From: a bacterium SCSIO 12643
GTDB lineage: Bacteria; Bacteroidota; Bacteroidia; Flavobacteriales_G; Salibacteraceae
Direction: 5' to 3'
Assembly: GCA_024398135.1 (NCBI GenBank)
Contig: CP073750.1
Span: 2,666,001 to 2,730,000, forward strand
Length of the DNA stretch: 64,000 nucleotides
Shown: piece after piece, positions 1 through 64,000 of the stretch
Layout: every line of letters starts with the position of its first letter
Numbering within the stretch: the first letter of the stretch is position 1
Made by a program: the position numbers and the translations under genes
The notes under the pieces: model-generated
What the model was told of the DNA's origin: nothing
The model's database searches: none
The model's input: only the letters and a program-made list of their open reading frames with translations

Positions 1-244
1 TGCCCGTTCCGAAAGCAAAATAAGCACCACCTTGAGCGGCTCCTTTAAAGTCCATGACAAAATCAAAAGTCTCATCTGAATTATGTCTTTGGGAATACAT
101 GTTGTAGTATACCGAAACTATTGTTAATAGAGACAAATAAGACCAGGTATAACTCCAGTCAATTCCAAGAGATTCCAGTGATAATCTACAGATAAAGGCG
201 ATAAGAATAAACCCTAAAAGTGTATAATGATTACTTTTTGTCAT
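1..244 (-). CDS. Partial membrane protein, 3' part outside window
   Basis: An ATG at 244-242 opens a frame of 81 codons that is still open at the left edge, so the C-terminus is missing. The N-terminus has a short basic start (MTKSNHYT), a hydrophobic stretch at about residues 8-20, a second at about 36-47, then a soluble stretch (SQRHNSDETF) leading into a Gly/Ala-rich segment that looks like the start of another membrane helix. The topology resembles small Bacteroidota DUF4199-type membrane proteins, but that is only a guess from the pattern. No function can be assigned. It diverges from the small gene at 411. Confidence 0.6.
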   Translation of the reverse strand, partial: MTKSNHYTLLGFILIAFICRLSLESLGIDWSYTWSYLSLLTIVSVYYNMYSQRHNSDETFDFVMDFKGAAQGGAYFAFGTG

Positions 245-410
245 GGCGCAATATTAGCGAATTTTGAAAGATTGAGAGTCTTTTTTCTGGTGATATTAGA
301 CTTGCTGTTTTATTGAATCAGATTGACGTATTACCTTTAAAATTAGGGGTATTCCCCTATTGTAATCTTTGACCAAACACTGTTTATTTGTTTTGTAATT
401 CAATCAATGA

Positions 411-602
411 ATGAAACCTGTTATACGAAATATCACATCTAAACAACTTTTTAGCTTTTTGATCCTGGTCATGTTAGCCGGATTTGTGATTCAATACATC
501 AGTTCTGTTATTGAAATCAACAATCAAACTTTGTTTATGGATATCACTCTTGGAGTATTGGCTTTTTTTGCTGGAGTGAAATTTGTGAGTGAACAGTTTT
601 AG
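411..602 (+). CDS. Small two-helix membrane protein, unknown function
   Basis: A 63-residue frame with a basic N-terminus (MKPVIRNITSK), a hydrophobic helix at about residues 13-30, and a second at about 43-58. Its last codons overlap the last codons of the convergent lipoprotein gene by 4 nt. The composition (positive-inside start, two helices, short polar loop) is what a real small membrane protein looks like, but I recognise no family. A spurious frame cannot be excluded because the evidence is only composition and a clean ATG start. Confidence 0.5.
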   Translation: MKPVIRNITSKQLFSFLILVMLAGFVIQYISSVIEINNQTLFMDITLGVLAFFAGVKFVSEQF

Positions 603-1099
603 TACTTATAAACTAATTGTTCTTCCCACCCTGATAGATTTATACGAAGTTCTTTAGTATCCGGAGTTTGCAATGATTTTAAATCAAAACGTAGGTTCTG
701 TGTCACAATTGAACGACAACGGTCGTCATTACCATTGTGATGTAATGTCAATTGAATTTGTTTTCCTATTTCTCCTTCGGAATACGCATTGTTAAATAGC
801 ATTTCAAATTGATGCTCGCGACATCCACCTCCATAGGTCAAAGTCAGCCAAAGTTGCCCATCTTCAATAGTGGCCTTTTGAACCTGATAAGGATCACCAA
901 TATTTTTCATGTCATTGCTTTCGTCAATTTTGATGGGTAACAATGAGGTGATTTTTCTAGGTTCGTCCACGGTGAGTTCCTGATCTTCCTTTGGAGTACT
1001 TTGTGGACCGTCCGCTGTAGTATTATCTATTGTAGACTGCTTTGCTTTGCATCCAACGAAAACTAAAAGGAGCAGAGCGATATATATAGTTTTTTGCAT
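599..1099 (-). CDS. Hypothetical lipoprotein
   Basis: 166 residues. The N-terminus is a type II signal peptide: MQKTIYIALLLLVFVGC with a lipobox ending at Cys17, so the mature protein should be lipid-anchored. A Ser/Thr/Asp/Glu-rich linker (about 18-45) precedes a small globular domain that contains the motif GGGCREHQFEMLF and a second cysteine (DDRCRS); these two cysteines could pair outside the cytoplasm. It lies 11 nt downstream of uvrB on the same strand and may be read through from it. I do not recognise the family; the role is unknown. Confidence 0.75.
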   Translation of the reverse strand: MQKTIYIALLLLVFVGCKAKQSTIDNTTADGPQSTPKEDQELTVDEPRKITSLLPIKIDESNDMKNIGDPYQVQKATIEDGQLWLTLTYGGGCREHQFEMLFNNAYSEGEIGKQIQLTLHHNGNDDRCRSIVTQNLRFDLKSLQTPDTKELRINLSGWEEQLVYKY

Positions 1100-1110
1100 G
1101 GTTTCAGATT

Positions 1111-3138
1111 TTAAGAATTCATATCATTAAGAAGTTCCTGATATTGCTTCATCTCATCACGAAGTCTGGCTGCTTCGATAAAATCAAGTGCTTTAGAAGC
1201 TTTAAGCATTTTACTTTTTGTGGTAGCAATCGCTTTCTCTAACTGGGAATGTGTCATGTATTTTACCACCGGATCAGCCGCCACGGAAACATTTTCATTT
1301 TCTACATAAGCATCTGATGTTCCCGGGTTGAAACTAGCTACGGCTGTTTGCCCCATAATAGTTTCTGTAGAACGTTTGATTTGTTTAGGGGTGATGCCGT
1401 GTTTCTCATTATACGCCAATTGTTTTGCACGTCTGTGATTCGTAGTATCAATGGTACGTTGCATAGAACCAGTTATCTTATCTGCGTACATGATTACTTT
1501 ACCATTCACATTACGTGCAGCACGTCCTGCGGTTTGCGTCATAGAGGTTTCGGATCTTAAGAAACCTTCTTTATCTGCATCCAGAATAGCGACTAATCCA
1601 ACCTCTGGCAAATCGAGACCTTCTCTAAGAAGGTTAATTCCAACCAAAACATCAAACTTACCCAATCTTAGATCTCTAAGTATTTCAACACGTTCCAACG
1701 TATCTACTTCAGAATGAATGTAACGGCACTTCACGCCATTTTTGATCAAATATTTAGAGAGTTCCTCACTCATTCTTTTGGTCAATGTAGTCACCAGTAC
1801 ACGTTCATCAATTTCGGCTCTTTGACGAATTTCCTCCAACAGATCATCCACCTGAGTGGCGACCGGACGGATTTCAATGATCGGATCGACTAATCCCGTT
1901 GGGCGAATGACCTGTTCTACAAATACCCCACCTGTTTTTTGTAATTCATAATCCGCGGGTGTCGCACTGACATAGATAGTTTGTCTTTGTATTCCCTCGA
2001 ATTCTTCGAATTTCAATGGACGATTATCCATTGCCGAAGGAAGTCTGAAACCAAATTCTACCAGATTCATTTTCCTGGATCGATCCCCACCATACATGGC
2101 ACGAACTTGAGATACGGTTACATGACTTTCATCAATCATCATTAAATAATCATCCGGAAAGTAATCCAGTAAGCAGAAAGGTCTGGTACCTGGATCACGT
2201 CCGTCAAAATATCTGGAATAATTTTCAATACCGGAACAATAGCCTAGTTCACGAATCATTTCTAAATCATAACTCACACGTTCTTCCAGTCTTTTGGCTT
2301 CCATCGGCATACCATTTTCATTAAAATAGTCCACCTGTTTTTGCATATCCTCCGCAATGGTTACTTGTGCTTTTTGGATGGTATCTTTGGATGTGACAAA
2401 AATGTTGGCCGGGAAGATTCGTACTTCATCAAGAGCTTCAATTTTATCTCCACTAATTGGATTGATGAGATGAATTTCCTCAATTTCATCACCCCAGAAA
2501 ATAATTTTATATCCATAATCGGCATAAGCCGGGAAAATATCCACAGCATCACCAATAACTCTAAAATTACCACGTTCGAAATCGGCAGTTGTTCTGGAAT
2601 ACAAAGCATCCACAAAACGATGCAGGACTTTATTTCGGTTGATCGTTTGACCCACTTTGAGCTCAATAATATTGGCATTAAAATCCTGCGGATTTCCAAT
2701 ACCATAAATACACGAAACAGAAGAGACAATAATGACATCTCTTCGTCCGGAGAGTAGGGCAGACGTGGCCGAAAGTCTTAACTTTTCGATTTCATCATTG
2801 ATCGTCAAATCCTTTTCGATATACGTTCCGGATGTTGGGATATACGCTTCAGGCTGATAGTAATCATAATAAGAAACGAAATACTCCACAGCATTTTCCG
2901 GGAAGAATTGTTTAAACTCTCCATAGAGTTGTGCCGCCAATGTTTTATTGTGACAAAGAACCAATGTAGGGCGTCCTGTTTCCTGAATTACATTGGCCAT
3001 AGTAAATGTTTTACCTGAACCTGTAACTCCTAATAAAACCTGACTTTCTTCGCCATTTTCAATCCCTTCAACCAACTGTGCAATCGCTTCCGGCTGATCT
3101 CCGGTTGGCTTAAAATCCGATGTGAGTTTAAATTCCAA
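1111..3138 (-). CDS. uvrB: Excinuclease ABC subunit B (UvrB)
   Basis: DNA-damage helicase of nucleotide excision repair; it receives DNA from UvrA, opens it and recruits UvrC. The sequence has the UvrB start (EFKLTSDFKPTGDQPEAI), a Walker A GVTGSGKT at about residues 37-44, the Tyr-rich beta-hairpin region (YYDYYQPEAYIP), the IDESHV helicase box, the C-terminal helicase half (LLREGLDLPEVGLV, QTAGRAARN) and a final UVR motif for UvrC contact. I start it at the TTG at 3138-3136 because this aligns with the usual family N-terminus; a GTG at 3189 would add 17 residues not typical of UvrB. Length (675 aa) is normal. A transposase gene lies directly upstream. Confidence 0.97.
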   Translation of the reverse strand: MEFKLTSDFKPTGDQPEAIAQLVEGIENGEESQVLLGVTGSGKTFTMANVIQETGRPTLVLCHNKTLAAQLYGEFKQFFPENAVEYFVSYYDYYQPEAYIPTSGTYIEKDLTINDEIEKLRLSATSALLSGRRDVIIVSSVSCIYGIGNPQDFNANIIELKVGQTINRNKVLHRFVDALYSRTTADFERGNFRVIGDAVDIFPAYADYGYKIIFWGDEIEEIHLINPISGDKIEALDEVRIFPANIFVTSKDTIQKAQVTIAEDMQKQVDYFNENGMPMEAKRLEERVSYDLEMIRELGYCSGIENYSRYFDGRDPGTRPFCLLDYFPDDYLMMIDESHVTVSQVRAMYGGDRSRKMNLVEFGFRLPSAMDNRPLKFEEFEGIQRQTIYVSATPADYELQKTGGVFVEQVIRPTGLVDPIIEIRPVATQVDDLLEEIRQRAEIDERVLVTTLTKRMSEELSKYLIKNGVKCRYIHSEVDTLERVEILRDLRLGKFDVLVGINLLREGLDLPEVGLVAILDADKEGFLRSETSMTQTAGRAARNVNGKVIMYADKITGSMQRTIDTTNHRRAKQLAYNEKHGITPKQIKRSTETIMGQTAVASFNPGTSDAYVENENVSVAADPVVKYMTHSQLEKAIATTKSKMLKASKALDFIEAARLRDEMKQYQELLNDMNS

Positions 3139-3198
3139 TTGATGTGTTTTTGCGCAGGTAAATGTATGGATTTTTACTTGGTTAAACACCTGGTTAAT

Positions 3199-3816
3199 TC
3201 AACCTCTCTGAATTAATTTTAATGCTTTGGTTTTATTGATTAGGGTTCCGTTTCGTTTCCCTGCAAAGTCTTTTGCTGATGAGAATTCCCATTTTTCATC
3301 ATGATTAACTAATCCTGCTTTGGTAGGGTTCGCATGGATATAGTCAAAACAAATTTGAGGGTATTCTGTTTTAACATGAGGGATGTGAATTAAAGTAGAT
3401 CCATTTTCAATATAATATGGTGGAGAGGTAATTATTGAACAATCTAAACAAGAAGCTTTGGTTTTTGCACGAAACAGGGAGCCACTCCAATCATTCTGTT
3501 TATTAATTGCTCTGGTATAAGATCGAAGTAAGATAGCAATAGATTGATTTAAAGTTCTGGTTTTACCCATCAGATGACTGTCAGTCACCTGATGGGTAAA
3601 ACCATTTTCATCAACGACAAGTTCGACATTATTTATGTATACCATTACGTGAAAGTGATTTGACATTAAGCACCAGGCTAAGATATCTGTATATGGTAAA
3701 ATATATGTTTTCAATTTACCTAAGAAGAAATGATAATTTTCTTTTTTGAAAAATATTTTCTGACGATTATTACCATGGTTATAGATATGATACATATGTC
3801 CTTTTTCGAAATGCAT
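3199..3816 (-). CDS. REP-associated tyrosine transposase (Y1/HUH family)
   Basis: A 205-residue IS200/RAYT-like transposase. The HUH metal-binding motif is visible as HFHVMV in the context WCLMSNHFHVMVY (about residues 51-59), and a candidate catalytic tyrosine sits in CFDYIHANPTKAGLV near the C-terminus. The start MHFEKGHMYHIYNHGNNRQ is typical of the family. Such single-copy proteins nick and join single-stranded DNA at extragenic palindromes. Unusually, a 47-nt near-perfect palindrome is inside the coding sequence itself (3558-3604). There are no obvious terminal repeats or target duplications around the gene, so it looks like a resident RAYT rather than a recent insertion. Confidence 0.85.
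   Translation of the reverse strand: MHFEKGHMYHIYNHGNNRQKIFFKKENYHFFLGKLKTYILPYTDILAWCLMSNHFHVMVYINNVELVVDENGFTHQVTDSHLMGKTRTLNQSIAILLRSYTRAINKQNDWSGSLFRAKTKASCLDCSIITSPPYYIENGSTLIHIPHVKTEYPQICFDYIHANPTKAGLVNHDEKWEFSSAKDFAGKRNGTLINKTKALKLIQRG
3558..3604. repeat. Long near-perfect palindrome inside the transposase gene
   Basis: Two 23-nt arms (3558-3580 and 3582-3604) around one central base (3581). Only one pair is mismatched, A3574 against C3588. The arms read GGTTTTACCCATCAG outward and CTGATGGGTAAAACC on the return. The region encodes the segment NGFTHQVTDSHLMGKTRT. The arms are long enough to extrude as a hairpin in single-stranded DNA or to fold in the mRNA. RAYT proteins act on palindromic hairpins, so this may be a substrate or autoregulatory site; that is inference. 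Confidence 0.9.
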
Positions 3817-3904
3817 AGGATTAAGATTAGGTATTAGCTATTAGGATTATAGAAGTATAAAAGTACGATTTTTAATTTGACTTTGATTCGGAAGAAAAGG
3901 ACAC

Positions 3905-3931
3905 AAAAAAAGCGAGGTAGAACCTCGCTTT
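3905..3931 (-). terminator. Rho-independent terminator after yebC
   Basis: Perfect 9-bp stem (3909-3917 and 3923-3931, AAAGCGAGG / CCTCGCTTT) with a 5-nt loop. On the minus strand the stem is followed by a run of seven or more T, directly downstream of the yebC stop. Confidence 0.9.
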
Positions 3932-3955
3932 AAAATATTGTAAATAAGAAATGGT

Positions 3956-4681
3956 TTAACCCATCGTATGATAGACATTCATTACGTCATCATCTTCTTC
4001 CAAACGTTCTAAAAGTTTATCCACTTCTTGTTCTTCTTCTTCACTTAATTTTTTGGTTGTCGTTGGGATGCGCTCATATCCAGATTCAATGATTTCTAGA
4101 GATTTATTTTCCAATTCTCTCTGGATAGAACCAAAGCTTTCGAATGGGCCGTAAATCATGATGGTAGGTTCTTTACCTTCTTCCGCGTCTTCGGCAAATA
4201 ACTCTTCGATTCCGGCATCTATCAATTCAAATTCCAATTCTTCTACATCATGATCAGCTAAAGGAATTTTGAAATGACATTTACGCTCAAACATAAACTC
4301 TACAGAACCTGTAGTCCCTAAATTTCCATTGAATTTGGTGAATGCGGCACGTACATTCGCTACGGTACGGTTGTTATTATCAGTTGCTGCTTCAATCATG
4401 ATGGCGATTCCATGAGGAGCATAACCTTCAAACGTAACCTCCTTATAGTTACTGGTATCTTTATCTTTTGCTTTTTTGATGGCGCGATCTACAATATCCT
4501 TAGGCATATTCGCTGCCTTTGCATTTTGCATGACCGCACGAAGTCTTGCATTTGATTCTGGTTCAGGTCCGCCTTCTTTAATTGCAATTACAATGTCTTT
4601 TCCAATTCGAGAAAACGTTTTCGCCATTTTGGACCAACGTTTCAATTTTCTTGCTTTCCTAAATTCAAATGCTCTTCCCAT
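3956..4681 (-). CDS. yebC: YebC/PmpR-family protein
   Basis: A 241-residue protein of the YebC/TACO1 family, thought to act as a transcription regulator or as a translation factor on difficult peptide stretches, in the cytoplasm. The start MGRAFEFRKARKLKRWSKMAKTFSRIGKDI is the usual one for Bacteroidota members. Further family signs are NARLRAVMQNAKAANMPKDIVDRAIKKA, the central YEGYAPHG-like segment (EVTFEGYAPHGIAIMIEAATDNNNRT) and the acidic C-terminus (LEEDDDVMNVYHTM). It is monocistronic, with its own strong terminator. Confidence 0.96.
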   Translation of the reverse strand: MGRAFEFRKARKLKRWSKMAKTFSRIGKDIVIAIKEGGPEPESNARLRAVMQNAKAANMPKDIVDRAIKKAKDKDTSNYKEVTFEGYAPHGIAIMIEAATDNNNRTVANVRAAFTKFNGNLGTTGSVEFMFERKCHFKIPLADHDVEELEFELIDAGIEELFAEDAEEGKEPTIMIYGPFESFGSIQRELENKSLEIIESGYERIPTTTKKLSEEEEQEVDKLLERLEEDDDVMNVYHTMG

Positions 4682-4753
4682 TCTTTACAAATTTTGTGGG
4701 GCGAATTTAGTGAAAAATATGTTTTGATCTTAGAAGATGTATTCCCAATTTTT

Positions 4754-6427
4754 CTAGAATTGGAAGTATATAAAAGGTTGCATATCGCTGGATACAACTT
4801 GATACAAGATGATTACGACTACAAATGAAATAACTACCTGAACCGGGGTTGAAGCATTTACAAATGCGTTTTTATACCAGGTTTTAAACGATGAGGGTAA
4901 CCAGTGCACGATATAACCAAAAATCATCACCGCAAAGACTTTCCAAAATGCAATCGCTGCATCAGGAATAATCTCAGGAGTGAAATTGTGTTGAATTTGA
5001 TGAATCAACTGTGATGCTTTTTCGAAGGATTCAGAACGGAACCAAATTCGCGTAAATGTGATGAAGTTGAATGTCAGGAAAATGGCCCAGGCACGTTTGT
5101 ACCAGGTGTTTTTACTTTCCCACGGACTGATTTTTCTCCATAGTTTGTACACGACTATCCCGACCCCATTTAGCCCTCCCCAAACCACAAAGTTCCAGCT
5201 GGCACCATGCCACAGACCTCCAATCAACATGGTCAACATGACATTGATATTGGTAATCAACCAGTTCTTAAATACCGGGATAAATCGAGCAAGAAGAATA
5301 GCGATACCCACAGTTAAAATGAGTCCAATAAGTACAAAGATGGAGCCTGAAATCAAACTGATAAAACCAAAGGAAATTCCTAACATAATAAAGGTAAACA
5401 GGGATCCTCCACGATTTCCTCCCATTGGAATATAGAGATAATCTTTTAACCATGTAGATAATGAAATGTGCCAACGTCTCCAGAAGTTTCCTGCACTATC
5501 CGCTTTGTATGGAGAGTTGAAATTGACAGGAAGTCTAAAACCCATTAAGAGTGCAACTCCAATGGCGATATCCGTATAACCTGAAAAATCGGCATATACT
5601 TGAAGCGAATAACCATACAGAGCCATTAATCCTTCAAATCCGGTGTAGCCTAGAGGATTACTGAAAATTCGATCATTGAAGTTTGTAGCAATATAATCTG
5701 CTAAAAATATTTTTTTGATGAGTCCATTTAGAATCCAGAAAACGGCAATTCCAAATTGTTCTCTGGTGAGTTTATATTCTTGATAAAGTTGCGGAATAAA
5801 GTCTGCCGCACGAACAATGGGACCAGCTACCAGCTGCGGGAAGAATGAAACATAAAATCCAAAGTCCAGAATATTTTTAACCGGTTTAACTTCTCCACGA
5901 TAGATATCAATGGAGTAACTCATGGTTTGGAACGTAAAGAATGAGATTCCTACCGGAAGTAAAATGGAATCTGCTCTGAAGTTGCTACCAAAGATCTGAT
6001 TGGTCATGTACGCAAAATGATTGGTCACTTCAAAGTTGGTCCCGAATGCATTATTGATAGAATCTGTAAAGAAATAGGCATATTTGAAATACACCAACAT
6101 GAATAAATTGAGGAATATACTCAGTGCCAACCAACTTTTCTTACGCCAGCCGGAATTATTTTCATGGATTTTAAAACCAATGAAATAATCGGAAATAGTA
6201 GAGAAGAGAAGTATGGAAATAAATGCTTGAGAAGTTGTCCAGTAGAAAAATAAACTCACTGCAAAAAGCCAGGCATTACGAATAGATTTATTTTGATAAA
6301 TCAATGAGAAAACGCCCATCACAATGGCGAAGAATACCCAAAATTCCAAACGCATAAAAACCAGAGGTTGAAGCATGAAAGTGGAGAATTGCTCCCACAA
6401 CTCTGAGATATTCATATTTTCAAGCAT
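4754..6427 (-). CDS. MBOAT-family O-acyltransferase (AlgI-like)
   Basis: 557 residues with about a dozen membrane helices. The family marks are the segment WRRWHISLSTWLKDYLYIPMGG and the catalytic-histidine motif WHGASWNFVVWG at about residue 404. MBOAT proteins of this type pass acyl groups (usually acetyl) across the inner membrane for transfer to extracellular polysaccharide or teichoic-acid-like polymers. The ATG overlaps the stop of the preceding SGNH gene (TAATG), showing translational coupling. With the two upstream SGNH proteins it forms a three-gene unit equivalent to AlgI plus AlgJ/AlgX; the polymer modified here is unknown. Confidence 0.9.
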   Translation of the reverse strand: MLENMNISELWEQFSTFMLQPLVFMRLEFWVFFAIVMGVFSLIYQNKSIRNAWLFAVSLFFYWTTSQAFISILLFSTISDYFIGFKIHENNSGWRKKSWLALSIFLNLFMLVYFKYAYFFTDSINNAFGTNFEVTNHFAYMTNQIFGSNFRADSILLPVGISFFTFQTMSYSIDIYRGEVKPVKNILDFGFYVSFFPQLVAGPIVRAADFIPQLYQEYKLTREQFGIAVFWILNGLIKKIFLADYIATNFNDRIFSNPLGYTGFEGLMALYGYSLQVYADFSGYTDIAIGVALLMGFRLPVNFNSPYKADSAGNFWRRWHISLSTWLKDYLYIPMGGNRGGSLFTFIMLGISFGFISLISGSIFVLIGLILTVGIAILLARFIPVFKNWLITNINVMLTMLIGGLWHGASWNFVVWGGLNGVGIVVYKLWRKISPWESKNTWYKRAWAIFLTFNFITFTRIWFRSESFEKASQLIHQIQHNFTPEIIPDAAIAFWKVFAVMIFGYIVHWLPSSFKTWYKNAFVNASTPVQVVISFVVVIILYQVVSSDMQPFIYFQF

Positions 6428-7764
6428 TAATTTTTTGTTGAGATTGTTGGTGTGTAATATTTATGTGCCAGATGATCTCCATATGCATCTCTAAAAGCGA
6501 TGAAAAGAAGGTCTGCATTCAGATGGTATCCTTTTTTGGTGAAATGGACTTTATCTCTCTGAGCTAAACCTGCGCGTTCCCACAAACGAATTGAATTCAA
6601 ACCACCCATAATCTCAAAAAGATCCCAATAAGCACCATTTGATTCCTTCGCCAGGTTCCACATGGCTTTTTGTACTTTAAAAATATTTTGATTTGGATAT
6701 CTTCTCTTGTAGTAACTGTCGTTATTGGTCATGAATAGGAACTGTACATTTGGATTTACTGCGCGGAACATTGCCATTAAGTCTCGGTAGTTTTGTTCGT
6801 ATTCATCTTGATGGAATTGATCTGTAGGCACGTAGGAATCATTGATCCCAATTCCAAAAATCACCAGATCAGGAACGTTACTTTCCAATTGTGGTTGGAA
6901 ATACTGACATCTTAAGTAAGCCGGAACTGATGCCCCATTGACTCCAATAGCATTGTAAGTAAGTCCGTTGTCATTGTTTTCCAGACGAATGCCTTGCAGA
7001 ACAAAGTATTCTTGCAAACTGTCTGTTTTATGTGTTTCAAATAGTAACGTATCATAAGATTGTGCCAATTCGAAAGTGGTCATCCCAGTAATAGAGTCAG
7101 TATAACTGGTGTCCACCAATATTGAGCTATCCAATCGAATGCTATAAGATTCAGGAGTTGCCAGATGATAGATACGAACTTTGTTGAACCAATAAGTGTC
7201 ATGGTTGTCGTCTACGGTATACAATTTTGTGAAAGTCAACGTATCATGCGTAGTAGCAGTGATCCCTGAAAGTCCCCAGGGACAATGATTCTTTTTTAAA
7301 GCATTTCGACAACCATCCCAATCACCAGTAAAGGTAGCTTTATAGTTCCCTGGGTTATTTGTATGTGCCATACGATATGGAAAGATGAAACCGCGTTCGC
7401 CTTTGATACCATCAGCCATAGAGAATAAATTCTCACGCATTCTTCCGGAAAGCATTCCTGCCTGAACATGCGAACCTCCAATGTGAATGATGTTCAGTTT
7501 ACCTTTTCCGTAGGTGATTAAGGTGTCCAGTTTGTCAAAGAAATCATGAAATCCATTGGTGTCTCCCGGGAATTGAAGTTGATTGATTTCGTCATTGATG
7601 AAGCTATAGCTTTCAATTTCTTCACTTGGGTTTAATCTGGGAGATGGAACAAATGTGGGGTCACGATGTACTTTCCCGGATTGCGTAAATAACACGATCG
7701 TGAAAAGCATTACCGGAACCAGTAATTTAAAAGGGATGTATGGTCTCTTTGATTTACTGTGCAT
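6427..7764 (-). CDS. SGNH/GDSL-type hydrolase, membrane-anchored
   Basis: 445 residues with one N-terminal hydrophobic anchor (about 10-27), so the rest should be periplasmic. The block I motif is IHIGGSHVQAG with the nucleophile candidate Ser98 (GGSH in place of the usual GDS). Block III is FGIGINDSY, and the C-terminal Asp-x-x-His analogue is KVHFTKKGYH. In such operons the SGNH protein transfers or removes the acyl group carried by the MBOAT partner. The start overlaps the end of the next upstream SGNH gene by 11 nt. It is paralogous in fold to that gene but clearly diverged. Confidence 0.85.
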   Translation of the reverse strand: MHSKSKRPYIPFKLLVPVMLFTIVLFTQSGKVHRDPTFVPSPRLNPSEEIESYSFINDEINQLQFPGDTNGFHDFFDKLDTLITYGKGKLNIIHIGGSHVQAGMLSGRMRENLFSMADGIKGERGFIFPYRMAHTNNPGNYKATFTGDWDGCRNALKKNHCPWGLSGITATTHDTLTFTKLYTVDDNHDTYWFNKVRIYHLATPESYSIRLDSSILVDTSYTDSITGMTTFELAQSYDTLLFETHKTDSLQEYFVLQGIRLENNDNGLTYNAIGVNGASVPAYLRCQYFQPQLESNVPDLVIFGIGINDSYVPTDQFHQDEYEQNYRDLMAMFRAVNPNVQFLFMTNNDSYYKRRYPNQNIFKVQKAMWNLAKESNGAYWDLFEIMGGLNSIRLWERAGLAQRDKVHFTKKGYHLNADLLFIAFRDAYGDHLAHKYYTPTISTKN

Positions 7765-9259
7765 TTGTTGTATCTGTTGTAATAATTGTGTCGTTTGTTG
7801 CTTCGTTTGGCGTAGCTGGAGTTTTGGAAAGCGCCCATTGTTCTTTTTCGTACCAGAAAGCTTTCATAAAGAGTTCCGAAACTTTTCTTGTTCCCAAATT
7901 ATTAAAATGGGTATAGTCTTTACCTGCCAGAGGTTTTTCCGCTTCTACCCAACTAATCATAGAATTCTTGCCTCCCATTACTTCGTATAAATCCCAGTAT
8001 CCTGCACCCACTTCAAATGAAACCTTTTGAAGTGCATCACGTACCGATTCCAGATATGGGTATGTTGTGAACTCACCATCAATTTTGGTAGACATATCTG
8101 ATGGCCCGATCACGATGAATGGTATGTTTGGATTCAATGTCATAAGATACTTGATCTGTGACCTAAACCAATTTGCGTACCGAACTGCTTTTTCTTCGGA
8201 TTCAATATATGGAACGGAATTCCCTCCAAACTGAAGAATCATCAATTGAATTGGCTGTGCTGCCATGTATTGACTCAGTTGCGTATGATCCAATCGTTTA
8301 AATAGTGTTCCCGAGCTACCACGTAGGCCGATATTATCTACGGTTACTCCGTAATTACCTTCAAAAGAGAAAGCATAAAATTCAGGGCTGGTCTTGGCCA
8401 AAAACTCAAACTTTAGTTTTTCCGGAGCCTGATCAAAATGCCACTTCATGGTACCAAAACCTTCATTAGCGGCAATAATTTCTGATTTGGTAACGCTGTC
8501 GTTAATAATTGTTTTAGTAATAAATGCCTGTGGATTATGTCCATAAAACAATGTAACATTCGTATACTTTCTGGTATTAAAATAGGTCATTCGAGATGGT
8601 TCGAATTGTACCCAGGCAGTTTGTGTTTCCGTAAGATTAGTATCAGTAGGATAAGTGAACATTCCGAATCCACATAATGGACCATATCTTTTGTGATGAA
8701 TATTGGTGTCAACTTTTCCAAATAAAGTAAAGCGATTCCAGTTTTCAGAATTGGTTTGTTTAATGGATGCGTTTGGTACACCTTCAACGGCCGGGATCAG
8801 CCCGGCTCCAATACCTCCATATGCTTTTTGAAGTTCATTACGAATGATTCCGGTAATACGATCTCCTTCAATTTGGGAATCACCGTAATGCATGATTCGT
8901 ACTTTTCCTTTTTTAGTGTTTTTGGTTTTTTCTAAAGCTTCAAAAAGCGGGAACATGCTTCTTCTATCATTTTCGCTCCATTGAATTCTGGATAGTTCTT
9001 GTCTTCGAATCAAACGGGCACGTTCAATAGAATCTTTAATCGCAGTAGAATCGATTTCGACTTCCAGTTCTTCCAAAAAAGCCTCAACATCTTCGATTTT
9101 TTCTATTGGTTCTACGTTAGCAGTATCCGTTTCGAATGAAGCAAATTTGAGCTTGTAATCATCGTAGATTGCGATTCCGTCTTTAGGGAAAAACCAGGCT
9201 GTGATCAGCGATAACAGACCAACACTTAACAGAAAAAGTAATGTTTGATATGGTTTCAT
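7754..9259 (-). CDS. SGNH/GDSL-type hydrolase, first gene of acylation operon
   Basis: About 501 residues. I use the ATG at 9259 because the longer frame begins at TTG. A single N-terminal membrane helix (about 6-25) is followed by an acidic, coiled-coil-like linker (about 45-90) and then the SGNH domain: RIMHYGDSQIEGDRIT with Ser at about 128, LQFGGNS (block III Asn) and a C-terminal DYTHFNNLGT with the Asp/His pair. All three catalytic blocks are intact, unlike the neighbour, whose block I is GGSH. It is the promoter-proximal gene of the three-gene surface-polymer acylation operon. Confidence 0.85.
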   Translation of the reverse strand: MKPYQTLLFLLSVGLLSLITAWFFPKDGIAIYDDYKLKFASFETDTANVEPIEKIEDVEAFLEELEVEIDSTAIKDSIERARLIRRQELSRIQWSENDRRSMFPLFEALEKTKNTKKGKVRIMHYGDSQIEGDRITGIIRNELQKAYGGIGAGLIPAVEGVPNASIKQTNSENWNRFTLFGKVDTNIHHKRYGPLCGFGMFTYPTDTNLTETQTAWVQFEPSRMTYFNTRKYTNVTLFYGHNPQAFITKTIINDSVTKSEIIAANEGFGTMKWHFDQAPEKLKFEFLAKTSPEFYAFSFEGNYGVTVDNIGLRGSSGTLFKRLDHTQLSQYMAAQPIQLMILQFGGNSVPYIESEEKAVRYANWFRSQIKYLMTLNPNIPFIVIGPSDMSTKIDGEFTTYPYLESVRDALQKVSFEVGAGYWDLYEVMGGKNSMISWVEAEKPLAGKDYTHFNNLGTRKVSELFMKAFWYEKEQWALSKTPATPNEATNDTIITTDTTNAQ

Positions 9260-9370
9260 ACGCAATTAAAACGTTACGGACAAATATGAAAAAAAACTGA
9301 AATGACTGTGCATGTTTGCGAATAAGTTGCTCACACTTATCTATTAATGAAATATCAATCCGGATATTGT

Positions 9371-10801
9371 TTACGGTTTGTAAATTTTGAGTTTCATTCC
9401 CGGACTAATTTTATCCGTACACCCATTCCATTCCATGATGTTTTGTGCGGATACACCCGGGAATTTTTTTGCGATTAACCACAGGGACTCACCATTTTTA
9501 ACGGTATAGATTTGAGGTGTTCCTTTTCCCGGTTTTGCGGGTTTCGGCTTGACATTTATTTTATTATCTGCAGTTTCTTTAGGAAGGTCCGTAGTTTGAT
9601 TTTTTGGAACATATAAAACTAGTTTCTGGCCGATATTGATTCGATCAGATTTTAAATGATTCCATTGTTTGATTTGACTCACTTTTACATGATTCCGTTG
9701 CGCAATTTTACCTAATACGTCACCAGATTTTACGGTATATGTCACTGCCTTATATTTGGTTAAATCTGGAATCCCACTTTCCATTCTTTTACGTAATTCT
9801 TCAAGTTCTTTTTTCTTCCGAATTTCTTCTTCTTTTTGAAAAGCAAGGAAAGCATCATATTTCTGATGAAATAAATCTGCTTTTTCTTTTGGAAGATATA
9901 ACGGATATTGATTTCCCGGTAAAGCTTTTTTACCAATCAAAACCGGATTCATCATTTCTATTTGAGCCATTGGAATATCCATAAATTGACTAATCGTAGA
10001 AAAATCCAAAGTATCTGTTGGAATAACTTCCATCCAGTAAGATTCAGGAACAGACATAAGATGATCAGGTGTTTTGAAATGCGTAAGCCAATTGCTCCAT
10101 GCTTTTAGGTAGGAAAAATAACCTTGAATTTCCGGTGATAACTGTTCGAAAAATAAAGATGGATTGACTGTGTCCAGTTGGGCAATATGTTTATTGACAA
10201 ATGGCACTGAAGTGTAAAATGCGGTAATTACTAAAAAGTCATTATTCAGGTAATATTCGTTTAGAAATTGAATGTGCTTTGCAGCAGCGTCACTGGATTT
10301 TTCAATGTCATTACGTTCATCAATGAATTGATCAATTCGAAGTCCATACCTACGTGCAGTTACATAAGAGATTTGCCAAGGACCGGATTTGTCTTTTAAA
10401 TATTTAAGTGATGGATTGTCTCCACTTATGGTGAGTGGCAGTAAAGTGTACTCATCGCCAAGTTTATAAGTTCTAAGTGCTTTTTGATAATGTGGGAGTG
10501 CATGATGATATGTTTCTAAGAAACTATAAAGCTTGTCACATTCCTGAGCCAGGAATAAAGCCAGAAATTCTTCTTCATATTGTGGATTGAGCGGTAATGA
10601 ATCCAGAAATGCAAAGGATGGAATTTGAGTATTGGAAAGTAGAGGAGGGCAGTTATTTTTTTGATCAATGGATTTATGCGGAATTGCAGAGGTATATTCT
10701 TTGTGTGCTTTAATTATGGGTTGCACACGACTGACTGCAAAATCTTGCGTCCAGCCAGAAATAAGAATAAAAAGAAATCCTAAAAGAAATGTGTATTTCA
10801 T
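9371..10801 (-). CDS. LysM protein with degenerate lytic-transglycosylase domain
   Basis: 476 residues with an export signal (MKYTFLLGFLFILISGWTQ). Residues 110-180 follow the MltD/SLT pattern (LLPLTISGDNP ... GPWQISYVTARRYGL ... DERNDIEKSSDAAAKHI). The catalytic Glu that normally follows LLPxV is replaced by Ile125, so the domain is probably inactive as a lytic enzyme. A LysM-like segment at about 265-305, a Lys/Glu-rich coiled coil, then two clear LysM domains (YTVKSGDVLGKIAQRN and YTVKNGESLWLIAKKF) follow. The protein should bind peptidoglycan in the periplasm. A perfect -7 element lies just upstream. Confidence 0.85.
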   Translation of the reverse strand: MKYTFLLGFLFILISGWTQDFAVSRVQPIIKAHKEYTSAIPHKSIDQKNNCPPLLSNTQIPSFAFLDSLPLNPQYEEEFLALFLAQECDKLYSFLETYHHALPHYQKALRTYKLGDEYTLLPLTISGDNPSLKYLKDKSGPWQISYVTARRYGLRIDQFIDERNDIEKSSDAAAKHIQFLNEYYLNNDFLVITAFYTSVPFVNKHIAQLDTVNPSLFFEQLSPEIQGYFSYLKAWSNWLTHFKTPDHLMSVPESYWMEVIPTDTLDFSTISQFMDIPMAQIEMMNPVLIGKKALPGNQYPLYLPKEKADLFHQKYDAFLAFQKEEEIRKKKELEELRKRMESGIPDLTKYKAVTYTVKSGDVLGKIAQRNHVKVSQIKQWNHLKSDRINIGQKLVLYVPKNQTTDLPKETADNKINVKPKPAKPGKGTPQIYTVKNGESLWLIAKKFPGVSAQNIMEWNGCTDKISPGMKLKIYKP

Positions 10802-10818
10802 GAATTATAGTTGCCTTA

Positions 10819-10826
10819 CAAAAGTA
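10819..10826 (-). promoter_or_regulatory. Bacteroidota -7 element for the LysM gene
   Basis: On the minus strand the site reads TACTTTTG, a full match to TAnnTTTG, 18 nt before the ATG at 10801. No clear -33 TTG is at the expected distance, so it rests on the -7 box and its position. Confidence 0.45.
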
Positions 10827-10859
10827 TGCAGGGAAGTAATTCAGAAAAGGGATGTTGAA

Positions 10860-10891
10860 AACTGGGGAAAAGTCTTTTCTTCTCCCCAGTT
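10860..10891 (-). terminator. Terminator after the TonB receptor/DUF4249 operon
   Basis: Perfect 9-bp stem (AACTGGGGA 10860-10868 with TCCCCAGTT 10883-10891) with a 14-nt loop, followed on the minus strand by TTTT. It lies 18 nt past the DUF4249 stop. Confidence 0.65.
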
Positions 10892-10908
10892 GGTTTTAAA
10901 TGAATGTA

Positions 10909-11790
10909 TTATTCAACGATTTCAATAGTTTTTGAATCGATTCCTGCGGTGTAGAAAAAGCCTAATGCCAATACTTCATCTTCACCCTGTTTGTATACGT
11001 TACCTCTGATCTCCGCAGGTGGAGAAGCAAATGGACTTCCGGCTCCAAACAACTGTTGCTGAATAAGAGTTAGGTACTTTAAGTATCGTGCAGATATTTT
11101 AAGTTGTTCAATTGTAACAAATACCTGATTTGTTGGACTAGAAGCTTTGTAATTAACATATTGATCTTCTGACATTCCAAAAACATCCAAATCTGTAACA
11201 TCCTGTCCGTCTACAAAACGATCGTCAGCAAAGAATAGATCATCAGATTCGAATTGATAATAGTCATTTACATAAGACTTCCATTGATAGTTGTCACCAG
11301 CTCCTGCAGGCTCTTGTGTGTTTATTTTAACAAGTATTTCACCTCCTTGTGGACCGGGGCCACCTGGACTTTCGTTATATTCATACCATATGGTGTCAAT
11401 TGGCACAGGAGTTTCCATAATTTCTGAGGCAGATATATACCTTGAACCATCACTTAATGTGATATCGATTTGATAGTCTTTTCCTTCAATACCCTTATAT
11501 TGAAGTTCAAAACGTTTGTCTACCTGATTGAAACTATAAGTGCCAGCTTCAGTTCCATCTTCTAATAAAATAACCTTGGCATTTTGGTGTACGCTATAAT
11601 CAGGAACCTGATTTGAGAAATAGTTTTCCAGGTTACTTAATCTGACGTATTGCATGGTGTTGAGATTGGATAGGTAGCCATCTACAACTAAAACTGGTTT
11701 CGGATCATCCAATTTAAGATCAATGGTCTCATTACATGAAGTAATGGTCACGATCGCAAACAATAAAATGATATATAATTTGAGTTTCAT
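10909..11790 (-). CDS. DUF4249-family lipoprotein
   Basis: 293 residues. A type II signal peptide (MKLKLYIILLFAIVTITSC) with lipidated Cys19 is followed by the DUF4249 opening IDLKLDDPKPVLVVDGYLSN and a beta-rich body. Members of this family are almost always encoded just after a TonB-dependent receptor in Bacteroidota, as here (11 nt gap), and are presumed to be outer-membrane surface partners of that receptor. The ligand is unknown. It ends with a terminator, so the pair is a self-contained operon. Confidence 0.85.
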   Translation of the reverse strand: MKLKLYIILLFAIVTITSCNETIDLKLDDPKPVLVVDGYLSNLNTMQYVRLSNLENYFSNQVPDYSVHQNAKVILLEDGTEAGTYSFNQVDKRFELQYKGIEGKDYQIDITLSDGSRYISASEIMETPVPIDTIWYEYNESPGGPGPQGGEILVKINTQEPAGAGDNYQWKSYVNDYYQFESDDLFFADDRFVDGQDVTDLDVFGMSEDQYVNYKASSPTNQVFVTIEQLKISARYLKYLTLIQQQLFGAGSPFASPPAEIRGNVYKQGEDEVLALGFFYTAGIDSKTIEIVE

Positions 11791-11801
11791 GATTTCAATA
11801 A

Positions 11802-14192
11802 TTAAAATTTGAAGTTATAGGTGACAAATGGAACCGGAATTCCGATGATAGATAGTTGCTTCGCTTCCGTTTGTGTTGGATTGTTTTCACTTTGTGTGAA
11901 GTAGATCGAATATGGGTTTTTGCGACCATAAACGTTATACAATCCGAATGCTATCGATGAGCGCCACGACTTTTTACCCGTTTTGAATGCATAAGTTGCA
12001 GAGAGATCTAAACGGTGTGTATTTGGAATTCTAGAAGCATTTCTTGTACGGTAATCCGGAAGGATTTTACCATCCCATACATAACCACCATTTGGATACG
12101 TAGCAGGTCTTCCCGTCATGAAAATAAAGTTACCTGAAAGCTTCCATCTGTCTGTAAGCTCATACATTCCCACAATCGTTAAATCATGTGTTTTATCCCA
12201 ATTGGTAGGATATGGATTTCCTTCGTTAATTCCGTTGGCCACTTCTGTATAGTCTCCTGCTACAAAACCATCCACTTCCATTGTGGTTCTGGATAACGTG
12301 TAAGCAATCCATCCGGTTAATAAACCTTTTTTCTTGCTTAACATTAATTCTAAACCATAAGATGTACCATCGCCAGAAAGTAATTCGGTTTCGATATTAT
12401 CGTTGAGGAGTAATTCCGCACCATTTCTATAATCAACTAAGTCTCTCATACTCTTGTAGTACACTTCAGCAGAAAGCTCATAAGTATTCGATTTGAAGTT
12501 TCTGAAATAACCTACTACGTATTGATCTGCTGTAGCAGGGTCTACATAGTATCCGGCAGGCTTCCAAATATCAATAGGGGTTGCTGCGGTCGTATTACTA
12601 ATCAAGTGCATGTACTGACGTGTACGTTGATAGCTGGCTTTAAGAGATTGTTTTTCATTAAGAATGTAATTCACTCCCAATCTAGGTTCAAGTCCACCAT
12701 ATTGGGCAACGACATCTCCTTTTTCGTAACGTTTAGTGTCAATAATATCATCTTTTGTGGTTGGAACACCGTGCTCATAGATGTTAAGATCATACGGTCC
12801 CATATTGAAGTAATGGGTATAACGCAGTCCATATTGGAGTTTTAGTTTCTTCGTTACCTCATGTTCGGAACCTGCATAAATACTTGGCATACGCGCGGTT
12901 TCTTTTTGAACCGTAATGGTGTTGAAGTTTGAATTGTCACTTAATCCTTTTACTGTACCAGGGTAGAACTCGTAGTTTTGATACTCTGCACCAAAATCTA
13001 AAGTGATTTTTGGCGAAGCGAAATAAGTAAAAGCCAATTTACCTTCAGCAGTTACAATCCGAGAATTCCATTCGAAAGCTGACGCTCCAGAAGGTACCCC
13101 TAATGCGTATCCGTAATCAGAATAAACTCCGGTGACATTCATAAACAATTTGTCATTTACGATATGATTCCATCTGACACTACCTGTGGAATTACCCCAT
13201 TTCATGTTGAAGTCATCACCAAATCCAAAAACATCCTTACCGAAGTATCCCGAAGCAAAAACACGGTTTTTATCGTTGATCTTCCAACTGATTTTGGCAT
13301 TTAAATCATAGAAAAATGCTTTGTTGTCTTTAAAGTCGTTGGTGAGTTTTAAGAACAAATCCGCATAAGAACGTCTTCCCGAAACCAGGAAAGACACTTT
13401 GTCCTTTACTAAAGGTCCCTCTAACGTCAAACGACTAAATAGTAGTCCGATACCGCCAGTTCCTGAAAACTTTTTATCGTTTCCGTCTCTTTGACGTACA
13501 TCCATTACAGAGGAAAGACGCCCGCCATATTTAGAAGGGATCCCCCCTTTATATAGCGTCACATCTTTAATCGCATCAGGATTGAAAACGGAGAAGAAAC
13601 CAAATAAATGTGAAGAGTTGTAAACCGGAGCTTCATCCAGTAAGATGAGGTTCTGATCAATATTTCCTCCACGAACGTTAAATCCGGAAGCTCCTTCACC
13701 CACGCTGGTTACACCAGGACGAAGTTGAATAGATTTGATGACATCAGCTTCTCCCAAAAGTTGTGGGATGTCTTTAATAGTGGAAATGCTCAATTTCTCG
13801 ACACTCATCTGAACGTCTGTTACATTTTGATCTTCCTTGGTAGCTGAGATAACAAATTCTTCTAATACCTGATCGGATGAGGTTAATGTGAAATTAAGTG
13901 TTTTAGATTGGTCCATTTGAAAAGAATCCACGAAGGTTTGATACCCCACAAATGAGACTTCAAATGTGTAAAAACCCGGGTCAACAGTTAAGGAATAAAA
14001 CCCATAAACATTGGTGACAGCACCAGTACCGAGTTGTTTGACTTTGATCGTAGCTCCAATAAGATCTTCACCGGTAGAAGCGTCTCTTACATAGCCGCTT
14101 AAGGTTGGTTTACCGGGATTTTTTTGAGCAATTAGTAAATGAGATGTCCCTATTAACAGGAGAGTTAAAAAGGCTCGAAATATGTTTTTCAT
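11802..14192 (-). CDS. TonB-dependent outer-membrane receptor
   Basis: 796 residues. Signal peptide to about residue 22, then a carboxypeptidase-regulatory-like Ig domain (LSGYVRDASTGEDLIGATIKV ... YGFYSLTVDPG), then the plug (IPQLLGEADVIKSIQLRPGV, GFNVRGGNIDQNLILLDEAPVYN, KGGIPSKYGGRLSSVMDV) and a beta-barrel ending in aromatic Phe (VTYNFKF). It imports a ligand across the outer membrane using TonB energy. The domain order is that of the receptor subgroup paired with DUF4249, not the SusC/SusD nutrient pairs. A 12-bp palindrome lies 30 nt upstream of the start (14223-14234). Confidence 0.93.
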   Translation of the reverse strand: MKNIFRAFLTLLLIGTSHLLIAQKNPGKPTLSGYVRDASTGEDLIGATIKVKQLGTGAVTNVYGFYSLTVDPGFYTFEVSFVGYQTFVDSFQMDQSKTLNFTLTSSDQVLEEFVISATKEDQNVTDVQMSVEKLSISTIKDIPQLLGEADVIKSIQLRPGVTSVGEGASGFNVRGGNIDQNLILLDEAPVYNSSHLFGFFSVFNPDAIKDVTLYKGGIPSKYGGRLSSVMDVRQRDGNDKKFSGTGGIGLLFSRLTLEGPLVKDKVSFLVSGRRSYADLFLKLTNDFKDNKAFFYDLNAKISWKINDKNRVFASGYFGKDVFGFGDDFNMKWGNSTGSVRWNHIVNDKLFMNVTGVYSDYGYALGVPSGASAFEWNSRIVTAEGKLAFTYFASPKITLDFGAEYQNYEFYPGTVKGLSDNSNFNTITVQKETARMPSIYAGSEHEVTKKLKLQYGLRYTHYFNMGPYDLNIYEHGVPTTKDDIIDTKRYEKGDVVAQYGGLEPRLGVNYILNEKQSLKASYQRTRQYMHLISNTTAATPIDIWKPAGYYVDPATADQYVVGYFRNFKSNTYELSAEVYYKSMRDLVDYRNGAELLLNDNIETELLSGDGTSYGLELMLSKKKGLLTGWIAYTLSRTTMEVDGFVAGDYTEVANGINEGNPYPTNWDKTHDLTIVGMYELTDRWKLSGNFIFMTGRPATYPNGGYVWDGKILPDYRTRNASRIPNTHRLDLSATYAFKTGKKSWRSSIAFGLYNVYGRKNPYSIYFTQSENNPTQTEAKQLSIIGIPVPFVTYNFKF

Positions 14193-14372
14193 TTTAGTGT
14201 GAAAAATGTTGATTGAATGATGCGCAAATTTGCGGAATAATCATCATATAAAATTGTGAAATGTGTTAAACGGTTGATACCATAATTTAATTGTTTGGGA
14301 TGTCAATAAAAGGTTGATTTTTTATTCTAATGGCTTCTGAGGAGTGGTAGGTTTTTGTATTAGTTTAGTGGC

Positions 14373-15833
14373 ATGTGGAAATGGCTAAAGATATTCTTAG
14401 GACCTCTTTTGGGTGGAGTTGTTTTTTATTTGTTGCAGCAAAGCACTCAGGATCAGAATATGTCGATCACGGGAGGGGTGGCAGTGTGGATGGCTGTCTG
14501 GTGGATTACGGAAGCTATTCATATCTATTTTACTGCTTTGATACCGATTACTATTTTACCATTTGCAGGAGTGATTAGTATGAAAGAACTAGCTCCGGCT
14601 TACATGCCTGAAATCATATTCTTTTTTGTTGGAGGTTTCTTATTGGCGTTTGCGCTGGAAAAATGGAATTTGCATCGAAAAATAGCATTGAAATTACTAT
14701 TGATTTTTGGGCATACGCCAAAGCGTATTTTATTGGGTTTTATGTTTACCAGTTATGTGCTCAGCATGTGGATTTTGAATACAGCAGTGGTCATGATGTT
14801 GTTACCTGCCGCTTTGGCGGTACTCACTCAGATTTCAAAGTCGGTAAAACAGGGATTCGAAAACTTGAAAACACCTATATTATTAGGAATGGCATATGCA
14901 GCTTCTATTGGAGGAACTGCGACATTAATTGGTACTGCTCCCAATTTATATTTTATGGATTTTTACAATAGCCATTATCCGGATTTGGAGCCGATTACAT
15001 TTAGTGGGTGGTTTATGGTAGGGCTTCCAGCGAGTTTGATTTTTTTTATGGCGGCATATCTGTTTTTGGTTTGGAAATACTTTAAACAACAACCAGAATT
15101 AAATTTAAATGTGGATTACATCAAAGAAGAATATCGTAGGTTGGGGAAAATGACTTTTGAGCAGATTGGTGTGGCTATTGTTTTTTCGATAGCAGTTCTT
15201 TTATGGTTTACAGCAAAAGATGTTTCTGTAGGAGCGTTTCATTTTAAAGGGTGGACGCATATTTTCCCTGAACCAAAGTATATCAAGGAAAGTACGATCG
15301 CGATGTTAGCAGCATTTGTACTGTTCATATTGCCGGCCAAGAATGCTCAGGGACATTTGTTAGATTGGGAGGCAGCTAAGAAAATACCCCTGGGAATGAT
15401 TTTTTTATTTGGAGGTGGTTTTGCCATTGCCAAAGTAATTGGGATTACCGGACTCTCAAATTGGCTTGGGGAAAGTTTGGCATTTGTTTCTGCATATCCT
15501 CCGGTTTTGGTGGTGATATGTTTGGCCTTGTTTATGACTTTTTTCACAGAGCTTACGTCCAATACTGCTTCAACGGTTTTGATGTTACCTATATTGTTGG
15601 CATTGGCTTCAAATGTTAATGCACATCCAATGCTCATAATGATGCCTGTGATCATGTCGGCATCATTTGCATTTATGTTACCCGTAGCAACACCTCCGAA
15701 TACGATTGTCTATGCTACCGAGCAAATTGATAGTAAAGAAATGGCATCTACCGGATTTGCTTTGAATTTAATTGGCGTAGGCGTGAGTGTGTTTTTCGTT
15801 CTGGTGTGGGCAGCCTGGGTATACGGAATATAA
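14373..15833 (+). CDS. DASS/SLC13-family sodium:anion symporter
   Basis: 486 residues, about 12 membrane helices. The two repeats of the family are visible: SIGGTATLIGTAPN near residue 190 and TELTSNTASTVLMLPI near residue 395, the substrate and sodium binding loops. The last helix region carries the signature MLPVATPPNTIVYATEQI. Family members carry dicarboxylates, tricarboxylates or sulfate; the exact anion cannot be read from the sequence. It is single and convergent with the downstream FAH gene, with a 2-nt gap between the stops. Confidence 0.9.
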   Translation: MWKWLKIFLGPLLGGVVFYLLQQSTQDQNMSITGGVAVWMAVWWITEAIHIYFTALIPITILPFAGVISMKELAPAYMPEIIFFFVGGFLLAFALEKWNLHRKIALKLLLIFGHTPKRILLGFMFTSYVLSMWILNTAVVMMLLPAALAVLTQISKSVKQGFENLKTPILLGMAYAASIGGTATLIGTAPNLYFMDFYNSHYPDLEPITFSGWFMVGLPASLIFFMAAYLFLVWKYFKQQPELNLNVDYIKEEYRRLGKMTFEQIGVAIVFSIAVLLWFTAKDVSVGAFHFKGWTHIFPEPKYIKESTIAMLAAFVLFILPAKNAQGHLLDWEAAKKIPLGMIFLFGGGFAIAKVIGITGLSNWLGESLAFVSAYPPVLVVICLALFMTFFTELTSNTASTVLMLPILLALASNVNAHPMLIMMPVIMSASFAFMLPVATPPNTIVYATEQIDSKEMASTGFALNLIGVGVSVFFVLVWAAWVYGI

Positions 15834-15835
15834 AA

Positions 15836-16447
15836 TTACTTCACCGAAGTTTTCAGAAGTTCTTGCCCTTCAATTGAAGCGACTAATTGATCTCCGATTT
15901 GCACAGATCCAACACCTGCTGGAGTTCCGGTATAAATTAAGTCTCCTATTTTAAGTGTAAAATATTTTGAGATGTGTTCAATCAAAGTGTCGATATCGAA
16001 AAGCATGTCTTTAGTATTCCCAATTTGAACGGGAGTTCCATTTTTTTCTAGTTTGAAATTTAAATTTTGAAGATCTTCAAATTGATCCACTGGAATAAAT
16101 TTTCCGATAGGAGCGGAACCATCAAATGCTTTGGCAATTTCCCATGGTAAGCCTTTAGACTTAAGATCCTTTTGTACATCTCTTGCTGTAAAGTCTATTC
16201 CAACAGTGATTGAGTTGTAGTATTTATGCGCGAATTTCTTTTTGATGTGTTTTCCCAATCGATTGATTTTAACTACAATCTCAAGTTCGTGATGAACATC
16301 TTTGGTGAAATCTGGAATAAAAAATGGTTTTTGACTTTGAAGTAGCGCTGAATCGGGTTTCATAAACATAACCGGTTCTTTAGGAACAGGGTTGTTTAGT
16401 TCTTTTGCATGCATGGCATAATTACGCCCAATACAGATAATCTTCAT
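15836..16447 (-). CDS. Fumarylacetoacetate hydrolase (FAH) family protein
   Basis: 204 residues from the ATG at 16447; a longer frame runs into the upstream gene and is not likely. The FAH fold is clear: MKIICIGRNYAMHAKELNN, PVMFMKPDSALL, the metal-binding acidic residues in HHELEIVVKI, GIDFTARDVQKDLKSKGLPWEIAKAFDGSAP, and the final GDLIYTGTPAGVGSVQIGD. Small members act as acylpyruvase or oxaloacetate tautomerase/decarboxylase; I cannot choose. It starts 1 nt after the stop of the exonuclease gene, so the two are cotranscribed. Confidence 0.92.
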   Translation of the reverse strand: MKIICIGRNYAMHAKELNNPVPKEPVMFMKPDSALLQSQKPFFIPDFTKDVHHELEIVVKINRLGKHIKKKFAHKYYNSITVGIDFTARDVQKDLKSKGLPWEIAKAFDGSAPIGKFIPVDQFEDLQNLNFKLEKNGTPVQIGNTKDMLFDIDTLIEHISKYFTLKIGDLIYTGTPAGVGSVQIGDQLVASIEGQELLKTSVK

Positions 16448-16448
16448 G

Positions 16449-17213
16449 TTATTTTTTATTCTGATTTCTAATTTGTTGTAATACTTTTTTGGTGTTTTGA
16501 GAAAAATCACCTTTCATCATCCAGCCGTAATATGCCGGTTCTGTTTTGAGTACTTCAGCTACAGGTTTTCCTTTGTGTTTTCCAAAGTTGAATACCGTAA
16601 TATGATCATCGTTTTTTACAAAACGTCCTGCAAGATCCACCGCATTATGCATAGTAGTGAATTCACTTAAAAATTTAGTATCGCGTTTTAAGTCAGTGTA
16701 TTTTGCGAGTTGTGCTTCTAAAATTTCATAAGTAGCTAAAGTATCGGCCTCTGCACTATGCGCGTTACTTAGGTCTTTTCCACAATAGAATTTATATGCC
16801 GCTACCAAAGTACGTTGTTCTTTTTTGTGAAATATGTTTTGTACATCAATCAGGTCTCGGTCTGTCACATCAAAATCGTAACCTACCCGGTGAAATTCTT
16901 CAATCAAAAGTGGGACATCGAAGCGATTAGAATTATAACCAGCCAAATCACAATCATTTAAAAATAGATAGAGGTTTGGAGCAAGTTCAGAAAACGTTGG
17001 CGCATCTTTAACATCCTCATTTGTGATGCCATGAATCGCGGTTGATTTTTCAGGAATTGGAATTTCAGGATTGACTTTGTAGGTCCTCGTTTCAGCTTTG
17101 CCGTTCGGCATTACCTTATGAATAGAAATTTCAAGAATTCGATCTGTAGCGATATTAACCCCAGTTGTTTCAAGATCAAAAACAGCAATTGGTCTGGTTA
17201 GTTTTAAATTCAT
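16449..17213 (-). CDS. DEDDh 3'-5' exonuclease (DnaQ/epsilon-like)
   Basis: 254 residues. Exo I motif FDLETTGVN (Asp14, Glu16), Exo II in LAGYNSNRFDVPLL, and Exo IIIe-type HSAEADTLATYEIL with His and Asp. The C-terminal part (VFNFGKHKGKPVAEVLKTEPAYYGWMM) is the small extra domain often found in Bacteroidota exonucleases of this type. It is a proofreading-like or RNase T-like nuclease acting on single-stranded 3' ends; it is not fused to a polymerase. It leads a two-gene operon with the FAH-family gene. Confidence 0.92.
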   Translation of the reverse strand: MNLKLTRPIAVFDLETTGVNIATDRILEISIHKVMPNGKAETRTYKVNPEIPIPEKSTAIHGITNEDVKDAPTFSELAPNLYLFLNDCDLAGYNSNRFDVPLLIEEFHRVGYDFDVTDRDLIDVQNIFHKKEQRTLVAAYKFYCGKDLSNAHSAEADTLATYEILEAQLAKYTDLKRDTKFLSEFTTMHNAVDLAGRFVKNDDHITVFNFGKHKGKPVAEVLKTEPAYYGWMMKGDFSQNTKKVLQQIRNQNKK

Positions 17214-17257
17214 TTCGATGTTTGAATGATAGCAAAATGCTTTTTGTTTTGATGAAG

Positions 17258-17265
17258 CAAACTTA
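17258..17265 (-). promoter_or_regulatory. Candidate -7 element for the exonuclease operon
   Basis: Minus strand TAAGTTTG, a full TAnnTTTG match 44 nt before the ATG at 17213. No strong -33 box was seen. Confidence 0.4.
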
Positions 17266-17287
17266 AGAGATTTAAGTTTTACCCATA

Positions 17288-17317
17288 AAAAAACTCCCCG
17301 GAAATGAGGAGTTTTTT
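17288..17317. terminator. Bidirectional-type terminator after the PorE-like gene
   Basis: A perfect 10-bp stem (17288-17297 and 17308-17317, AAAAAACTCC / GGAGTTTTTT) with a 10-nt loop gives T-runs on both strands. It ends transcription of the gene at 17339 (minus). Confidence 0.85.
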
Positions 17318-17338
17318 CAATTTGTATGTTTGCTAGGT

Positions 17339-19486
17339 TTATTGCCCAGTAACGATCTCTACTTCACATCTTCTGTTTTGAGCAGTGTATCTTAAGATGT
17401 AACCTCCGTTAGCGTCAGTGTCTTTGATTTTCAATTGAGACTCACCGTAACCTTCGATGATCATTTGATCAGGATTTACGCCATGTTTCTTGAAGTAATC
17501 AGCAACTGTTTTTGCTCTACGTTTTGATAAACCAACGTTATAAGAAGCTGGACCCTGAGAATCTGTATGTCCAGCAATCACGATCTTTTTATTTGGATCT
17601 TGATTTAAGATTTTCGCTACTTTTTCTATATAAGCTCTATCTTCATCATTGATATTTGATTTATCAAAGTCAAAGTAAATTTCGTGAACGAATTTACCAT
17701 CTGCATTCTTAACAGGAGCTGGTAGCTCTGCCATCAATTCGTCTTTCTCCCATGGAGTTACACGAGACTCAGGATCAGTATATGCAGGACTCTCTGGAGA
17801 TAAACCTGTCACAAATGCTTCTTTACTTTGATCTCCTCTTGCAGCATTGATATCATAGAATGCGTTTGTCAATGTAGATTTTTGCTCGTAAACAAATTTG
17901 TCTCCATCTTCTTTCAACTCACAAGATAACATTTGGAAAATATCGTACTCACTACATTGTTCAGGAATACTGATGTTATAAGTATGTGTAGCGTAACCTT
18001 TTACATTTAATGATAAGATGTAATCAGTTTCAGTATTTACTTTATAGCTATAGTGTCCACCTTCTAATAAAGGATTAACTGTAGCAACAACTGAAGAATC
18101 TACATTCATCAATGTTAAGCTTGCACTGTCAATCGGATGTCCGTTTAAAGCGATGAATTTACCAGTTAAGTTGGTAGTAGGAACATCATGACAAGTCCAT
18201 ACTCTCCAAATATCATAGTCTCCTTCACCTCCCATACGGTCAGAAGCCAGGTAACCAAACTCTTCGTTGTCTCCTGTTAAACGGAAGTGGATATCATTTG
18301 CCGGTGAGTTTACAGGTACGCCCATATTTTGAACATTTCCCCAACCCGAATCAGTTTTGGTTGCTACAAAGATGTCAAAATCACCAATTGAGTTGTAGCC
18401 TTTAGACGCGAAATATAGTTTCTGACCATCGTTGCTGATAAATGGAGACCCTTCATCGTATTCCGTATTAATGCCTTTTAAGAATTTAAAGCTACTCCAG
18501 TTTCCATCAGCATCTTTAACAGACTCATAGATATCAGTACTGTTCCAACCACCACCACGATCACTGGTAATAAAGATGTGATCTTCAGCTCTGTTTATTG
18601 CGATAGAAACGATTTGATTGTCAGTGAAGAAAGTGGTGTTAATCCCATATTTTTTAGGATCTTGTAAGTTTTCAGAAACATACAATGTACCTGTTCTATA
18701 AAAGAAAAACTTAGAAAGGTCTTTACTGAAAGAAATAGATGATTCGTTATCTTCAGATTCAATGTTTTTATTTAATACAACACCATCTGCTTTAGCTCTG
18801 GGAAGCCATTTTTTGTATACCGGATCATAATTGGTATAAAAAATCTCTTCCTGACCTTTAGCTTGAAAGGTCATGTATTTAATGTTAAAAAGGTTGGCAT
18901 TGGTAGATGTGAAAACCAATGTTTTTAAATCTTCATATACCACAGGTGCATAATCCAAAAACATAGTGTTGACATCGCCCCCAAGATTTTCAACGAACAT
19001 GCCTTCGGTAGGTGAATTGGTCAAAGCTTTACCAGTGTTACACTGATCCATTCTTTGATCCATCAATTTACTTAGACCTTTTTCAATACGTACACCATCA
19101 GTGGCTTTGTATTTGTCGTAATATACTTTTGCAGAATCAAATTGACCCATGTAGTGAAAAGACTCACCTTTTAAAAGTAATACACCAGGTGTTTGGTCAG
19201 GATCCACTTTATTAAAGTAGTCCATGGATTTGTCTGCGTTAATTCTACTATTTAGAAAAGCAACTCCACAGTAGAGATTTAGTTCCTGGTCATCAGGTTT
19301 ATCCTTGAGCAATTCCAAATAGATTTGCTTGGCTTTCTCCCAGTTACCATCTTCCAAATAGAACATAGCTCTCTTCGGAGTGATTTTCTCAGGCTTTGTG
19401 CTCTGCGCAAAAGTTGAGATGCCAGACAATAGCAAAACTGCCAGCATGATTGTCGTAGAAGTAAATTTGTGCATTCCTTTTAACAT
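17339..19486 (-). CDS. porE: OmpA-family protein with TPR and beta-propeller (PorE-like, T9SS)
   Basis: About 715 residues from the ATG at 19486; the ATG at 19474 is also possible. The longer frame from 19558 is ruled out because it would begin upstream of the likely promoter. Domains in order: signal peptide (MLAVLLLSGISTFAQ), TPR repeats (MFYLEDGNWEKAKQIYLELLKD), a PD40/WD40-type propeller (about 180-440, repeats such as GSPFISNDGQKLYFASKG), a carboxypeptidase-regulatory-like domain, and a C-terminal OmpA peptidoglycan-binding domain (IYFDFDKSNINDEDRAYI ... GHTDSQGPASYN). This architecture is that of PorE, which links the type IX secretion machine to peptidoglycan; Bacteroidota carry several look-alikes, so the symbol is tentative. 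Confidence 0.85.
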   Translation of the reverse strand: MLKGMHKFTSTTIMLAVLLLSGISTFAQSTKPEKITPKRAMFYLEDGNWEKAKQIYLELLKDKPDDQELNLYCGVAFLNSRINADKSMDYFNKVDPDQTPGVLLLKGESFHYMGQFDSAKVYYDKYKATDGVRIEKGLSKLMDQRMDQCNTGKALTNSPTEGMFVENLGGDVNTMFLDYAPVVYEDLKTLVFTSTNANLFNIKYMTFQAKGQEEIFYTNYDPVYKKWLPRAKADGVVLNKNIESEDNESSISFSKDLSKFFFYRTGTLYVSENLQDPKKYGINTTFFTDNQIVSIAINRAEDHIFITSDRGGGWNSTDIYESVKDADGNWSSFKFLKGINTEYDEGSPFISNDGQKLYFASKGYNSIGDFDIFVATKTDSGWGNVQNMGVPVNSPANDIHFRLTGDNEEFGYLASDRMGGEGDYDIWRVWTCHDVPTTNLTGKFIALNGHPIDSASLTLMNVDSSVVATVNPLLEGGHYSYKVNTETDYILSLNVKGYATHTYNISIPEQCSEYDIFQMLSCELKEDGDKFVYEQKSTLTNAFYDINAARGDQSKEAFVTGLSPESPAYTDPESRVTPWEKDELMAELPAPVKNADGKFVHEIYFDFDKSNINDEDRAYIEKVAKILNQDPNKKIVIAGHTDSQGPASYNVGLSKRRAKTVADYFKKHGVNPDQMIIEGYGESQLKIKDTDANGGYILRYTAQNRRCEVEIVTGQ

Positions 19487-19532
19487 TTGGGGTTTGTTAT
19501 GCTTCAAAAATAAACATAGGTGATAGTGGACA

Positions 19533-19540
19533 CAAATATA
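19533..19540 (-). promoter_or_regulatory. -7 element for the PorE-like gene
   Basis: Minus strand TATATTTG, a full TAnnTTTG match 47 nt upstream of the ATG at 19486. It argues against the longer frame from 19558. Confidence 0.5.
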
Positions 19541-19605
19541 GCAATCAGTTTTATTCACATGAGATTATTGATAACCGCATGCGAATAAAACTTTGATTAA
19601 GTGGG

Positions 19606-20946
19606 CTATAGTTCCCTGTTTGGATCGAAAGATTCCAGATAATCTGCTACGCGTCTTACGAACATTCCGCCAAGCGCTCCATCGATTACACGGTGGTCAT
19701 AAGCGTGTGATAAGAACATTTTGTGACGGATGCCAATAAAGTCACCATCAGGAGTTTCAATCACAGAAGGCATCTTACGAATGGCTCCAACTGCCATAAT
19801 GGCAACCTGTGGTTGGTTGATTACAGGAGTCCCCATAACATTACCGAAAGTACCCACATTGGTTACGGTATATGTTCCTCCTGCGATGTCGTCTGGAGAT
19901 AATTTGTTGTCTCTGGCCTTTGTGGCTAAACCATTAACTTGTTTAGCAAGACCTGTAAGATTGTAATTGTCAGCATTGTGAATTACAGGAACGATTAGGT
20001 TTCCACTTGGTAAGGCAGTTGCCATTCCCAGGTTAATATCGTTCTTTTTAATGATGTAATCACCTTGAACTTCAACATTTACTAATGGGAAGTCTTTGAT
20101 TGCTTTTACAATAGCTTCCATAATGATAGGAGTGAATGTTAGTTTCTCTCCTTCACGTTCGAAGAATTTATTCTTCACTTTGTTTCTCCAGTTCACGATA
20201 TTGGTCACATCTGCTTCAACGTATGAAGTAACGTGTGGAGAAGTATGTTTGGAATTAACCATATGCTTCGCGATAAGCTTACGCATACGATCCATTTCAA
20301 TAATTTCTACATTTCCACCAAAATCATTTGGATTCGGAGCGCCTTGTGGTACCGGAGCCGCTTTTGGTTGAGAAACAGGAGCAGTTGCAGCCGCTGGAGC
20401 TGCTGCTGGTGCAGTTGAAGCTGCCGTTTGACGTCCGTTGTTGATGTAGTTTAAAATATCTTTTTTAGTTACTCTGTTGTTAGAACCAGTTCCTTGAATA
20501 GATTCCAATTCTTGAAGAGAAACACCTTCTTCTTTAGCAATGTTTTTAACTAAAGGAGAGTAGAAGTTGTCACTTGATGAAAAATCAACATTTGCAGTTG
20601 GAGCTGCCGCAGGAGCTGCATTAGTAACTGCTACCGGTGCTGGAGCTGAAGTTTCTGCGACCGCTGGTGCAGCTGCTGTTTCTTCTGCAGGAACATCTGA
20701 ATCACCTTCTCCGGAAATAATTGCAATAACATCCCCAACTTGAGGTACCGCACCTTCTTCGAATAATATTTTGGTAATCACCCCGTCTGCAGGTGAAGGA
20801 ACTTCAGAATCTACTTTATCTGTTGCGATTTCTACAATTGACTCTTCTGCTTCAACTGTATCCCCAACAGCTTTTAACCATGTTGTAATTGTTGCCTCTG
20901 CAACACTTTCTCCCATTTTAGGAAGTTTGACTTCTATTTGTCCCAT
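19606..20946 (-). CDS. 2-oxo acid dehydrogenase E2 (dihydrolipoamide acyltransferase)
   Basis: 446 residues. One N-terminal lipoyl domain (KLPKMGESVAEATI; lipoyl Lys44 in ATDKV), an Ala/Pro-rich swinging linker, a peripheral subunit-binding domain (SPLVKNIAKEEGVSLQELESI), a second Ala/Pro linker, and the catalytic domain ending in HAYDHRVIDGALGG with the active His and Asp. The single lipoyl domain and the VAEATI start fit the branched-chain or 2-oxoglutarate type more than pyruvate E2. E1 and E3 genes are not adjacent, so substrate assignment is open. Confidence 0.93.
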   Translation of the reverse strand: MGQIEVKLPKMGESVAEATITTWLKAVGDTVEAEESIVEIATDKVDSEVPSPADGVITKILFEEGAVPQVGDVIAIISGEGDSDVPAEETAAAPAVAETSAPAPVAVTNAAPAAAPTANVDFSSSDNFYSPLVKNIAKEEGVSLQELESIQGTGSNNRVTKKDILNYINNGRQTAASTAPAAAPAAATAPVSQPKAAPVPQGAPNPNDFGGNVEIIEMDRMRKLIAKHMVNSKHTSPHVTSYVEADVTNIVNWRNKVKNKFFEREGEKLTFTPIIMEAIVKAIKDFPLVNVEVQGDYIIKKNDINLGMATALPSGNLIVPVIHNADNYNLTGLAKQVNGLATKARDNKLSPDDIAGGTYTVTNVGTFGNVMGTPVINQPQVAIMAVGAIRKMPSVIETPDGDFIGIRHKMFLSHAYDHRVIDGALGGMFVRRVADYLESFDPNREL

Positions 20947-20968
20947 AGTTGTTGATTTTTAAGGACTG

Positions 20969-20976
20969 CAAAAATA
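20969..20976 (-). promoter_or_regulatory. Candidate -7 element for the E2 gene
   Basis: Minus strand TATTTTTG, a full TAnnTTTG match 23 nt before the ATG at 20946. Confidence 0.45.
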
Positions 20977-21044
20977 CACTAAAAATTGATTGTATTAATT
21001 GGAATGAGCCAAATTATCCATTGTTATTTTACTGAAATGTAGAG

Positions 21045-23012
21045 CTAATTATCTAGATTGTGTCTTTGTTGCCAAATTATTGAGAGGTCAAGGAGTGGGT
21101 CGTATTTTTTAGCATAGCTCAAATTAAGATTCTCAAAAAAGTCTTTTGGTTTGTTTTGACCTTTGTATGCCATCCCTAAATGAAGCACTGTAGGTTTTAT
21201 GGATTGAGACAGTGACTGATGGTCGTCTATAGGTGAAAAGCCTACCCAGGTTTTTTGTCCAATCAAAACCTGAAATAAATTTCGTAAAAAGTCTTTTACA
21301 GATTTTTGAATGAAAATCAGAATAGGTGAACCTACAAGAAGAATAAGCGAAATGAAAATATCAAAGAAACGTTTGTTGTTTTTGCTTTCTTCTTTCAAAA
21401 ATGTATTGGTGGTATGAATGGATAAAATCTCGCCAGAAGTATTTATGGATTGACTTCCAATAATAAAAGTGCTTTCGGGTGGTGCGATTTTTAATTCAAT
21501 TTGTGGATTTTCCTGAATCATCATTTCATTTATAATGGAGCCGGAATCCATATCTTCTCCGCAATAAATGATTTGATTGATATTAAATATTTTTAGAGCA
21601 TCTGGTAATTGGCCCAGATTTGCTATAAAATGATCGGAAGTGTTTTTGAAGTTATAACTTGGATAAACTTCAAGAATCATTTCGGGAACGTTAGTTGTTT
21701 TTTGCAGAAGCTTTTTAACGCGTTCAATCCCTCCTGATTTGCCTACAATGGCCATTCTGATATCTTGCTGGGTTTTAAATAAAATGGCTTTGAAATTAAG
21801 TTGATTCAGAACGGTACGGTAAAGTACGATGTTGATTGCAGAGAACAATGCACCCATAAAAATAACCACTCTGGAAAACCGGTATGCTTCGTCTAAAAGA
21901 CCATAAAGTAATAACCCGGTAATACCACCCCATAAAACCCCCTTTAGAATTCGGTTGATGAATGGACTGGAATTGTAGCCATTATTCACATAAATTGAAA
22001 TTAGGAAAATGACTCCATAACTTGGAAATAGCCATTTTAAAATTTGTTCGGGATAAATGATATCAGTAAAACTACTGTACACATTTGAGGTGAGAAACAA
22101 CGTTGATACGATAATTAAGAAGTCCAGAATGGGTAGGATCGACTTTTCTAAAAACCTTCTGGTTAAAGCAATTCCAGCTCTAAAATAAATCGCCATTCGA
22201 ATTAAAATCTCGAATACATTGGCGTTGGATTTTGAAAAATGCTTTTTCGCAAAAATGATCATGGCATTGTAAAACACCAATACATAATTGACACTACTTT
22301 TCTTCGTGCTTTCTCCTTTATAATGGATAATTCTGGTTTCCGGGAAATAATAATTGTCATAACCACCTAATCGGATACGCCAGGAAAGATCAATGTCTTC
22401 ACCATACATAAAGAAGTCTTCGTCCAAAAGTCCAACCTTATCAAGAACGGAGTTACGCATCATCATAAATGCACCAGCCAGAATATCTACTTTGTGTGTT
22501 TCGTTTTTATCTAAATGTCCCAGGTGATACTGTCCAAAGGTTTTTGATTTCGGGAATAGGGCAGAAAGTCCAAAGATCTTATAAAAGGCAACCATCGGAG
22601 TGGGTAAACCGCGTTTGCTTTCTGCTAAGAACTGGCCTTTGCCATCCACCATTTTTACACCCAGTCCACCTGCATTTGGATGTTGATCCATAAAATCTAT
22701 ACACTTTTTAAAAGTGTCTTCTTCGACCAGAGTATCCGGATTGAGCAATAGCACATAATCCGCTTTCGAAATTCGAATGGCTTGATTATTTGCAGATGAG
22801 AAACCTTTATTGTCTTTATTGGCAATGATCTGAACTTCAGGGAACAATCTTTTGGTCATTTCTACAGAACCATCGGATGAGTTGTTGTCTACAACGATGG
22901 TTTCAATTGGAGCTAATTGAGCCGCCTTTCTCACTGAGTGAAGACACTGCGCTAAAAAATACTCTACATTGTAGTTGACAATTATGACTGTTAACCTTGG
23001 TTTCTCCTGCAT
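21045..23012 (-). CDS. GT2 glycosyltransferase fused to a degenerate sugar-1-P transferase-like half
   Basis: 655 residues. Residues 1-250 are a GT-A family 2 glycosyltransferase (VIIVNYNVEYF, VVDNNSSDGS, NKGFSSANNQAI, metal site LLLNPDT at 91-94, GEDIDLSWR at 204-212), similar to rhamnosyl- or WbbL-like transferases. After about five membrane helices (290-400) comes a CoA-binding-like domain (IRMAIVGKSGG) and then KRFFDIFISLILL at 547 and VLIGQKTWVGFSP near 582. The last two resemble the anchor helix and the GDMSxVGPRP motif of WbaP/WcaJ phosphoglycosyl transferases, but the central catalytic Asp-Glu region is missing. It likely adds a sugar to a polyprenyl-linked glycan at the inner membrane. 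It lies 16 nt after recR. Confidence 0.85.
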   Translation of the reverse strand: MQEKPRLTVIIVNYNVEYFLAQCLHSVRKAAQLAPIETIVVDNNSSDGSVEMTKRLFPEVQIIANKDNKGFSSANNQAIRISKADYVLLLNPDTLVEEDTFKKCIDFMDQHPNAGGLGVKMVDGKGQFLAESKRGLPTPMVAFYKIFGLSALFPKSKTFGQYHLGHLDKNETHKVDILAGAFMMMRNSVLDKVGLLDEDFFMYGEDIDLSWRIRLGGYDNYYFPETRIIHYKGESTKKSSVNYVLVFYNAMIIFAKKHFSKSNANVFEILIRMAIYFRAGIALTRRFLEKSILPILDFLIIVSTLFLTSNVYSSFTDIIYPEQILKWLFPSYGVIFLISIYVNNGYNSSPFINRILKGVLWGGITGLLLYGLLDEAYRFSRVVIFMGALFSAINIVLYRTVLNQLNFKAILFKTQQDIRMAIVGKSGGIERVKKLLQKTTNVPEMILEVYPSYNFKNTSDHFIANLGQLPDALKIFNINQIIYCGEDMDSGSIINEMMIQENPQIELKIAPPESTFIIGSQSINTSGEILSIHTTNTFLKEESKNNKRFFDIFISLILLVGSPILIFIQKSVKDFLRNLFQVLIGQKTWVGFSPIDDHQSLSQSIKPTVLHLGMAYKGQNKPKDFFENLNLSYAKKYDPLLDLSIIWQQRHNLDN

Positions 23013-23028
23013 CCTAAATCAATCTAAA

Positions 23029-23646
23029 CTATAAGGAATTGTCATATGGCGTTCTGTGCAATAAAGAACGACCCAATGTGATTTCATCCGTGTACTCCAA
23101 TTCATCTCCAATTGGAATACCTCGTGCGATTACGGTAGTTTTTACATCCAGGTTCATTAATCTCCTATAAATGAAAAAACTGGTGGTATCACCTTCCATA
23201 GTTGAATTTAAAGCGAAAATAACTTCTTTGATACCTTCCTGTTCCACACGTTGAACTAAAGAATCAATATTTAAGTCACTGGGGCCAATACCGTCTACCG
23301 GAGATATATGACCACCTAAAACGTGATAAGTGCCGAAGTATTGCTGCGTGTTTTCAATAGCAATGATGTCCCTCAAATCCTCAACCACACAAATAGTTTT
23401 GTGCTCTTCTCGTTTTAGATTTCCACAGATATCACATATGGGTGTTTCAGAAATATTATGGCATTTTTTACAAAAGCCAATGTCATTTCGCATGCTTACA
23501 ATGGAGTTAGCGAAATGATGAACATTATCTTTAGGTTGTCTAAGCATATGTAATGCTAGACGTAGTGCGGTTTTTCGTCCAATCCCTGGAAGTGAAGCAA
23601 ACGCTTCAACACCTTGTTGTAATAATTTCGAGGGGATATTGTTCAT
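23029..23646 (-). CDS. recR: Recombination mediator RecR
   Basis: 205 residues, full length. Order: helix-hairpin-helix (LPGIGRKTALRLALHML), C4 zinc finger (CKKCHNISETPICDIC), Toprim domain (CVVEDLRDIIAIENT, YHVLGGHISPVDGIGP) and the C-terminal EYTDEITLGRSLLHR. It works with RecF/RecO to load RecA on gapped DNA. It is followed by the glycosyltransferase gene on the same strand; there is no functional link I can see. Confidence 0.97.
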   Translation of the reverse strand: MNNIPSKLLQQGVEAFASLPGIGRKTALRLALHMLRQPKDNVHHFANSIVSMRNDIGFCKKCHNISETPICDICGNLKREEHKTICVVEDLRDIIAIENTQQYFGTYHVLGGHISPVDGIGPSDLNIDSLVQRVEQEGIKEVIFALNSTMEGDTTSFFIYRRLMNLDVKTTVIARGIPIGDELEYTDEITLGRSLLHRTPYDNSL

Positions 23647-23797
23647 GCGCCAAATTTAATATTTATACCTGCTATTTACATGTTTATTTCGAATATCCTG
23701 TATGATGCTTCTCGCAAGTGAATTATTGAGTGTGAAATGTGAATATCTCTTCCCAAAATGAGAACAAAACCTTTTGAAAATACACTTCATTTGTGGG

Positions 23798-25246
23798 ATG
23801 TCGCCAGAATTAATCATTTCAGTAATAGTCATATACTTTTTGGTATTAATGGCTGTAGCTCATTATACCAGTGAAAATAGTAATTCAGGATTCTTTATGG
23901 GGAATCGCCAGTCACCCTGGTATGTGGTCGCTTTTGGCATGATTGGAGCTTCTCTTTCTGGAGTGACATTTCTTTCTGTTCCTGGATGGGTGGCAGGAAT
24001 TAAGTTTACCTATATGCAGATGGTGTTGGGCTATTTGTTAGGATATGCTGTGATTATTACGGTCTTGTTACCCTTATATTATAGGTTGAATCTAACGTCT
24101 ATATATTCATTTTTAGGTGATCGGTTTGGAGTCAATTCGTATAAAGTTGGCGCATGGTTTTTTATGATATCCAGAGTGATTGGAGCCGCATTTAGATTGT
24201 ATTTGGTTGCTATGGTTTTTGATTTAACCATATTTCAAAAGTTGGAAATGGACGTCCCATTTGCAGTTATTGTATTGATTACAATTGGATTGATTTGGTT
24301 GTATACTTCCAAAGGTGGAATGAAAACTATTATTTGGACAGATACATTGCAAACGGCTTTTATGTTGATTGCGGTTGTGGTCACATTGTGGGTAATCGCA
24401 GATCGAATGGATTTAGGTTTAGCAGGTATGGTGCAGACGATTCACGATAGTCCGTATTCTCAAATGTTCGAATTTTCAGATTGGAAAAGTTCCCATTTCT
24501 TTTTGAAAGATTTTCTGGCTGGAGCATTCATTGCGGTAGTAATGACCGGACTGGATCAGGATATGATGCAAAAGAATTTAACTTGTAAGACGTTAGGAGA
24601 ATCACAAAAAAATATGGCGTGGTTTAGCTCCACCCTGGTCTTTGTGAACTTGATGTTCCTATCTCTAGGGGCATTGTTATACATTTTTACCGCTCATGAA
24701 GGAATCGCGATTCCTGAGAAAGGAGATGCATTATTTGCAACCATAGCCACGGATGGGCATTTGGGAATTGTAGTGGCATTATTTTTTGTTTTGGGGTTAA
24801 TTGCAGCGGCTTATTCCAGTGCGGATTCCGCATTAACTGCTTTAACGACTTCTTTTAGTGTGGATATTTTAGAGGTGCAAAAGATGAGTGAGGAACGACA
24901 GATTCAGGTGCGTAAAAATGTTCATGTTGCGATTTCGGTAGTTTTGGCGATTGTTATTATCGTATTCAAACAGTTTAATGACGATAGTGTCATTAGTGAA
25001 TTGTTTAAACTAGCAGGTTTTACCTACGGACCAATTTTAGGATTGTTTGCATATGGAATTTTTACCAAAAAAGCGATTCATGATAAGCTGGTTGTTTGGG
25101 TGGCCGTTATTGCGCCACTAGTGACTTATGTGCTGTATAAAAACTCAGCAGAATGGTTCAACGGATATAAAATCGGATTTGAACTCTTACTGATCAACGG
25201 GCTATTCACTGTTATTGGATTAATCCTGATTTCGAAAAAGAATTAA
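23798..25246 (+). CDS. Sodium:solute symporter (SSS family)
   Basis: About 482 residues from the ATG at 23798; the longer frame starts at TTG. Thirteen or so membrane helices. Family marks are the N-terminal GFFMGNRQSPWYVVAFGMIG (sodium and substrate site on helix 1), TSIYSFLGDRFG and the C-terminal signature AAAYSSADSALTALTTSFSVD. The solute cannot be read; Bacteroidota members carry sugars, myo-inositol or sialic acid. It has 4 nt of stop-codon overlap with the convergent glutaminyl cyclotransferase gene. Confidence 0.9.
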   Translation: MSPELIISVIVIYFLVLMAVAHYTSENSNSGFFMGNRQSPWYVVAFGMIGASLSGVTFLSVPGWVAGIKFTYMQMVLGYLLGYAVIITVLLPLYYRLNLTSIYSFLGDRFGVNSYKVGAWFFMISRVIGAAFRLYLVAMVFDLTIFQKLEMDVPFAVIVLITIGLIWLYTSKGGMKTIIWTDTLQTAFMLIAVVVTLWVIADRMDLGLAGMVQTIHDSPYSQMFEFSDWKSSHFFLKDFLAGAFIAVVMTGLDQDMMQKNLTCKTLGESQKNMAWFSSTLVFVNLMFLSLGALLYIFTAHEGIAIPEKGDALFATIATDGHLGIVVALFFVLGLIAAAYSSADSALTALTTSFSVDILEVQKMSEERQIQVRKNVHVAISVVLAIVIIVFKQFNDDSVISELFKLAGFTYGPILGLFAYGIFTKKAIHDKLVVWVAVIAPLVTYVLYKNSAEWFNGYKIGFELLLINGLFTVIGLILISKKN

Positions 25247-26070
25247 GGATTAAATAGATTGATCACATAGATGTTTTTCCACATTTTTCCAGTGACATAA
25301 AACTTTTTGCTTTCGGGGTGATATGCAATTCCATTAGTTTCTAACGCCTGATCTCCAATTCGATCTTCTTCTAATTTAAGATCAGTCAAATCAATTTTAG
25401 CCATTACTTTTCCGTTATCCATATCGATTTTAATGACCCAATCGGTTGTGTAAACATTGGCATAAATAAAACCATCCACGTATTCTAATTCATTCAGATA
25501 ATTTACCGGACGACCATTATCAAATACTCTTAAAGTGGCAGTTTTCTCCAATGTGTTCGGGTCTATGAAATGCAAATCAGGGGAGCCGTCACTCATGATC
25601 AGAGATTCCCCATCTGTAGTAAGTCCCCAGCCTTCACGTGTCGGGATTTGGAACGTACGTAATTGTTTACGGGAATTAAAATCATAAACAAATCCTTCAC
25701 GACTTTTGTAGGTGAGCTGATATACTTTATCGTTTAATATGGTAATACCTTCACCAAAGTACTTTTTAGGAAGTTGATTGTGAACGTCAATTTCTCCGGT
25801 ACTAAAATCGACTGATCCGTATACCGAAACTGTTGAAGGTAAATTTTGAGGTGAACCCGTGCTTTCAAATAGTTGATCATTATAAAACAGAAAGCCCTCT
25901 GTAAATGAATTGGTAGAATGCGGTATTTTCTGATCCACAGAATACTTTAAGGTTGGAGTAGGTAGCTTTTTGGGGCGTTTTACCTTTTTACTTTTAGGAG
26001 GTGTAGACTCTCCGCAAGCAGAAAAAACGAATATGGAGCAAACCAAAATTATGGCTGGTAATGATCTCAT
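25243..26070 (-). CDS. Glutaminyl-peptide cyclotransferase, lipoprotein
   Basis: 275 residues from the ATG at 26070, which gives a clean lipoprotein signal (MRSLPAIILVCSIFVFSAC). The upstream-extended frame from 26154 would overlap the riboswitch promoter and is rejected. The body is the five-bladed propeller of the bacterial glutamine cyclotransferase family: HSTNSFTEGFLFYNDQLFESTG, YGEGITILNDKVYQLTYK-like blades, and ETNGIAYHPESKKFYVTGKMW. It converts N-terminal Gln of exported proteins to pyroglutamate. Many T9SS cargo proteins in this phylum carry this modification, so a periplasmic role before secretion is plausible. Confidence 0.92.
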   Translation of the reverse strand: MRSLPAIILVCSIFVFSACGESTPPKSKKVKRPKKLPTPTLKYSVDQKIPHSTNSFTEGFLFYNDQLFESTGSPQNLPSTVSVYGSVDFSTGEIDVHNQLPKKYFGEGITILNDKVYQLTYKSREGFVYDFNSRKQLRTFQIPTREGWGLTTDGESLIMSDGSPDLHFIDPNTLEKTATLRVFDNGRPVNYLNELEYVDGFIYANVYTTDWVIKIDMDNGKVMAKIDLTDLKLEEDRIGDQALETNGIAYHPESKKFYVTGKMWKNIYVINLFNP

Positions 26071-26125
26071 GGTTTTGAATATTTCGAGCGCAAAATAATG
26101 ATAAAATAGGTCAGAATTAAGATTC

Positions 26126-26157
26126 TTGAAATGGGATATAAATTTTTCATACATTTG
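26126..26157 (+). promoter_or_regulatory. Promoter of the fluoride riboswitch operon
   Basis: -33 TTG at 26126-26128, then 21 nt, then a perfect -7 TACATTTG at 26150-26157. Transcription would start at about 26163-26165, a few bases before the riboswitch aptamer. Confidence 0.7.
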
Positions 26158-26167
26158 CGTCCAGTTT

Positions 26168-26218
26168 GTGGTAATGATATCTGCCCTAAAGTGCCGAATT
26201 GGCTGATGATGTCTACAG
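26168..26218 (+). promoter_or_regulatory. Fluoride riboswitch (crcB motif)
   Basis: About 51 nt aligning end to end with known fluoride aptamers (Thermotoga, P. syringae). P1 pairs GG (26170-26171) with the CC around 26184-26186. GATAT (26176-26180) pairs with ATGTC (26209-26213), replacing the GGCAT/ATGCC of other species by compensatory change. GCC (26193-26195) pairs with GGC (26201-26203). The diagnostic GGCTGATGATGTCTACAG tail (26201-26218) is present. It senses fluoride and turns on the downstream gene. A small AAGTT/AACTT hairpin follows close to the start codon. Confidence 0.9.
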
Positions 26219-26239
26219 GAAAGTTAAAAACTTAAGTAG

Positions 26240-27541
26240 ATGGCTATGTCAAAAAATACAATTGCTACACCACAGTTCTCCATTCAAAATTTTCAGCATT
26301 ATTCTCTGTTCCTACTCAAGTGGATTCTCATTGCTATTGTAATTGGTTTGCTAACAGGGAGTGGCTCAGCCTGGTTGTTAATGGCTTTGGAATGGGTAGG
26401 TTCATACCGTGATGCGCATATTTGGATTGTTGCGCTATTGCCAATTGGAGGCCTTATCGTTGGACTTTTATATCATTATTACGGAACGGATGTCGTAAAA
26501 GGAAATAACCAAATTATTGAGGAATTTAATAGTCCCAGACAGATTATTCCATTTAAGATGGCGCCATTGGTTTTTATAGGGACGGTGATTACACATTTAT
26601 TTGGTGGTTCTGCAGGTCGAGAGGGGACTGCCGTTCAAGTTGGAGGCGCTATTGCAGATCAATTTACCAAATGGTTTCATCTTCGTGATGATGATAGAAA
26701 GTTGCTGTTGGCAATGGGAGTAAGTGGTGGATTTGCATCTGTATTTGGAACGCCCCTGGCTGGAGCCGTTTTTGCTCTGGAGGTTTTGATTGTAGGAAGG
26801 ATGCGCTATGAGGCTTTGATTCCTAGTTTTCTTACCGCCATAGTTGCGGATTACGCATGTGAGTTATGGCCAGTTCATCATACACATTATCAAATCAGTG
26901 AGGTGCCGGAGATGATTCCTCAAACATTTTTATATGCGATTATAGCAGGAGTGTTTTTTGGACTTACTTCGATTTTGTTTTCCAAGTCGATTCACTTTTT
27001 TAGCGATAATTTTAAACGATTTGTGGTATATCCTCCTTTAAGACCGTTAATTGGAGGAGTGGTACTCGCAGTAATATTTTTAACTTTGGATACTTCAAGG
27101 TTCATGGGGTTGGGAGTTCCCACAATCTCAGCAGCATTTGTAGAACCTCTTCATTCATATGATTTTATTCTAAAATTATTATTTACTGCGTTTACAATAG
27201 GAGCAGGATTTAAAGGAGGAGAGGTAACGCCCTTATTTTTTGTTGGAGCAACGTTAGGAAATGCTTTAATGTGGGTTTTGCCATTGCCTATGTCTTTGTT
27301 GGCGGGAATGGGATTTGTTGCGGTCTTTGCCGGTGCAACAAATACTCCTTTAGCATGTATCTTAATGGGGATTGAGTTATTTGGAATTGAGAGTGGGGTA
27401 TTTGTAGCTATTGCTTGTGTGGTAGCTTATTTGTTTTCCGGACATACCGGAATTTATACTTCACAAATAATAGGAAGTCCAAAGCACAAGAATTTTGAAG
27501 GACAGAAGAAAAAGACAATTAGCGAACTAAATCATAAATAA
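26240..27541 (+). CDS. CLC-F type fluoride/proton antiporter
   Basis: 433 residues, CLC chloride-channel fold. Three features point to the fluoride-specific clade: the anion-site loop that is GSGIP in chloride CLCs is here KGNNQII (87-93, Ser to Asn); the gating-glutamate loop is GREGT (126-130, Glu128) instead of GREGP; and a fluoride riboswitch sits directly upstream. C-terminal anion-site loop: GFKGGEVTPLFFVGATLG. It expels fluoride from the cytoplasm. The start at 26240 or 26246 is uncertain by two residues. The SpoIIAA-like gene begins 9 nt downstream. Confidence 0.93.
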   Translation: MAMSKNTIATPQFSIQNFQHYSLFLLKWILIAIVIGLLTGSGSAWLLMALEWVGSYRDAHIWIVALLPIGGLIVGLLYHYYGTDVVKGNNQIIEEFNSPRQIIPFKMAPLVFIGTVITHLFGGSAGREGTAVQVGGAIADQFTKWFHLRDDDRKLLLAMGVSGGFASVFGTPLAGAVFALEVLIVGRMRYEALIPSFLTAIVADYACELWPVHHTHYQISEVPEMIPQTFLYAIIAGVFFGLTSILFSKSIHFFSDNFKRFVVYPPLRPLIGGVVLAVIFLTLDTSRFMGLGVPTISAAFVEPLHSYDFILKLLFTAFTIGAGFKGGEVTPLFFVGATLGNALMWVLPLPMSLLAGMGFVAVFAGATNTPLACILMGIELFGIESGVFVAIACVVAYLFSGHTGIYTSQIIGSPKHKNFEGQKKKTISELNHK

Positions 27542-27550
27542 CAAACTAAC

Positions 27551-27907
27551 ATGAAAGTATATAACGTAATTGGAAATATCCTGGATATAGAAATTGTATC
27601 GGATACCGTAATGCCAGATGATATTAAGAAAATAGAGTCTGTGATGGAGAAGATGTTGAATCAGTATGATAAGATTTCTATCCGAATCACTTTGGGAAGA
27701 CATTTGGAAATGACGCTTAAAACGCAATTAGAGGTTTTAAAAGCAGGAATCCAAATGCATCAATATATTCATCGTTTAGCAGTAATTGGAGATCGAAATG
27801 TGCTGAAGTTACTTACAGCCGTTGATAACCTGGTGGTACCATGGCAAGAAAAGTATTTCCATATTGATGATTTGGAGCAAGCTGAAATATGGCTGAAGGA
27901 AGATTAG
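27551..27907 (+). CDS. SpoIIAA-like/STAS-domain protein in fluoride operon
   Basis: 118 residues, cytoplasmic, no signal. The alternation of strands and helices and the C-terminal pattern WQEKYFHIDDLEQAEIWLKE fit the SpoIIAA-like (SEC14/STAS-type) family, in which the last helix follows F-(x)n-A-xx-WL. It is 9 nt behind the CLC-F gene with no terminator between, so it should be induced by fluoride too. STAS domains bind small ligands or nucleotides and regulate transporters, so it may control or assist the antiporter; this is inference. Convergent with the Lrp gene. Confidence 0.8.
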   Translation: MKVYNVIGNILDIEIVSDTVMPDDIKKIESVMEKMLNQYDKISIRITLGRHLEMTLKTQLEVLKAGIQMHQYIHRLAVIGDRNVLKLLTAVDNLVVPWQEKYFHIDDLEQAEIWLKED

Positions 27908-27931
27908 TCTCTGCTTACGATTAGCTTCATT

Positions 27932-28387
27932 CTAGATTGAAATATTTCTTCGGATAGGTTCGTCTAATGAAATAAAAGTTTCAGTATGGGTGATGCCTTT
28001 TATTTGTTGAATTTGAAAGTCCAATACTTTCATGAGGTGTTGATTATCTAAAGCGTATAGTTTGATAAATAGCCCGTAACGACCTGTGGTGTAATTGACT
28101 TCCACCACTTCCTTAATGCGTTCCAATTTTTCTATCACTTCTTCGTACAGATAGTTCCGATCAATAAATACTCCTACGAAGGCGCATGTATTGTATCCCA
28201 GTTTTTTTTCATCTAATCTTAGGGTGAATTCTTTAATTACTCCTTTACGTTTAATTTTTCCGATACGCTGATGGATTGCAGCACTCGTTACATCAAGAAA
28301 ATTGGCTATATCCACAACTTTCATTCTGGCATCTTTAATCAGGAATTTTAAGATTTTTTTATCGGTACTATCTAAATTAAAGTTCAT
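27932..28387 (-). CDS. Lrp/AsnC-family transcription regulator
   Basis: 151 residues from the ATG at 28387. The longer frame includes the promoter and is not used. N-terminal winged helix (STDKKILKFLIKDARMKVVDIANFLDVTSAAIHQRIGKIKRKGVI) and C-terminal RAM ligand domain (VFIDRNYLYEEVIEKLERIKEVVEVNYTTGRYGLFIKLYA). It senses amino acids in most relatives. It is divergent from an aminotransferase gene 190 nt away, the likely target, and probably autoregulates through a dyad at 28421-28436. Confidence 0.92.
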   Translation of the reverse strand: MNFNLDSTDKKILKFLIKDARMKVVDIANFLDVTSAAIHQRIGKIKRKGVIKEFTLRLDEKKLGYNTCAFVGVFIDRNYLYEEVIEKLERIKEVVEVNYTTGRYGLFIKLYALDNQHLMKVLDFQIQQIKGITHTETFISLDEPIRRNISI

Positions 28388-28413
28388 GATGAATATTTTG
28401 TGGGATTTGCTTT

Positions 28414-28436
28414 CAAAAATATGCTTAAAAAAGCAT
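28414..28436 (-). promoter_or_regulatory. Promoter and dyad upstream of lrp
   Basis: Minus strand -7 box TATTTTTG (28414-28421, full match), directly bordered by the dyad ATGCTT-AAAA-AAGCAT (28421-28436). The dyad touches the spacer side of the -7 box, as an autorepressor site would. Confidence 0.5.
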
Positions 28437-28579
28437 TTTAAAATAAAAAATGATAGCAAAATAGTTGTTTGTGTAATGAAAATTTAAAAATCCAACGTTG
28501 AAGATTTAATCTATTTATAGTATTGCCCAGATTTCGTTAAAAAACAAAATAGAGGATAATCAGATTTTTTAAAAAGGGT

Positions 28580-29698
28580 ATGAAAACAAAAAGAAGTGGA
28601 GCAAAATATTCGGCAATTGTTGGAATTGGAGAAGAGTTAAATCGATTGTCAGTCCAGACCGGTAAAGAATATTTACCGTTAAATCGTGGGGTGAATTCGG
28701 TGACCTTATTAGATTTAAATCCCATCATTGATGAAATTGATTTTAATTCGAAAGAGATTCAGTTGTACCCTGCAAATTCAGGAATGCAGGAATTAAAGGA
28801 TGCGATTAATTTGGAGTATTTTGCAGGTGCTGCGAATTCGGATCATATTTATATCACCAATGGGGGGATGAGCGCGTTAGATTTAATTATTAGTTCATTG
28901 GATTGTGATACTATTTACGCGCATAATTTCCATTGGGGAGCATATCGAAATATTTCCATTTCGAATCAAGTAACACTGGACGTATATCCGGATTTTGATT
29001 GGTTATCTTCCAACATAGACCTGTTGAGAGGGAATGCAATTATTATTTGTGATCCTAATAATCCATTAGGCACAAAGTATGACGATGAAAAGTTATTAGA
29101 AGTAGTTCAGTTGCTTACGGTAAACGATGTTACTGTAATTTGGGATGGACCTTATAGACGGTTATTTATAGATCATTCGGATACGTTGTATCAAGACTTG
29201 GCTCAAAATGAGAATCTGATTATTACCGAGAGTTTTTCAAAGTCTATTGGTTTACCGGGACAACGTTTAGGTTTTATTTATGTGAAGGATGCTGAATTTG
29301 GCGAAGAACTTAATATTAAAATTCTATACACCACCAATGGGATAAATACTTTCGCACAGTTGTTAGTGACAAAGCTTTTTTCTACAACTCAGGGACAAGA
29401 GATCATTAATGACTTTAAGAAAACCACTGTGGAAGGAATTCAAAAAAATATCCAGTATTTAAAGGACAATGATCTATTGGTTGAGCGATACTATCAAGAT
29501 GCAACACCAGTAGGAATTTTTGTTGTAATTAAGAAAACATATCAGGAATTATTAGATCACAGAATCGGATCAGTTCCTTTAGATTTCTTTACTCCAAATA
29601 AAGATGAAGTGGATAATGTATCACGAATCTGTGTGTCGGTGGAACATGAAAAGTTTGTGCGTTTCTTTAAAGTTTTTGAAAGAGAAATGGTCATGTAA
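28580..29698 (+). CDS. PLP-dependent aminotransferase, class I/II
   Basis: 372 residues, fold type I. The cofactor region shows CDPNNPLG, WDGPYRRLF (usual D-x-x-Y) and the Schiff-base lysine in ITESFSKSIGLPGQRLG (about residue 219), followed by the Arg of QRLG. Substrate cannot be read. The protein is slightly short for the class. It is divergent from an Lrp regulator, suggesting amino-acid control. A perfect 8-bp hairpin (29697-29714) overlaps the stop codon but has no T-run. Confidence 0.9.
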   Translation: MKTKRSGAKYSAIVGIGEELNRLSVQTGKEYLPLNRGVNSVTLLDLNPIIDEIDFNSKEIQLYPANSGMQELKDAINLEYFAGAANSDHIYITNGGMSALDLIISSLDCDTIYAHNFHWGAYRNISISNQVTLDVYPDFDWLSSNIDLLRGNAIIICDPNNPLGTKYDDEKLLEVVQLLTVNDVTVIWDGPYRRLFIDHSDTLYQDLAQNENLIITESFSKSIGLPGQRLGFIYVKDAEFGEELNIKILYTTNGINTFAQLLVTKLFSTTQGQEIINDFKKTTVEGIQKNIQYLKDNDLLVERYYQDATPVGIFVVIKKTYQELLDHRIGSVPLDFFTPNKDEVDNVSRICVSVEHEKFVRFFKVFEREMVM

Positions 29699-29818
29699 TG
29701 AAACCTGTTTCATTGAGTTCAAGTAGAAGTTGAAGAAGACTTTTAACAATCTATCTAGTTATAAAGAATAACGTGGACTAAAGTCAAAAATCTAAAAGTA
29801 CTTTACAATGAATCTGGG

Positions 29819-30211
29819 TTAATTAATCGGGACATTTGGAGTGGTTTTTTGATGGATGATGATACAAATCGTTTTTCCTGGAGCAAGTAGCACTCCTGGT
29901 TTCTGACGGAAGTATATAAATCCTTCAATACTAGATTCAAATTCTAAGGAAAATGTATCAGATTCGATATCACAAAGAATATCTCCTTTTTGGATTCGAT
30001 CTCCGTCAGATTTTAACCATTTGGATATTTTGAAGTGTTCTCCCAGATTGAGGGGTGGGATTTCAATTTCAGAAAATTCAATATGTGGATTTTCCTTCTT
30101 GTAATGTTTAATAGTTTCGGGACTATATTCGATATAGTGATTGGAAACCTTAGCTGGCGATTTGACGAGTTTTGAAAAGAAGCGATTAAAAAGGTTGTTG
30201 TTAGAAGCCAT
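29819..30211 (-). CDS. Lipoyl/biotinyl-like domain protein lacking the modified lysine
   Basis: 130 residues, no signal. Residues 45-125 follow the lipoyl fold (EIPPLNLGEHFKISKWLKSDGDRIQKGDILCDIESDTFSLEFES ... GFIYFRQKPGVLLAPGKTICII split over two strands). In real lipoyl domains the hairpin is ETDKA; here it is ESDTF, so Thr86 replaces the lysine. No biotin MKM motif is present either. It cannot carry lipoate or biotin by the usual route. Between an aminotransferase and a peptide transporter, with no clear partner. Confidence 0.75.
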   Translation of the reverse strand: MASNNNLFNRFFSKLVKSPAKVSNHYIEYSPETIKHYKKENPHIEFSEIEIPPLNLGEHFKISKWLKSDGDRIQKGDILCDIESDTFSLEFESSIEGFIYFRQKPGVLLAPGKTICIIIHQKTTPNVPIN

Positions 30212-30337
30212 GTAGAGTTGATACTAAATAATAATCACGTAATGTCTCAAATGTAGACATTTTAAGCAGAGAATCGAAAATTCTAAAATTGATTAAAAAA
30301 AGAAAGCTATCTTTAGCCCTTTTTGAAAAATAACGAC

Positions 30338-31690
30338 ATGCAAGAAGGAACAATCTTTGGACATCCAAAAGGACTATTTATTTTATTCTTTACCGAGCTT
30401 TGGGAGCGTTTTTCATACTATGGAATGCGAGCCATTTTGGTACTTTATCTCACGGCAGAAACTACAGATAAGTTAAACCCGGGTTTAGGCTGGACAAGTA
30501 AAGAAGCTTTGGCGCTTTATGGATGGTACGGCATGTTTGTCTATTTTATGGGGATTTTTGGAGGTGCTATTGCCGATAATTGGTTAGGTCAAAAGAAGTC
30601 TGTTCTGATTGGAGGTGTTTTGATTATTCTCGGGCAATTTGCTTTAGCCATTGATAGTATTAATGCTTTTATGGGAGGATTGGTGTTACTGGTCTGTGGA
30701 GTTGGATTATTAAAACCGAATATTAGCACCATGGTAGGTAGTTTATATGCTGCCGGAGATGAACGGAGGGATGCCGGGTTTACCATATTCTATATCGGAA
30801 TTAATATTGGAGCGGTATTGGCTCCATTGATTATTGGTTATTATGGAGAAACAGTCAATTGGCATTTAGGATTTTCACTCGCTGGTTTTGGGATGATTTT
30901 AGGACAAATTGTTTACGTTTTTGGAGGTAAATATTTGAAGGGAGTAGGAGATTTATTGAAGCATTCTGAGGAACATGCACATTTGGTTAATAAACCATTG
31001 ACCAAAATTGAAAAGGATAGAATTCTTGTGATGTTCATTTCATTCTTGATTGTTATGGTGTTTTGGGCAGCATACGAACAGGCTGGTGGTCTAATGAATT
31101 TGTATGCCAGAGATAAAATCAACCGTGTGGTAATGGGGTATGAAATTCCAACAAGTTTCTTCCAGTCATTACATGCGTTATACGTGGTGATATTGGGTGC
31201 GCCAATGGCTTATTTCTGGACGCAGTGGCGTAAAAAAGGCAAAGAATCATCTTCGGTTTTTAAGATGGGAGTGGGTTCTATTATTATGAGTTTAGGTTTT
31301 GTGGCTTTGATGGGAGCAGCATATGATGTTTCTGAAAGTGCTTTAGGTAAAGCTCCTGTTTATTGGCTATTCCTTTCATACTTTTTGCATGTAGTAGCAG
31401 AGTTAAGTTTATCGCCAGTGGCATTGTCTTTTATCACGAAATTGGCTCCTGCAAAATATGCGAGTTTAATGATGGGCACTTATTTTGCAATTACCGGATT
31501 GGGTAACAAAGTAGCTGGTTTGCTGGGAGAAGCGGCTCAGGACTCTGGAGAAATGGCCATTTTTACCGGGATTACGGTATTCACTTTCTTGCTGGGTGTT
31601 TTGATTTTAATATTCGTGAAGAAACTTAAAGCGTTGGCTCATGGCGCTGAAGACGTAGGTCATACTGAGACTTTTGTAGAGCCGGAATAA
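30338..31690 (+). CDS. POT-family proton:peptide symporter
   Basis: 450 residues from the ATG at 30338 (the frame also opens at TTG 30323). Twelve or more helices of the major facilitator fold. Signatures: FFTELWERFSYYGMRAIL (the proton-site ExxERFxYY motif) and GFTIFYIGINIGAVLAPLI (PTR2). It takes up di- and tripeptides with protons. Monocistronic; small membrane protein 85 nt downstream. Confidence 0.95.
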   Translation: MQEGTIFGHPKGLFILFFTELWERFSYYGMRAILVLYLTAETTDKLNPGLGWTSKEALALYGWYGMFVYFMGIFGGAIADNWLGQKKSVLIGGVLIILGQFALAIDSINAFMGGLVLLVCGVGLLKPNISTMVGSLYAAGDERRDAGFTIFYIGINIGAVLAPLIIGYYGETVNWHLGFSLAGFGMILGQIVYVFGGKYLKGVGDLLKHSEEHAHLVNKPLTKIEKDRILVMFISFLIVMVFWAAYEQAGGLMNLYARDKINRVVMGYEIPTSFFQSLHALYVVILGAPMAYFWTQWRKKGKESSSVFKMGVGSIIMSLGFVALMGAAYDVSESALGKAPVYWLFLSYFLHVVAELSLSPVALSFITKLAPAKYASLMMGTYFAITGLGNKVAGLLGEAAQDSGEMAIFTGITVFTFLLGVLILIFVKKLKALAHGAEDVGHTETFVEPE

Positions 31691-31775
31691 ATAGATTGGT
31701 ATTAGATTTTTTGATTTAAGTCAAATATAAAACTTGATATAATCAGGACTTTTGTAGGGAAGTTAAATCCTAACA

Positions 31776-31997
31776 ATGAAAAAGTTCATTTTCGTAAATC
31801 TGATTTTTATTATCGGGATGATCATTTTGACATTAAATCATATTCATGCCTGGTGGGTATGGGCGATCTATATTGCTATTTGGTCAATTTCTGATTCTTA
31901 TTTTGCTAAAGATTTCCATTTAACATGGGTACAATGGGTTTGGATTATTTTGGGGCTATCCGTGTTAGATATAGGGATATTAACAGTTTTATCCTGA
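31776..31997 (+). CDS. Small hydrophobic protein, unknown function
   Basis: 73 residues, almost entirely two or three membrane helices (about 4-20, 24-40, 50-70), tryptophan-rich (HAWWVWAIYIAIW; WVQWVWIIL). ATG start, clean upstream stop. It follows the peptide transporter but is 85 nt away. No family recognised. It could be a real small membrane protein conserved in relatives. Confidence 0.6.
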   Translation: MKKFIFVNLIFIIGMIILTLNHIHAWWVWAIYIAIWSISDSYFAKDFHLTWVQWVWIILGLSVLDIGILTVLS

Positions 31998-32043
31998 GTT
32001 AGAAAGATTTTATTTTTCCGGATTATAGATTAGCTTTATCCTT

Positions 32044-32529
32044 ATGAAATGGTATCTGCTGTTCATAGGGTTAGCTTTTTGGGGATGTAAAACATCCGAA
32101 CCTGTTTCTGAGAGATTACCGGTATGTGGAGGATCATATCACGACATCGTTATTAAGGAAAAAGATTACTATGTAGTTTGTAACATAGATGATACAGCCC
32201 AAAGTAATCCCGTTAGAAATAGTCAGGAACCCTTTTTATTAATAGATATAGAGACCCAAAGTGATACGCAGAACTTGTTTATCATGCTTATTGAAGAAGA
32301 AATTCCAGAGATTATCAGAGAAATGGGAATTATAGGAAAATCATATTGTTCTATTCAAATATCATCTGGGGGGCATATCAATGAAGTGAAAACTTTAAGG
32401 ACAGTTTTGCCTTATAAATACAATTACATAGAAAACCGACTTGTAAAGATATCTCAAGAATATCAGGTAATGGATCAGACATATTATGATCGGGTGTTTT
32501 ACGTGATGGTGAATTTGAGAATAAGATAA
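32044..32529 (+). CDS. Hypothetical lipoprotein
   Basis: 161 residues with a type II signal peptide (MKWYLLFIGLAFWGC, lipobox at Cys15). A mature soluble domain with one internal Cys (VCGGSYHDIVIKEKDYYVVC has two cysteines about 17 apart), then an alternating hydrophobic pattern. No family recognised. Ends 19 nt before a strong terminator. Confidence 0.7.
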   Translation: MKWYLLFIGLAFWGCKTSEPVSERLPVCGGSYHDIVIKEKDYYVVCNIDDTAQSNPVRNSQEPFLLIDIETQSDTQNLFIMLIEEEIPEIIREMGIIGKSYCSIQISSGGHINEVKTLRTVLPYKYNYIENRLVKISQEYQVMDQTYYDRVFYVMVNLRIR

Positions 32530-32547
32530 TCAACGCGATTTAAATAG

Positions 32548-32575
32548 AAAGGGGAGCAATTTGCCCCCCTTTTTT
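32548..32575 (+). terminator. Rho-independent terminator
   Basis: Stem AAAGGGG-x-GCA / TGC-x-CCCCTTT around 32548-32571 with one mismatch and a 3-nt loop, followed by a T-run on the plus strand. Ends the 32044 lipoprotein gene. Confidence 0.85.
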
Positions 32576-32631
32576 GCTATGAGAAAAAATCCGATTTCCG
32601 ATACTACAACTACCTTGAAATCGATAGAAAA

Positions 32632-35571
32632 CTATTTGACAATAAATGTTGAGGTATTGATTCCTCCATGCGTATTAATTCTGATCATGTAAATACCAGA
32701 GGTCAGTTGAAGATCAATGGTTACTTTCTGACTATTAGGTTTCTGATTTAATACCAGATTACCGGAAATATCCAGTATTTCAACTTTTTCAATGGTTTGT
32801 GTTGTTTCAATATGAAGCTGGTCACTTACCGGGTTAGGGTAAATGCTGAAAAGGTTGTGGTTCAACTCATTGATTGAAGTACCGATCACATTGTATTTTT
32901 CAGACTCTTTTGCGCAACCATTGTTTAGAGCTACATACACCACGTAATCACCATTGGCTGTAGCCTGATGTGTCATTTGATCAGCTCCGGTGATATTGGA
33001 GCCGTCTAGTTTCCATTGGTAAATGTCGGCAGAAACGGTTGTTGACAACATAAATCCGTTTGCGGTAATAACCGGTTGTTGTGGAGCTCCTTTCTTAGTA
33101 ACGGTAATTGTATCTGAATGGTCAGACCAACAGTTGGCATCAGCAATTTTAACGAAGATTTGAGCAGCATCCTTTACAGTAATCTGCGGATCTATACTTC
33201 CATTTGACCACTCATATTGAATTGCACTAGGTGCATTTAATATGATAGAATCTCCGTCACAGAATGAGAAATCTGCACTATTCGTTGTAATGGTTGGAGT
33301 TGTAGGCTTTGTCAATTGGTTAATGCTGGTGAAAACGGTATCATTTGTATAACAACCATTATCTACCCCAATAGCCCAAATATTTTGTGCTTGAAGTATT
33401 TGTAAGCTATTACCGATTGAACCATCACTCCATAAAGTAGAATCTGTAGAAGACGTGATGTTTAATGTATCTCCCTGACACAGGTCTACATTTGCACCGG
33501 TAGAAAGAATCGGTAGCGTAGGATTTCCTTTTAATGAAACGTTCAAAGTATCATATTCGGTACACCCCTGTTTAGTCACAGCAACCCAGTAGGTATCTGC
33601 GCTATCAATTTGAAGAGAAGCTATGTTTGTTCCTCCTTTCCATAGGATTGAATCGTAGTTCAATACATTATTTTGAATAGATAAAGGAATATTACTACAG
33701 ATACTCGTGTCGTTGCCCAGATCTAATCCAAGTGGAGCCGTTGAGTTGAATACGGTATTTAAAGTATCATTTGATGTATTGAAATCGTTCATTTTGCGTA
33801 ACCATACTTTGATGTTATACACATCCGGAGTGCTTAAATCTTCGGTTCCGATAGTAAATAATGTATCCTGTCCCACTAGTAGCCGGTCATAATAAGCTCC
33901 GGTAACTACCGGGTTATTATTGATTTGATATGAGAACTCAATAGGATACAAATCAGTTTCACCCACATTTTTAAGTTTTACCTGAATGTCTTCATTGGCA
34001 GAAAGCGAACAAGAACCATTCATACCAGGTAATGCAGAAATGGATTGTAGTGCAATATCTGTTCTTTGATTAGAAACGATGATATCATCAATGGCCCACC
34101 AGAATTTAAATGTGCTATTATTGGTAGAGTAGTAGGTAAATCGAATCTTCGCATTTGAAACCCCTGCGAGCTCAGTAATGTCAATGGTTCTTGGTGCTAG
34201 AATGCCAATGTTGGGTTGCGTATATACTGCAGAGAAAGAGTTGTTGATCTCAACCCCATTACTTTTATAGACTTCTATCCAACTTGACCCGTTATATACA
34301 TCGATTTGGGTATAAACCTCTCCCAAATAATTACATAAATAAGCCTCATGCCATGAAAGACTTAATGTGTCAAAATCACTGGCATCAAATGAAGGCGTTT
34401 CTAAATAAGATGAATCGGGATCAGTGAATCCAACATTGTATTGATAATGTTGTCCGTCAAATACAGCGAAAGGGCTATTCATGACGTATGAGACACCATT
34501 GGTATTCGGATTGTCAAACCTGAATTTTTCGTTGGCATTTGCGATTCCATTGTTGGTCCATCCATAGTATGAAACCGAATCCGAAGGTGCACAAAAATGT
34601 TCTTCGAGAAGTATATGATGATCCTTTTGGTAGTCGAATTCATAGATTAATCCTGAAGACCCGACTATAACTCCGGCATGTTCATTTTCCCAGGAAATGT
34701 CTCTAATTGTGGAAGAATAAGGTACATTTTGAGGATTCCATGTTTGACCGGAATCAATGGTCAATAATAATTTACCGGAAGAACCCATTGCGACTCCCAC
34801 CGAGTCATTGGCAAATCGGATACCCCATAAAAAGCTGGTTGTTCCACTGTTTAATGTTTGCCATGTTTGTCCGTAATCTGTGGTTTTAATAATGGTTCCG
34901 GACGCACCTGCACCGTATATGGTACTATCGTTTACCAAACATCCAGCATAAATACTGGAGATTCCACTTGATGCGGGGTGAATAGTAGTCCAGTTATCCC
35001 CACCATTTGTAGATTTTAGAATTTCGCCATTGGTGCATAAAGCGTATCCGGTATCCGCATTGGCAAACAAAAGTTCATATGGAGTAGAAGCTAAACCTGT
35101 TGGAGTTACATCCTGCCAGGTATCACCATAATTCGTTGTTTTGTAAATGATTTTACCACCAGAGCCACCTCCTGAGATAAATCCGGTAGAATCATTTATG
35201 AAAAAAGTAGATACTAAAGCAGCAGTTGTTGTGGTATTTACAGTCGCCCAGGTGGTTCCTCCATCAACAGTTTTCATTAAACGACCACTGACTCCTGAAA
35301 TGTATCCGGTTTGAGCAGAAGGAAATGAAATATCTCTAAAACTTTGAGTCACGGTACTTGGAATAGTTACTTTTTCCCAATCATTACATCCAGCAACCTG
35401 TTTGAAAAGGTTTCCTGAATTACCAAGAGCAAATCTAGATCCACCCGGGGTTTTTAAAGTTTTCCAGAAAGAGCTACTGAAGCTGTCCAGAATGTTGTGT
35501 TTAGTGGTTTGCGAATGCAACGTAGGTAAAAGGACGAGCATTAAAACCGCAAAAAGTATGTTGTTTTTCAT
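32632..35571 (-). CDS. T9SS-secreted protein with YCF48 repeats
   Basis: About 979 residues from the ATG at 35571, which heads a signal peptide (MKNNILFAVLMLVLLPTLHSQ); ATG 35598 is also possible. Residues about 40-310 are YCF48/BNR-type propeller repeats (for example FRDISFPSAQTGYISG, VDGGTTWATVN, TNYGDTWQDV, STNGGDNWTT). A beta-sandwich region follows (about 320-500), then repeated Ig-like segments (DLGNDTSICSN, GDTLNITSST, GDSIILNAPS). The last 75 residues are a type IX sorting domain (LFSIYPNPVSDQLHIET ... SGIYMIRINT). It is exported and attached or released at the cell surface. Confidence 0.92.
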   Translation of the reverse strand: MKNNILFAVLMLVLLPTLHSQTTKHNILDSFSSSFWKTLKTPGGSRFALGNSGNLFKQVAGCNDWEKVTIPSTVTQSFRDISFPSAQTGYISGVSGRLMKTVDGGTTWATVNTTTTAALVSTFFINDSTGFISGGGSGGKIIYKTTNYGDTWQDVTPTGLASTPYELLFANADTGYALCTNGEILKSTNGGDNWTTIHPASSGISSIYAGCLVNDSTIYGAGASGTIIKTTDYGQTWQTLNSGTTSFLWGIRFANDSVGVAMGSSGKLLLTIDSGQTWNPQNVPYSSTIRDISWENEHAGVIVGSSGLIYEFDYQKDHHILLEEHFCAPSDSVSYYGWTNNGIANANEKFRFDNPNTNGVSYVMNSPFAVFDGQHYQYNVGFTDPDSSYLETPSFDASDFDTLSLSWHEAYLCNYLGEVYTQIDVYNGSSWIEVYKSNGVEINNSFSAVYTQPNIGILAPRTIDITELAGVSNAKIRFTYYSTNNSTFKFWWAIDDIIVSNQRTDIALQSISALPGMNGSCSLSANEDIQVKLKNVGETDLYPIEFSYQINNNPVVTGAYYDRLLVGQDTLFTIGTEDLSTPDVYNIKVWLRKMNDFNTSNDTLNTVFNSTAPLGLDLGNDTSICSNIPLSIQNNVLNYDSILWKGGTNIASLQIDSADTYWVAVTKQGCTEYDTLNVSLKGNPTLPILSTGANVDLCQGDTLNITSSTDSTLWSDGSIGNSLQILQAQNIWAIGVDNGCYTNDTVFTSINQLTKPTTPTITTNSADFSFCDGDSIILNAPSAIQYEWSNGSIDPQITVKDAAQIFVKIADANCWSDHSDTITVTKKGAPQQPVITANGFMLSTTVSADIYQWKLDGSNITGADQMTHQATANGDYVVYVALNNGCAKESEKYNVIGTSINELNHNLFSIYPNPVSDQLHIETTQTIEKVEILDISGNLVLNQKPNSQKVTIDLQLTSGIYMIRINTHGGINTSTFIVK

Positions 35572-35887
35572 GATATGATATTGTTTATTTAGATTCATTT
35601 TAAATAAGCCGCGCAAAAGTATTTTGCCGCTTAGTAAGGGGACAATACCTAGTATATGGTAGTTTTTTTAGAGGTTATAGAAAGAGTATGGATAGCCAAC
35701 TGTGAATCAGATTTTTTGATAAAACCATGATTTTTCTAAAAAACGAAAATTACCTAGTTATAGGGATGGGGTTGGTGTAATAAGGTTAAAAATAAAAACA
35801 TAAAAAAGAGGTAGATAAAATAACTACCTCTTTTACATGAGTGAATAGATGTTAGTGAGTTAAAGGGTTAATGTGAGTTAGAAATGA
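35572..35887. other. Intergenic region between two surface-protein genes
   Basis: 316 nt. It holds the promoter region of the T9SS cargo gene (35572-35700; I see no full TAnnTTTG match) and the terminator of the next gene at 35801-35834. Nothing else was found. Confidence 0.6.
35801..35834 (-). terminator. Terminator after the beta-helix lipoprotein gene
   Basis: Perfect 11-bp stem (35804-35814 and 35824-35834, AAAAGAGGTAG / CTACCTCTTTT) with a 9-nt loop, T-run on the minus strand. Confidence 0.85.
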
Positions 35888-37933
35888 TTAGTATGGGGCT
35901 CCGTAAAGAAATGAGCTGAGCGGATAGTTCCCAGTATTTAGATATTTCCAGGTTTGTGTTCCGTCAATTGAAACACTGTATCCTCCATTTACATTAGACA
36001 TGACATCTGTATTTCCATCGTGATTCATATCTCCAAACCATAATTCATGTCTCATCTTGGAGGAAGTTGTTAAGTTTTGCCAATTTGCAGTTCCACCATT
36101 TGGGTTGCCATATGAAACCTGCCAATAAGTTCCTTGAGTGAAGAGGATGTCTGAAAAATTATCGTTGTTAAACTCACCTATGTATAACAATGATTGTGGT
36201 GCATTTGAAGTGGTGAGTACCGACCAATTGGTTTGTCCATCGTACGATACGTCAAAGTTTCCTGAGTTGACATGAAAAACATCTAAGATCTGATCATCTT
36301 TCACATTTTGAGGATCATGCCACTTTCCAAATAGCAAGTCTGGTAAAGTATAACCTGATGTATTAATGGTAGCCCAGGGACTTGAAGCTCCAGAAGATAC
36401 TTCCCATACACTTCCCGTGGTATAAAATGCATCTGTTTGATCATCCGAATCAAAATGTCCAAATTGTAAATCAGATACCGTAGCTTGTGAGGTCGCTAAA
36501 TGCGTCCAATCGTTGTTGTAATGTGGAGTATAGGAGATCGAACTCCAGGTTCCATTTTCGGATTTAAAAATCTCAGTTTCCATGTCATTATCAAAATTTC
36601 CAAAAGTGATAATTGATGTACCCATAGTACTACCACCCAAGGATAATATCATGTCATTGGTAGACGGTATTTTCCACCAGTTATAGAGATGATCTTTGTC
36701 CCAATTTTGATGAACATAATATCCCAGATAACTATTTTGGCCATAGATGTTGTTAAAAGCGATCATATTTCCAAGATGGTTTGAGTGCATATTACCGTTA
36801 TAATCCTGGCCAATAGATCCTCTCCATTGTGTTCCATATTCGAAGTAAACTTGCCGATTGTAGAAAATGTTATTTGTGATTCGACATTCGGTTTGAGGTC
36901 TCCCTTGAATGCCAATATTGGCAACATCAGCTGTGTTTCTTTGGCAACCATTTGTCGCTTTACGATAGTCTCCTTTGTCTCTAAACTCATTGTGATGAAT
37001 GTATATATATCGAGAAGAAAAAGGCATTTGATCAGGGTTTCTATGCATATCCATATTAACACCAAATTGCTCTTCCAAAATAATATTGCAGCTCGCTTCA
37101 TAACCTGAATGAGTTGAACCTCGACCCGCAATACAGTGTCTGTTACGATTAAATAGATTTTTTAAAATATGAACAAATCCATATGAAATTTGAACCCCAT
37201 AACCTAATCCTCCAAAGGCATTATCATGGAAGTAGTTGTGATCAACCTTAATATCCAATGGCATATCCGAATCTGTAAAACCGTTGTTGTTTATGGTAAC
37301 TCCGGAATGAGGAAAACAAGAGATTTCACAGTTATCAATTCGAGCGTTAGAGGCGTTGTAAACTTCAATTCCTCTCAAATGTGCGCCTCCCCATTCAGAC
37401 TCACATTCGCAGGTTGACCCTTTCATCTGGATACCGGTAATTCGACAATTGTTACCGCGGATTCTAAAAACAGGATCACCAACGGTAATGTATGGACCAA
37501 CTGTGATTAATGGTCCGTTTGAACCATTTTGACCACGATCTCCGGATATGGTGACATTGTTCACTCCAATTGGAATAGTAAAAGGTAGTGTAAGATTGGA
37601 GTTATTTAGGATGCTTTGAACATCAAGGTCTGTTTTTATATGAATGGTCATATTAGAACTCAAACCGGTTTGAAACAAATCAATAAAATCAAGTTCGCTA
37701 TAAATGTAATGATCATTGGGTTGTTCTATGACGATATCATCGTACCCTTCGCCTCCTCCAACTGGGTTTGCGGAGTTATCTTCATTATAGCAAGATGTGA
37801 GACTTATGGTATTATCCAGTTGATGTTCGCTTTTTTGAGGTAATGGGGCATGTAATTGTGAGTCATCAAGAATGCGTTCTTTTTTACATGAAATAGTAAG
37901 AAATAATAAGGTAAGAATGAGTAAGTTTTTCAT
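35888..37933 (-). CDS. Surface lipoprotein: parallel beta-helix plus VCBS-like repeats
   Basis: 681 residues. Type II signal (MKNLLILTLLFLTISC, Cys16). Residues about 100-400 look like a right-handed parallel beta-helix of the pectate-lyase type, with coil repeats such as NCRITGIQMKG, ARIDNCEISCF, HSGVTINNNGF, VDHNYFHDN and ITNNIFYNRQV. Residues 420-680 carry five FG-GAP/VCBS-like repeats with calcium-type loops (GNFDNDMETEIF, GHFDSDDQTDAF, GEFNNDNFSDILF, GDMNHDGNTDVM). It is likely a polysaccharide-binding or -cleaving surface protein. I see the fold but no defined catalytic residues. Confidence 0.8.
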   Translation of the reverse strand: MKNLLILTLLFLTISCKKERILDDSQLHAPLPQKSEHQLDNTISLTSCYNEDNSANPVGGGEGYDDIVIEQPNDHYIYSELDFIDLFQTGLSSNMTIHIKTDLDVQSILNNSNLTLPFTIPIGVNNVTISGDRGQNGSNGPLITVGPYITVGDPVFRIRGNNCRITGIQMKGSTCECESEWGGAHLRGIEVYNASNARIDNCEISCFPHSGVTINNNGFTDSDMPLDIKVDHNYFHDNAFGGLGYGVQISYGFVHILKNLFNRNRHCIAGRGSTHSGYEASCNIILEEQFGVNMDMHRNPDQMPFSSRYIYIHHNEFRDKGDYRKATNGCQRNTADVANIGIQGRPQTECRITNNIFYNRQVYFEYGTQWRGSIGQDYNGNMHSNHLGNMIAFNNIYGQNSYLGYYVHQNWDKDHLYNWWKIPSTNDMILSLGGSTMGTSIITFGNFDNDMETEIFKSENGTWSSISYTPHYNNDWTHLATSQATVSDLQFGHFDSDDQTDAFYTTGSVWEVSSGASSPWATINTSGYTLPDLLFGKWHDPQNVKDDQILDVFHVNSGNFDVSYDGQTNWSVLTTSNAPQSLLYIGEFNNDNFSDILFTQGTYWQVSYGNPNGGTANWQNLTTSSKMRHELWFGDMNHDGNTDVMSNVNGGYSVSIDGTQTWKYLNTGNYPLSSFLYGAPY

Positions 37934-38068
37934 CTTTTCAGGGAATTTAAAATAAGTAATTTAATTAAATGATTCCCGAAATTATGGAAGGTAGATATTC
38001 CTGTCAATACGTAGTTACCACATTTTTTTATACGTATTTACCGCAAAATAAGAAATGGTTTTTTTAAG

Positions 38069-38242
38069 TTAGTTTTTCTTTTTCAACTCTATGGAAGCTG
38101 TTCCAATTAAAATAATTCCACAAAACCCTCCCCAGAAGTAGTTGTTAAAAGGTTCTCCTTGAGTAAGCATAAATATGGATGAAAATACAGCGAGTGTGCC
38201 GATAATGATGATGATCCAAAATGAGATTGTTGACTTTTTCAT
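38069..38242 (-). CDS. Small membrane protein, 57 residues
   Basis: An ATG at 38242 opens a 57-codon frame: MKKSTISFWIIIIIGTLAV, a loop with TQGEPFNNYFWGG, and a second hydrophobic stretch FCGIILIGTAS before a Lys-rich end (IELKKKN). A basic start, two helices and a Lys-rich tail are the mark of a genuine small membrane protein. Family not recognised. It stands alone between a lipoprotein gene and an AraC gene. Confidence 0.65.
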   Translation of the reverse strand: MKKSTISFWIIIIIGTLAVFSSIFMLTQGEPFNNYFWGGFCGIILIGTASIELKKKN

Positions 38243-38316
38243 AACTACGTTTTATATAATGAATACTCTTGCAATGTTATGATGTCAGTGTATCTTAAAC
38301 TTGTACAAAAACGACA

Positions 38317-39138
38317 CTAAAGAAAAATGTAAGGATAGCTTTGAGAGCCAACGGGGGTAACTTGTTTAAAAAAATGACGAGGACTGATATGTGTTAACTT
38401 TTTGAATTCTTTGGTAAAGTGTGGAGAGTCATAGAATTCGCTCAATAAGCAGAGTTGGGTAAGGTTGTGTTGTTGATTTGGTTTGAATCTATTTTGAATT
38501 GCAGATCTGAATCGGATCACTCTTTTGTATTGAGCTGGAGTACACCCAAGGTACTTTTCGAAATTTCGGGTGATTGTTCGAGTTGAAACACCTAAGGAAT
38601 TTGCAATTTCAGAAACTTTGAGTTGGATATTTTTTTGAAATAATGCAATAGATTGTTCAACAATAGATAAGTCTTTGTTTTTTATCCGTTGCAACAAAAA
38701 GTTCTCTAGTACTTGAATTTGTTGCTCATTTGAGGATGGTTTAAATAGTTCCTTAACCATATTGATCCATTCGGGATCTAAAAGTTGTTGCACATTTTTA
38801 GGTGCTATTTCCTGAAATGATTTATCGAAGAAATAATTTAAACCGGCAGGTGTGAAGTTTATAGATACTTCCGGAACCAGATTCTTATAATTGAGGTGCA
38901 ATGGGATAAGATATTTGCCCAATATGATTGCAGAATACTGATTTGATTTGGCTTTGGAAATATGAAGATTTCTTTCTTGAAATTCTAATGCAGCGTTTTG
39001 ATAAAAAGCCATTGAAGATCCTCTTTGGGGAAAAGCAAAATAGTTTACCTCTTGAAGAGTACTATTTGTATCAAGAATAGCAAAATTGTAAATGTGTTTT
39101 TGAAGTTTTTCAGATTTAGGTTGAAATACCTGATACAT
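38317..39138 (-). CDS. AraC-family transcription regulator
   Basis: 273 residues. N-terminal sensory domain (about 1-165) of the type with LHLNYKNLVPEVSINFTPAGLNYFF, then a C-terminal double helix-turn-helix: IQLKVSEIANSLGVSTRTITRNFEKYLGCTPAQYKRVIRF, and LSEFYDSPHFTKEFKKLTHISPRHFFKQ. The target is not clear; the next genes downstream and upstream are unrelated by sequence. Confidence 0.9.
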   Translation of the reverse strand: MYQVFQPKSEKLQKHIYNFAILDTNSTLQEVNYFAFPQRGSSMAFYQNAALEFQERNLHISKAKSNQYSAIILGKYLIPLHLNYKNLVPEVSINFTPAGLNYFFDKSFQEIAPKNVQQLLDPEWINMVKELFKPSSNEQQIQVLENFLLQRIKNKDLSIVEQSIALFQKNIQLKVSEIANSLGVSTRTITRNFEKYLGCTPAQYKRVIRFRSAIQNRFKPNQQHNLTQLCLLSEFYDSPHFTKEFKKLTHISPRHFFKQVTPVGSQSYPYIFL

Positions 39139-39197
39139 GACTTAATTGTAATATTTCATTTCAATATTAACTAATTCAATATAATGGGGATAATGAT

Positions 39198-39578
39198 CTA
39201 CTTAATTTTTAGTGTCGATAACCTTTTTCGGTATTTCCAAGTTTCAGATGAACAATCTAGTGGAATTATGGTGTCATTTTCAATAAGTTCCAAACCACAG
39301 ATTCCTGGATGTTTTCTATAAATAGTTTTTGTCGCCCAGGGAAAGTCGATGTCGGTCATGGATGAACCAATCCACATGGATTCATTGGGTTGGATTTCAA
39401 TAATGGTATCTACCTTTGAGCTGAAAGGGCTGTGTTTTTTTCCTGTAGGGTATTTGGGGACATGTAATTTGATGCTTTCGGTACTTTTATTTTTTACTGT
39501 GTAATGTAATTGAATCACTGCATCGCATGAAGTCAGAATAAGAACGGTAAATACTAGTGTAAAACTATTTTTGATCAT
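39198..39578 (-). CDS. Hypothetical lipoprotein
   Basis: 126 residues. Type II signal (MIKNSFTLVFTVLILTSC, Cys18), then a small beta-rich domain with three further cysteines (KHPGICGLELI, LDCSSETW). It is 6 nt behind the 323-residue secreted protein gene, on the same strand, so the two are likely cotranscribed. No family recognised. Confidence 0.7.
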   Translation of the reverse strand: MIKNSFTLVFTVLILTSCDAVIQLHYTVKNKSTESIKLHVPKYPTGKKHSPFSSKVDTIIEIQPNESMWIGSSMTDIDFPWATKTIYRKHPGICGLELIENDTIIPLDCSSETWKYRKRLSTLKIK

Positions 39579-39584
39579 TTTAGA

Positions 39585-40556
39585 TTACAATTTATAATAA
39601 CACGTATACCATGAGCCATCATTTTGCAAGGTGGATTTAGAACCTATTTTTCCATTTTTATTATAAGTAAAAGTATAAGTGGAAATGTTATAATCTTTAA
39701 CAAGCTCCTCTTCTAATTCATTGATTAAACCACTGTAATAACAAGTTGCTTTTATCACTTGCCCCTGGGTATTGTATTCAAATAAAAATTGATCTCTCAT
39801 ACTTCCAATACTTTCACGTGAAAAGTAAATAAGGTTTTTCTGGTCATCATATGCCAGACTATCAAACTCTACACCTAAATTCCAATGATAACCGGTGATA
39901 CTTGTCAATAAGTTATTCTCATAACTGTAAAATATAGCCAGATCAACCAGATAGTCGTAAACTGCTTTTTTATCAATAACCGTGTCATACATTGAGAGAT
40001 CTAAGTACAGTTTATTTCTGTCTTGATAGGTCTCTTTTTTACCCCAATGCTGATGGACATAATCCATTAGTTTAAGCTGAATAGAGTGAATGGTTGAATC
40101 GTTTAATCCAGCACCACGAATTTCATTTTCAAATCTGAAAGGAGCAGTAGTGGGAAGTGTATCCTGAATCCTACCCACACTGTCATTGTAAAACTGAATA
40201 TAATAACTATACCATGTCGGAAGAGCTGTTGAGGATCTATAAATGGAATCATAGTTAATTACTTGTAAGGTGTCATTTACTTTGCTGGGGTCTGCATCAC
40301 TTGTTTGGGTGGAAATACTTCGAGGCGCTTCCAAAAAAGTTAGATGATCATATTTCAAATTTCCAAGATCATCCGTTTGAGTTTGAGAATTACATGTGAT
40401 GATAACGGTGTCTTTTATGTATCCGATACGATTTGCTTCCATTTCCCAAAACTTGATTTGACCATCAATGTCCAGATAAATTCCAATTGGATTTTGAGCA
40501 ATAGCAGAGATACCTGTGCATATGTATGCTAAAAGTATGAGTAGAAAAGTTTTCAA
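39585..40556 (-). CDS. Hypothetical secreted protein, TTG start
   Basis: 323 residues beginning at a TTG codon; a TAA lies directly upstream in frame and the signal peptide (KTFLLILLAYICTGISAIAQ) begins here, so no other start is possible. The mature part is rich in Tyr, Asp and Ser. The C-terminal segment (QFLFEYNTQGQVIKATCYYSG, YTFTYNKNGKIGSKSTLQNDG) has YD/RHS-like beta-strands of the kind found in surface or secreted proteins. No enzyme motif is seen. Confidence 0.7.
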   Translation of the reverse strand: MKTFLLILLAYICTGISAIAQNPIGIYLDIDGQIKFWEMEANRIGYIKDTVIITCNSQTQTDDLGNLKYDHLTFLEAPRSISTQTSDADPSKVNDTLQVINYDSIYRSSTALPTWYSYYIQFYNDSVGRIQDTLPTTAPFRFENEIRGAGLNDSTIHSIQLKLMDYVHQHWGKKETYQDRNKLYLDLSMYDTVIDKKAVYDYLVDLAIFYSYENNLLTSITGYHWNLGVEFDSLAYDDQKNLIYFSRESIGSMRDQFLFEYNTQGQVIKATCYYSGLINELEEELVKDYNISTYTFTYNKNGKIGSKSTLQNDGSWYTCYYKL

Positions 40557-40629
40557 TTAATTTTATATTGATCATTAATCTATTGCATAAATCGTACCTA
40601 AACGAAGTTAAATTATTGGGCCGAAATAG

Positions 40630-41271
40630 TTAAAAACTGACCCCAAGATTTAACCTGAAATAATGATTGCAAAATGTGTATCTATCTATATGGGGGGCAA
40701 ACCCAAGTTTGAAATCAGGTTTTATCAATAATTCAAATTTTGAGATTGGAATTTTCACTCCCGCAGCGAAATAAATTCCGGTATTACTTTCTATGGGGAT
40801 AGATTCATCAATTTCCTTTGAGTTGATATAGCCCCCATATTTGGATGGAATAAAAATATGAGTAGTTCCCTGCACATTAGAATTTAGTATAAAGTCCATA
40901 TAAACACCAGTTTCTACAAATACAGTGGGGTTGTCTTGTAAGTTGATCCTTATACCCAATGGAACGGATAAATAATGAAGTTTGTAGTTTAAATCAGCAG
41001 TACCGTAATAGAGTCCTTGATAATAAAAGCTACTATGAAAACGAATACAATTGTATTCGACTCCAAGCAAAATATTCGCTATTTTATTGGCCATGAAAAT
41101 GTGTTTTGCGCCAAAACCAAAACTATATCTGGGTTCAATTCCTTTATTAAGTTGGACGGTCCGATTGAGCGAAACGGTTAATTCATCTCGAAAAGATTTT
41201 TTTGAACCTTGACCATGGGATAAGAGATTTGTGATACATATGAATGCGATGAGTAAGCCATATTGTTTCAT
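40630..41271 (-). CDS. Outer-membrane beta-barrel protein
   Basis: 213 residues with a signal peptide (MKQYGLLIAFICITNLLSHGQ), alternating strands and a C-terminal aromatic residue (FRLNLGVSF), which is the usual barrel-assembly signal. Strands such as RYSFGFGAKHIF, LGVEYNCIRFH and NTGIYFAAGVKIPI fit an 8-stranded PorT-like porin fold. No partner or ligand is known. Confidence 0.75.
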   Translation of the reverse strand: MKQYGLLIAFICITNLLSHGQGSKKSFRDELTVSLNRTVQLNKGIEPRYSFGFGAKHIFMANKIANILLGVEYNCIRFHSSFYYQGLYYGTADLNYKLHYLSVPLGIRINLQDNPTVFVETGVYMDFILNSNVQGTTHIFIPSKYGGYINSKEIDESIPIESNTGIYFAAGVKIPISKFELLIKPDFKLGFAPHIDRYTFCNHYFRLNLGVSF

Positions 41272-41374
41272 CTTTCTGTAGTTTAAGTAATAGTATAACG
41301 TGTATTAAGGTTTTCATCGAATATAGTGAGAAATCAGATTGTTGCAAAACAAAAGTTTTTTGATTATCAATTGA

Positions 41375-41920
41375 TTATAATGGGGCGAATCTTTTTTGGA
41401 TTAGAATACCAATTACAAATGGAATAATAAGCGTAGTGAAGTACAACTTATAGATAAAATAGAATGATATAGGAATAGTAATGACAAACTCGAATAAAAA
41501 CAATTTAATAGAAGGATCGATATACGGATTGGAGGATATAAGGTTAGAAAGTAGTTTATAATAGGTCAAAATCAGATATGACAAATAATGGATGAGTGGA
41601 ACAAAAATGAGAACTAATGCGACAAGGTATTTTAGAGAATAATCGTTACTTGTTTTAAAAGTTTCTTTCCATGCGTAACCCAAAATCAAATAGGTGAGAG
41701 GTGGAGCGATAACGTAAAAGTGATAATGTATTAGTCCGAATGAAACATTATCTCCAAATATTCCGAAGAAGAAGAAGAAGAAGAAGAAGAAGAAGAAGAA
41801 GAAGAAGAAGAAGAAGAAGAAGAAGAAGAAGAAGAAGGCGACAATGGCATTAGATAACCCAAAGATTTTCCAATCTGAATTCAACACATCATAAAGTTGT
41901 TCTTTTTGAAAAAGGTCCAT
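41375..41920 (-). CDS. Membrane protein with a 24-residue phenylalanine run
   Basis: About 181 residues from the ATG at 41920; the longer frame starts at TTG. After a polar N-terminus (MDLFQKEQLYDVLNSDWKIFG) comes a hydrophobic segment consisting of 24 consecutive Phe, encoded by the GAA microsatellite on the plus strand. Four further membrane helices follow (YVIAPPLTYLILGYA, LVALVLIFVPLIHYLSYLI, LFLFEFVITIPISFYFIYKL, TTLIIPFVIGILI). Length changes would lengthen or shorten a helix without a frameshift. Function unknown. Confidence 0.6.
   Translation of the reverse strand: MDLFQKEQLYDVLNSDWKIFGLSNAIVAFFFFFFFFFFFFFFFFFFFFFFFFGIFGDNVSFGLIHYHFYVIAPPLTYLILGYAWKETFKTSNDYSLKYLVALVLIFVPLIHYLSYLILTYYKLLSNLISSNPYIDPSIKLFLFEFVITIPISFYFIYKLYFTTLIIPFVIGILIQKRFAPL
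41765..41836. repeat. GAA trinucleotide microsatellite, 24 copies
   Basis: 72 nt of uninterrupted GAA on the plus strand. Trinucleotide copies in-frame with a minus-strand gene give (Phe)24. Very long for a bacterial trinucleotide repeat; likely length-unstable. Confidence 0.98.
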
Positions 41921-41967
41921 CCTTAGAACTATAAGCAAATTGATGGATAAAATTAGTTTTTTAGGTG

Positions 41968-42348
41968 TTAAGATGTTTTTCTAAGTCCCATAAATCCGAG
42001 TAAACCGATAGGTAGTAAAAGTATCCATTGAGGCGTAAAAACCTGATGAATCAAGCTGGAAATAATAAATGCAATAGAAAAAGTAATGTAGAGAAAGTTG
42101 ATGCTTGAAATGGTATTGGAGAGATTTACTTTCGAAGTGTTCCAACCCGCTTGTAATAAAATGTATGATGAACCAAAAAGCATAACCGTTACCATATGCC
42201 AGGCGCCCCATAGTTGGGATTTAACATCAAGAAGTAAGTCTGTTTCCATTAGCGGGTCAACCAGTGTGACTTGTCCACCGAGAAGATGAAGGAATGCGGT
42301 AAATAAATTGAGTATACCAGCTGCAATCCAGTAATTATTTCGTTTCAT
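41968..42348 (-). CDS. Small four-helix membrane protein
   Basis: 126 residues from the ATG at 42348, overlapping the end of the next upstream gene by 14 nt; the alternative start at 42390 would overlap by 56. Four helices (YWIAAGILNLFTAFLHLLGG, MVTVMLFGSSYILLQAGW, INFLYITFSIAFIISSLI, WILLLPIGLLGFMGL). Third gene of a TetR-led operon. Family not recognised. Confidence 0.75.
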   Translation of the reverse strand: MKRNNYWIAAGILNLFTAFLHLLGGQVTLVDPLMETDLLLDVKSQLWGAWHMVTVMLFGSSYILLQAGWNTSKVNLSNTISSINFLYITFSIAFIISSLIHQVFTPQWILLLPIGLLGFMGLRKTS

Positions 42349-42748
42349 TTGAGATGAGTTTTTTGTTGATGCGTAACATGTAAATAGCATGAGGGAGCAT
42401 TAAAAAGGTCATTCCTGAAAAAGGGATCATGTATATCCCTATAAGAACGATGATTAGATAAGTCCATAAAAAGTTCTTTGGTAATAAACCCGTGGTTTTT
42501 TCAATATGAGAAATGAGCATCCCAAATGGGATGAGTAATAATCCAAAATAGAAAAACCAAAAAGCGGCAAAGTTCTCATAATTCATTCGTCCATTAAGCA
42601 ATGGAAATTCTGAAATACCGGTGCTTATTTGAAAGAAAGACTGATTCGAAAATCCCAGAAATTGTTTCCCAAATGCAAAGGGTGATATTCCTAGCAGTGT
42701 ATGCATTATTCCTAAAAGAATCATGCTGTTTCCTTGTGTGATTTTCAT
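42335..42748 (-). CDS. Small four-helix membrane protein
   Basis: 137 residues, four hydrophobic helices (SMILLGIMHTLLGISPFAF, YENFAAFWFFYFGLLLIPFG, LWTYLIIVLIGIYMIPFSG, TFLMLPHAIYML). Its ATG overlaps the TetR stop (4 nt), which shows tight coupling in the operon TetR - this gene - the next small membrane protein. The DUF6463-like pattern of a His in the first helix (MHTLLGI) is present, but I would not name a family firmly. Confidence 0.75.
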   Translation of the reverse strand: MKITQGNSMILLGIMHTLLGISPFAFGKQFLGFSNQSFFQISTGISEFPLLNGRMNYENFAAFWFFYFGLLLIPFGMLISHIEKTTGLLPKNFLWTYLIIVLIGIYMIPFSGMTFLMLPHAIYMLRINKKLISNETK

Positions 42749-43296
42749 AGATCTAAAAAGTGTTTTAATTCCGATTTCACCGACTTCAAATAATTTTTTG
42801 GCTGTTTTTTGTTTTTGATCATTTCATGATAGCCAATGAGATACTTATAAAAAATATCAGCTTTAATTGAAGCTTCTTTTTGAGGATATCCCAGTTCTTG
42901 AAAAAGTTGTGATGTAAAGCTCAATCTCCGTTGATCGACTTCATCAATGATTTTCTGGATTTCAGGTTTATTGGAAGCATAGCGTTTTAAGAAATAGATA
43001 AACTCCAGATAGGGATCATTCTTAAAGGCTATGGTTAAAAATTGTTCTAGTTTCTCTTGAGGAGTAGAAGCGTTTTCTGTTCGCTGGATCACTTGTTCGG
43101 TTTCTATTCTGATCCAGAATTGTATAAGTTCATGAATAAATTCCTTTTTTGATTTAAAGTGCCAGTAAAAGCTCGATTTATTACAAACGAGTTGTTTGGC
43201 CATTTTTTCAATAACAATTCCCGAGATTCCTTGATTGGAAAAGAGCTCATAGCCCAGCTGAATCCAATCCTCTTTTTGTGCAACTATTTTTGGCAT
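42745..43296 (-). CDS. TetR-family repressor, first gene of its operon
   Basis: 183 residues. N-terminal TetR helix-turn-helix (IQLGYELFSNQGISGIVIEKMAKQLVCNKSSFYWHFKSKKEFIHELIQ); the rest is a helical ligand-binding and dimer domain. Two small membrane-protein genes follow with overlaps, so the regulator likely controls its own operon through the inverted repeat at 43298-43361. The ligand is unknown. Confidence 0.92.
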   Translation of the reverse strand: MPKIVAQKEDWIQLGYELFSNQGISGIVIEKMAKQLVCNKSSFYWHFKSKKEFIHELIQFWIRIETEQVIQRTENASTPQEKLEQFLTIAFKNDPYLEFIYFLKRYASNKPEIQKIIDEVDQRRLSFTSQLFQELGYPQKEASIKADIFYKYLIGYHEMIKNKKQPKNYLKSVKSELKHFLDL

Positions 43297-43297
43297 T

Positions 43298-43361
43298 ATT
43301 AAACGGTTTCGTTTAGAAAAACAAATGTATGTTTTTTCTTTATTAGACGAAACCGTTTAAT
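43298..43361 (-). promoter_or_regulatory. TetR operator arms flanking a consensus promoter
   Basis: An inverted repeat with 18-nt arms (43298-43315 and 43344-43361; consensus ATTAAACGGTTTCGTTTA, 17 of 18 match). Between them on the minus strand sits a perfect -7 TACATTTG (43322-43329). The upstream arm carries a TTTC about 19 nt before it as -33. A dimer on each arm, or looped, would cover the promoter. The second arm ends 2 nt before the TetR ATG. Confidence 0.7.
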
Positions 43362-43380
43362 AGTTTTTTGTTTTAAATGA

Positions 43381-44148
43381 TTATTGGCTAAGCTGCGTCT
43401 TAAGAGCCTCCGCTCTTTGTCGACCACCTTCGTAATTGGGGTCTAATGCAATGGCTTTATCCAGATATTTGAGACTAAGTTCGCGATGTTTTTTTCCCTG
43501 ATTTTGATTTGCCCACGACCAGTAAGTAAAACTCATGATTTTAGAAGATGCATATTCAGGGTTGTCATTGTATTTGGTTATAATGGATTGCATATCTCTT
43601 TTCGCATGACGTCTTTTACAAAAGAATACCCCAGGTAGGTTTTCAGAAATACTTCCGCGTAAAAACTCCGGTAGATAGCATACTTCGGCATATTCCTTAA
43701 CTGCCTGGTCCAATAAGTTAAATGCCTGATTTAAATATTTTATTTTTTGTGTTTCGGCACTGATCAATGATAATGCAGAAGCTCTGTATGACACTATAAA
43801 TGGTTTTATTTCCGGAGTTAGATTTGGAGTGTTTAATGCGTCAGAAAGTTGATCAAAGCTTTTTTGTGCGTATCCACTGTATTGATATGAGTTTAAAAAT
43901 GAGAGGTTTAAGGCCACTTCATGATAAATAATTCCCAATCGAACCTGATGGATTAAAGAAGAATCTTTTAGATATTGACTTTCAACATCACTCAGTTTTT
44001 GCAGGAGTAGTTGCGAATCTATAATCTCCATGACATCTTCCAGTTGATGATGTATAGTTTTATATTTAGTTAGATCAAATGGTGTTGCAGCAGTGTTTTT
44101 AAAGAACAAACTACTTAGGATCGTTAATATTAAAATTGGATGTCTCAT
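43381..44148 (-). CDS. Hypothetical exported TPR-like protein
   Basis: 255 residues from the ATG at 44148 (the longer frame begins at TTG). Signal peptide MRHPILILTILSSLFFKNTAA. The mature part is all-helical, with segments such as VRLGIIYHEVALNLSFLNSY, ALSLISAETQKIKYLNQAFNLL and the C-terminal TPR unit LSLKYLDKAIALDPNYEGGRQRAEAL. It is probably periplasmic and acts by protein contacts. Between a Crp/Fnr gene and the TetR operon, not clearly tied to either. Confidence 0.7.
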   Translation of the reverse strand: MRHPILILTILSSLFFKNTAATPFDLTKYKTIHHQLEDVMEIIDSQLLLQKLSDVESQYLKDSSLIHQVRLGIIYHEVALNLSFLNSYQYSGYAQKSFDQLSDALNTPNLTPEIKPFIVSYRASALSLISAETQKIKYLNQAFNLLDQAVKEYAEVCYLPEFLRGSISENLPGVFFCKRRHAKRDMQSIITKYNDNPEYASSKIMSFTYWSWANQNQGKKHRELSLKYLDKAIALDPNYEGGRQRAEALKTQLSQ

Positions 44149-44210
44149 TTTACATGTTTTTGTTTGAGACAAATGTGTAGAGTAGATGGAGGTTAAGTCG
44201 TTGACTTAAG

Positions 44211-44795
44211 TTAAGATTTTTGTTTTTGATGTACCCTTTTTTGAATACGACTTAAACTTTCAGGACTAATTCCGATAAAGTTAGCGATGTATTTTTGTGG
44301 AATACGTTGGAACATATCCGGTCGATTTTCAATTAAATCCAGATAACGCTGTTCAGGTTTATTGGCGGAAAGTGACATAGCTATTTCTGTTGCTCTATGG
44401 GCGACTTGTTCCGTCATGATCCTACCAAATGTTTCAAAAGCCTGGCTTTCTTGATAGAGGGACTCTAAATGATCTCTGGAAATGCAAAATACGACAGTGT
44501 CTTCCATGGCCTGAAGATTCATGGAGCCAGAAATTCTATTGGTAAAGCTTTTAAAATCGGTGACCCATTGGTTTTCAAATGAAATATCACATGTCTTTTC
44601 ATTCCCATCCAAAATGTGATAGTGTCGTATGGAACCTTTGGAAATAAATGCCAGAAATTGGCAGACTTTTCCTTCTTCAATAAGTAACTCACGTTTCTTA
44701 AGTGTTTTGGAGGTAAAGTATTTGTCTATAAGGTCCAAATCCTGTTTTTCAAAAGGAACAACACTAGCGCAGAATTTCTGTAGTTGGTGAAACAT
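44211..44795 (-). CDS. Crp/Fnr-family transcription regulator
   Basis: 194 residues. N-terminal cyclic-nucleotide-type beta-barrel (LLIEEGKVCQFLAFISKGSIRHYHILDGNEKTCDISFENQWV); the phosphate cassette is not the canonical one, so cAMP binding is doubtful. C-terminal winged helix (IPQKYIANFIGISPESLSRIQKRV), a pattern shared by all three Crp/Fnr paralogs in this window. It lies 27 nt behind the SDR gene and may be cotranscribed with it. Confidence 0.9.
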   Translation of the reverse strand: MFHQLQKFCASVVPFEKQDLDLIDKYFTSKTLKKRELLIEEGKVCQFLAFISKGSIRHYHILDGNEKTCDISFENQWVTDFKSFTNRISGSMNLQAMEDTVVFCISRDHLESLYQESQAFETFGRIMTEQVAHRATEIAMSLSANKPEQRYLDLIENRPDMFQRIPQKYIANFIGISPESLSRIQKRVHQKQKS

Positions 44796-44822
44796 AAATT
44801 ACGAAGTTATACGTATTTGTTT

Positions 44823-45689
44823 CTAATTCAATTTTTTATGTTGAACTTCAGATTTAAAAAAGTCTTTCAGGTGCTGTGTGCCATACTGTGGAGCTACATT
44901 GTCAAAAGCCATCAAAGTGAGAAAGAACTCTATCGGACCATAGGTTTTAGAACTGGTGAATGTTCTCATAACCCAAATGATAAATTTTCTTACCCAATCC
45001 GGAATATGGATAATATTGATCTTCTTCTGCCATGATTTTAAAGCCAGTTCTGCCAATTCACTTTGAGAAAAGATATCCGGACCACCAACGGTTACTTCAT
45101 TTTCTTCGGAAAGTATTTTATCTACACAAACCTTTGCAAGATCAGCACCGTGAATGGGATTTAATCGGTAGTTACCATTTCCAAAAAGGTATACTTTCCC
45201 ATTTTTTCCCATCTCTAAAAAGTCTTTCATATCGGAGAAAAATCCATTCGGGCGCATGATGGTATATTTTAATCCCGAAGCTTTTAAAGCATCCACAAAT
45301 CTTTCTTTGGCTTCGAAAATTTTTAAATGTCTTAAATGGTCGCCACCAATTGCAGAGACGTATAGAAAAGACTGAACATTGGATTTTTGCGCCTCTTTTA
45401 GAAGGTTCAGGTTTCCCTGATAATCTACATCCATATAGGTCAAACCCTCTTTTTGTCGGGTGATTCCGATGGTACTAAAGACACCATTTATTTGATCACA
45501 AATGCCGTTTAAGGTGGCGGGTTGTGTAATTTCTCCAATAAAGAAATCATCTACACCATCAAATAATTGTTTTTGATTTTCTTTTCGAATCAGTACACGT
45601 ACCTGATAGTTTCTGTTTATTAATTCTTTAACGAGGTACTGCCCTAGATAACCTGTAGCTCCTGCCACTAATACTTTTTTTAATTCCAT
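44823..45689 (-). CDS. SDR-type NAD(P)-binding protein (NmrA/atypical)
   Basis: 288 residues. Rossmann start VLVAGATGYLGQYLVKELINRN with the GATGYLG dinucleotide motif; central VSAIGGDHLRHLKIFEAKERFVDAL, in which the usual YxxxK is replaced (an atypical SDR), and TIMRPNGFFSDM. Such proteins act as NAD(P)H sensors or as epimerase/reductases on unknown substrates. It is flanked on both sides by Crp/Fnr genes in the same direction, suggesting a small redox- or stress-responsive set. Confidence 0.88.
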   Translation of the reverse strand: MELKKVLVAGATGYLGQYLVKELINRNYQVRVLIRKENQKQLFDGVDDFFIGEITQPATLNGICDQINGVFSTIGITRQKEGLTYMDVDYQGNLNLLKEAQKSNVQSFLYVSAIGGDHLRHLKIFEAKERFVDALKASGLKYTIMRPNGFFSDMKDFLEMGKNGKVYLFGNGNYRLNPIHGADLAKVCVDKILSEENEVTVGGPDIFSQSELAELALKSWQKKINIIHIPDWVRKFIIWVMRTFTSSKTYGPIEFFLTLMAFDNVAPQYGTQHLKDFFKSEVQHKKLN

Positions 45690-45742
45690 CGTTTCTTTTT
45701 GACAAAAGAAGAGTGGGCTGATCTATTTACACTTGACGATCG

Positions 45743-46324
45743 TCAAGAAAGCCGTTTTTTAAAAACACGGGACTTAATTCTGCTTAATGTTTCGGGAGAA
45801 ACACCGAGAAAAGAAGCAATATATTGTTGTGGAACTCTTAAGAATAAATCGCCCTGATTATTTAATAAATCGATGTAACGTTGTTCTGCAGATTTGGTAA
45901 CAAATGAAGCAATCATTTTTTGACTTGTGATGAGTTCGTTCTCAGTTGCTATTCTCGCTATAACTTCAAATTTGGGAACTTCTTGCAGCAATAATTCGGT
46001 TTTAGATTTTGTAAATACCAGAAGTTCGGTAGGCTCTATCGCCTGATAGTTTTCCACTGCCGGGACATTGTAGGTATAACTTTCACCTGCACAAATGAAC
46101 TGGCCTTCCGTATAAAAAAATGCTGTTTTTTCGATCCCATCCACGTTATAGAACAATCTGACACATCCTTTGGAAACGAAATATATTTCATCAGACACAT
46201 TTCCTTCAGTGAAAATATAAGCACCTTTAGCGTATGTTCTTTTTTCTAACGAATTTTCTAAAAATATTAGTTCTTCGTTATTAAGTGAAATATATGTTTC
46301 TATGTGTGAGCGTAGATTTTTCAT
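45743..46324 (-). CDS. Crp/Fnr-family transcription regulator
   Basis: 193 residues. Effector barrel KGAYIFTEGNVSDEIYFVSKGCVRLFYNVDGIEKTAFFYTEGQFICAG split by a loop, dimer helix, then the winged helix VPQQYIASFLGVSPETLSRIKSRVFKK. No N-terminal FeS cysteine cluster, so not an Fnr-type oxygen sensor. It heads a run SDR - Crp/Fnr - exported protein. A perfect -7 element sits 33 nt upstream. Confidence 0.9.
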   Translation of the reverse strand: MKNLRSHIETYISLNNEELIFLENSLEKRTYAKGAYIFTEGNVSDEIYFVSKGCVRLFYNVDGIEKTAFFYTEGQFICAGESYTYNVPAVENYQAIEPTELLVFTKSKTELLLQEVPKFEVIARIATENELITSQKMIASFVTKSAEQRYIDLLNNQGDLFLRVPQQYIASFLGVSPETLSRIKSRVFKKRLS

Positions 46325-46356
46325 TGATGAGGATTGTGGATTTGTAATGATATGTA

Positions 46357-46364
46357 CAAAAGTA
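46357..46364 (-). promoter_or_regulatory. Candidate -7 element of the Crp/Fnr gene
   Basis: Minus strand TACTTTTG, a full TAnnTTTG match 32 nt before the ATG at 46324. Confidence 0.4.
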
Positions 46365-46424
46365 ATGTTTGTTGGAGTTTAGTTGTTTGCGTTTTAATGA
46401 AATAAAAATTTCATTATTATGTGG

Positions 46425-47219
46425 TTAATTTATTAGCCTCCAAATCGGTGAACCTTTAATCATATACCTCTTTAATTTCGAATAGGGAACGGAAAAATGA
46501 CAACCTAAATAATTCCCCCCGTATCCGAAGATTGTGCCATACATACCACATTCAAATTGAATGGAATCCGGGGAGAAGATATAAAAAGAGGGAATGTCCT
46601 CAATATCGGTTTCAGATTTGTCAATTTTCATTTCTTTTATAAACTCACGATAGATGAGGTCCCAGGCTTTGGGCTCGAAAACATCATCAAATTCAAATTC
46701 CTTATTGGTATAGTAATCATAATATTTGTAATATTCTTCCCCATAACCGTGCGCTCCACCGGTATAAGAAGAATTGCTATAACTAATTATGAAGATACCG
46801 TCCTGAATAAGATTTACACGTGTATGCCCCCAGTATTGATATCTGGTACTGTCAATATCATACCAACCATACTTACCATATTTAATCTCTGATATAACAT
46901 CTGATAGATCAAATTTCTGGATGTTTACAAAATCAGGATGGAGTTGAAAATCTTCAATCTTAGGAATAGCAGCTAATAAAGTATCTATTTGATCTCCTTT
47001 TTCCTGAAGTAGAAATGTGGCCTGGATTTCAGATTCATAGAATTCAGCACGAATCGATTTGGTCATAGTGACTTTGATCAGTGTATCCTGATCTAGAATA
47101 ATATTTTCAGTATAATAACTGCTTTTAAGATGTTCCTCTACCTGAGCCGATGCAACAGATATCAATAACACAATAAATATAGTTGTTACGATTATGTTTT
47201 TGAATTGAGATTTAATCAT
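46425..47219 (-). CDS. DUF3298-domain exported protein
   Basis: 264 residues with signal peptide (MIKSQFKNIIVTTIFIVLLISVASA). The motif SYTGGAHGYGEEYYKYYDYYTNKEFEFDDVF is the DUF3298/DUF4163 signature (GGAHG), shared with the sensor domain of RsiV anti-sigma factors and with other peptidoglycan-related proteins; here there is no membrane anchor or anti-sigma part. Its start overlaps the stop of the upstream gene by 4 nt, so the two form one operon. Confidence 0.85.
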   Translation of the reverse strand: MIKSQFKNIIVTTIFIVLLISVASAQVEEHLKSSYYTENIILDQDTLIKVTMTKSIRAEFYESEIQATFLLQEKGDQIDTLLAAIPKIEDFQLHPDFVNIQKFDLSDVISEIKYGKYGWYDIDSTRYQYWGHTRVNLIQDGIFIISYSNSSYTGGAHGYGEEYYKYYDYYTNKEFEFDDVFEPKAWDLIYREFIKEMKIDKSETDIEDIPSFYIFSPDSIQFECGMYGTIFGYGGNYLGCHFSVPYSKLKRYMIKGSPIWRLIN

Positions 47220-47734
47220 TGTATGATACGTTTGTAATAGGTGTATTTTTCAACTAAGTATGGCGGGCGAGTAATTAGAGAGTTTGTAGTTGAGGTCAGA
47301 TAACGTCTTCGGATGATAAGATAATCGTGGTTAAATCCAACAATATGATTTACCGGTATTTCAAATAATTGATGAGACATTAAATTGTTAAATGACTCGT
47401 CTTTGGATCGAATAATATGATCAGGGATTATCTTGTACACATTAGTGATGTCTTGAATACGAACGGTGTCTGATGATGATCTGGAAAATTGCATTTGAGC
47501 TTTGCGACTACTTTTACCACTGGGTTTAACTTTAGCCATTTTTGTGGATTCAAAAATGGAGACGTAAGCTGCATGGGTATCCAGAACGGAATCAACGGGT
47601 AGTTGGATGAGTCGTTTTTCTAGTGCTACAATTTCTTTTTTTATGGAATCTTCCTCCTGGTGATTTTGTGAGTGTGATTCACCGAAACCTGACCAAATGG
47701 TCAAAATCACAAAAAAAGAGTAAATGAATTTCAT
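47216..47734 (-). CDS. Hypothetical exported protein, operon with DUF3298 gene
   Basis: 172 residues. Signal peptide (MKFIYSFFVILTIWSGFGESHS). Charged, mostly helical first half (KEIVALEKRLIQLPVDSVLDTHAAYVSIFESTKMAKVKPSGKSSRKA), then a beta-rich half (HIIRSKDESFNNLMSHQLFEIPVNHIVGFNHDYLIIRRRY). No domain recognised. Leads the two-gene unit with the DUF3298 protein. Confidence 0.65.
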   Translation of the reverse strand: MKFIYSFFVILTIWSGFGESHSQNHQEEDSIKKEIVALEKRLIQLPVDSVLDTHAAYVSIFESTKMAKVKPSGKSSRKAQMQFSRSSSDTVRIQDITNVYKIIPDHIIRSKDESFNNLMSHQLFEIPVNHIVGFNHDYLIIRRRYLTSTTNSLITRPPYLVEKYTYYKRIIQ

Positions 47735-47894
47735 TGTTGTACGTCAGTTTATTTGGGCTTTAACCTTAGTCAAAATACAGGTAAATCACCATGCATATAG
47801 TCTAAACCATCCGCATGCTTAAAGCCTCAACCCTCATACATACTCCATGCCATTTTGAGGTGTCTCGCTAAATTAATTCTCTGTTTGTAAAAAC

Positions 47895-48905
47895 TTAAAT
47901 ATGTTTTGCTTTTATGGCAATTTCAAAGGCTTCAGGTTCATCTATATGCAGGCATAGGGTAGAGAATCTTTTTTTGATTCCATAGAGGCTTTTAAGTTCA
48001 TATTCTTTGGAGAGATAGATGACCGTATTATGATCTTCCATTTCACCAATAGGTGAAAGTGATTGGGTGAGTGGATCTTCCGGTAAAGACCTTTTTGATA
48101 ATTCAATTCGATCAATATCCTGAATTGAAATTTCTACTTCGCTCATAATTCCATATCTAAACTGGATACTACGATCTAAAATTGAAATGGGTCTTTGAGA
48201 TAAAGATTTGGCAAATCCAAAAACCTGTATGGCGGTATAGATACTTAAACCTGTGAGAATCCAGGCGAAGATAACACTCCATTTAGTGACTAAGATATGT
48301 ACCGTATAAGATTCGATTCCGATGATGAGAATGAAAGCAATCATTAATGTAACAGAACCGGTTTTTTTATGATAGCTAAATTGATTTTCTGATAAAGTAG
48401 CTTTTTTCCAATGAATGAAACCATAATAGATCACTGCGATTTCAGTAGACAGAACGGGCGCAAGTTTTTGCGGAAATATTTCCCGGCAGGCGCTTTTTAA
48501 AGTGTCATAAAAATCCGGAGAGTATCCTTCCAGTGATTTATATGCAGTGATGATGCTTCGTACTTTAAAAATGATAAAACCGATCACGAAAAATTCGATA
48601 AACGGAAGAATCCAGTTTTTAAAGAAGGTGAGATAAGTTTGTCCATCTTGAGGTAGAAAGTAAGAACCAATTGCCAGTCCTGCCACCATCACCGGAACAA
48701 CCGTTGTTTTGGGGATTTCTGTTTTTCGAATGAGTAAAAAATAAATTAGGGGTACTGTAAGTAATAAATCTATGCTAATGGCCAGATGAAGAGTTTGGTT
48801 TCCCTGAATGAATGAAGAGTTCATCAAAAAAACAAGTATAGACAAAAGACTTAAGGGAATTCCAAATATGAGGAGGTTCCGATTGAGGGCAAAATTCTTA
48901 TCCAT
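47895..48905 (-). CDS. Multi-helix membrane protein, unknown function
   Basis: 336 residues with about eight hydrophobic helices (LLIFGIPLSLLSILVFL, LHLAISIDLLLTVPLIYFLLI, VVPVMVAGLAIGSYFL, NWILPFIEFFVIGFIIFKV, APVLSTEIAVIYYGFI, VTLMIAFILIIGIES, VIFAWILTGLSIYTAIQVF), then a cytoplasmic C-terminal beta domain of about 80 residues (ILDRSIQFRYGIMSEVEISIQDIDRIELSKR). The tail resembles PH-like bacterial membrane-domain modules. Role unknown. Confidence 0.75.
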   Translation of the reverse strand: MDKNFALNRNLLIFGIPLSLLSILVFLMNSSFIQGNQTLHLAISIDLLLTVPLIYFLLIRKTEIPKTTVVPVMVAGLAIGSYFLPQDGQTYLTFFKNWILPFIEFFVIGFIIFKVRSIITAYKSLEGYSPDFYDTLKSACREIFPQKLAPVLSTEIAVIYYGFIHWKKATLSENQFSYHKKTGSVTLMIAFILIIGIESYTVHILVTKWSVIFAWILTGLSIYTAIQVFGFAKSLSQRPISILDRSIQFRYGIMSEVEISIQDIDRIELSKRSLPEDPLTQSLSPIGEMEDHNTVIYLSKEYELKSLYGIKKRFSTLCLHIDEPEAFEIAIKAKHI

Positions 48906-49017
48906 AAAATCTATTTTAAATTGCTTGTGAATTTGGTGTTTGTCAATGATTTAATTGGTTGGTAAAATTACGATTTTGTAAGTTTAAAAGCCATTTAAAA
49001 ATGAGACTCTATGAAAT

Positions 49018-49042
49018 AAAAAAAAGGCCCTTTCGGGCCTTT
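49018..49042 (-). terminator. Strong terminator after the phosphatase-like gene
   Basis: 8-bp stem (AAAGGCCC 49023-49030, GGGCCTTT 49035-49042) with tetraloop TTTC, followed by T8 on the minus strand. Confidence 0.92.
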
Positions 49043-49063
49043 CTAAGAGGATGTTTTTACGGA

Positions 49064-50632
49064 TTAATTCGGCTCTGAGAATGTAACGACAGGAGGAGTG
49101 TCATATCCACTTCCCTGATTGGTGACTTCCACACTGGTGACTGAACCATTGGTGATAATTGCAGTTGCTTCTGCTGTCATTCCACTTGGTGAAGCTTCTA
49201 CTGTAACAGTTGGAGCAGAAGTGTATCCACTTCCAGGTTCAACAACATTAATTGCGGCTATAATTCCATCAACCATAGTTGCAGAACCGTAAGCTTCAGA
49301 AAATGGATATTGGGTCATCACATATGGCTTTACATCACCTCCGGATTCATTTGAAGGCGTTCTGGTCGCGTCAGATCCTAAAGAGTATTTTTTGCCATCT
49401 GCCGGAGGTACCAGACACGTTACTGCGGTTAAAAATGTGTCATTGTAATTCCCATCGGCTAAGAAACAGCGTGATTTGGTTGTGCTTAAAGTGGTTGTCC
49501 CAAAATTGTAACACTCTTGTACGATGTCCCCTCCGGTCGAAGATTGATGTTGAAGTGTGGTACCATAAATAAATGCTTTATCAATTTGAGAAGCAACAGG
49601 CCCGAACGGAATACTGGAGGTAAGACTTTTATAAGCCAAATAAGTAGAGGCTACCATTCCTGTACGGTCATGTCCACTGGCGCAGTGGATGTAATAAATA
49701 TGATACACTTCATCAGAGGTTTCCATCCATGATTTAAGGTGGGTTGCTAACGTAGTTAAAATCATAGGTTCTACGGTACCAATGGAAGTATCTATGGGTT
49801 CTACATTCCATCTACACATTTGACCGGTTGGTGATCCAGTGGTAATTCCTCTAAGTGGAGTTGGTGTAGCCGGGAACCATGTACATTGCGCATTATTTGG
49901 TTCATCAATATTTCCGGAAAAAGAAAAATATTCATTCCCCCATATATATTCCTCTGCAGATGATAGTAGAGCAATGTCATGTAAAACATAGTCTCCAAGG
50001 TCTGCTAAAGTTGGTCCGTTAGCTGCAGCGCAGGCATCCACAATGGCGGTTTGCAGATTTTTAAAATCAATTGTTTGCCCGCCATTACTTTCCTGACCTA
50101 GTGGAGAGTTTCCTCTCACTAAAATTGTTTTGTTTTTAATGTCCCAGTCTACCAAAAATACTTGAGAAGGTCTTAAGACCTGTGCAGAACTTGGGGGTAC
50201 GCTTGGGTTGGCCTGGGTGATCTTTTGTACGGTTACGGTTGTGGTATCATGTTCGGTAGCGTTTCTTCCTGGTCCGGGAGGAAACATAGAAGGATTATCT
50301 CCCTGGCCTCTTGTCCCTGTGGCTTGCCATATAAATGGACTACCAGGTTCAAGTATAAAGCAAATGTTACATTGCGATTTGGTTTCTGTACTTTGGTTGG
50401 TACCCGGAGCTTCAAACATGCAGACCGAATTGGTCACAGCATTTATGTAATCGGCACCTTCAACTGTAAAAACGACATTGTTATTTGCAGGCGTTGCGGT
50501 GATTGAAGATACTACTTTTTCGGACGCATCTTTCATGGTCGCGGTAGAGTAGGCCTGAAGATTAATTTCTGCTGAGATCACATCAGCGTTAACGGTAAGC
50601 GTGTATTGCTTAGATGGATTTGAGTTTGACAT
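49064..50632 (-). CDS. Tyrosine/dual-specificity phosphatase-like protein with C-terminal repeats
   Basis: 522 residues with no signal peptide and no membrane helix. The motif HCASGHDRTGMVASTYL (Cys317, Arg323) is a complete HC(x5)R(T/S) phosphatase P-loop. A general-acid Asp could lie near 213 (DLGDYVLHD), but I cannot place it firmly. Residues 1-180 are a beta-rich, Ser/Thr-rich region with a Cys pair (CNICFILEPGSPF) and a Gly/Pro-rich stretch. Residues 455-522 hold two copies of a VxxGSGYxxxPxV repeat (EPGSGYTSAPTVTV and NQGSGYDTPPVVTF) of the type found in phage tail and adhesive proteins. Mixed architecture; substrate unknown. Confidence 0.7.
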   Translation of the reverse strand: MSNSNPSKQYTLTVNADVISAEINLQAYSTATMKDASEKVVSSITATPANNNVVFTVEGADYINAVTNSVCMFEAPGTNQSTETKSQCNICFILEPGSPFIWQATGTRGQGDNPSMFPPGPGRNATEHDTTTVTVQKITQANPSVPPSSAQVLRPSQVFLVDWDIKNKTILVRGNSPLGQESNGGQTIDFKNLQTAIVDACAAANGPTLADLGDYVLHDIALLSSAEEYIWGNEYFSFSGNIDEPNNAQCTWFPATPTPLRGITTGSPTGQMCRWNVEPIDTSIGTVEPMILTTLATHLKSWMETSDEVYHIYYIHCASGHDRTGMVASTYLAYKSLTSSIPFGPVASQIDKAFIYGTTLQHQSSTGGDIVQECYNFGTTTLSTTKSRCFLADGNYNDTFLTAVTCLVPPADGKKYSLGSDATRTPSNESGGDVKPYVMTQYPFSEAYGSATMVDGIIAAINVVEPGSGYTSAPTVTVEASPSGMTAEATAIITNGSVTSVEVTNQGSGYDTPPVVTFSEPN

Positions 50633-51064
50633 TTCTTACTTTTTAATGTTATTAATAATTAAGGCTACAGCATAAACGGAGCGTTCCGATCTGTTTTTGT
50701 TTGCCCCAATTTTAGATCGGAATTGCCATAACATTTGATTTCTAGAGTATTCAACTTCGCAAAGAAGATGTCTATAATGTTGATATTACAGACGTTTGTA
50801 AACCATGGTCGTATTGTTGTTTTGAATACGCTGAAACCAAATTGGAGTGTAAAAGTAAAGCTGCGTGTTTTGAGTTAAAATGGGGTAAATACCTGTTTTA
50901 AGAAATACAGAAAATTACCTATTTGTTAGCAAAAAAATATGGGGAAGGTTGGCATGCTTTGATCTGCATTAAGTTTAAATAGATTTTACAATGGTAATGA
51001 AGCTGCCTCAATTCAAAATTGTACTTTCGAACCATATTCATAACAAATACTTCTTACTGGGTTT
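50633..51064. other. Long intergenic region before ung
   Basis: 432 nt without a supportable gene. It must hold two divergent promoters (phosphatase-like gene, minus; ung, plus). An inverted repeat lies at 50684-50722. Near 51027 the plus strand has TACTTTCG, one base off a -7 box for ung. No RNA gene fold was recognised. Confidence 0.5.
50684..50722. repeat. Spaced inverted repeat upstream of the phosphatase-like gene
   Basis: Perfect 9-nt arms TTCCGATCT (50684-50692) and AGATCGGAA (50714-50722) separated by 21 nt, 52-90 nt upstream of the ATG at 50632. Could be an operator pair or an mRNA leader hairpin. Confidence 0.6.
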
Positions 51065-51730
51065 ATGGACGTAAAAATTGCCGAAGACTGGAAAAACATC
51101 TTGCAGGATGAATTTGATAAACCGTATTTTGAATCTCTTTCAGCGTTTGTAAAAAATGAGTATCGAACACAACAATGTTTTCCAAAAGGGAACCAGATTT
51201 TTGCAGCGTTTGATCTTTGCGCGTTAAATGATTTAAAGGTGGTGATTATTGGTCAGGATCCATATCACGGCATTGGTCAGGCGCATGGGTTATGCTTTTC
51301 TGTAAACGATGGGATTGCTCATCCACCTTCGTTGGTCAATATCTTTAAAGAATTGCATACGGATCTAAATCTTGACGTTCCAAAAAGTGGGAATTTAGAA
51401 CGTTGGTCTAAACAAGGCGTATTATTACTCAACGCTACATTAACAGTTAGAGCACATCAGGCGGGTTCGCATCAAAACAAAGGTTGGGAGCAATTTACGG
51501 ATGCAGTAATTTCTAAAATTTCTGCTGAAAAAGAAGATGTAGTATTCCTACTTTGGGGAGGGTTTGCTAAAAAGAAAGGGGCAAAAATTGATCGTACAAA
51601 ACATCATGTTTTAACTTCCGGACATCCGTCACCATTGAGTGCCAATAGAGGACTGTGGTTTGGTAACCAACATTTTTCAAAAACAAACGACTTTTTATCC
51701 GGTAAGGGATTATCACAAATTGACTGGTAA
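51065..51730 (+). CDS. ung: Uracil-DNA glycosylase
   Basis: 221 residues, family-1 UDG. Catalytic motif VVIIGQDPYHGIGQAHGLCFSV (Asp in GQDPYH), the second motif LLLNATLTV, and the DNA-intercalating loop HHVLTSGHPSPLSANRG. It removes uracil from DNA at the start of base-excision repair. Convergent with the MarR gene; the two stops touch. Confidence 0.97.
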   Translation: MDVKIAEDWKNILQDEFDKPYFESLSAFVKNEYRTQQCFPKGNQIFAAFDLCALNDLKVVIIGQDPYHGIGQAHGLCFSVNDGIAHPPSLVNIFKELHTDLNLDVPKSGNLERWSKQGVLLLNATLTVRAHQAGSHQNKGWEQFTDAVISKISAEKEDVVFLLWGGFAKKKGAKIDRTKHHVLTSGHPSPLSANRGLWFGNQHFSKTNDFLSGKGLSQIDW

Positions 51731-52336
51731 TTATGGATGCATTTCGTGTTCCGCGCAGTCCAAACGAAGGTCATTGGCCATGAGTTCTTTTTTTAGAAAA
51801 TCGCAGTAGTGAGAGTCGTTATGGGGTCGGTAAAAAGAACAGGTTTGACACATTCGTTGGATGGTTATGATTCCTGACTTGTTTAAGTCATAAATGAGCC
51901 GTTGTAGTCCTTCCAGCATTTGAGTTTTTTGTTCCTGACTTAATTTTTCGATTGGTTTTTCAATGGTAGAGGCGAATAAAGAAGCTTTTTTTGCCACTTT
52001 TTGACCTTCAGAAGTTAGAAGCAATACAAAACTTCGGGTGTCTCGGGGATCTTTTTCTTTACGTACCATTTTTTTTGAGAGTAAAACTTTTACACTATCG
52101 CTAATAGTAGCTTTAGTCATGTTAAACTCATCGGCCAGGTAACTAACTTTACATCGATCTTCTGAATGGAATAGTAGGAAGATCAAAATTTGAATCTGAA
52201 TGGGACTAAGAGAATTTTCTTTGCTCTCATTCCAAAGGAGTACTCGAAAACTTTCAGATATTCTTTCTAAAGCTACTACGATTTGACTTTCAATGTGTTG
52301 GTTTTGTTTGTTTAAACTAAAAGAAGACTGTTCCAT
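51731..52336 (-). CDS. MarR-family regulator with C-terminal cysteine cluster
   Basis: 201 residues. Winged helix core (LIFLLFHSEDRCKVSYLADEFNMTKATISDSVKVLLSKKMVRKEKDPRDTRSFVLLLTSEG), then an unusual C-terminal tail with Cys163, Cys166, Cys178 and Cys194 (CQTC ... YCDF ... LDCAEHE), spacing 2-11-15. Four cysteines fit a zinc or iron-sulfur site, so the protein may sense redox or metal state. It should repress itself and the thioredoxin-like gene through the shared operator at 52397 and 52709. Confidence 0.9.
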   Translation of the reverse strand: MEQSSFSLNKQNQHIESQIVVALERISESFRVLLWNESKENSLSPIQIQILIFLLFHSEDRCKVSYLADEFNMTKATISDSVKVLLSKKMVRKEKDPRDTRSFVLLLTSEGQKVAKKASLFASTIEKPIEKLSQEQKTQMLEGLQRLIYDLNKSGIITIQRMCQTCSFYRPHNDSHYCDFLKKELMANDLRLDCAEHEMHP

Positions 52337-52384
52337 ATTTTATCGATGGCGTTATACCTCAATTACCATCGCGAAAATGGAATT

Positions 52385-52422
52385 GCCTCACAAAGGTAGG
52401 AATCCTAACTTTGTGAGGCAAA
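52385..52422 (-). promoter_or_regulatory. MarR promoter within a 35-nt palindromic operator
   Basis: Perfect promoter on the minus strand: -33 TTTG at 52419-52422, then 20 nt, then -7 TACCTTTG at 52391-52398. The spacer contains the operator core AGGAATCCTAAC (52398-52409). The whole 52385-52419 stretch is a palindrome with 17-nt arms, one mismatch, and one central base (52402). As it also follows the thioredoxin-like gene, it may double as its terminator hairpin. Confidence 0.8.
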
Positions 52423-52426
52423 ATTT

Positions 52427-52660
52427 TTAACCTTTTACGTCTTCCATTGAAGCACCAAAGTTAATGTGAAGTACATGACCATTAGGAGTGAGTAAGGCCG
52501 GAACGGATTTAACCCCTACTTTTTCTGCTTCTTCAATTCGAGAACGGTCTTCTCCGATATGGACCATTTCAACATTGTCTGCACCAATAAGATTTACGAT
52601 GTCTTGTTCGGCACTTACACATACCGGACATCCAGCGTGATAGAAAATTGATTTTGTCAT
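52427..52660 (-). CDS. Mini-thioredoxin/glutaredoxin-like protein
   Basis: 77 residues. Redox motif CPVC at 11-14 (YHAGCPVCVSAEQDIV), cis-proline SVPAL at about 52-56, and a thioredoxin fold just long enough for a glutaredoxin-type domain. No signal, so cytoplasmic. It lies between two copies of the MarR operator and is likely derepressed with the MarR gene under thiol stress; that is inference. Confidence 0.88.
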   Translation of the reverse strand: MTKSIFYHAGCPVCVSAEQDIVNLIGADNVEMVHIGEDRSRIEEAEKVGVKSVPALLTPNGHVLHINFGASMEDVKG

Positions 52661-52705
52661 CTTTTTATGATTTTAAGTTAAAGCAATATTGCTAATACAA
52701 TTATA

Positions 52706-52720
52706 GTAAGGAATCCTAAC
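52706..52720 (-). promoter_or_regulatory. Second MarR operator, before the thioredoxin-like gene
   Basis: 15-mer GTAAGGAATCCTAAC, sharing AGGAATCCTAAC (12 nt) exactly with the MarR promoter. It lies 46 nt upstream of the ATG at 52660, directly before the likely -7 (TATAATTG on the minus strand). A 12-bp palindrome AGCAATATTGCT (52682-52693) is between it and the gene. Confidence 0.7.
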
Positions 52721-52790
52721 TAAATAGAATTTGAGTAAATTAATTTTTATAATAGGGGTTAAGGTTATTTTTATGAAGCTGATTAAAGCA

Positions 52791-53195
52791 CTAATCTAAA
52801 TGCAGATCGTATTGATAAAAACCAACATTGTTTTTACCAGCAGAAATTATGAGTTGCGTGCCATTCATAGTATAATTATAAGAACCATTTAAAATGAGGT
52901 TCCAATCAAAGTTTGCTGTCCAAATATTGGTGTCGGAAAATACAATTTTGGAGTTTTCAATTTTATAATTTCCACTTCCACCAGCCGGATAATAGTTATT
53001 TGAATTACCACTACAATTAAAGTTTTCATTTCCCGAGAAGTTTATCGTAACGGGATTTGAAAATGTTGATCCGTTTGGATATTTTACGGTGAATGTGCCG
53101 GAATATTTACCGTTGGGTTGTGCAATCACATTTTCACTTTTTTGACAAGAAGTAAAAATCCATAGAAGACTAAAAATGAATAATAAATGACGCAT
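52791..53195 (-). CDS. Hypothetical lipoprotein
   Basis: 134 residues from the ATG at 53195; the longer frame starts at TTG and overlaps the methyltransferase. Type II signal (MRHLLFIFSLLWIFTSC). The mature part is beta-rich with repeated Asn and Gly (NGKYSGTFTVKYPNGSTF, FSGNENFNCSGNSNNYYPAG), similar to small Bacteroidota lipocalin-like lipoproteins. Function unknown. Confidence 0.75.
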   Translation of the reverse strand: MRHLLFIFSLLWIFTSCQKSENVIAQPNGKYSGTFTVKYPNGSTFSNPVTINFSGNENFNCSGNSNNYYPAGGSGNYKIENSKIVFSDTNIWTANFDWNLILNGSYNYTMNGTQLIISAGKNNVGFYQYDLHLD

Positions 53196-53199
53196 AATT

Positions 53200-53844
53200 C
53201 TATATGTTAATGTTTTTCTGAGCAATTAAAATAACATGTGTTTCAAGTGTTCCATCTGATTTCGGGTAGATCTTTTCTATCTGATGGGATACTGTCATGT
53301 AATTCGACTCTAATGTTTGTTTTAAAATGTTGGTATCGTGGTAGTAAAAGTAAGTTCTTTCTCCGGTGCTACCAGAAATAAACCCCGATTTTGTATAATC
53401 TCCGGGTACAAAACTCAAGTACAAAATACCGTTTTCACGAAGCAGTTGATGACAGTTATAGATGAGATGTTTACAATCACTTTTAGAAAGATACGGAATA
53501 GTAAAACCACACATAATTCCGTCAAATTTTTGATGAATTGACTCTAAGTTTCTGCAATCTAAAATCCGTGCGTTTATACCTGGATTATTCTTTGAGGCGC
53601 GTATAATCATTTGTTCAGAAACATCCGTAGCCAAAATTTGAAGGTCGGGTTTTAATCGGAGTAGGTGTTTGGTGATGTTACCCGGGCCACACCCTAATTC
53701 TAGTACGGAGGCATTCTCAATAGCAAGTGAATCGCAAAAGGTTTGATAGGTATCATCATATAAATCCAGATACATGAATTTATCCTCATATAGTTGAGCT
53801 ATATGATCCCAGGTTTGATGCGTTTCTGTATATCGGTCTTCCAT
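53200..53844 (-). CDS. Class I SAM-dependent methyltransferase
   Basis: 214 residues from the ATG at 53844; the longer frame begins at GTG. SAM-binding motif I VLELGCGPGNITKHLL, motif II ILATDVSEQMI, and ILDCRNLESIHQKFDGIMCGFTIPYLS before motif post-I. The start (DRYTETHQTWDHIAQLYEDKFMYLDLYDDTY) is of the kind found in small-molecule methyltransferases. Substrate unknown. It lies 77 nt behind the AraC gene on the same strand. Confidence 0.9.
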   Translation of the reverse strand: MEDRYTETHQTWDHIAQLYEDKFMYLDLYDDTYQTFCDSLAIENASVLELGCGPGNITKHLLRLKPDLQILATDVSEQMIIRASKNNPGINARILDCRNLESIHQKFDGIMCGFTIPYLSKSDCKHLIYNCHQLLRENGILYLSFVPGDYTKSGFISGSTGERTYFYYHDTNILKQTLESNYMTVSHQIEKIYPKSDGTLETHVILIAQKNINI

Positions 53845-53921
53845 AGGAGAATGAACCAATAAAACTAACACATTCTGAAAACTTTACAGAATAATATTCA
53901 AAGTGATAGAGCCGATGGGTT

Positions 53922-54806
53922 TTACATTTCTGCGGCTCGGTTATAACCCACCGTTTTTCGATAAATGCTAGGAGAGACTTTTGTGTGTTTTTTGAAAAAT
54001 CGACTAAAATAGAATTGATCATCATATCCCAATTCTGAAGCTATTTCTTCAACGGATTTATTGGTAAGATATAATTCGCGTTTAGCTTCAATGATGATGC
54101 GCTCCGTGATGAGGTTAGAGGGTGTTTTGTTGTAAGTAGTTTTTACCAGTTTGGTTAATGCATTGGGGGTGATATGTAATAAGTCTGCATATTCCTTTGG
54201 GGAATGTAAAGTTCTGAAATGGGTCTCGATGTAATTTTTCAGTTGTTGTACCATAAATTTTTCCTCATTCTGTTCTTTGCTCGTTTCCACTTCGGGATAC
54301 TGACTCTTTTTGATTCTGGAACAGTTGATCAGGAATAATTTGAGATAGGATAAGATGGCGTCATTGGTAGCCAAATTATTTTGTTGGATGTCTTTTTCCA
54401 TTTCAGAAATAATCCATGAAAGGGTAGTGGTATCTGATGGTGAAATATCAATAAAAGGAAATTGATATGCATTATTAAAAAGAACTCCATCGCAAGCCAC
54501 TTCAGAATGATGTTTATGAATACAAAAGAAATTCGGATGGAAATTGATCACTACTCCTTTAGTTACCGAATCGGGTTGAAACATAAACGGTTGATATGGG
54601 GTACAAGAGAATATTTGATTTTCTGAATAGGTGAACTTTTCAGTTTCAATCAATGCACACCCGGAACCTTCCTGAATCCATATAACGGAATAATAATTCA
54701 AACGTTGAATGTGATCAAAATGGCGAATGCTTTCAAACCGATATAGTTTGAAAGCCAATTCACCACTTTGTTGATCTACTAAAGTATATGTTTGATTGTC
54801 AATCAT
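53922..54806 (-). CDS. AraC-family transcription regulator
   Basis: 294 residues from the ATG at 54806; the longer frame starts with TTG. N-terminal cupin-like sensory part (SVIWIQEGSGCALIETEKFTYSENQIFSCTPYQPFMF) and C-terminal double HTH (LHSPKEYADLLHITPNALTKLVKTTYNKTPSNLI and KSVEEIASELGYDDQFYFSRFFKKHTKVSPSIYRK). It follows the AhpD-like gene with 15 nt between stop and ATG, so the pair is likely one operon. Confidence 0.92.
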   Translation of the reverse strand: MIDNQTYTLVDQQSGELAFKLYRFESIRHFDHIQRLNYYSVIWIQEGSGCALIETEKFTYSENQIFSCTPYQPFMFQPDSVTKGVVINFHPNFFCIHKHHSEVACDGVLFNNAYQFPFIDISPSDTTTLSWIISEMEKDIQQNNLATNDAILSYLKLFLINCSRIKKSQYPEVETSKEQNEEKFMVQQLKNYIETHFRTLHSPKEYADLLHITPNALTKLVKTTYNKTPSNLITERIIIEAKRELYLTNKSVEEIASELGYDDQFYFSRFFKKHTKVSPSIYRKTVGYNRAAEM

Positions 54807-54821
54807 ATGTTTGGATTCCAA

Positions 54822-55352
54822 TTACAGCTCTTCAGCTATTGGAAAATCGATTTCAATTTGCGTTAAATTATGTAGATAATTCATTGCAATCTTATCACTT
54901 ATTTGTAAAATAACATCTACCAAATTTCCTTTAGTATAACCTTGTGTATAGAAGTTTTGTAGAGCTGCTTCGCTCGCACGACCTTTATTTTCTGTAAGTT
55001 CTTTGGTTAATTGAACCAGCGCATTGATTTTATCATTGCTGCTAGAACCTTTTCTGATCGCTAAAACTTCAGCGTCATCAAAACCATTCATTTTACCTAA
55101 AACGGTATGTGCACTTTGACAGTATCTACATTCGTTCACCTGACTCACGATCAAGTTAACGGCTTCTTTTTCTTTATTGTTTAAAGAAGTTTTTGCGCCT
55201 TGAAAATCTAAGTAACGACCTAATCCATTTTCTGAATATGCCATAGTCGCATATAAGTTTGGAACGAACCCTAAACCTTTGTTTAACTGATCGAAAATTT
55301 GTTGATTATTCGCTGTTACTTCATCTCTTGTTGGTACACTAAAATTTGCCAT
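54822..55352 (-). CDS. AhpD/carboxymuconolactone decarboxylase-family protein
   Basis: 176 residues. The active-site signature NECRYCQSAHTVLGKMNGF (CxxC-xxx-H) of the AhpD-like peroxidase family is intact. It begins like uncharacterised Flavobacteria members (NFSVPTRDEVTANNQQIFDQLNKGLGFVPNLY). Such enzymes reduce peroxides or act as thiol-dependent reductases; an AraC regulator follows directly and probably controls it. Confidence 0.92.
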   Translation of the reverse strand: MANFSVPTRDEVTANNQQIFDQLNKGLGFVPNLYATMAYSENGLGRYLDFQGAKTSLNNKEKEAVNLIVSQVNECRYCQSAHTVLGKMNGFDDAEVLAIRKGSSSNDKINALVQLTKELTENKGRASEAALQNFYTQGYTKGNLVDVILQISDKIAMNYLHNLTQIEIDFPIAEEL

Positions 55353-55453
55353 TTGTATATTGTTTTAAATTCTATGTCATTATTGACAAGGCAAATTTGT
55401 AGCGCGCAAGAGGACTACAGAATAGACAAATTATGCATAAGTATGGACAATTT

Positions 55454-55660
55454 TTATGAACTCTTCCGTATGGACTTTTTTGAGATGGTATACGCGCAAA
55501 TTTTATTTTCTACATAATCAATTCTGTATTCGGATAATAACATCGCAATAATTACTTCGGTCTCATTTTCGTTTAAGCCTAGCTTTGAGCCCAGTTCTAT
55601 TTCATCGAATTGATCATTATTTTCTTTTAAAGCTTTATAGTATGTTTCTTTTTGATCCAT
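55454..55660 (-). CDS. Small winged-helix-like protein
   Basis: 68 residues from the ATG at 55660; the longer frame starts at TTG and overlaps the methyltransferase. Helical pattern MDQKETYYKALKENNDQFDEIELGSKLGLNENETEVIIAMLLSEYRIDY, then a beta-wing (VENKICAYTISKK), similar to small helix-turn-helix modules. It may be a partner or regulator of the methyltransferase 4 nt upstream; no family recognised. Confidence 0.6.
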   Translation of the reverse strand: MDQKETYYKALKENNDQFDEIELGSKLGLNENETEVIIAMLLSEYRIDYVENKICAYTISKKSIRKSS

Positions 55661-55664
55661 AAGT

Positions 55665-56489
55665 CTATTGTTTTTGTGTGGCAATCATCATATGAGGACT
55701 AAACGACATGAGGCTGGGGTCGTTCTCTGTAATATGCAAAAGCTCCATTAATGTATTTTTCGTTTTTTCATTTTCCATGTGAGAGAAGAAGTTTTTATCG
55801 AACCAAGCAATTCCTTCTACCGCGTATAGGTTTAGATATTTGAGTCCCTGACCCATAAATTCATCTTTTAATTGTTGTGGCTGGTGGTAAAATCCTTCTG
55901 CTAAAAGCCACGGGAAATCATGTGGTGGATGATGTTTTCCCGTGGTCAATTCCATTTTGCACATTTCGAAAAATGATGGTTTATGGACTAAACCATTAAG
56001 TAGCCCGACTAAAGTGGATGCGGTATAGTTAATAGCGAATCCCAGAATAATTCCGTCTTTCTTTAATACTCTTTTCGCTTCACATATAGCTTTATCCCGA
56101 TCTGTTCTTTTCTGAAGGTGATAGAGCGGACCATGCAGAATAATCAGATCAACGGAATTGTTTGGAAACTCAAGTTTTCTGGATTCACCATGATGAATAG
56201 AAAATGGATTCTTTAGACTTGAAGAACGTTTTTGAGCGATTTGAACATGTTTGAAAACAGGCTCGACCATATGAACCTGATGTCCCTTTTTTGCGAGCCA
56301 TTCCGAATATTTTCCGGTGCCGCCACCTACATCAATAATGCTTAGTGGTGAAGAGGTAAGATGTTTTTCAATGAGGTATTTGATTCTTTCAAATTCAAAT
56401 ACTCCCATTCCTTTATTGAGTCTGGTCTCCTCTGAAGCCTTATTGTAAAATGCTTCTATATTTCTATTAATTAACTGTTTATATTTCAT
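55665..56489 (-). CDS. Class I SAM-dependent methyltransferase
   Basis: 274 residues. SAM motif I IIDVGGGTGKYSEWLAKKGHQVHMVEPV, motif II region NNSVDLIILHGPLYHLQKRTDRDKAICEAKRVLKKDGIILGFAINY. N-terminal part (AFYNKASEETRLNKGMGVFEFERIKYLIEKH) matches a Firmicutes/Bacteroidota group of unknown substrates. Upstream 56490-56771 is 282 nt with only a short perfect hairpin at 56548-56566 (8-bp arms). Confidence 0.92.
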   Translation of the reverse strand: MKYKQLINRNIEAFYNKASEETRLNKGMGVFEFERIKYLIEKHLTSSPLSIIDVGGGTGKYSEWLAKKGHQVHMVEPVFKHVQIAQKRSSSLKNPFSIHHGESRKLEFPNNSVDLIILHGPLYHLQKRTDRDKAICEAKRVLKKDGIILGFAINYTASTLVGLLNGLVHKPSFFEMCKMELTTGKHHPPHDFPWLLAEGFYHQPQQLKDEFMGQGLKYLNLYAVEGIAWFDKNFFSHMENEKTKNTLMELLHITENDPSLMSFSPHMMIATQKQ

Positions 56490-56771
56490 TCTTAAAGGGT
56501 ATTATTCATCACATTTGAAGCGTAAAACGATAACCAGAAATTGCCGTAATTGATTCTAAATCAATTATTCTTCAAAGGGTGGATGAAATAAATATGATAT
56601 TAGGTACACCGAAAGAGAAAACCTTCAATGTATGAATTGGTGTGTCTAAGTAGCACAAACCTATCTGCTAGTGTAACAGATTTTATGTCGATTGAAATAT
56701 AACAGGCTTCAAAAGTAGTACAATAAACTTTTTGTCCGGGTATAATTTAGGTAAGGGTTTCTGATATCAAT

Positions 56772-57422
56772 CTATTTTCCAGATACCATATGGTATTCCG
56801 GGGGAACTTCAATTCCTTTAAATCCATTTGTAGAACCGAATAAGATGATAATGGAAACGATTATTCCTGTAAGAATGATGATCCAGGTTTGATTTTTTAC
56901 AGATAATCCGAATATTTCCGAAGTCATTTTTGAATAATGTATAGCAGCGATGTGACCGAAAAGAGCCATTACCGCCAGACTATAATAGGGCATAAAAAAT
57001 AAATTTAGTGGAAATGTATTTAGACCCGCAACACCAAAATAAAAATTAGTATCCAATTCTAAAATATACCGGCCGGTGAGTACGGCACTTACATGAATGA
57101 GAAAGAAAATAGCCAAATATAATCCAGACCAAACTTGTAATTTCTCAAAGCGATTTTGAGCCGCCTTAAATTTAGATCGGAACAGATTTAGTCCGGTTAT
57201 TATCTGCATCGCGACAGAAATCAACAAAATGGCTTCAAAGATAGGCTGGCGATAAATCCATCTGATTTTGTTCATGAATGCAATATGTTGATCTGCTCCA
57301 AAAACACTAAACAAATGATTAATGATGTGAAAAATAACGAATAATGTTATCGTTAAACCGGAAATGTAATGTGCTCGTTTCATCTTTTTTTGCAAAGGTG
57401 AGATGAAACATTGAGTTGTCAT
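56772..57422 (-). CDS. Membrane protein resembling cytochrome b (SdhC-like)
   Basis: 216 residues, five helices with histidines placed at helix ends (ISGLTITLFVIFHIINHLFS, FEAILLISVAMQIITGLNLF, SGLYLAIFFLIHVSAVLTGR, YYSLAVMALFGHIAAIHYSKM, WIIILTGIIVSIIILFGS). Paired His in helices I, III and IV suggest haem ligation, as in succinate dehydrogenase cytochrome b, but no flavoprotein partner gene is near. It starts 10 nt behind the Crp/Fnr gene. ATG at 57383 is an alternative start. Confidence 0.7.
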   Translation of the reverse strand: MTTQCFISPLQKKMKRAHYISGLTITLFVIFHIINHLFSVFGADQHIAFMNKIRWIYRQPIFEAILLISVAMQIITGLNLFRSKFKAAQNRFEKLQVWSGLYLAIFFLIHVSAVLTGRYILELDTNFYFGVAGLNTFPLNLFFMPYYSLAVMALFGHIAAIHYSKMTSEIFGLSVKNQTWIIILTGIIVSIIILFGSTNGFKGIEVPPEYHMVSGK

Positions 57423-57432
57423 TTGATCTATA

Positions 57433-58014
57433 TCAAATCGATCTCCTTGGGTTTCTTATACGGCTTAGAGTTTCAAGAGTAATTCCCAAATAAGAAGAAA
57501 TATGGGTAAGCGGAACCCTCTGCGTGATTTTAGGATACATGGCCAAAATGTTTTCGTATCTCTGCTCAGCTCTTTGAAATTGGATCGATGCAATTCTTTC
57601 TTGTTGGCGTAACATTGTTTTAGTAACAATTACACGAATTAAACGTTCAAAATCATGGTATTTATGAGATAAATAATTTACGTGATCTCTATTGATTTCA
57701 AGTAAAACAGAATCCTCCAGGAGCTCAATATAGTGGGGACTAGGCGCACCGGTAAAGAAGCTTACAATTGAACTGATAAATTCATTTTCAAAAGCAAACC
57801 AATCAGAGATATCTTTTCCATCTTGTAAATAATACGCTCTGGCACATCCATTAATGATGTAATAGGTTTTATTGGAATATTGTCCTTCACGAACTAAAGT
57901 GGATTCCTTTTTCAGTGTTGAAATTTTGGCAGAGGTTAAAAGTTCCTGAATGCATTCTTCCGTTAATGGAGAATAGGTTTCGTTTATCGATTGAATAATT
58001 TTTTGTTCGATCAT
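57433..58014 (-). CDS. Crp/Fnr-family transcription regulator
   Basis: 193 residues. Barrel domain (KISTLKKESTLVREGQYSNKTYYIINGCARAYYLQDGKDISDWFAFENEFISSIVSFFTG) and winged helix VPLTHISSYLGITLETLSRIRNPRR. No N-terminal FeS cysteines. It is 10 nt ahead of the cytochrome-b-like membrane gene, so that gene is the natural target. The window contains three such paralogs. Confidence 0.9.
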   Translation of the reverse strand: MIEQKIIQSINETYSPLTEECIQELLTSAKISTLKKESTLVREGQYSNKTYYIINGCARAYYLQDGKDISDWFAFENEFISSIVSFFTGAPSPHYIELLEDSVLLEINRDHVNYLSHKYHDFERLIRVIVTKTMLRQQERIASIQFQRAEQRYENILAMYPKITQRVPLTHISSYLGITLETLSRIRNPRRSI

Positions 58015-58065
58015 TATTACAATGGTAATAATAAACGTTGGGATTTATGTTTCCGATAGCATTAA

Positions 58066-58500
58066 TTACCCTTCATAGATATCATATTCGGCTGAAATGG
58101 ATTTCATTAATTCAGTGTTGGCAAAATCATCATCCGATAGTTGAGATAGTTTTTCTAAAAACAAATCGAATTGACCGTTTTTAAAAATAGTAAGCATCTT
58201 TCCGCCCTTTTCACATTTAGCCGCATGCCACACATTTGGAGGAGCAGTCACGGTATCTCCTGGTTGAGCAATAACAGTTTCATCATCAAAAATAAATTCA
58301 ATTTCTCCTTCCAAAATGTAGAATACTTCTGTCATTATTTTATGGTGGTGTCGGCCCAAATAGAAACCTGGTTTAAGTGTGTCCTCAACCATGCAGAGCT
58401 CACCGTTGGTATCATGCGAAGAAAGTTTAATAAAACAGTGATCCTGGGAGTAGTTATAGTTTTCACCACATCCCTGACGTATAATTTGTTGTGTTTTCAT
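58066..58500 (-). CDS. Cupin-domain protein
   Basis: 144 residues from the ATG at 58500; the longer frame runs through non-coding sequence. Single cupin barrel with motif 1 LGRHHHKIMTEVFYILEGEIEFIF (metal ligands in HHH-(x)n-E) and motif 2 AQPGDTVTAPPNVWHAAKC (His). Cytoplasmic; possibly an isomerase, dioxygenase or sensory cupin. Substrate unknown. Located just upstream (on the minus strand) of the Crp/Fnr gene. Confidence 0.9.
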   Translation of the reverse strand: MKTQQIIRQGCGENYNYSQDHCFIKLSSHDTNGELCMVEDTLKPGFYLGRHHHKIMTEVFYILEGEIEFIFDDETVIAQPGDTVTAPPNVWHAAKCEKGGKMLTIFKNGQFDLFLEKLSQLSDDDFANTELMKSISAEYDIYEG

Positions 58501-58558
58501 GATTAATCTATGTTGTATGAATAAGTAAAACCTCGATTTTGAGAAGATAAGATAAATT

Positions 58559-58590
58559 AAAAGTGGTTTGTACCATCTCAAACCACTTTT
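58559..58590 (-). terminator. Terminator after the SnoaL-like gene
   Basis: Perfect 12-bp stem (58559-58570 AAAAGTGGTTTG, 58579-58590 CAAACCACTTTT) with an 8-nt loop and a short T-run on the minus strand. Confidence 0.85.
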
Positions 58591-58616
58591 AAAATTGGAA
58601 TGACGGTTAGCTATAT

Positions 58617-59489
58617 TTACTTAAAATTAAACTTACCGTTGTTGTTTTTGTGTTCAGAAGTGGGAGGTATCGTTTCAATTACATCCCAATGTTCAGCAAT
58701 CTTTCCATTTTCTATTCTAAACAGATCATAGAATGACGTATGCTTTCCTGCAAATTGCCCTTCACTGACCGCTAAAACAAAGTTACCTTCTCCTAATATG
58801 ATATGGTTTTTTTCAAAGACCATGGTCACTCCATTTTTAGCCATTTCTTCAAGAGCTGTATTTAATCCGGAAAGACCATCTCCGATCATGGAATTATGTT
58901 GAATGTAGTGATCTCCATCAAAATAGTTGCCCATTTGGTCAAATTCTCCATCGATCAGAATAGTTTGAATAAAGTCTTTAACCAAAGCTTTATTGGCTTC
59001 TGTTTTATCCAAGTCGGTTAAAGTTGTATTTCCATCTGTTTGAGTATGCTGACTTGGATTAGGAGGTGTGATTTCTGCAAGATTATCCCAGTGCTCAACT
59101 ATTTTTCCATCTTCAAACCTGAAAATATCAAACCCTATTTTGGGACCAAAGAAATCGTAAACAGTGTGCGAAAATGTATAATTCCCATCCTGGAATGAGC
59201 GTACCACGTTTGCTTTAAATCCACCTTCAGGGGCATGTTGAAGTACTGCGCCAAATCCTTCTAATCCATCAGCCACAGCCAGGTTGTGCTGGGTATAATG
59301 AGTAGGATTAATATAACCAACAGGTGTTTTATCACCTGTTTCTAAACTAGTAAGAAGTGCGGTGGCTTTTTCTTTGTTTGATAATTCGGTTTTCATTTCC
59401 TTTTTATTTTCCTGGATGTTTTCGTTACGACTTGTGGAGCAAGATCCAAATAAGAAAGCGACTGCCACAGTCATTATTAATTGTTTCAT
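58617..59489 (-). CDS. Lipoprotein with two SnoaL-like domains
   Basis: 290 residues. Type II signal (MKQLIMTVAVAFLFGSC) and two tandem NTF2/SnoaL-like domains at about 40-155 and 165-285. Each has the paired motifs YTQHNLAVADGLEGF / YIQHNSMIGDGLSGL and the end IGFDIFRFEDGKIVEHWDN / SFYDLFRIENGKIAEHWDV. Such folds bind or transform small hydrophobic molecules. The duplication is internal. Terminator follows at 58559. Confidence 0.9.
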   Translation of the reverse strand: MKQLIMTVAVAFLFGSCSTSRNENIQENKKEMKTELSNKEKATALLTSLETGDKTPVGYINPTHYTQHNLAVADGLEGFGAVLQHAPEGGFKANVVRSFQDGNYTFSHTVYDFFGPKIGFDIFRFEDGKIVEHWDNLAEITPPNPSQHTQTDGNTTLTDLDKTEANKALVKDFIQTILIDGEFDQMGNYFDGDHYIQHNSMIGDGLSGLNTALEEMAKNGVTMVFEKNHIILGEGNFVLAVSEGQFAGKHTSFYDLFRIENGKIAEHWDVIETIPPTSEHKNNNGKFNFK

Positions 59490-59579
59490 TTTTTAGGTTT
59501 TTAATTTGACACAAAAGTGAAACAAGACCTGTCCTTAGGAAAGATGAAAATTGGAGTTAAAATGGTTAAAGTTGAACCT

Positions 59580-60461
59580 CTATTCGTTTAAGATAGATTT
59601 AATGAATGATTTTGGGGTTAAACTGGTATTCTTCTTGAAATATTTAGTGAAGTTAGTTGGGTCTTCAAAACCCAATTTGTAAGCGAGTTCAGTACTTTTA
59701 ATATCCGAGTTGATTAGAATTCTTTTGGCTTTAAGGATTACCAAATCATCGATGACGTTTTTAGCTGTTTTATTCATCAATTCCTTACAGATTGAATTGA
59801 GATGTTTATAGGTGATCCCTAATTCGTTTGCATAAAAATTAGCACTTCGACTAATCATTAGATTTTCTTCTATAAGTGAGTTGAATTTTTGAAAGACAAC
59901 GATTTTTGAGTTGTCTTTGATATGGAAAGGTTGTTTTTGTTTTATCTGCTCAGCTTTTGAAATGAGGATAGTGAATAGGGCGTTTATTACTGTTTGTTTA
60001 TTAAATATATTGGAATTGTGATATTCTTCTTTTAAAAGTTTGAAGTAGCTATTAAATGCAGACTCCAGAGGTATTTGTAGGATGGGAGAAAACAATTGTG
60101 GGTTAAATAGTCTGAAAACAAGATCCTCAGGTAAATTGGGAAAGCACTGAACAAAGTGTTTTTCTGTAAATATGATACAATAACCATCTAAATCATTGGA
60201 GAAATCGAATGCATTCACTTGTTCTTTTGCGAGGTACACCAAAGTGTTTTCTTGGACTGGATACCAGTTGAAATCAATAAAGTGACGTCCGGTTCCTGAA
60301 GTAAAAAATATGAGATTGTAAAACTTCACCTGATGTGGAAGCTCCGGACTATGGGTATATTGATTTTTGTTTTTGGAAATTTTTTGAATCGGAACTATTT
60401 CAAATTCAAATTGGACATCGTCCTTTTTGTCGAATTTAATATGCGGAATATCTTTTTTCAT
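59580..60461 (-). CDS. AraC-family transcription regulator
   Basis: 293 residues. N-terminal sensory domain (HQVKFYNLIFFTSGTGRHFIDFNWYPVQENTLVYLAKEQVNAF) and C-terminal AraC HTH pair (RSANFYANELGITYKHLNSICKELMNKTAKNVIDDLV, KSTELAYKLGFEDPTNFTKYFKKNTSLTPKSFIKS). Third AraC gene in the window. A perfect -7 element lies 40 nt upstream. The nearby SnoaL-like lipoprotein gene is a possible target. Confidence 0.92.
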   Translation of the reverse strand: MKKDIPHIKFDKKDDVQFEFEIVPIQKISKNKNQYTHSPELPHQVKFYNLIFFTSGTGRHFIDFNWYPVQENTLVYLAKEQVNAFDFSNDLDGYCIIFTEKHFVQCFPNLPEDLVFRLFNPQLFSPILQIPLESAFNSYFKLLKEEYHNSNIFNKQTVINALFTILISKAEQIKQKQPFHIKDNSKIVVFQKFNSLIEENLMISRSANFYANELGITYKHLNSICKELMNKTAKNVIDDLVILKAKRILINSDIKSTELAYKLGFEDPTNFTKYFKKNTSLTPKSFIKSILNE

Positions 60462-60500
60462 ACGACCAACGCGTGCAAGATACGCTGTTTATGTTTGTCG

Positions 60501-60508
60501 CAAATGTA
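60501..60508 (-). promoter_or_regulatory. Candidate -7 element of the AraC gene
   Basis: Minus strand TACATTTG, a full match to TAnnTTTG, 39 nt before the ATG at 60461. Confidence 0.45.
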
Positions 60509-60523
60509 AAATGAGGAGGTTAT

Positions 60524-60823
60524 TTACTTCTTTTTAAGTTCATCAATAACAATTTCATCTCCCATACAGCCTTTGCTGTTAGAATTCCAATTGAGTTCTA
60601 CATCGATGGGAAAAGAAGCTGTTGTTAAATCCAAATTACTCCCGCCAGGTAATTCATAAAAACGATACGTTTCATTTTCAATGTTGATAAACCATCCACC
60701 ACAACAAGCACACATTCGCGCATCTGCTCCGGTGATCTGACCGGTACTCATTAAGCTTTTTTCTTTTTTACAAGCGGTTATTAGAAATAACGACATGCAA
60801 AATGGGATAATCAATTTTTTCAT
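60524..60823 (-). CDS. Small lipoprotein with a CxCC motif
   Basis: 99 residues. Type II signal (MKKLIIPFCMSLFLITAC). The mature domain holds the cluster MCACCGGWFINIE and a further Cys (SKGCMGDEIVI), which look like a metal- or haem-related site. It overlaps the preceding membrane-protein gene by 4 nt and that one overlaps the di-heme peroxidase gene by 17 nt, so it should act with them outside the inner membrane. Family not recognised. Confidence 0.8.
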   Translation of the reverse strand: MKKLIIPFCMSLFLITACKKEKSLMSTGQITGADARMCACCGGWFINIENETYRFYELPGGSNLDLTTASFPIDVELNWNSNSKGCMGDEIVIDELKKK

Positions 60824-61440
60824 TTCCTTTTAATTAATTCATAATTTAAACCAACAATCCAAATTAGAATAATTACGAAAGTGATTTTTTGAATGAGTGG
60901 GAGCAATCGAATAAGATGTTGTGTGTAATAGATATAATTATTCACTCCCAATAACAGTATACATAATACACCACTTATTTTGTAAAACGATAACTCACTT
61001 TGGTAAATTTCTTTAATTATTCCAATAATGACAATGAGTCCGAAAACACTCGAAATTATGGTCATAACATTATGGTACTGTGTGGAAATTAAAACACCAA
61101 ATGTCATAGATAGGACTCCATTCAATTTGATGAGTTGCCTCCACAATTTATTTTTTGAAAAGGCATTCGCAAACTGAATGAAAAATATCATAAGACTTAA
61201 GCAAAGGATCACCATTCCCATAACGGAATAAGGACGTGCGGGGTTCAATAGCCCGTTCATAGCCTTTTCGTTCATCAGGTTACACCAGTAATTATGAATC
61301 CAACTAAAGCCTTCAGAGTTTAAATCGGCTTGAGAACCGCCCGGATAAAGAGTAGAAGAAAAAACGTATAAACCAATAAAAGAAATGATCCCTAAAATAG
61401 GAGCAATATCAAAGAAGCCTAATTTATTTTGATGAATCAC
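60820..61440 (-). CDS. Multi-pass membrane protein (DUF998-like), GTG start
   Basis: 206 residues, six hydrophobic helices. The GTG at 61440 is used because no ATG is near the first helix; it overlaps the peroxidase stop by 17 nt. The loop STLYPGGSQADLNSEGFSWIHNYWCNLMNEKAMNG between helices 1 and 2 resembles the conserved extracytoplasmic loop of DUF998/Frag1-like proteins. It could form a complex with the two partner proteins of the operon. Function unknown. Confidence 0.8.
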   Translation of the reverse strand: MIHQNKLGFFDIAPILGIISFIGLYVFSSTLYPGGSQADLNSEGFSWIHNYWCNLMNEKAMNGLLNPARPYSVMGMVILCLSLMIFFIQFANAFSKNKLWRQLIKLNGVLSMTFGVLISTQYHNVMTIISSVFGLIVIIGIIKEIYQSELSFYKISGVLCILLLGVNNYIYYTQHLIRLLPLIQKITFVIILIWIVGLNYELIKRK

Positions 61441-62416
61441 TTTTTTCTAAATATCGGGAGTCGGTAAGCGTATTCAAGAAAGCAATAAGAGCTTCTTTTT
61501 CTTCCTTACTGATGTTAAATCCTTGAATGAGGTTAGATTTAGAAATATGTTTTTTACCACCAGCAGCGTAATGGTCAACAACTTCATTCAAAGAATTCAT
61601 TGAACCATCATGCATATAAGGATAGGTGATTGCTATATTCCGTAGGGTAGGGACTTTAAATAATGCCAGATCCTGAGGTTGCTTGGTGATTAAAGCGCGT
61701 CCTGAATCCTGATAGTTTTGATACAGCCCATTGTTTTGAAAAGAGTAGTTGGTGAAATTAAAACCGCCATGACATTGAATACAGTTGAGTTTGGGTGCAT
61801 TAAATAAATCCCAGCCTTGTTTTTCTTGAGCTGTTAATGTTGCCAGACCTCGCATATATTGATCAAATTTGGTGCTATCTGAACGAAGAATCCGTTGAAA
61901 ATTGGCCAATGCTTTTTGAACGACTTCAATGGTGATTTCCTGATTGTAAGCCTTAAGACTATATTCATTATAGAACGGTACTGTTTTTAATCGTTCTATC
62001 ACTTCTTTTGCATTTAAGTCAAATTCGCGGTGTTCGTTGATCGGACCTAGGACCTGATCTTCCAAAGTCTCGAATTTACCATCGGCCATGAAGTACGGAT
62101 GATTTCCAATGTTTGAAAGCGTTGGAGTATTTCTGGTCACATGACGTCCTTTGATGCCTTCTCCAAGCGGTAAGTGATCGGCAAAAGCTTCTGTGATCAA
62201 ATGACAGGACTGGCAACTTAGCGTAGAATCCTGGGATAATAAAGTCTCAAAAAATAAGGAACTCCCAAACTCAATACTGGCTTCAGATAATGGATTGTCT
62301 TCAGGAAAGATGACCTCTGGTCGTTCCCATTTGACTTGAGTTCCGGTTGTATCCCATAAGGAAGATCTCCATAGAATAGAGATAGCCGTTAATAGTATAG
62401 CAAAGGATTTGATCAT
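61424..62416 (-). CDS. Di-heme cytochrome c peroxidase/MauG-like protein
   Basis: 330 residues. Signal-anchor start, then two haem c sites: CQSCH (68-72) and CIQCH (212-216). Family residues around them include PTLSNIGNHPYFMADGKFETLEDQV and YPYMHDGSMNSLNEVVDHYAAGG. It reduces hydrogen peroxide or oxidises a specific partner in the periplasm. It leads an operon with a membrane protein and a CxCC lipoprotein, both overlapping, so these may supply or receive electrons or be its substrate. Confidence 0.93.
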   Translation of the reverse strand: MIKSFAILLTAISILWRSSLWDTTGTQVKWERPEVIFPEDNPLSEASIEFGSSLFFETLLSQDSTLSCQSCHLITEAFADHLPLGEGIKGRHVTRNTPTLSNIGNHPYFMADGKFETLEDQVLGPINEHREFDLNAKEVIERLKTVPFYNEYSLKAYNQEITIEVVQKALANFQRILRSDSTKFDQYMRGLATLTAQEKQGWDLFNAPKLNCIQCHGGFNFTNYSFQNNGLYQNYQDSGRALITKQPQDLALFKVPTLRNIAITYPYMHDGSMNSLNEVVDHYAAGGKKHISKSNLIQGFNISKEEKEALIAFLNTLTDSRYLEKSDSSK

Positions 62417-62471
62417 TAATGTTTAGTTAATCATGAGATGTTAAAGATATACCAGATTTAAATGTTATGTA

Positions 62472-63089
62472 TTATTTGATTCTTCTTCTTTTAAAACGGT
62501 AATGTCTGGCTTCAGAACCTGAAATGTCTAGAAGAATCAATTCTTTTTCATTTAAGGCAATTATTTTAAAAGCTCTCGTTTTTGGCGCTTCATAAAGCTG
62601 AAAACCATGATGTCTAAATTTTTTGAAGCTAACTATATGATTTAACGTATCTAAATGAAATACAGCAACACAATGACTAAAGAAGATTTTTTCCTGATTT
62701 TCAAAATCCCATTCGCATGGGCATGTTGTATCTCCACTATTTAAGTTTTCTTTAAAATTTGTATTCCACCATTCAGCCCTGTTTTGATCAATCACGTAGT
62801 AATTGAATTTTAGAATATCGTAATCTCTGGAAATTTTTGGTTTTTGTCGGATAGAATAATGATAGCCCCATTTATTAAGTTTGCCTTTTAATTCATTTTT
62901 AAAACCAACTTGAACCAATTGAAAGTCACAAGAATCTAGATTTAAATATTTGTAATCTATTTGTTTTTGACCTAAGGATTGTTCGCTGATAATCAACAAG
63001 AAAATAATGACAAGCTTTTGTAGGTATGGGTTGGATTTAGTAATCGTAAAAGACGTCATAAATGCCATATTCAAATTAACCATTTGCAT
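62472..63089 (-). CDS. Hypothetical exported protein
   Basis: 205 residues with an unusually long N-terminal region before the hydrophobic stretch (KLVIIFLLIISEQSLG, ending near residue 40); the true start may be a later Met (residue 8 or 11). The mature part has one Cys pair (DTTCPCEWDF) and no family I know. It lies 56 nt upstream of the peroxidase operon on the same strand. Confidence 0.6.
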   Translation of the reverse strand: MQMVNLNMAFMTSFTITKSNPYLQKLVIIFLLIISEQSLGQKQIDYKYLNLDSCDFQLVQVGFKNELKGKLNKWGYHYSIRQKPKISRDYDILKFNYYVIDQNRAEWWNTNFKENLNSGDTTCPCEWDFENQEKIFFSHCVAVFHLDTLNHIVSFKKFRHHGFQLYEAPKTRAFKIIALNEKELILLDISGSEARHYRFKRRRIK

Positions 63090-63137
63090 CCTTTTTTTTA
63101 ATGATTCTAAAGTTCCAACTCATCTGTGTTACGACCT

Positions 63138-63755
63138 TTACTTTAGTTTATACGTATACCCGAGCTGAATCAAAGCGCTAATATCTTCACCTCCACGATA
63201 CCAATGATCTGGTCGGAATGTGTTTACCGGGTCAGTCCATAATAGCGAAGGAGTTAGATTTAAACTGGAATTTTCAGAAAGAGAATAAGAAAGAATTCCG
63301 CCTATAGAAATACTCATGAAATTGCGTGTATCAGATCTGCTATTCCATAATTGCAGAGTGGAGTAGTCTTCCCGGGTTATACCCATTCCCCAATTATATC
63401 CAAAGTTTAATTTTTTAGTTTGATTTAGATGTTCTAATAATATGGAGGTGGTCAACGTAGAGACTTCTCCACTATAGGTGTAATTACGTGTGCCATAACC
63501 TGTAAATCGGGTGCTTACGTAGAGTACATTAAATCTAATTCCGAAATAAGCATCGGTAGGAGTGTATTTTAAATTTAACCCTGTTGTGATGGAAGCATTG
63601 TAGTCAATTTGATTTCCTGAATCAAAGTTTTCTCCCATATAAGAGGAACCTGTTCCAAATTCAAATCCTGCAGATAGAGATTGTGCTGTCATATGGGATG
63701 TAAATGCAAGGAGTCCAAAAAGAGTAATGGTTAGATGCGTGAGGATATTTTTCAT
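63138..63755 (-). CDS. Outer-membrane beta-barrel protein
   Basis: 205 residues. Signal peptide MKNILTHLTITLFGLLAFTSHMTAQ, strand pattern throughout (LSAGFEFGTGSSYMGE, YFGIRFNVLYVSTRF, NFGYNWGMGITRED, SISIGGILSYSLSENSS) and a C-terminal strand LIQLGYTYKLK. Similar in size and design to the barrel protein at 40630. Ligand or role unknown. Confidence 0.75.
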   Translation of the reverse strand: MKNILTHLTITLFGLLAFTSHMTAQSLSAGFEFGTGSSYMGENFDSGNQIDYNASITTGLNLKYTPTDAYFGIRFNVLYVSTRFTGYGTRNYTYSGEVSTLTTSILLEHLNQTKKLNFGYNWGMGITREDYSTLQLWNSRSDTRNFMSISIGGILSYSLSENSSLNLTPSLLWTDPVNTFRPDHWYRGGEDISALIQLGYTYKLK

Positions 63756-63861
63756 TTTTTAAGATTTAAGTAATTCGATTTTATATAACGAAAAGTATTG
63801 ATAAGTGTTGTATTCAAATAATGGCCTAAAATACATCAATTGAATGAGATGAATATTTGAA

Positions 63862-64000
63862 TTAAGATACACTATATATGAAATTTTCAAGTGTTTGGTT
63901 AAATAGAACCGGAGCATCCAGATTGGCAAAATGACCTGCTTCTTGTAATTTGGATAGTTTAAAATGACCTCTTTTATTGAACTCGGAAATAGTACTATCA
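63862..64000 (-). CDS. Partial alpha/beta hydrolase, C-terminal end
   Basis: The frame is open at the right edge and ends with TAA at 63864-63862. Its last 46 codons contain the segment EAGHFANLDAPVLFNQTLENFI, the typical end of an alpha/beta-hydrolase, where the His is the catalytic triad histidine. The nucleophile and N-terminus are outside the window. Confidence 0.75.
   Translation of the reverse strand, partial: DSTISEFNKRGHFKLSKLQEAGHFANLDAPVLFNQTLENFIYSVS

Follow-up and report, generated by a model that had tools for sequence, protein, structure and literature searches.

A SpoIIAA-like (PF11964) gene behind a riboswitch-controlled fluoride antiporter gene is most probably a one-off neighbour

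Is the small SpoIIAA-like gene that follows a fluoride antiporter gene in the bacterium SCSIO 12643 a partner in fluoride resistance, or a neighbour that is transcribed along with it? The question comes from a sequence-only reading of the window (the whole 64,000-nt stretch analysed here), which described a promoter, a fluoride aptamer, a CLC-F antiporter gene and, 9 nts further on, a SpoIIAA-like gene, and which proposed that the product of the last is a STAS-type protein dedicated to fluoride resistance as a partner of the antiporter. All of the described parts are present. Our own reading, to which we give a probability of about 0.78, is that the locus is a fluoride-resistance operon of an ordinary and known type, that one neighbour gene in it is unusual, and that this gene, of the PF11964 family, is induced by read-through and is not a conserved partner.

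A candidate promoter, matching the Bacteroidota-type pattern TTG-N21-TAnnTTTG, is found at 26126-26157 on the forward strand. Counting both strands, the window has 6 copies of the motif compared to about 6.0 in shuffled sequences, so that only the place of this match directly before the aptamer is informative, and that position is suggestive only. Transcription is expected to start a few bases past the match, ahead of the first aptamer stem. A divergent glutamine cyclotransferase gene (PF05096, 25243-26154) has a listed start that overlaps the riboswitch promoter, but its translation more probably begins near 26070, at a start of the lipoprotein type.

The aptamer is at 26161-26222 (forward strand) and is the sole fluoride riboswitch in the window. 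It belongs to RF01734 both by its covariance-model score, which at 38.5 bits exceeds the gathering score of 34 (E-value 4.2e-7 over the window), and by its pseudoknot. The two stems are 26170-26173/26182-26185 and 26193-26195/26201-26203, and the pseudoknot pairs GAUAU (26176-26180) with AUGUC (26209-26213), including one G.U pair. Rfam gives GGaGU/ACUCC as the consensus for these strands; A-U here replaces two of its G-C pairs, and U.G replaces one A-U pair. The change is compensatory, as had been noticed for GATAT/ATGTC from the letters of the DNA.

For the candidate expression platform (26211-26241, forward strand), we propose a likely translational on-switch at the CLC-F start codon. The residues GUCUAC (26211-26216) are complementary to GUAGAU (26236-26241), which spans the start codon, and the GUC of GUCUAC is also part of the 3' strand of the aptamer pseudoknot. 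In RNA folding, the unconstrained leader leaves the start codon hardly ever unpaired, and enforcing the aptamer partly frees it. An equal complementarity appears in 15% of shuffled start regions, and the pairing of the start codon is not significant (z -0.86). In the proposed mechanism, GUCUAC would pair with GUAGAU when fluoride is absent and hide the CLC-F start codon. When the nascent aptamer binds fluoride with Mg2+, the GAUAU/AUGUC pseudoknot would be stabilized; once fixed, it would turn the CLC-F antiporter on, and fluoride would be expelled in exchange for protons.

The antiporter gene (26240-27541, forward strand, 433 aa) matches PF00654 with 268 bits, and its best solved relative is the CLC F-/H+ antiporter 6D0J (E-value 5.5e-69). 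CLC-F proteins are recognized by the signatures GNNLI/GMGLI, GREGT/V and GEVTP (PMC11139923), and here we find GNNQI, GREGT and GEVTP. Family and signature types together place the protein among the CLC-F antiporters, in agreement with the Asn-containing anion loop and GREGT gate already recognized in the sequence-only reading, and the product is predicted to be an F-/H+ antiporter selective over Cl-. The genome has this one CLC-F and a second, distant CLC (26% identical), and a search of the genome finds no CrcB, so the CLC-F is probably the only dedicated fluoride exporter of this genome.

The PF11964 gene (27551-27907, forward strand, 118 aa) starts 9 nts past the CLC-F stop codon on the same strand, with no terminator-like site between the two genes. 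These three properties make co-transcription likely, and the most likely course is that read-through from CLC-F would transcribe the PF11964 gene and induce it along with the antiporter. It is very improbable that the two genes are not co-expressed, either by an earlier stop of transcription or by a separate promoter for the second gene. Two terminator-like patterns near the 3' end of the CLC-F gene (27406-27427 and 27436-27452) would fit an early stop, but they sit inside coding sequence, and the region has three terminator-like sites in total compared to 1.6 (sd 1.2) in shuffles; as for a separate promoter, the 9-nt gap leaves no room for one outside the CLC-F gene. Downstream of the PF11964 gene there is a convergent Lrp/AsnC-type gene.

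The product of the small gene belongs to PF11964 with 48.4 bits (cut-off 25; E-value 1.7e-12) over residues 16-116, and no other PF11964 gene is found in this genome. A Pfam scan of the protein reports no STAS family (PF01740), and we do not count it amongst the STAS proteins of the SpoIIAA/RsbV type. PF11964 is a family separate from PF01740, with structures (2ook and 2q3l) that have a SpoIIAA-like fold and resemble CRAL-TRIO carriers; membrane association is predicted for its proteins, the majority of which have no SpoIIAA phosphoserine (PMC2954212). The likeness to SpoIIAA and to the STAS tails of SLC26 transporters that had been invoked for this gene is therefore loose.

These comparisons bear on the idea of a STAS phosphoswitch, that is, an anti-anti-sigma-like factor tying fluoride to a partner-switching stress pathway, which we regard as highly unlikely. 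In an AlphaFold model built without an alignment (mean pLDDT 58.6), strands and helices do follow one another as in STAS domains, and STAS and DUF3478 proteins come first among its fold matches, none with an E-value below 0.001; a single-sequence model of this kind is weak support, and for the order of elements only. Against the phosphoswitch, the Pfam match is to PF11964 and not to a STAS family, the small gene has neither a kinase nor a phosphatase gene as a neighbour, and Thr55, without a DSSG motif, stands at the phosphoserine position (Asp66 of 2ook) in a weak alignment (E-value 0.14). For the Shewanella proteins there is also a set of switch residues, reported for close homologues and not required by the Pfam model: Thr30, His31, Tyr34, Trp71, Asp72, Asp73 and Gly77. 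The window protein has Met, Pro, Ile, Leu, Glu, Val and Gly at these positions, so that only Gly77 is kept, again in a weak alignment (E-value 0.14). The nearest relatives in the class sample (loci L053 and L056) are 28-30% identical and are found amid unrelated genes, and searches of 42 genomes from the order and of plasmids find no close homologue. Judging by these residues, we take the small protein to be a divergent PF11964 member, to which the anti-sigma mechanism does not appear transferable, nor does the ligand switch described for the family. Most likely the protein is of a general stress type, soluble or peripheral to the membrane.

A functional partner usually keeps the same neighbourhood across several lineages. 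We searched a class sample of 395 genomes, and a further sample of 29 CLC-F genomes from a phylum sample plus genome G030; these and the sets described below overlap partly, are samples and not exhaustive sets, and are nearly all Bacteroidota. In the class sample, 55 other genomes have a CLC-F match and 17 of them also carry PF11964; by coordinates the two are adjacent in none of the 17, and the nearest pair on the same contig is 72 kb apart (G061). Within the order, CLC-F is found elsewhere only in G030, which has no PF11964. Twelve of the 30 further CLC-F genomes include PF11964, also with no adjacent case, for a result of 0/29 amongst the other genomes with both families. The 80 named CLC-F loci from GTDB, which were found with an alignment query (a scan of contigs with a single CLC-F protein gave none), have no SpoIIAA-like ORF in their flanks (at most 3 kb), whether sought with phmmer or with the family profile. 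Approached from the riboswitch, 39 class genomes have a fluoride riboswitch over the cut-off, and a PF11964 gene follows it in the present genome and in 0 of the other 38. Approached from CrcB, none of the 59 PF11964 genomes with CrcB over the cut-off has the two adjacent (nearest pair, about 35 kb, in G416). The Lrp-type neighbour gene, sought as a marker for the empty site, has no homologue in two genomes of the same genus, and a literature search finds nothing linking STAS or SpoIIAA-like proteins with fluoride genes.

The sequence-only reading had staked the partnership on a conserved linkage of SpoIIAA-like genes to CLC-F, Fluc/crcB or RF01734, and beside none of the three do we find such a gene in another genome sampled; the repeated linkage in several lineages that would mark a conserved fluoride-resistance partner is absent from these samples. 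A single family member must sit somewhere, and a few chance neighbours are expected across many genomes carrying both families. Since the pair is seen in one lineage only, the one-off adjacency is weak evidence for a partnership. The operon proposal survives as a fluoride-riboswitch CLC-F operon with a second gene that is SpoIIAA-like by Pfam, and loses its dedicated STAS-type partner. Most likely, the PF11964 gene arrived behind CLC-F once: a divergent copy would have come to its place in the present lineage by a single rearrangement. We infer that the small protein has no dedicated fluoride role. There are two counterpoints, that the only PF11964 gene of the genome sits in the CLC-F operon, and that a gene induced by fluoride may well serve resistance even if recently recruited.

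Small proteins behind CLC-F are a recurring theme, in which the recurrent family is DUF190 (PF02641) and not the SpoIIAA-like one. A DUF190 gene is directly behind CLC-F in loci L066, L068 and L112, two of them over the Pfam cut-off and L068 just under, and L016 has in that place a clear relative of these three proteins, by similarity probably a DUF190 itself. Plasmids of Comamonas (L184), Massilia (L212) and Klebsiella (L213) have an annotated DUF190 gene in the same slot, so the arrangement is shared by several Bacteroidota and plasmids from Pseudomonadota. The DUF190 genes overlap CLC-F or start within a few bases of it, and in Comamonas and Massilia crcB comes next. A literature search on DUF190 returned only an unrelated review. 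Other arrangements were also observed. In L065 (Neptunitalea chrysea), the gene 19 nts behind CLC-F (from about 4246) looks by eye like a CYTH-type (triphosphate tunnel) protein. In G119:C5, G211:C8 and G353:C14, a fluoride riboswitch precedes a CLC-F gene on the same strand by about 2.4 kb, a spacing that suggests that further genes separate the two in longer fluoride operons.

The DUF190 cases bear on whether the PF11964 protein could be a lineage-specific accessory of CLC-F occupying the DUF190 slot, for example as a peripheral membrane modulator or in membrane protection under HF stress. The 9-nt spacing under a fluoride riboswitch, the recurrence of a small protein in that slot of other CLC-F operons, and the membrane association predicted for PF11964 proteins (PMC2954212) all point this way; the pair, though, is seen in no second lineage, and the presumed ligand or membrane switch residues of the family are mostly replaced (in the weak alignment to the proteins of PMC2954212). 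We find such an accessory unlikely, and a role of the small protein in fluoride resistance of any kind possible and unsupported. If the protein does act with CLC-F, the uncharacterised and widespread family PF11964 would gain a function tied to a defined stress, and fluoride antiporters would be shown to have accessory proteins. As a lead, DUF190, the small protein that recurs directly behind CLC-F, is the more useful one.

The read-through neighbour that we favour can be set beside four known arrangements. In the FRM operon of E. cloacae, ppaC-uspA-eno-gpmA-crcB-orf5249, a riboswitch also drives an exporter together with accessory genes, but the accessories, which are supported by experiments, are UspA and enzymes that fluoride inhibits, and none is described as SpoIIAA-like (PMC5533749). 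The Shewanella PF11964/DUF3478 proteins (2ook, 2q3l; PMC2954212) share with ours the Pfam family and, in a weak model, the order of strands and helices, whereas ours is without most of the conserved switch-region residues (weak alignment), and their neighbours are a UspA and a TonB receptor gene in place of fluoride genes. The pairing of a fluoride riboswitch with CLC-F (eriC-F) is well known (PMC7266159, PMC11139923), and amongst 40 related CLC-F loci scanned, the riboswitch is over threshold in 22. The window conforms to these operons in having RF01734 directly before CLC-F and the same signatures, with GNNQI for GNNLI; it differs in adding a PF11964 gene, seen nowhere else among the loci examined. 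Finally, the CLC-F - DUF190 (- crcB) operons (L066, L068, L112, L016 and the plasmids) and the window both have, as the next gene after CLC-F, one for a small protein (about 115 aa), from different families: PF02641 in those operons, PF11964 in this one.
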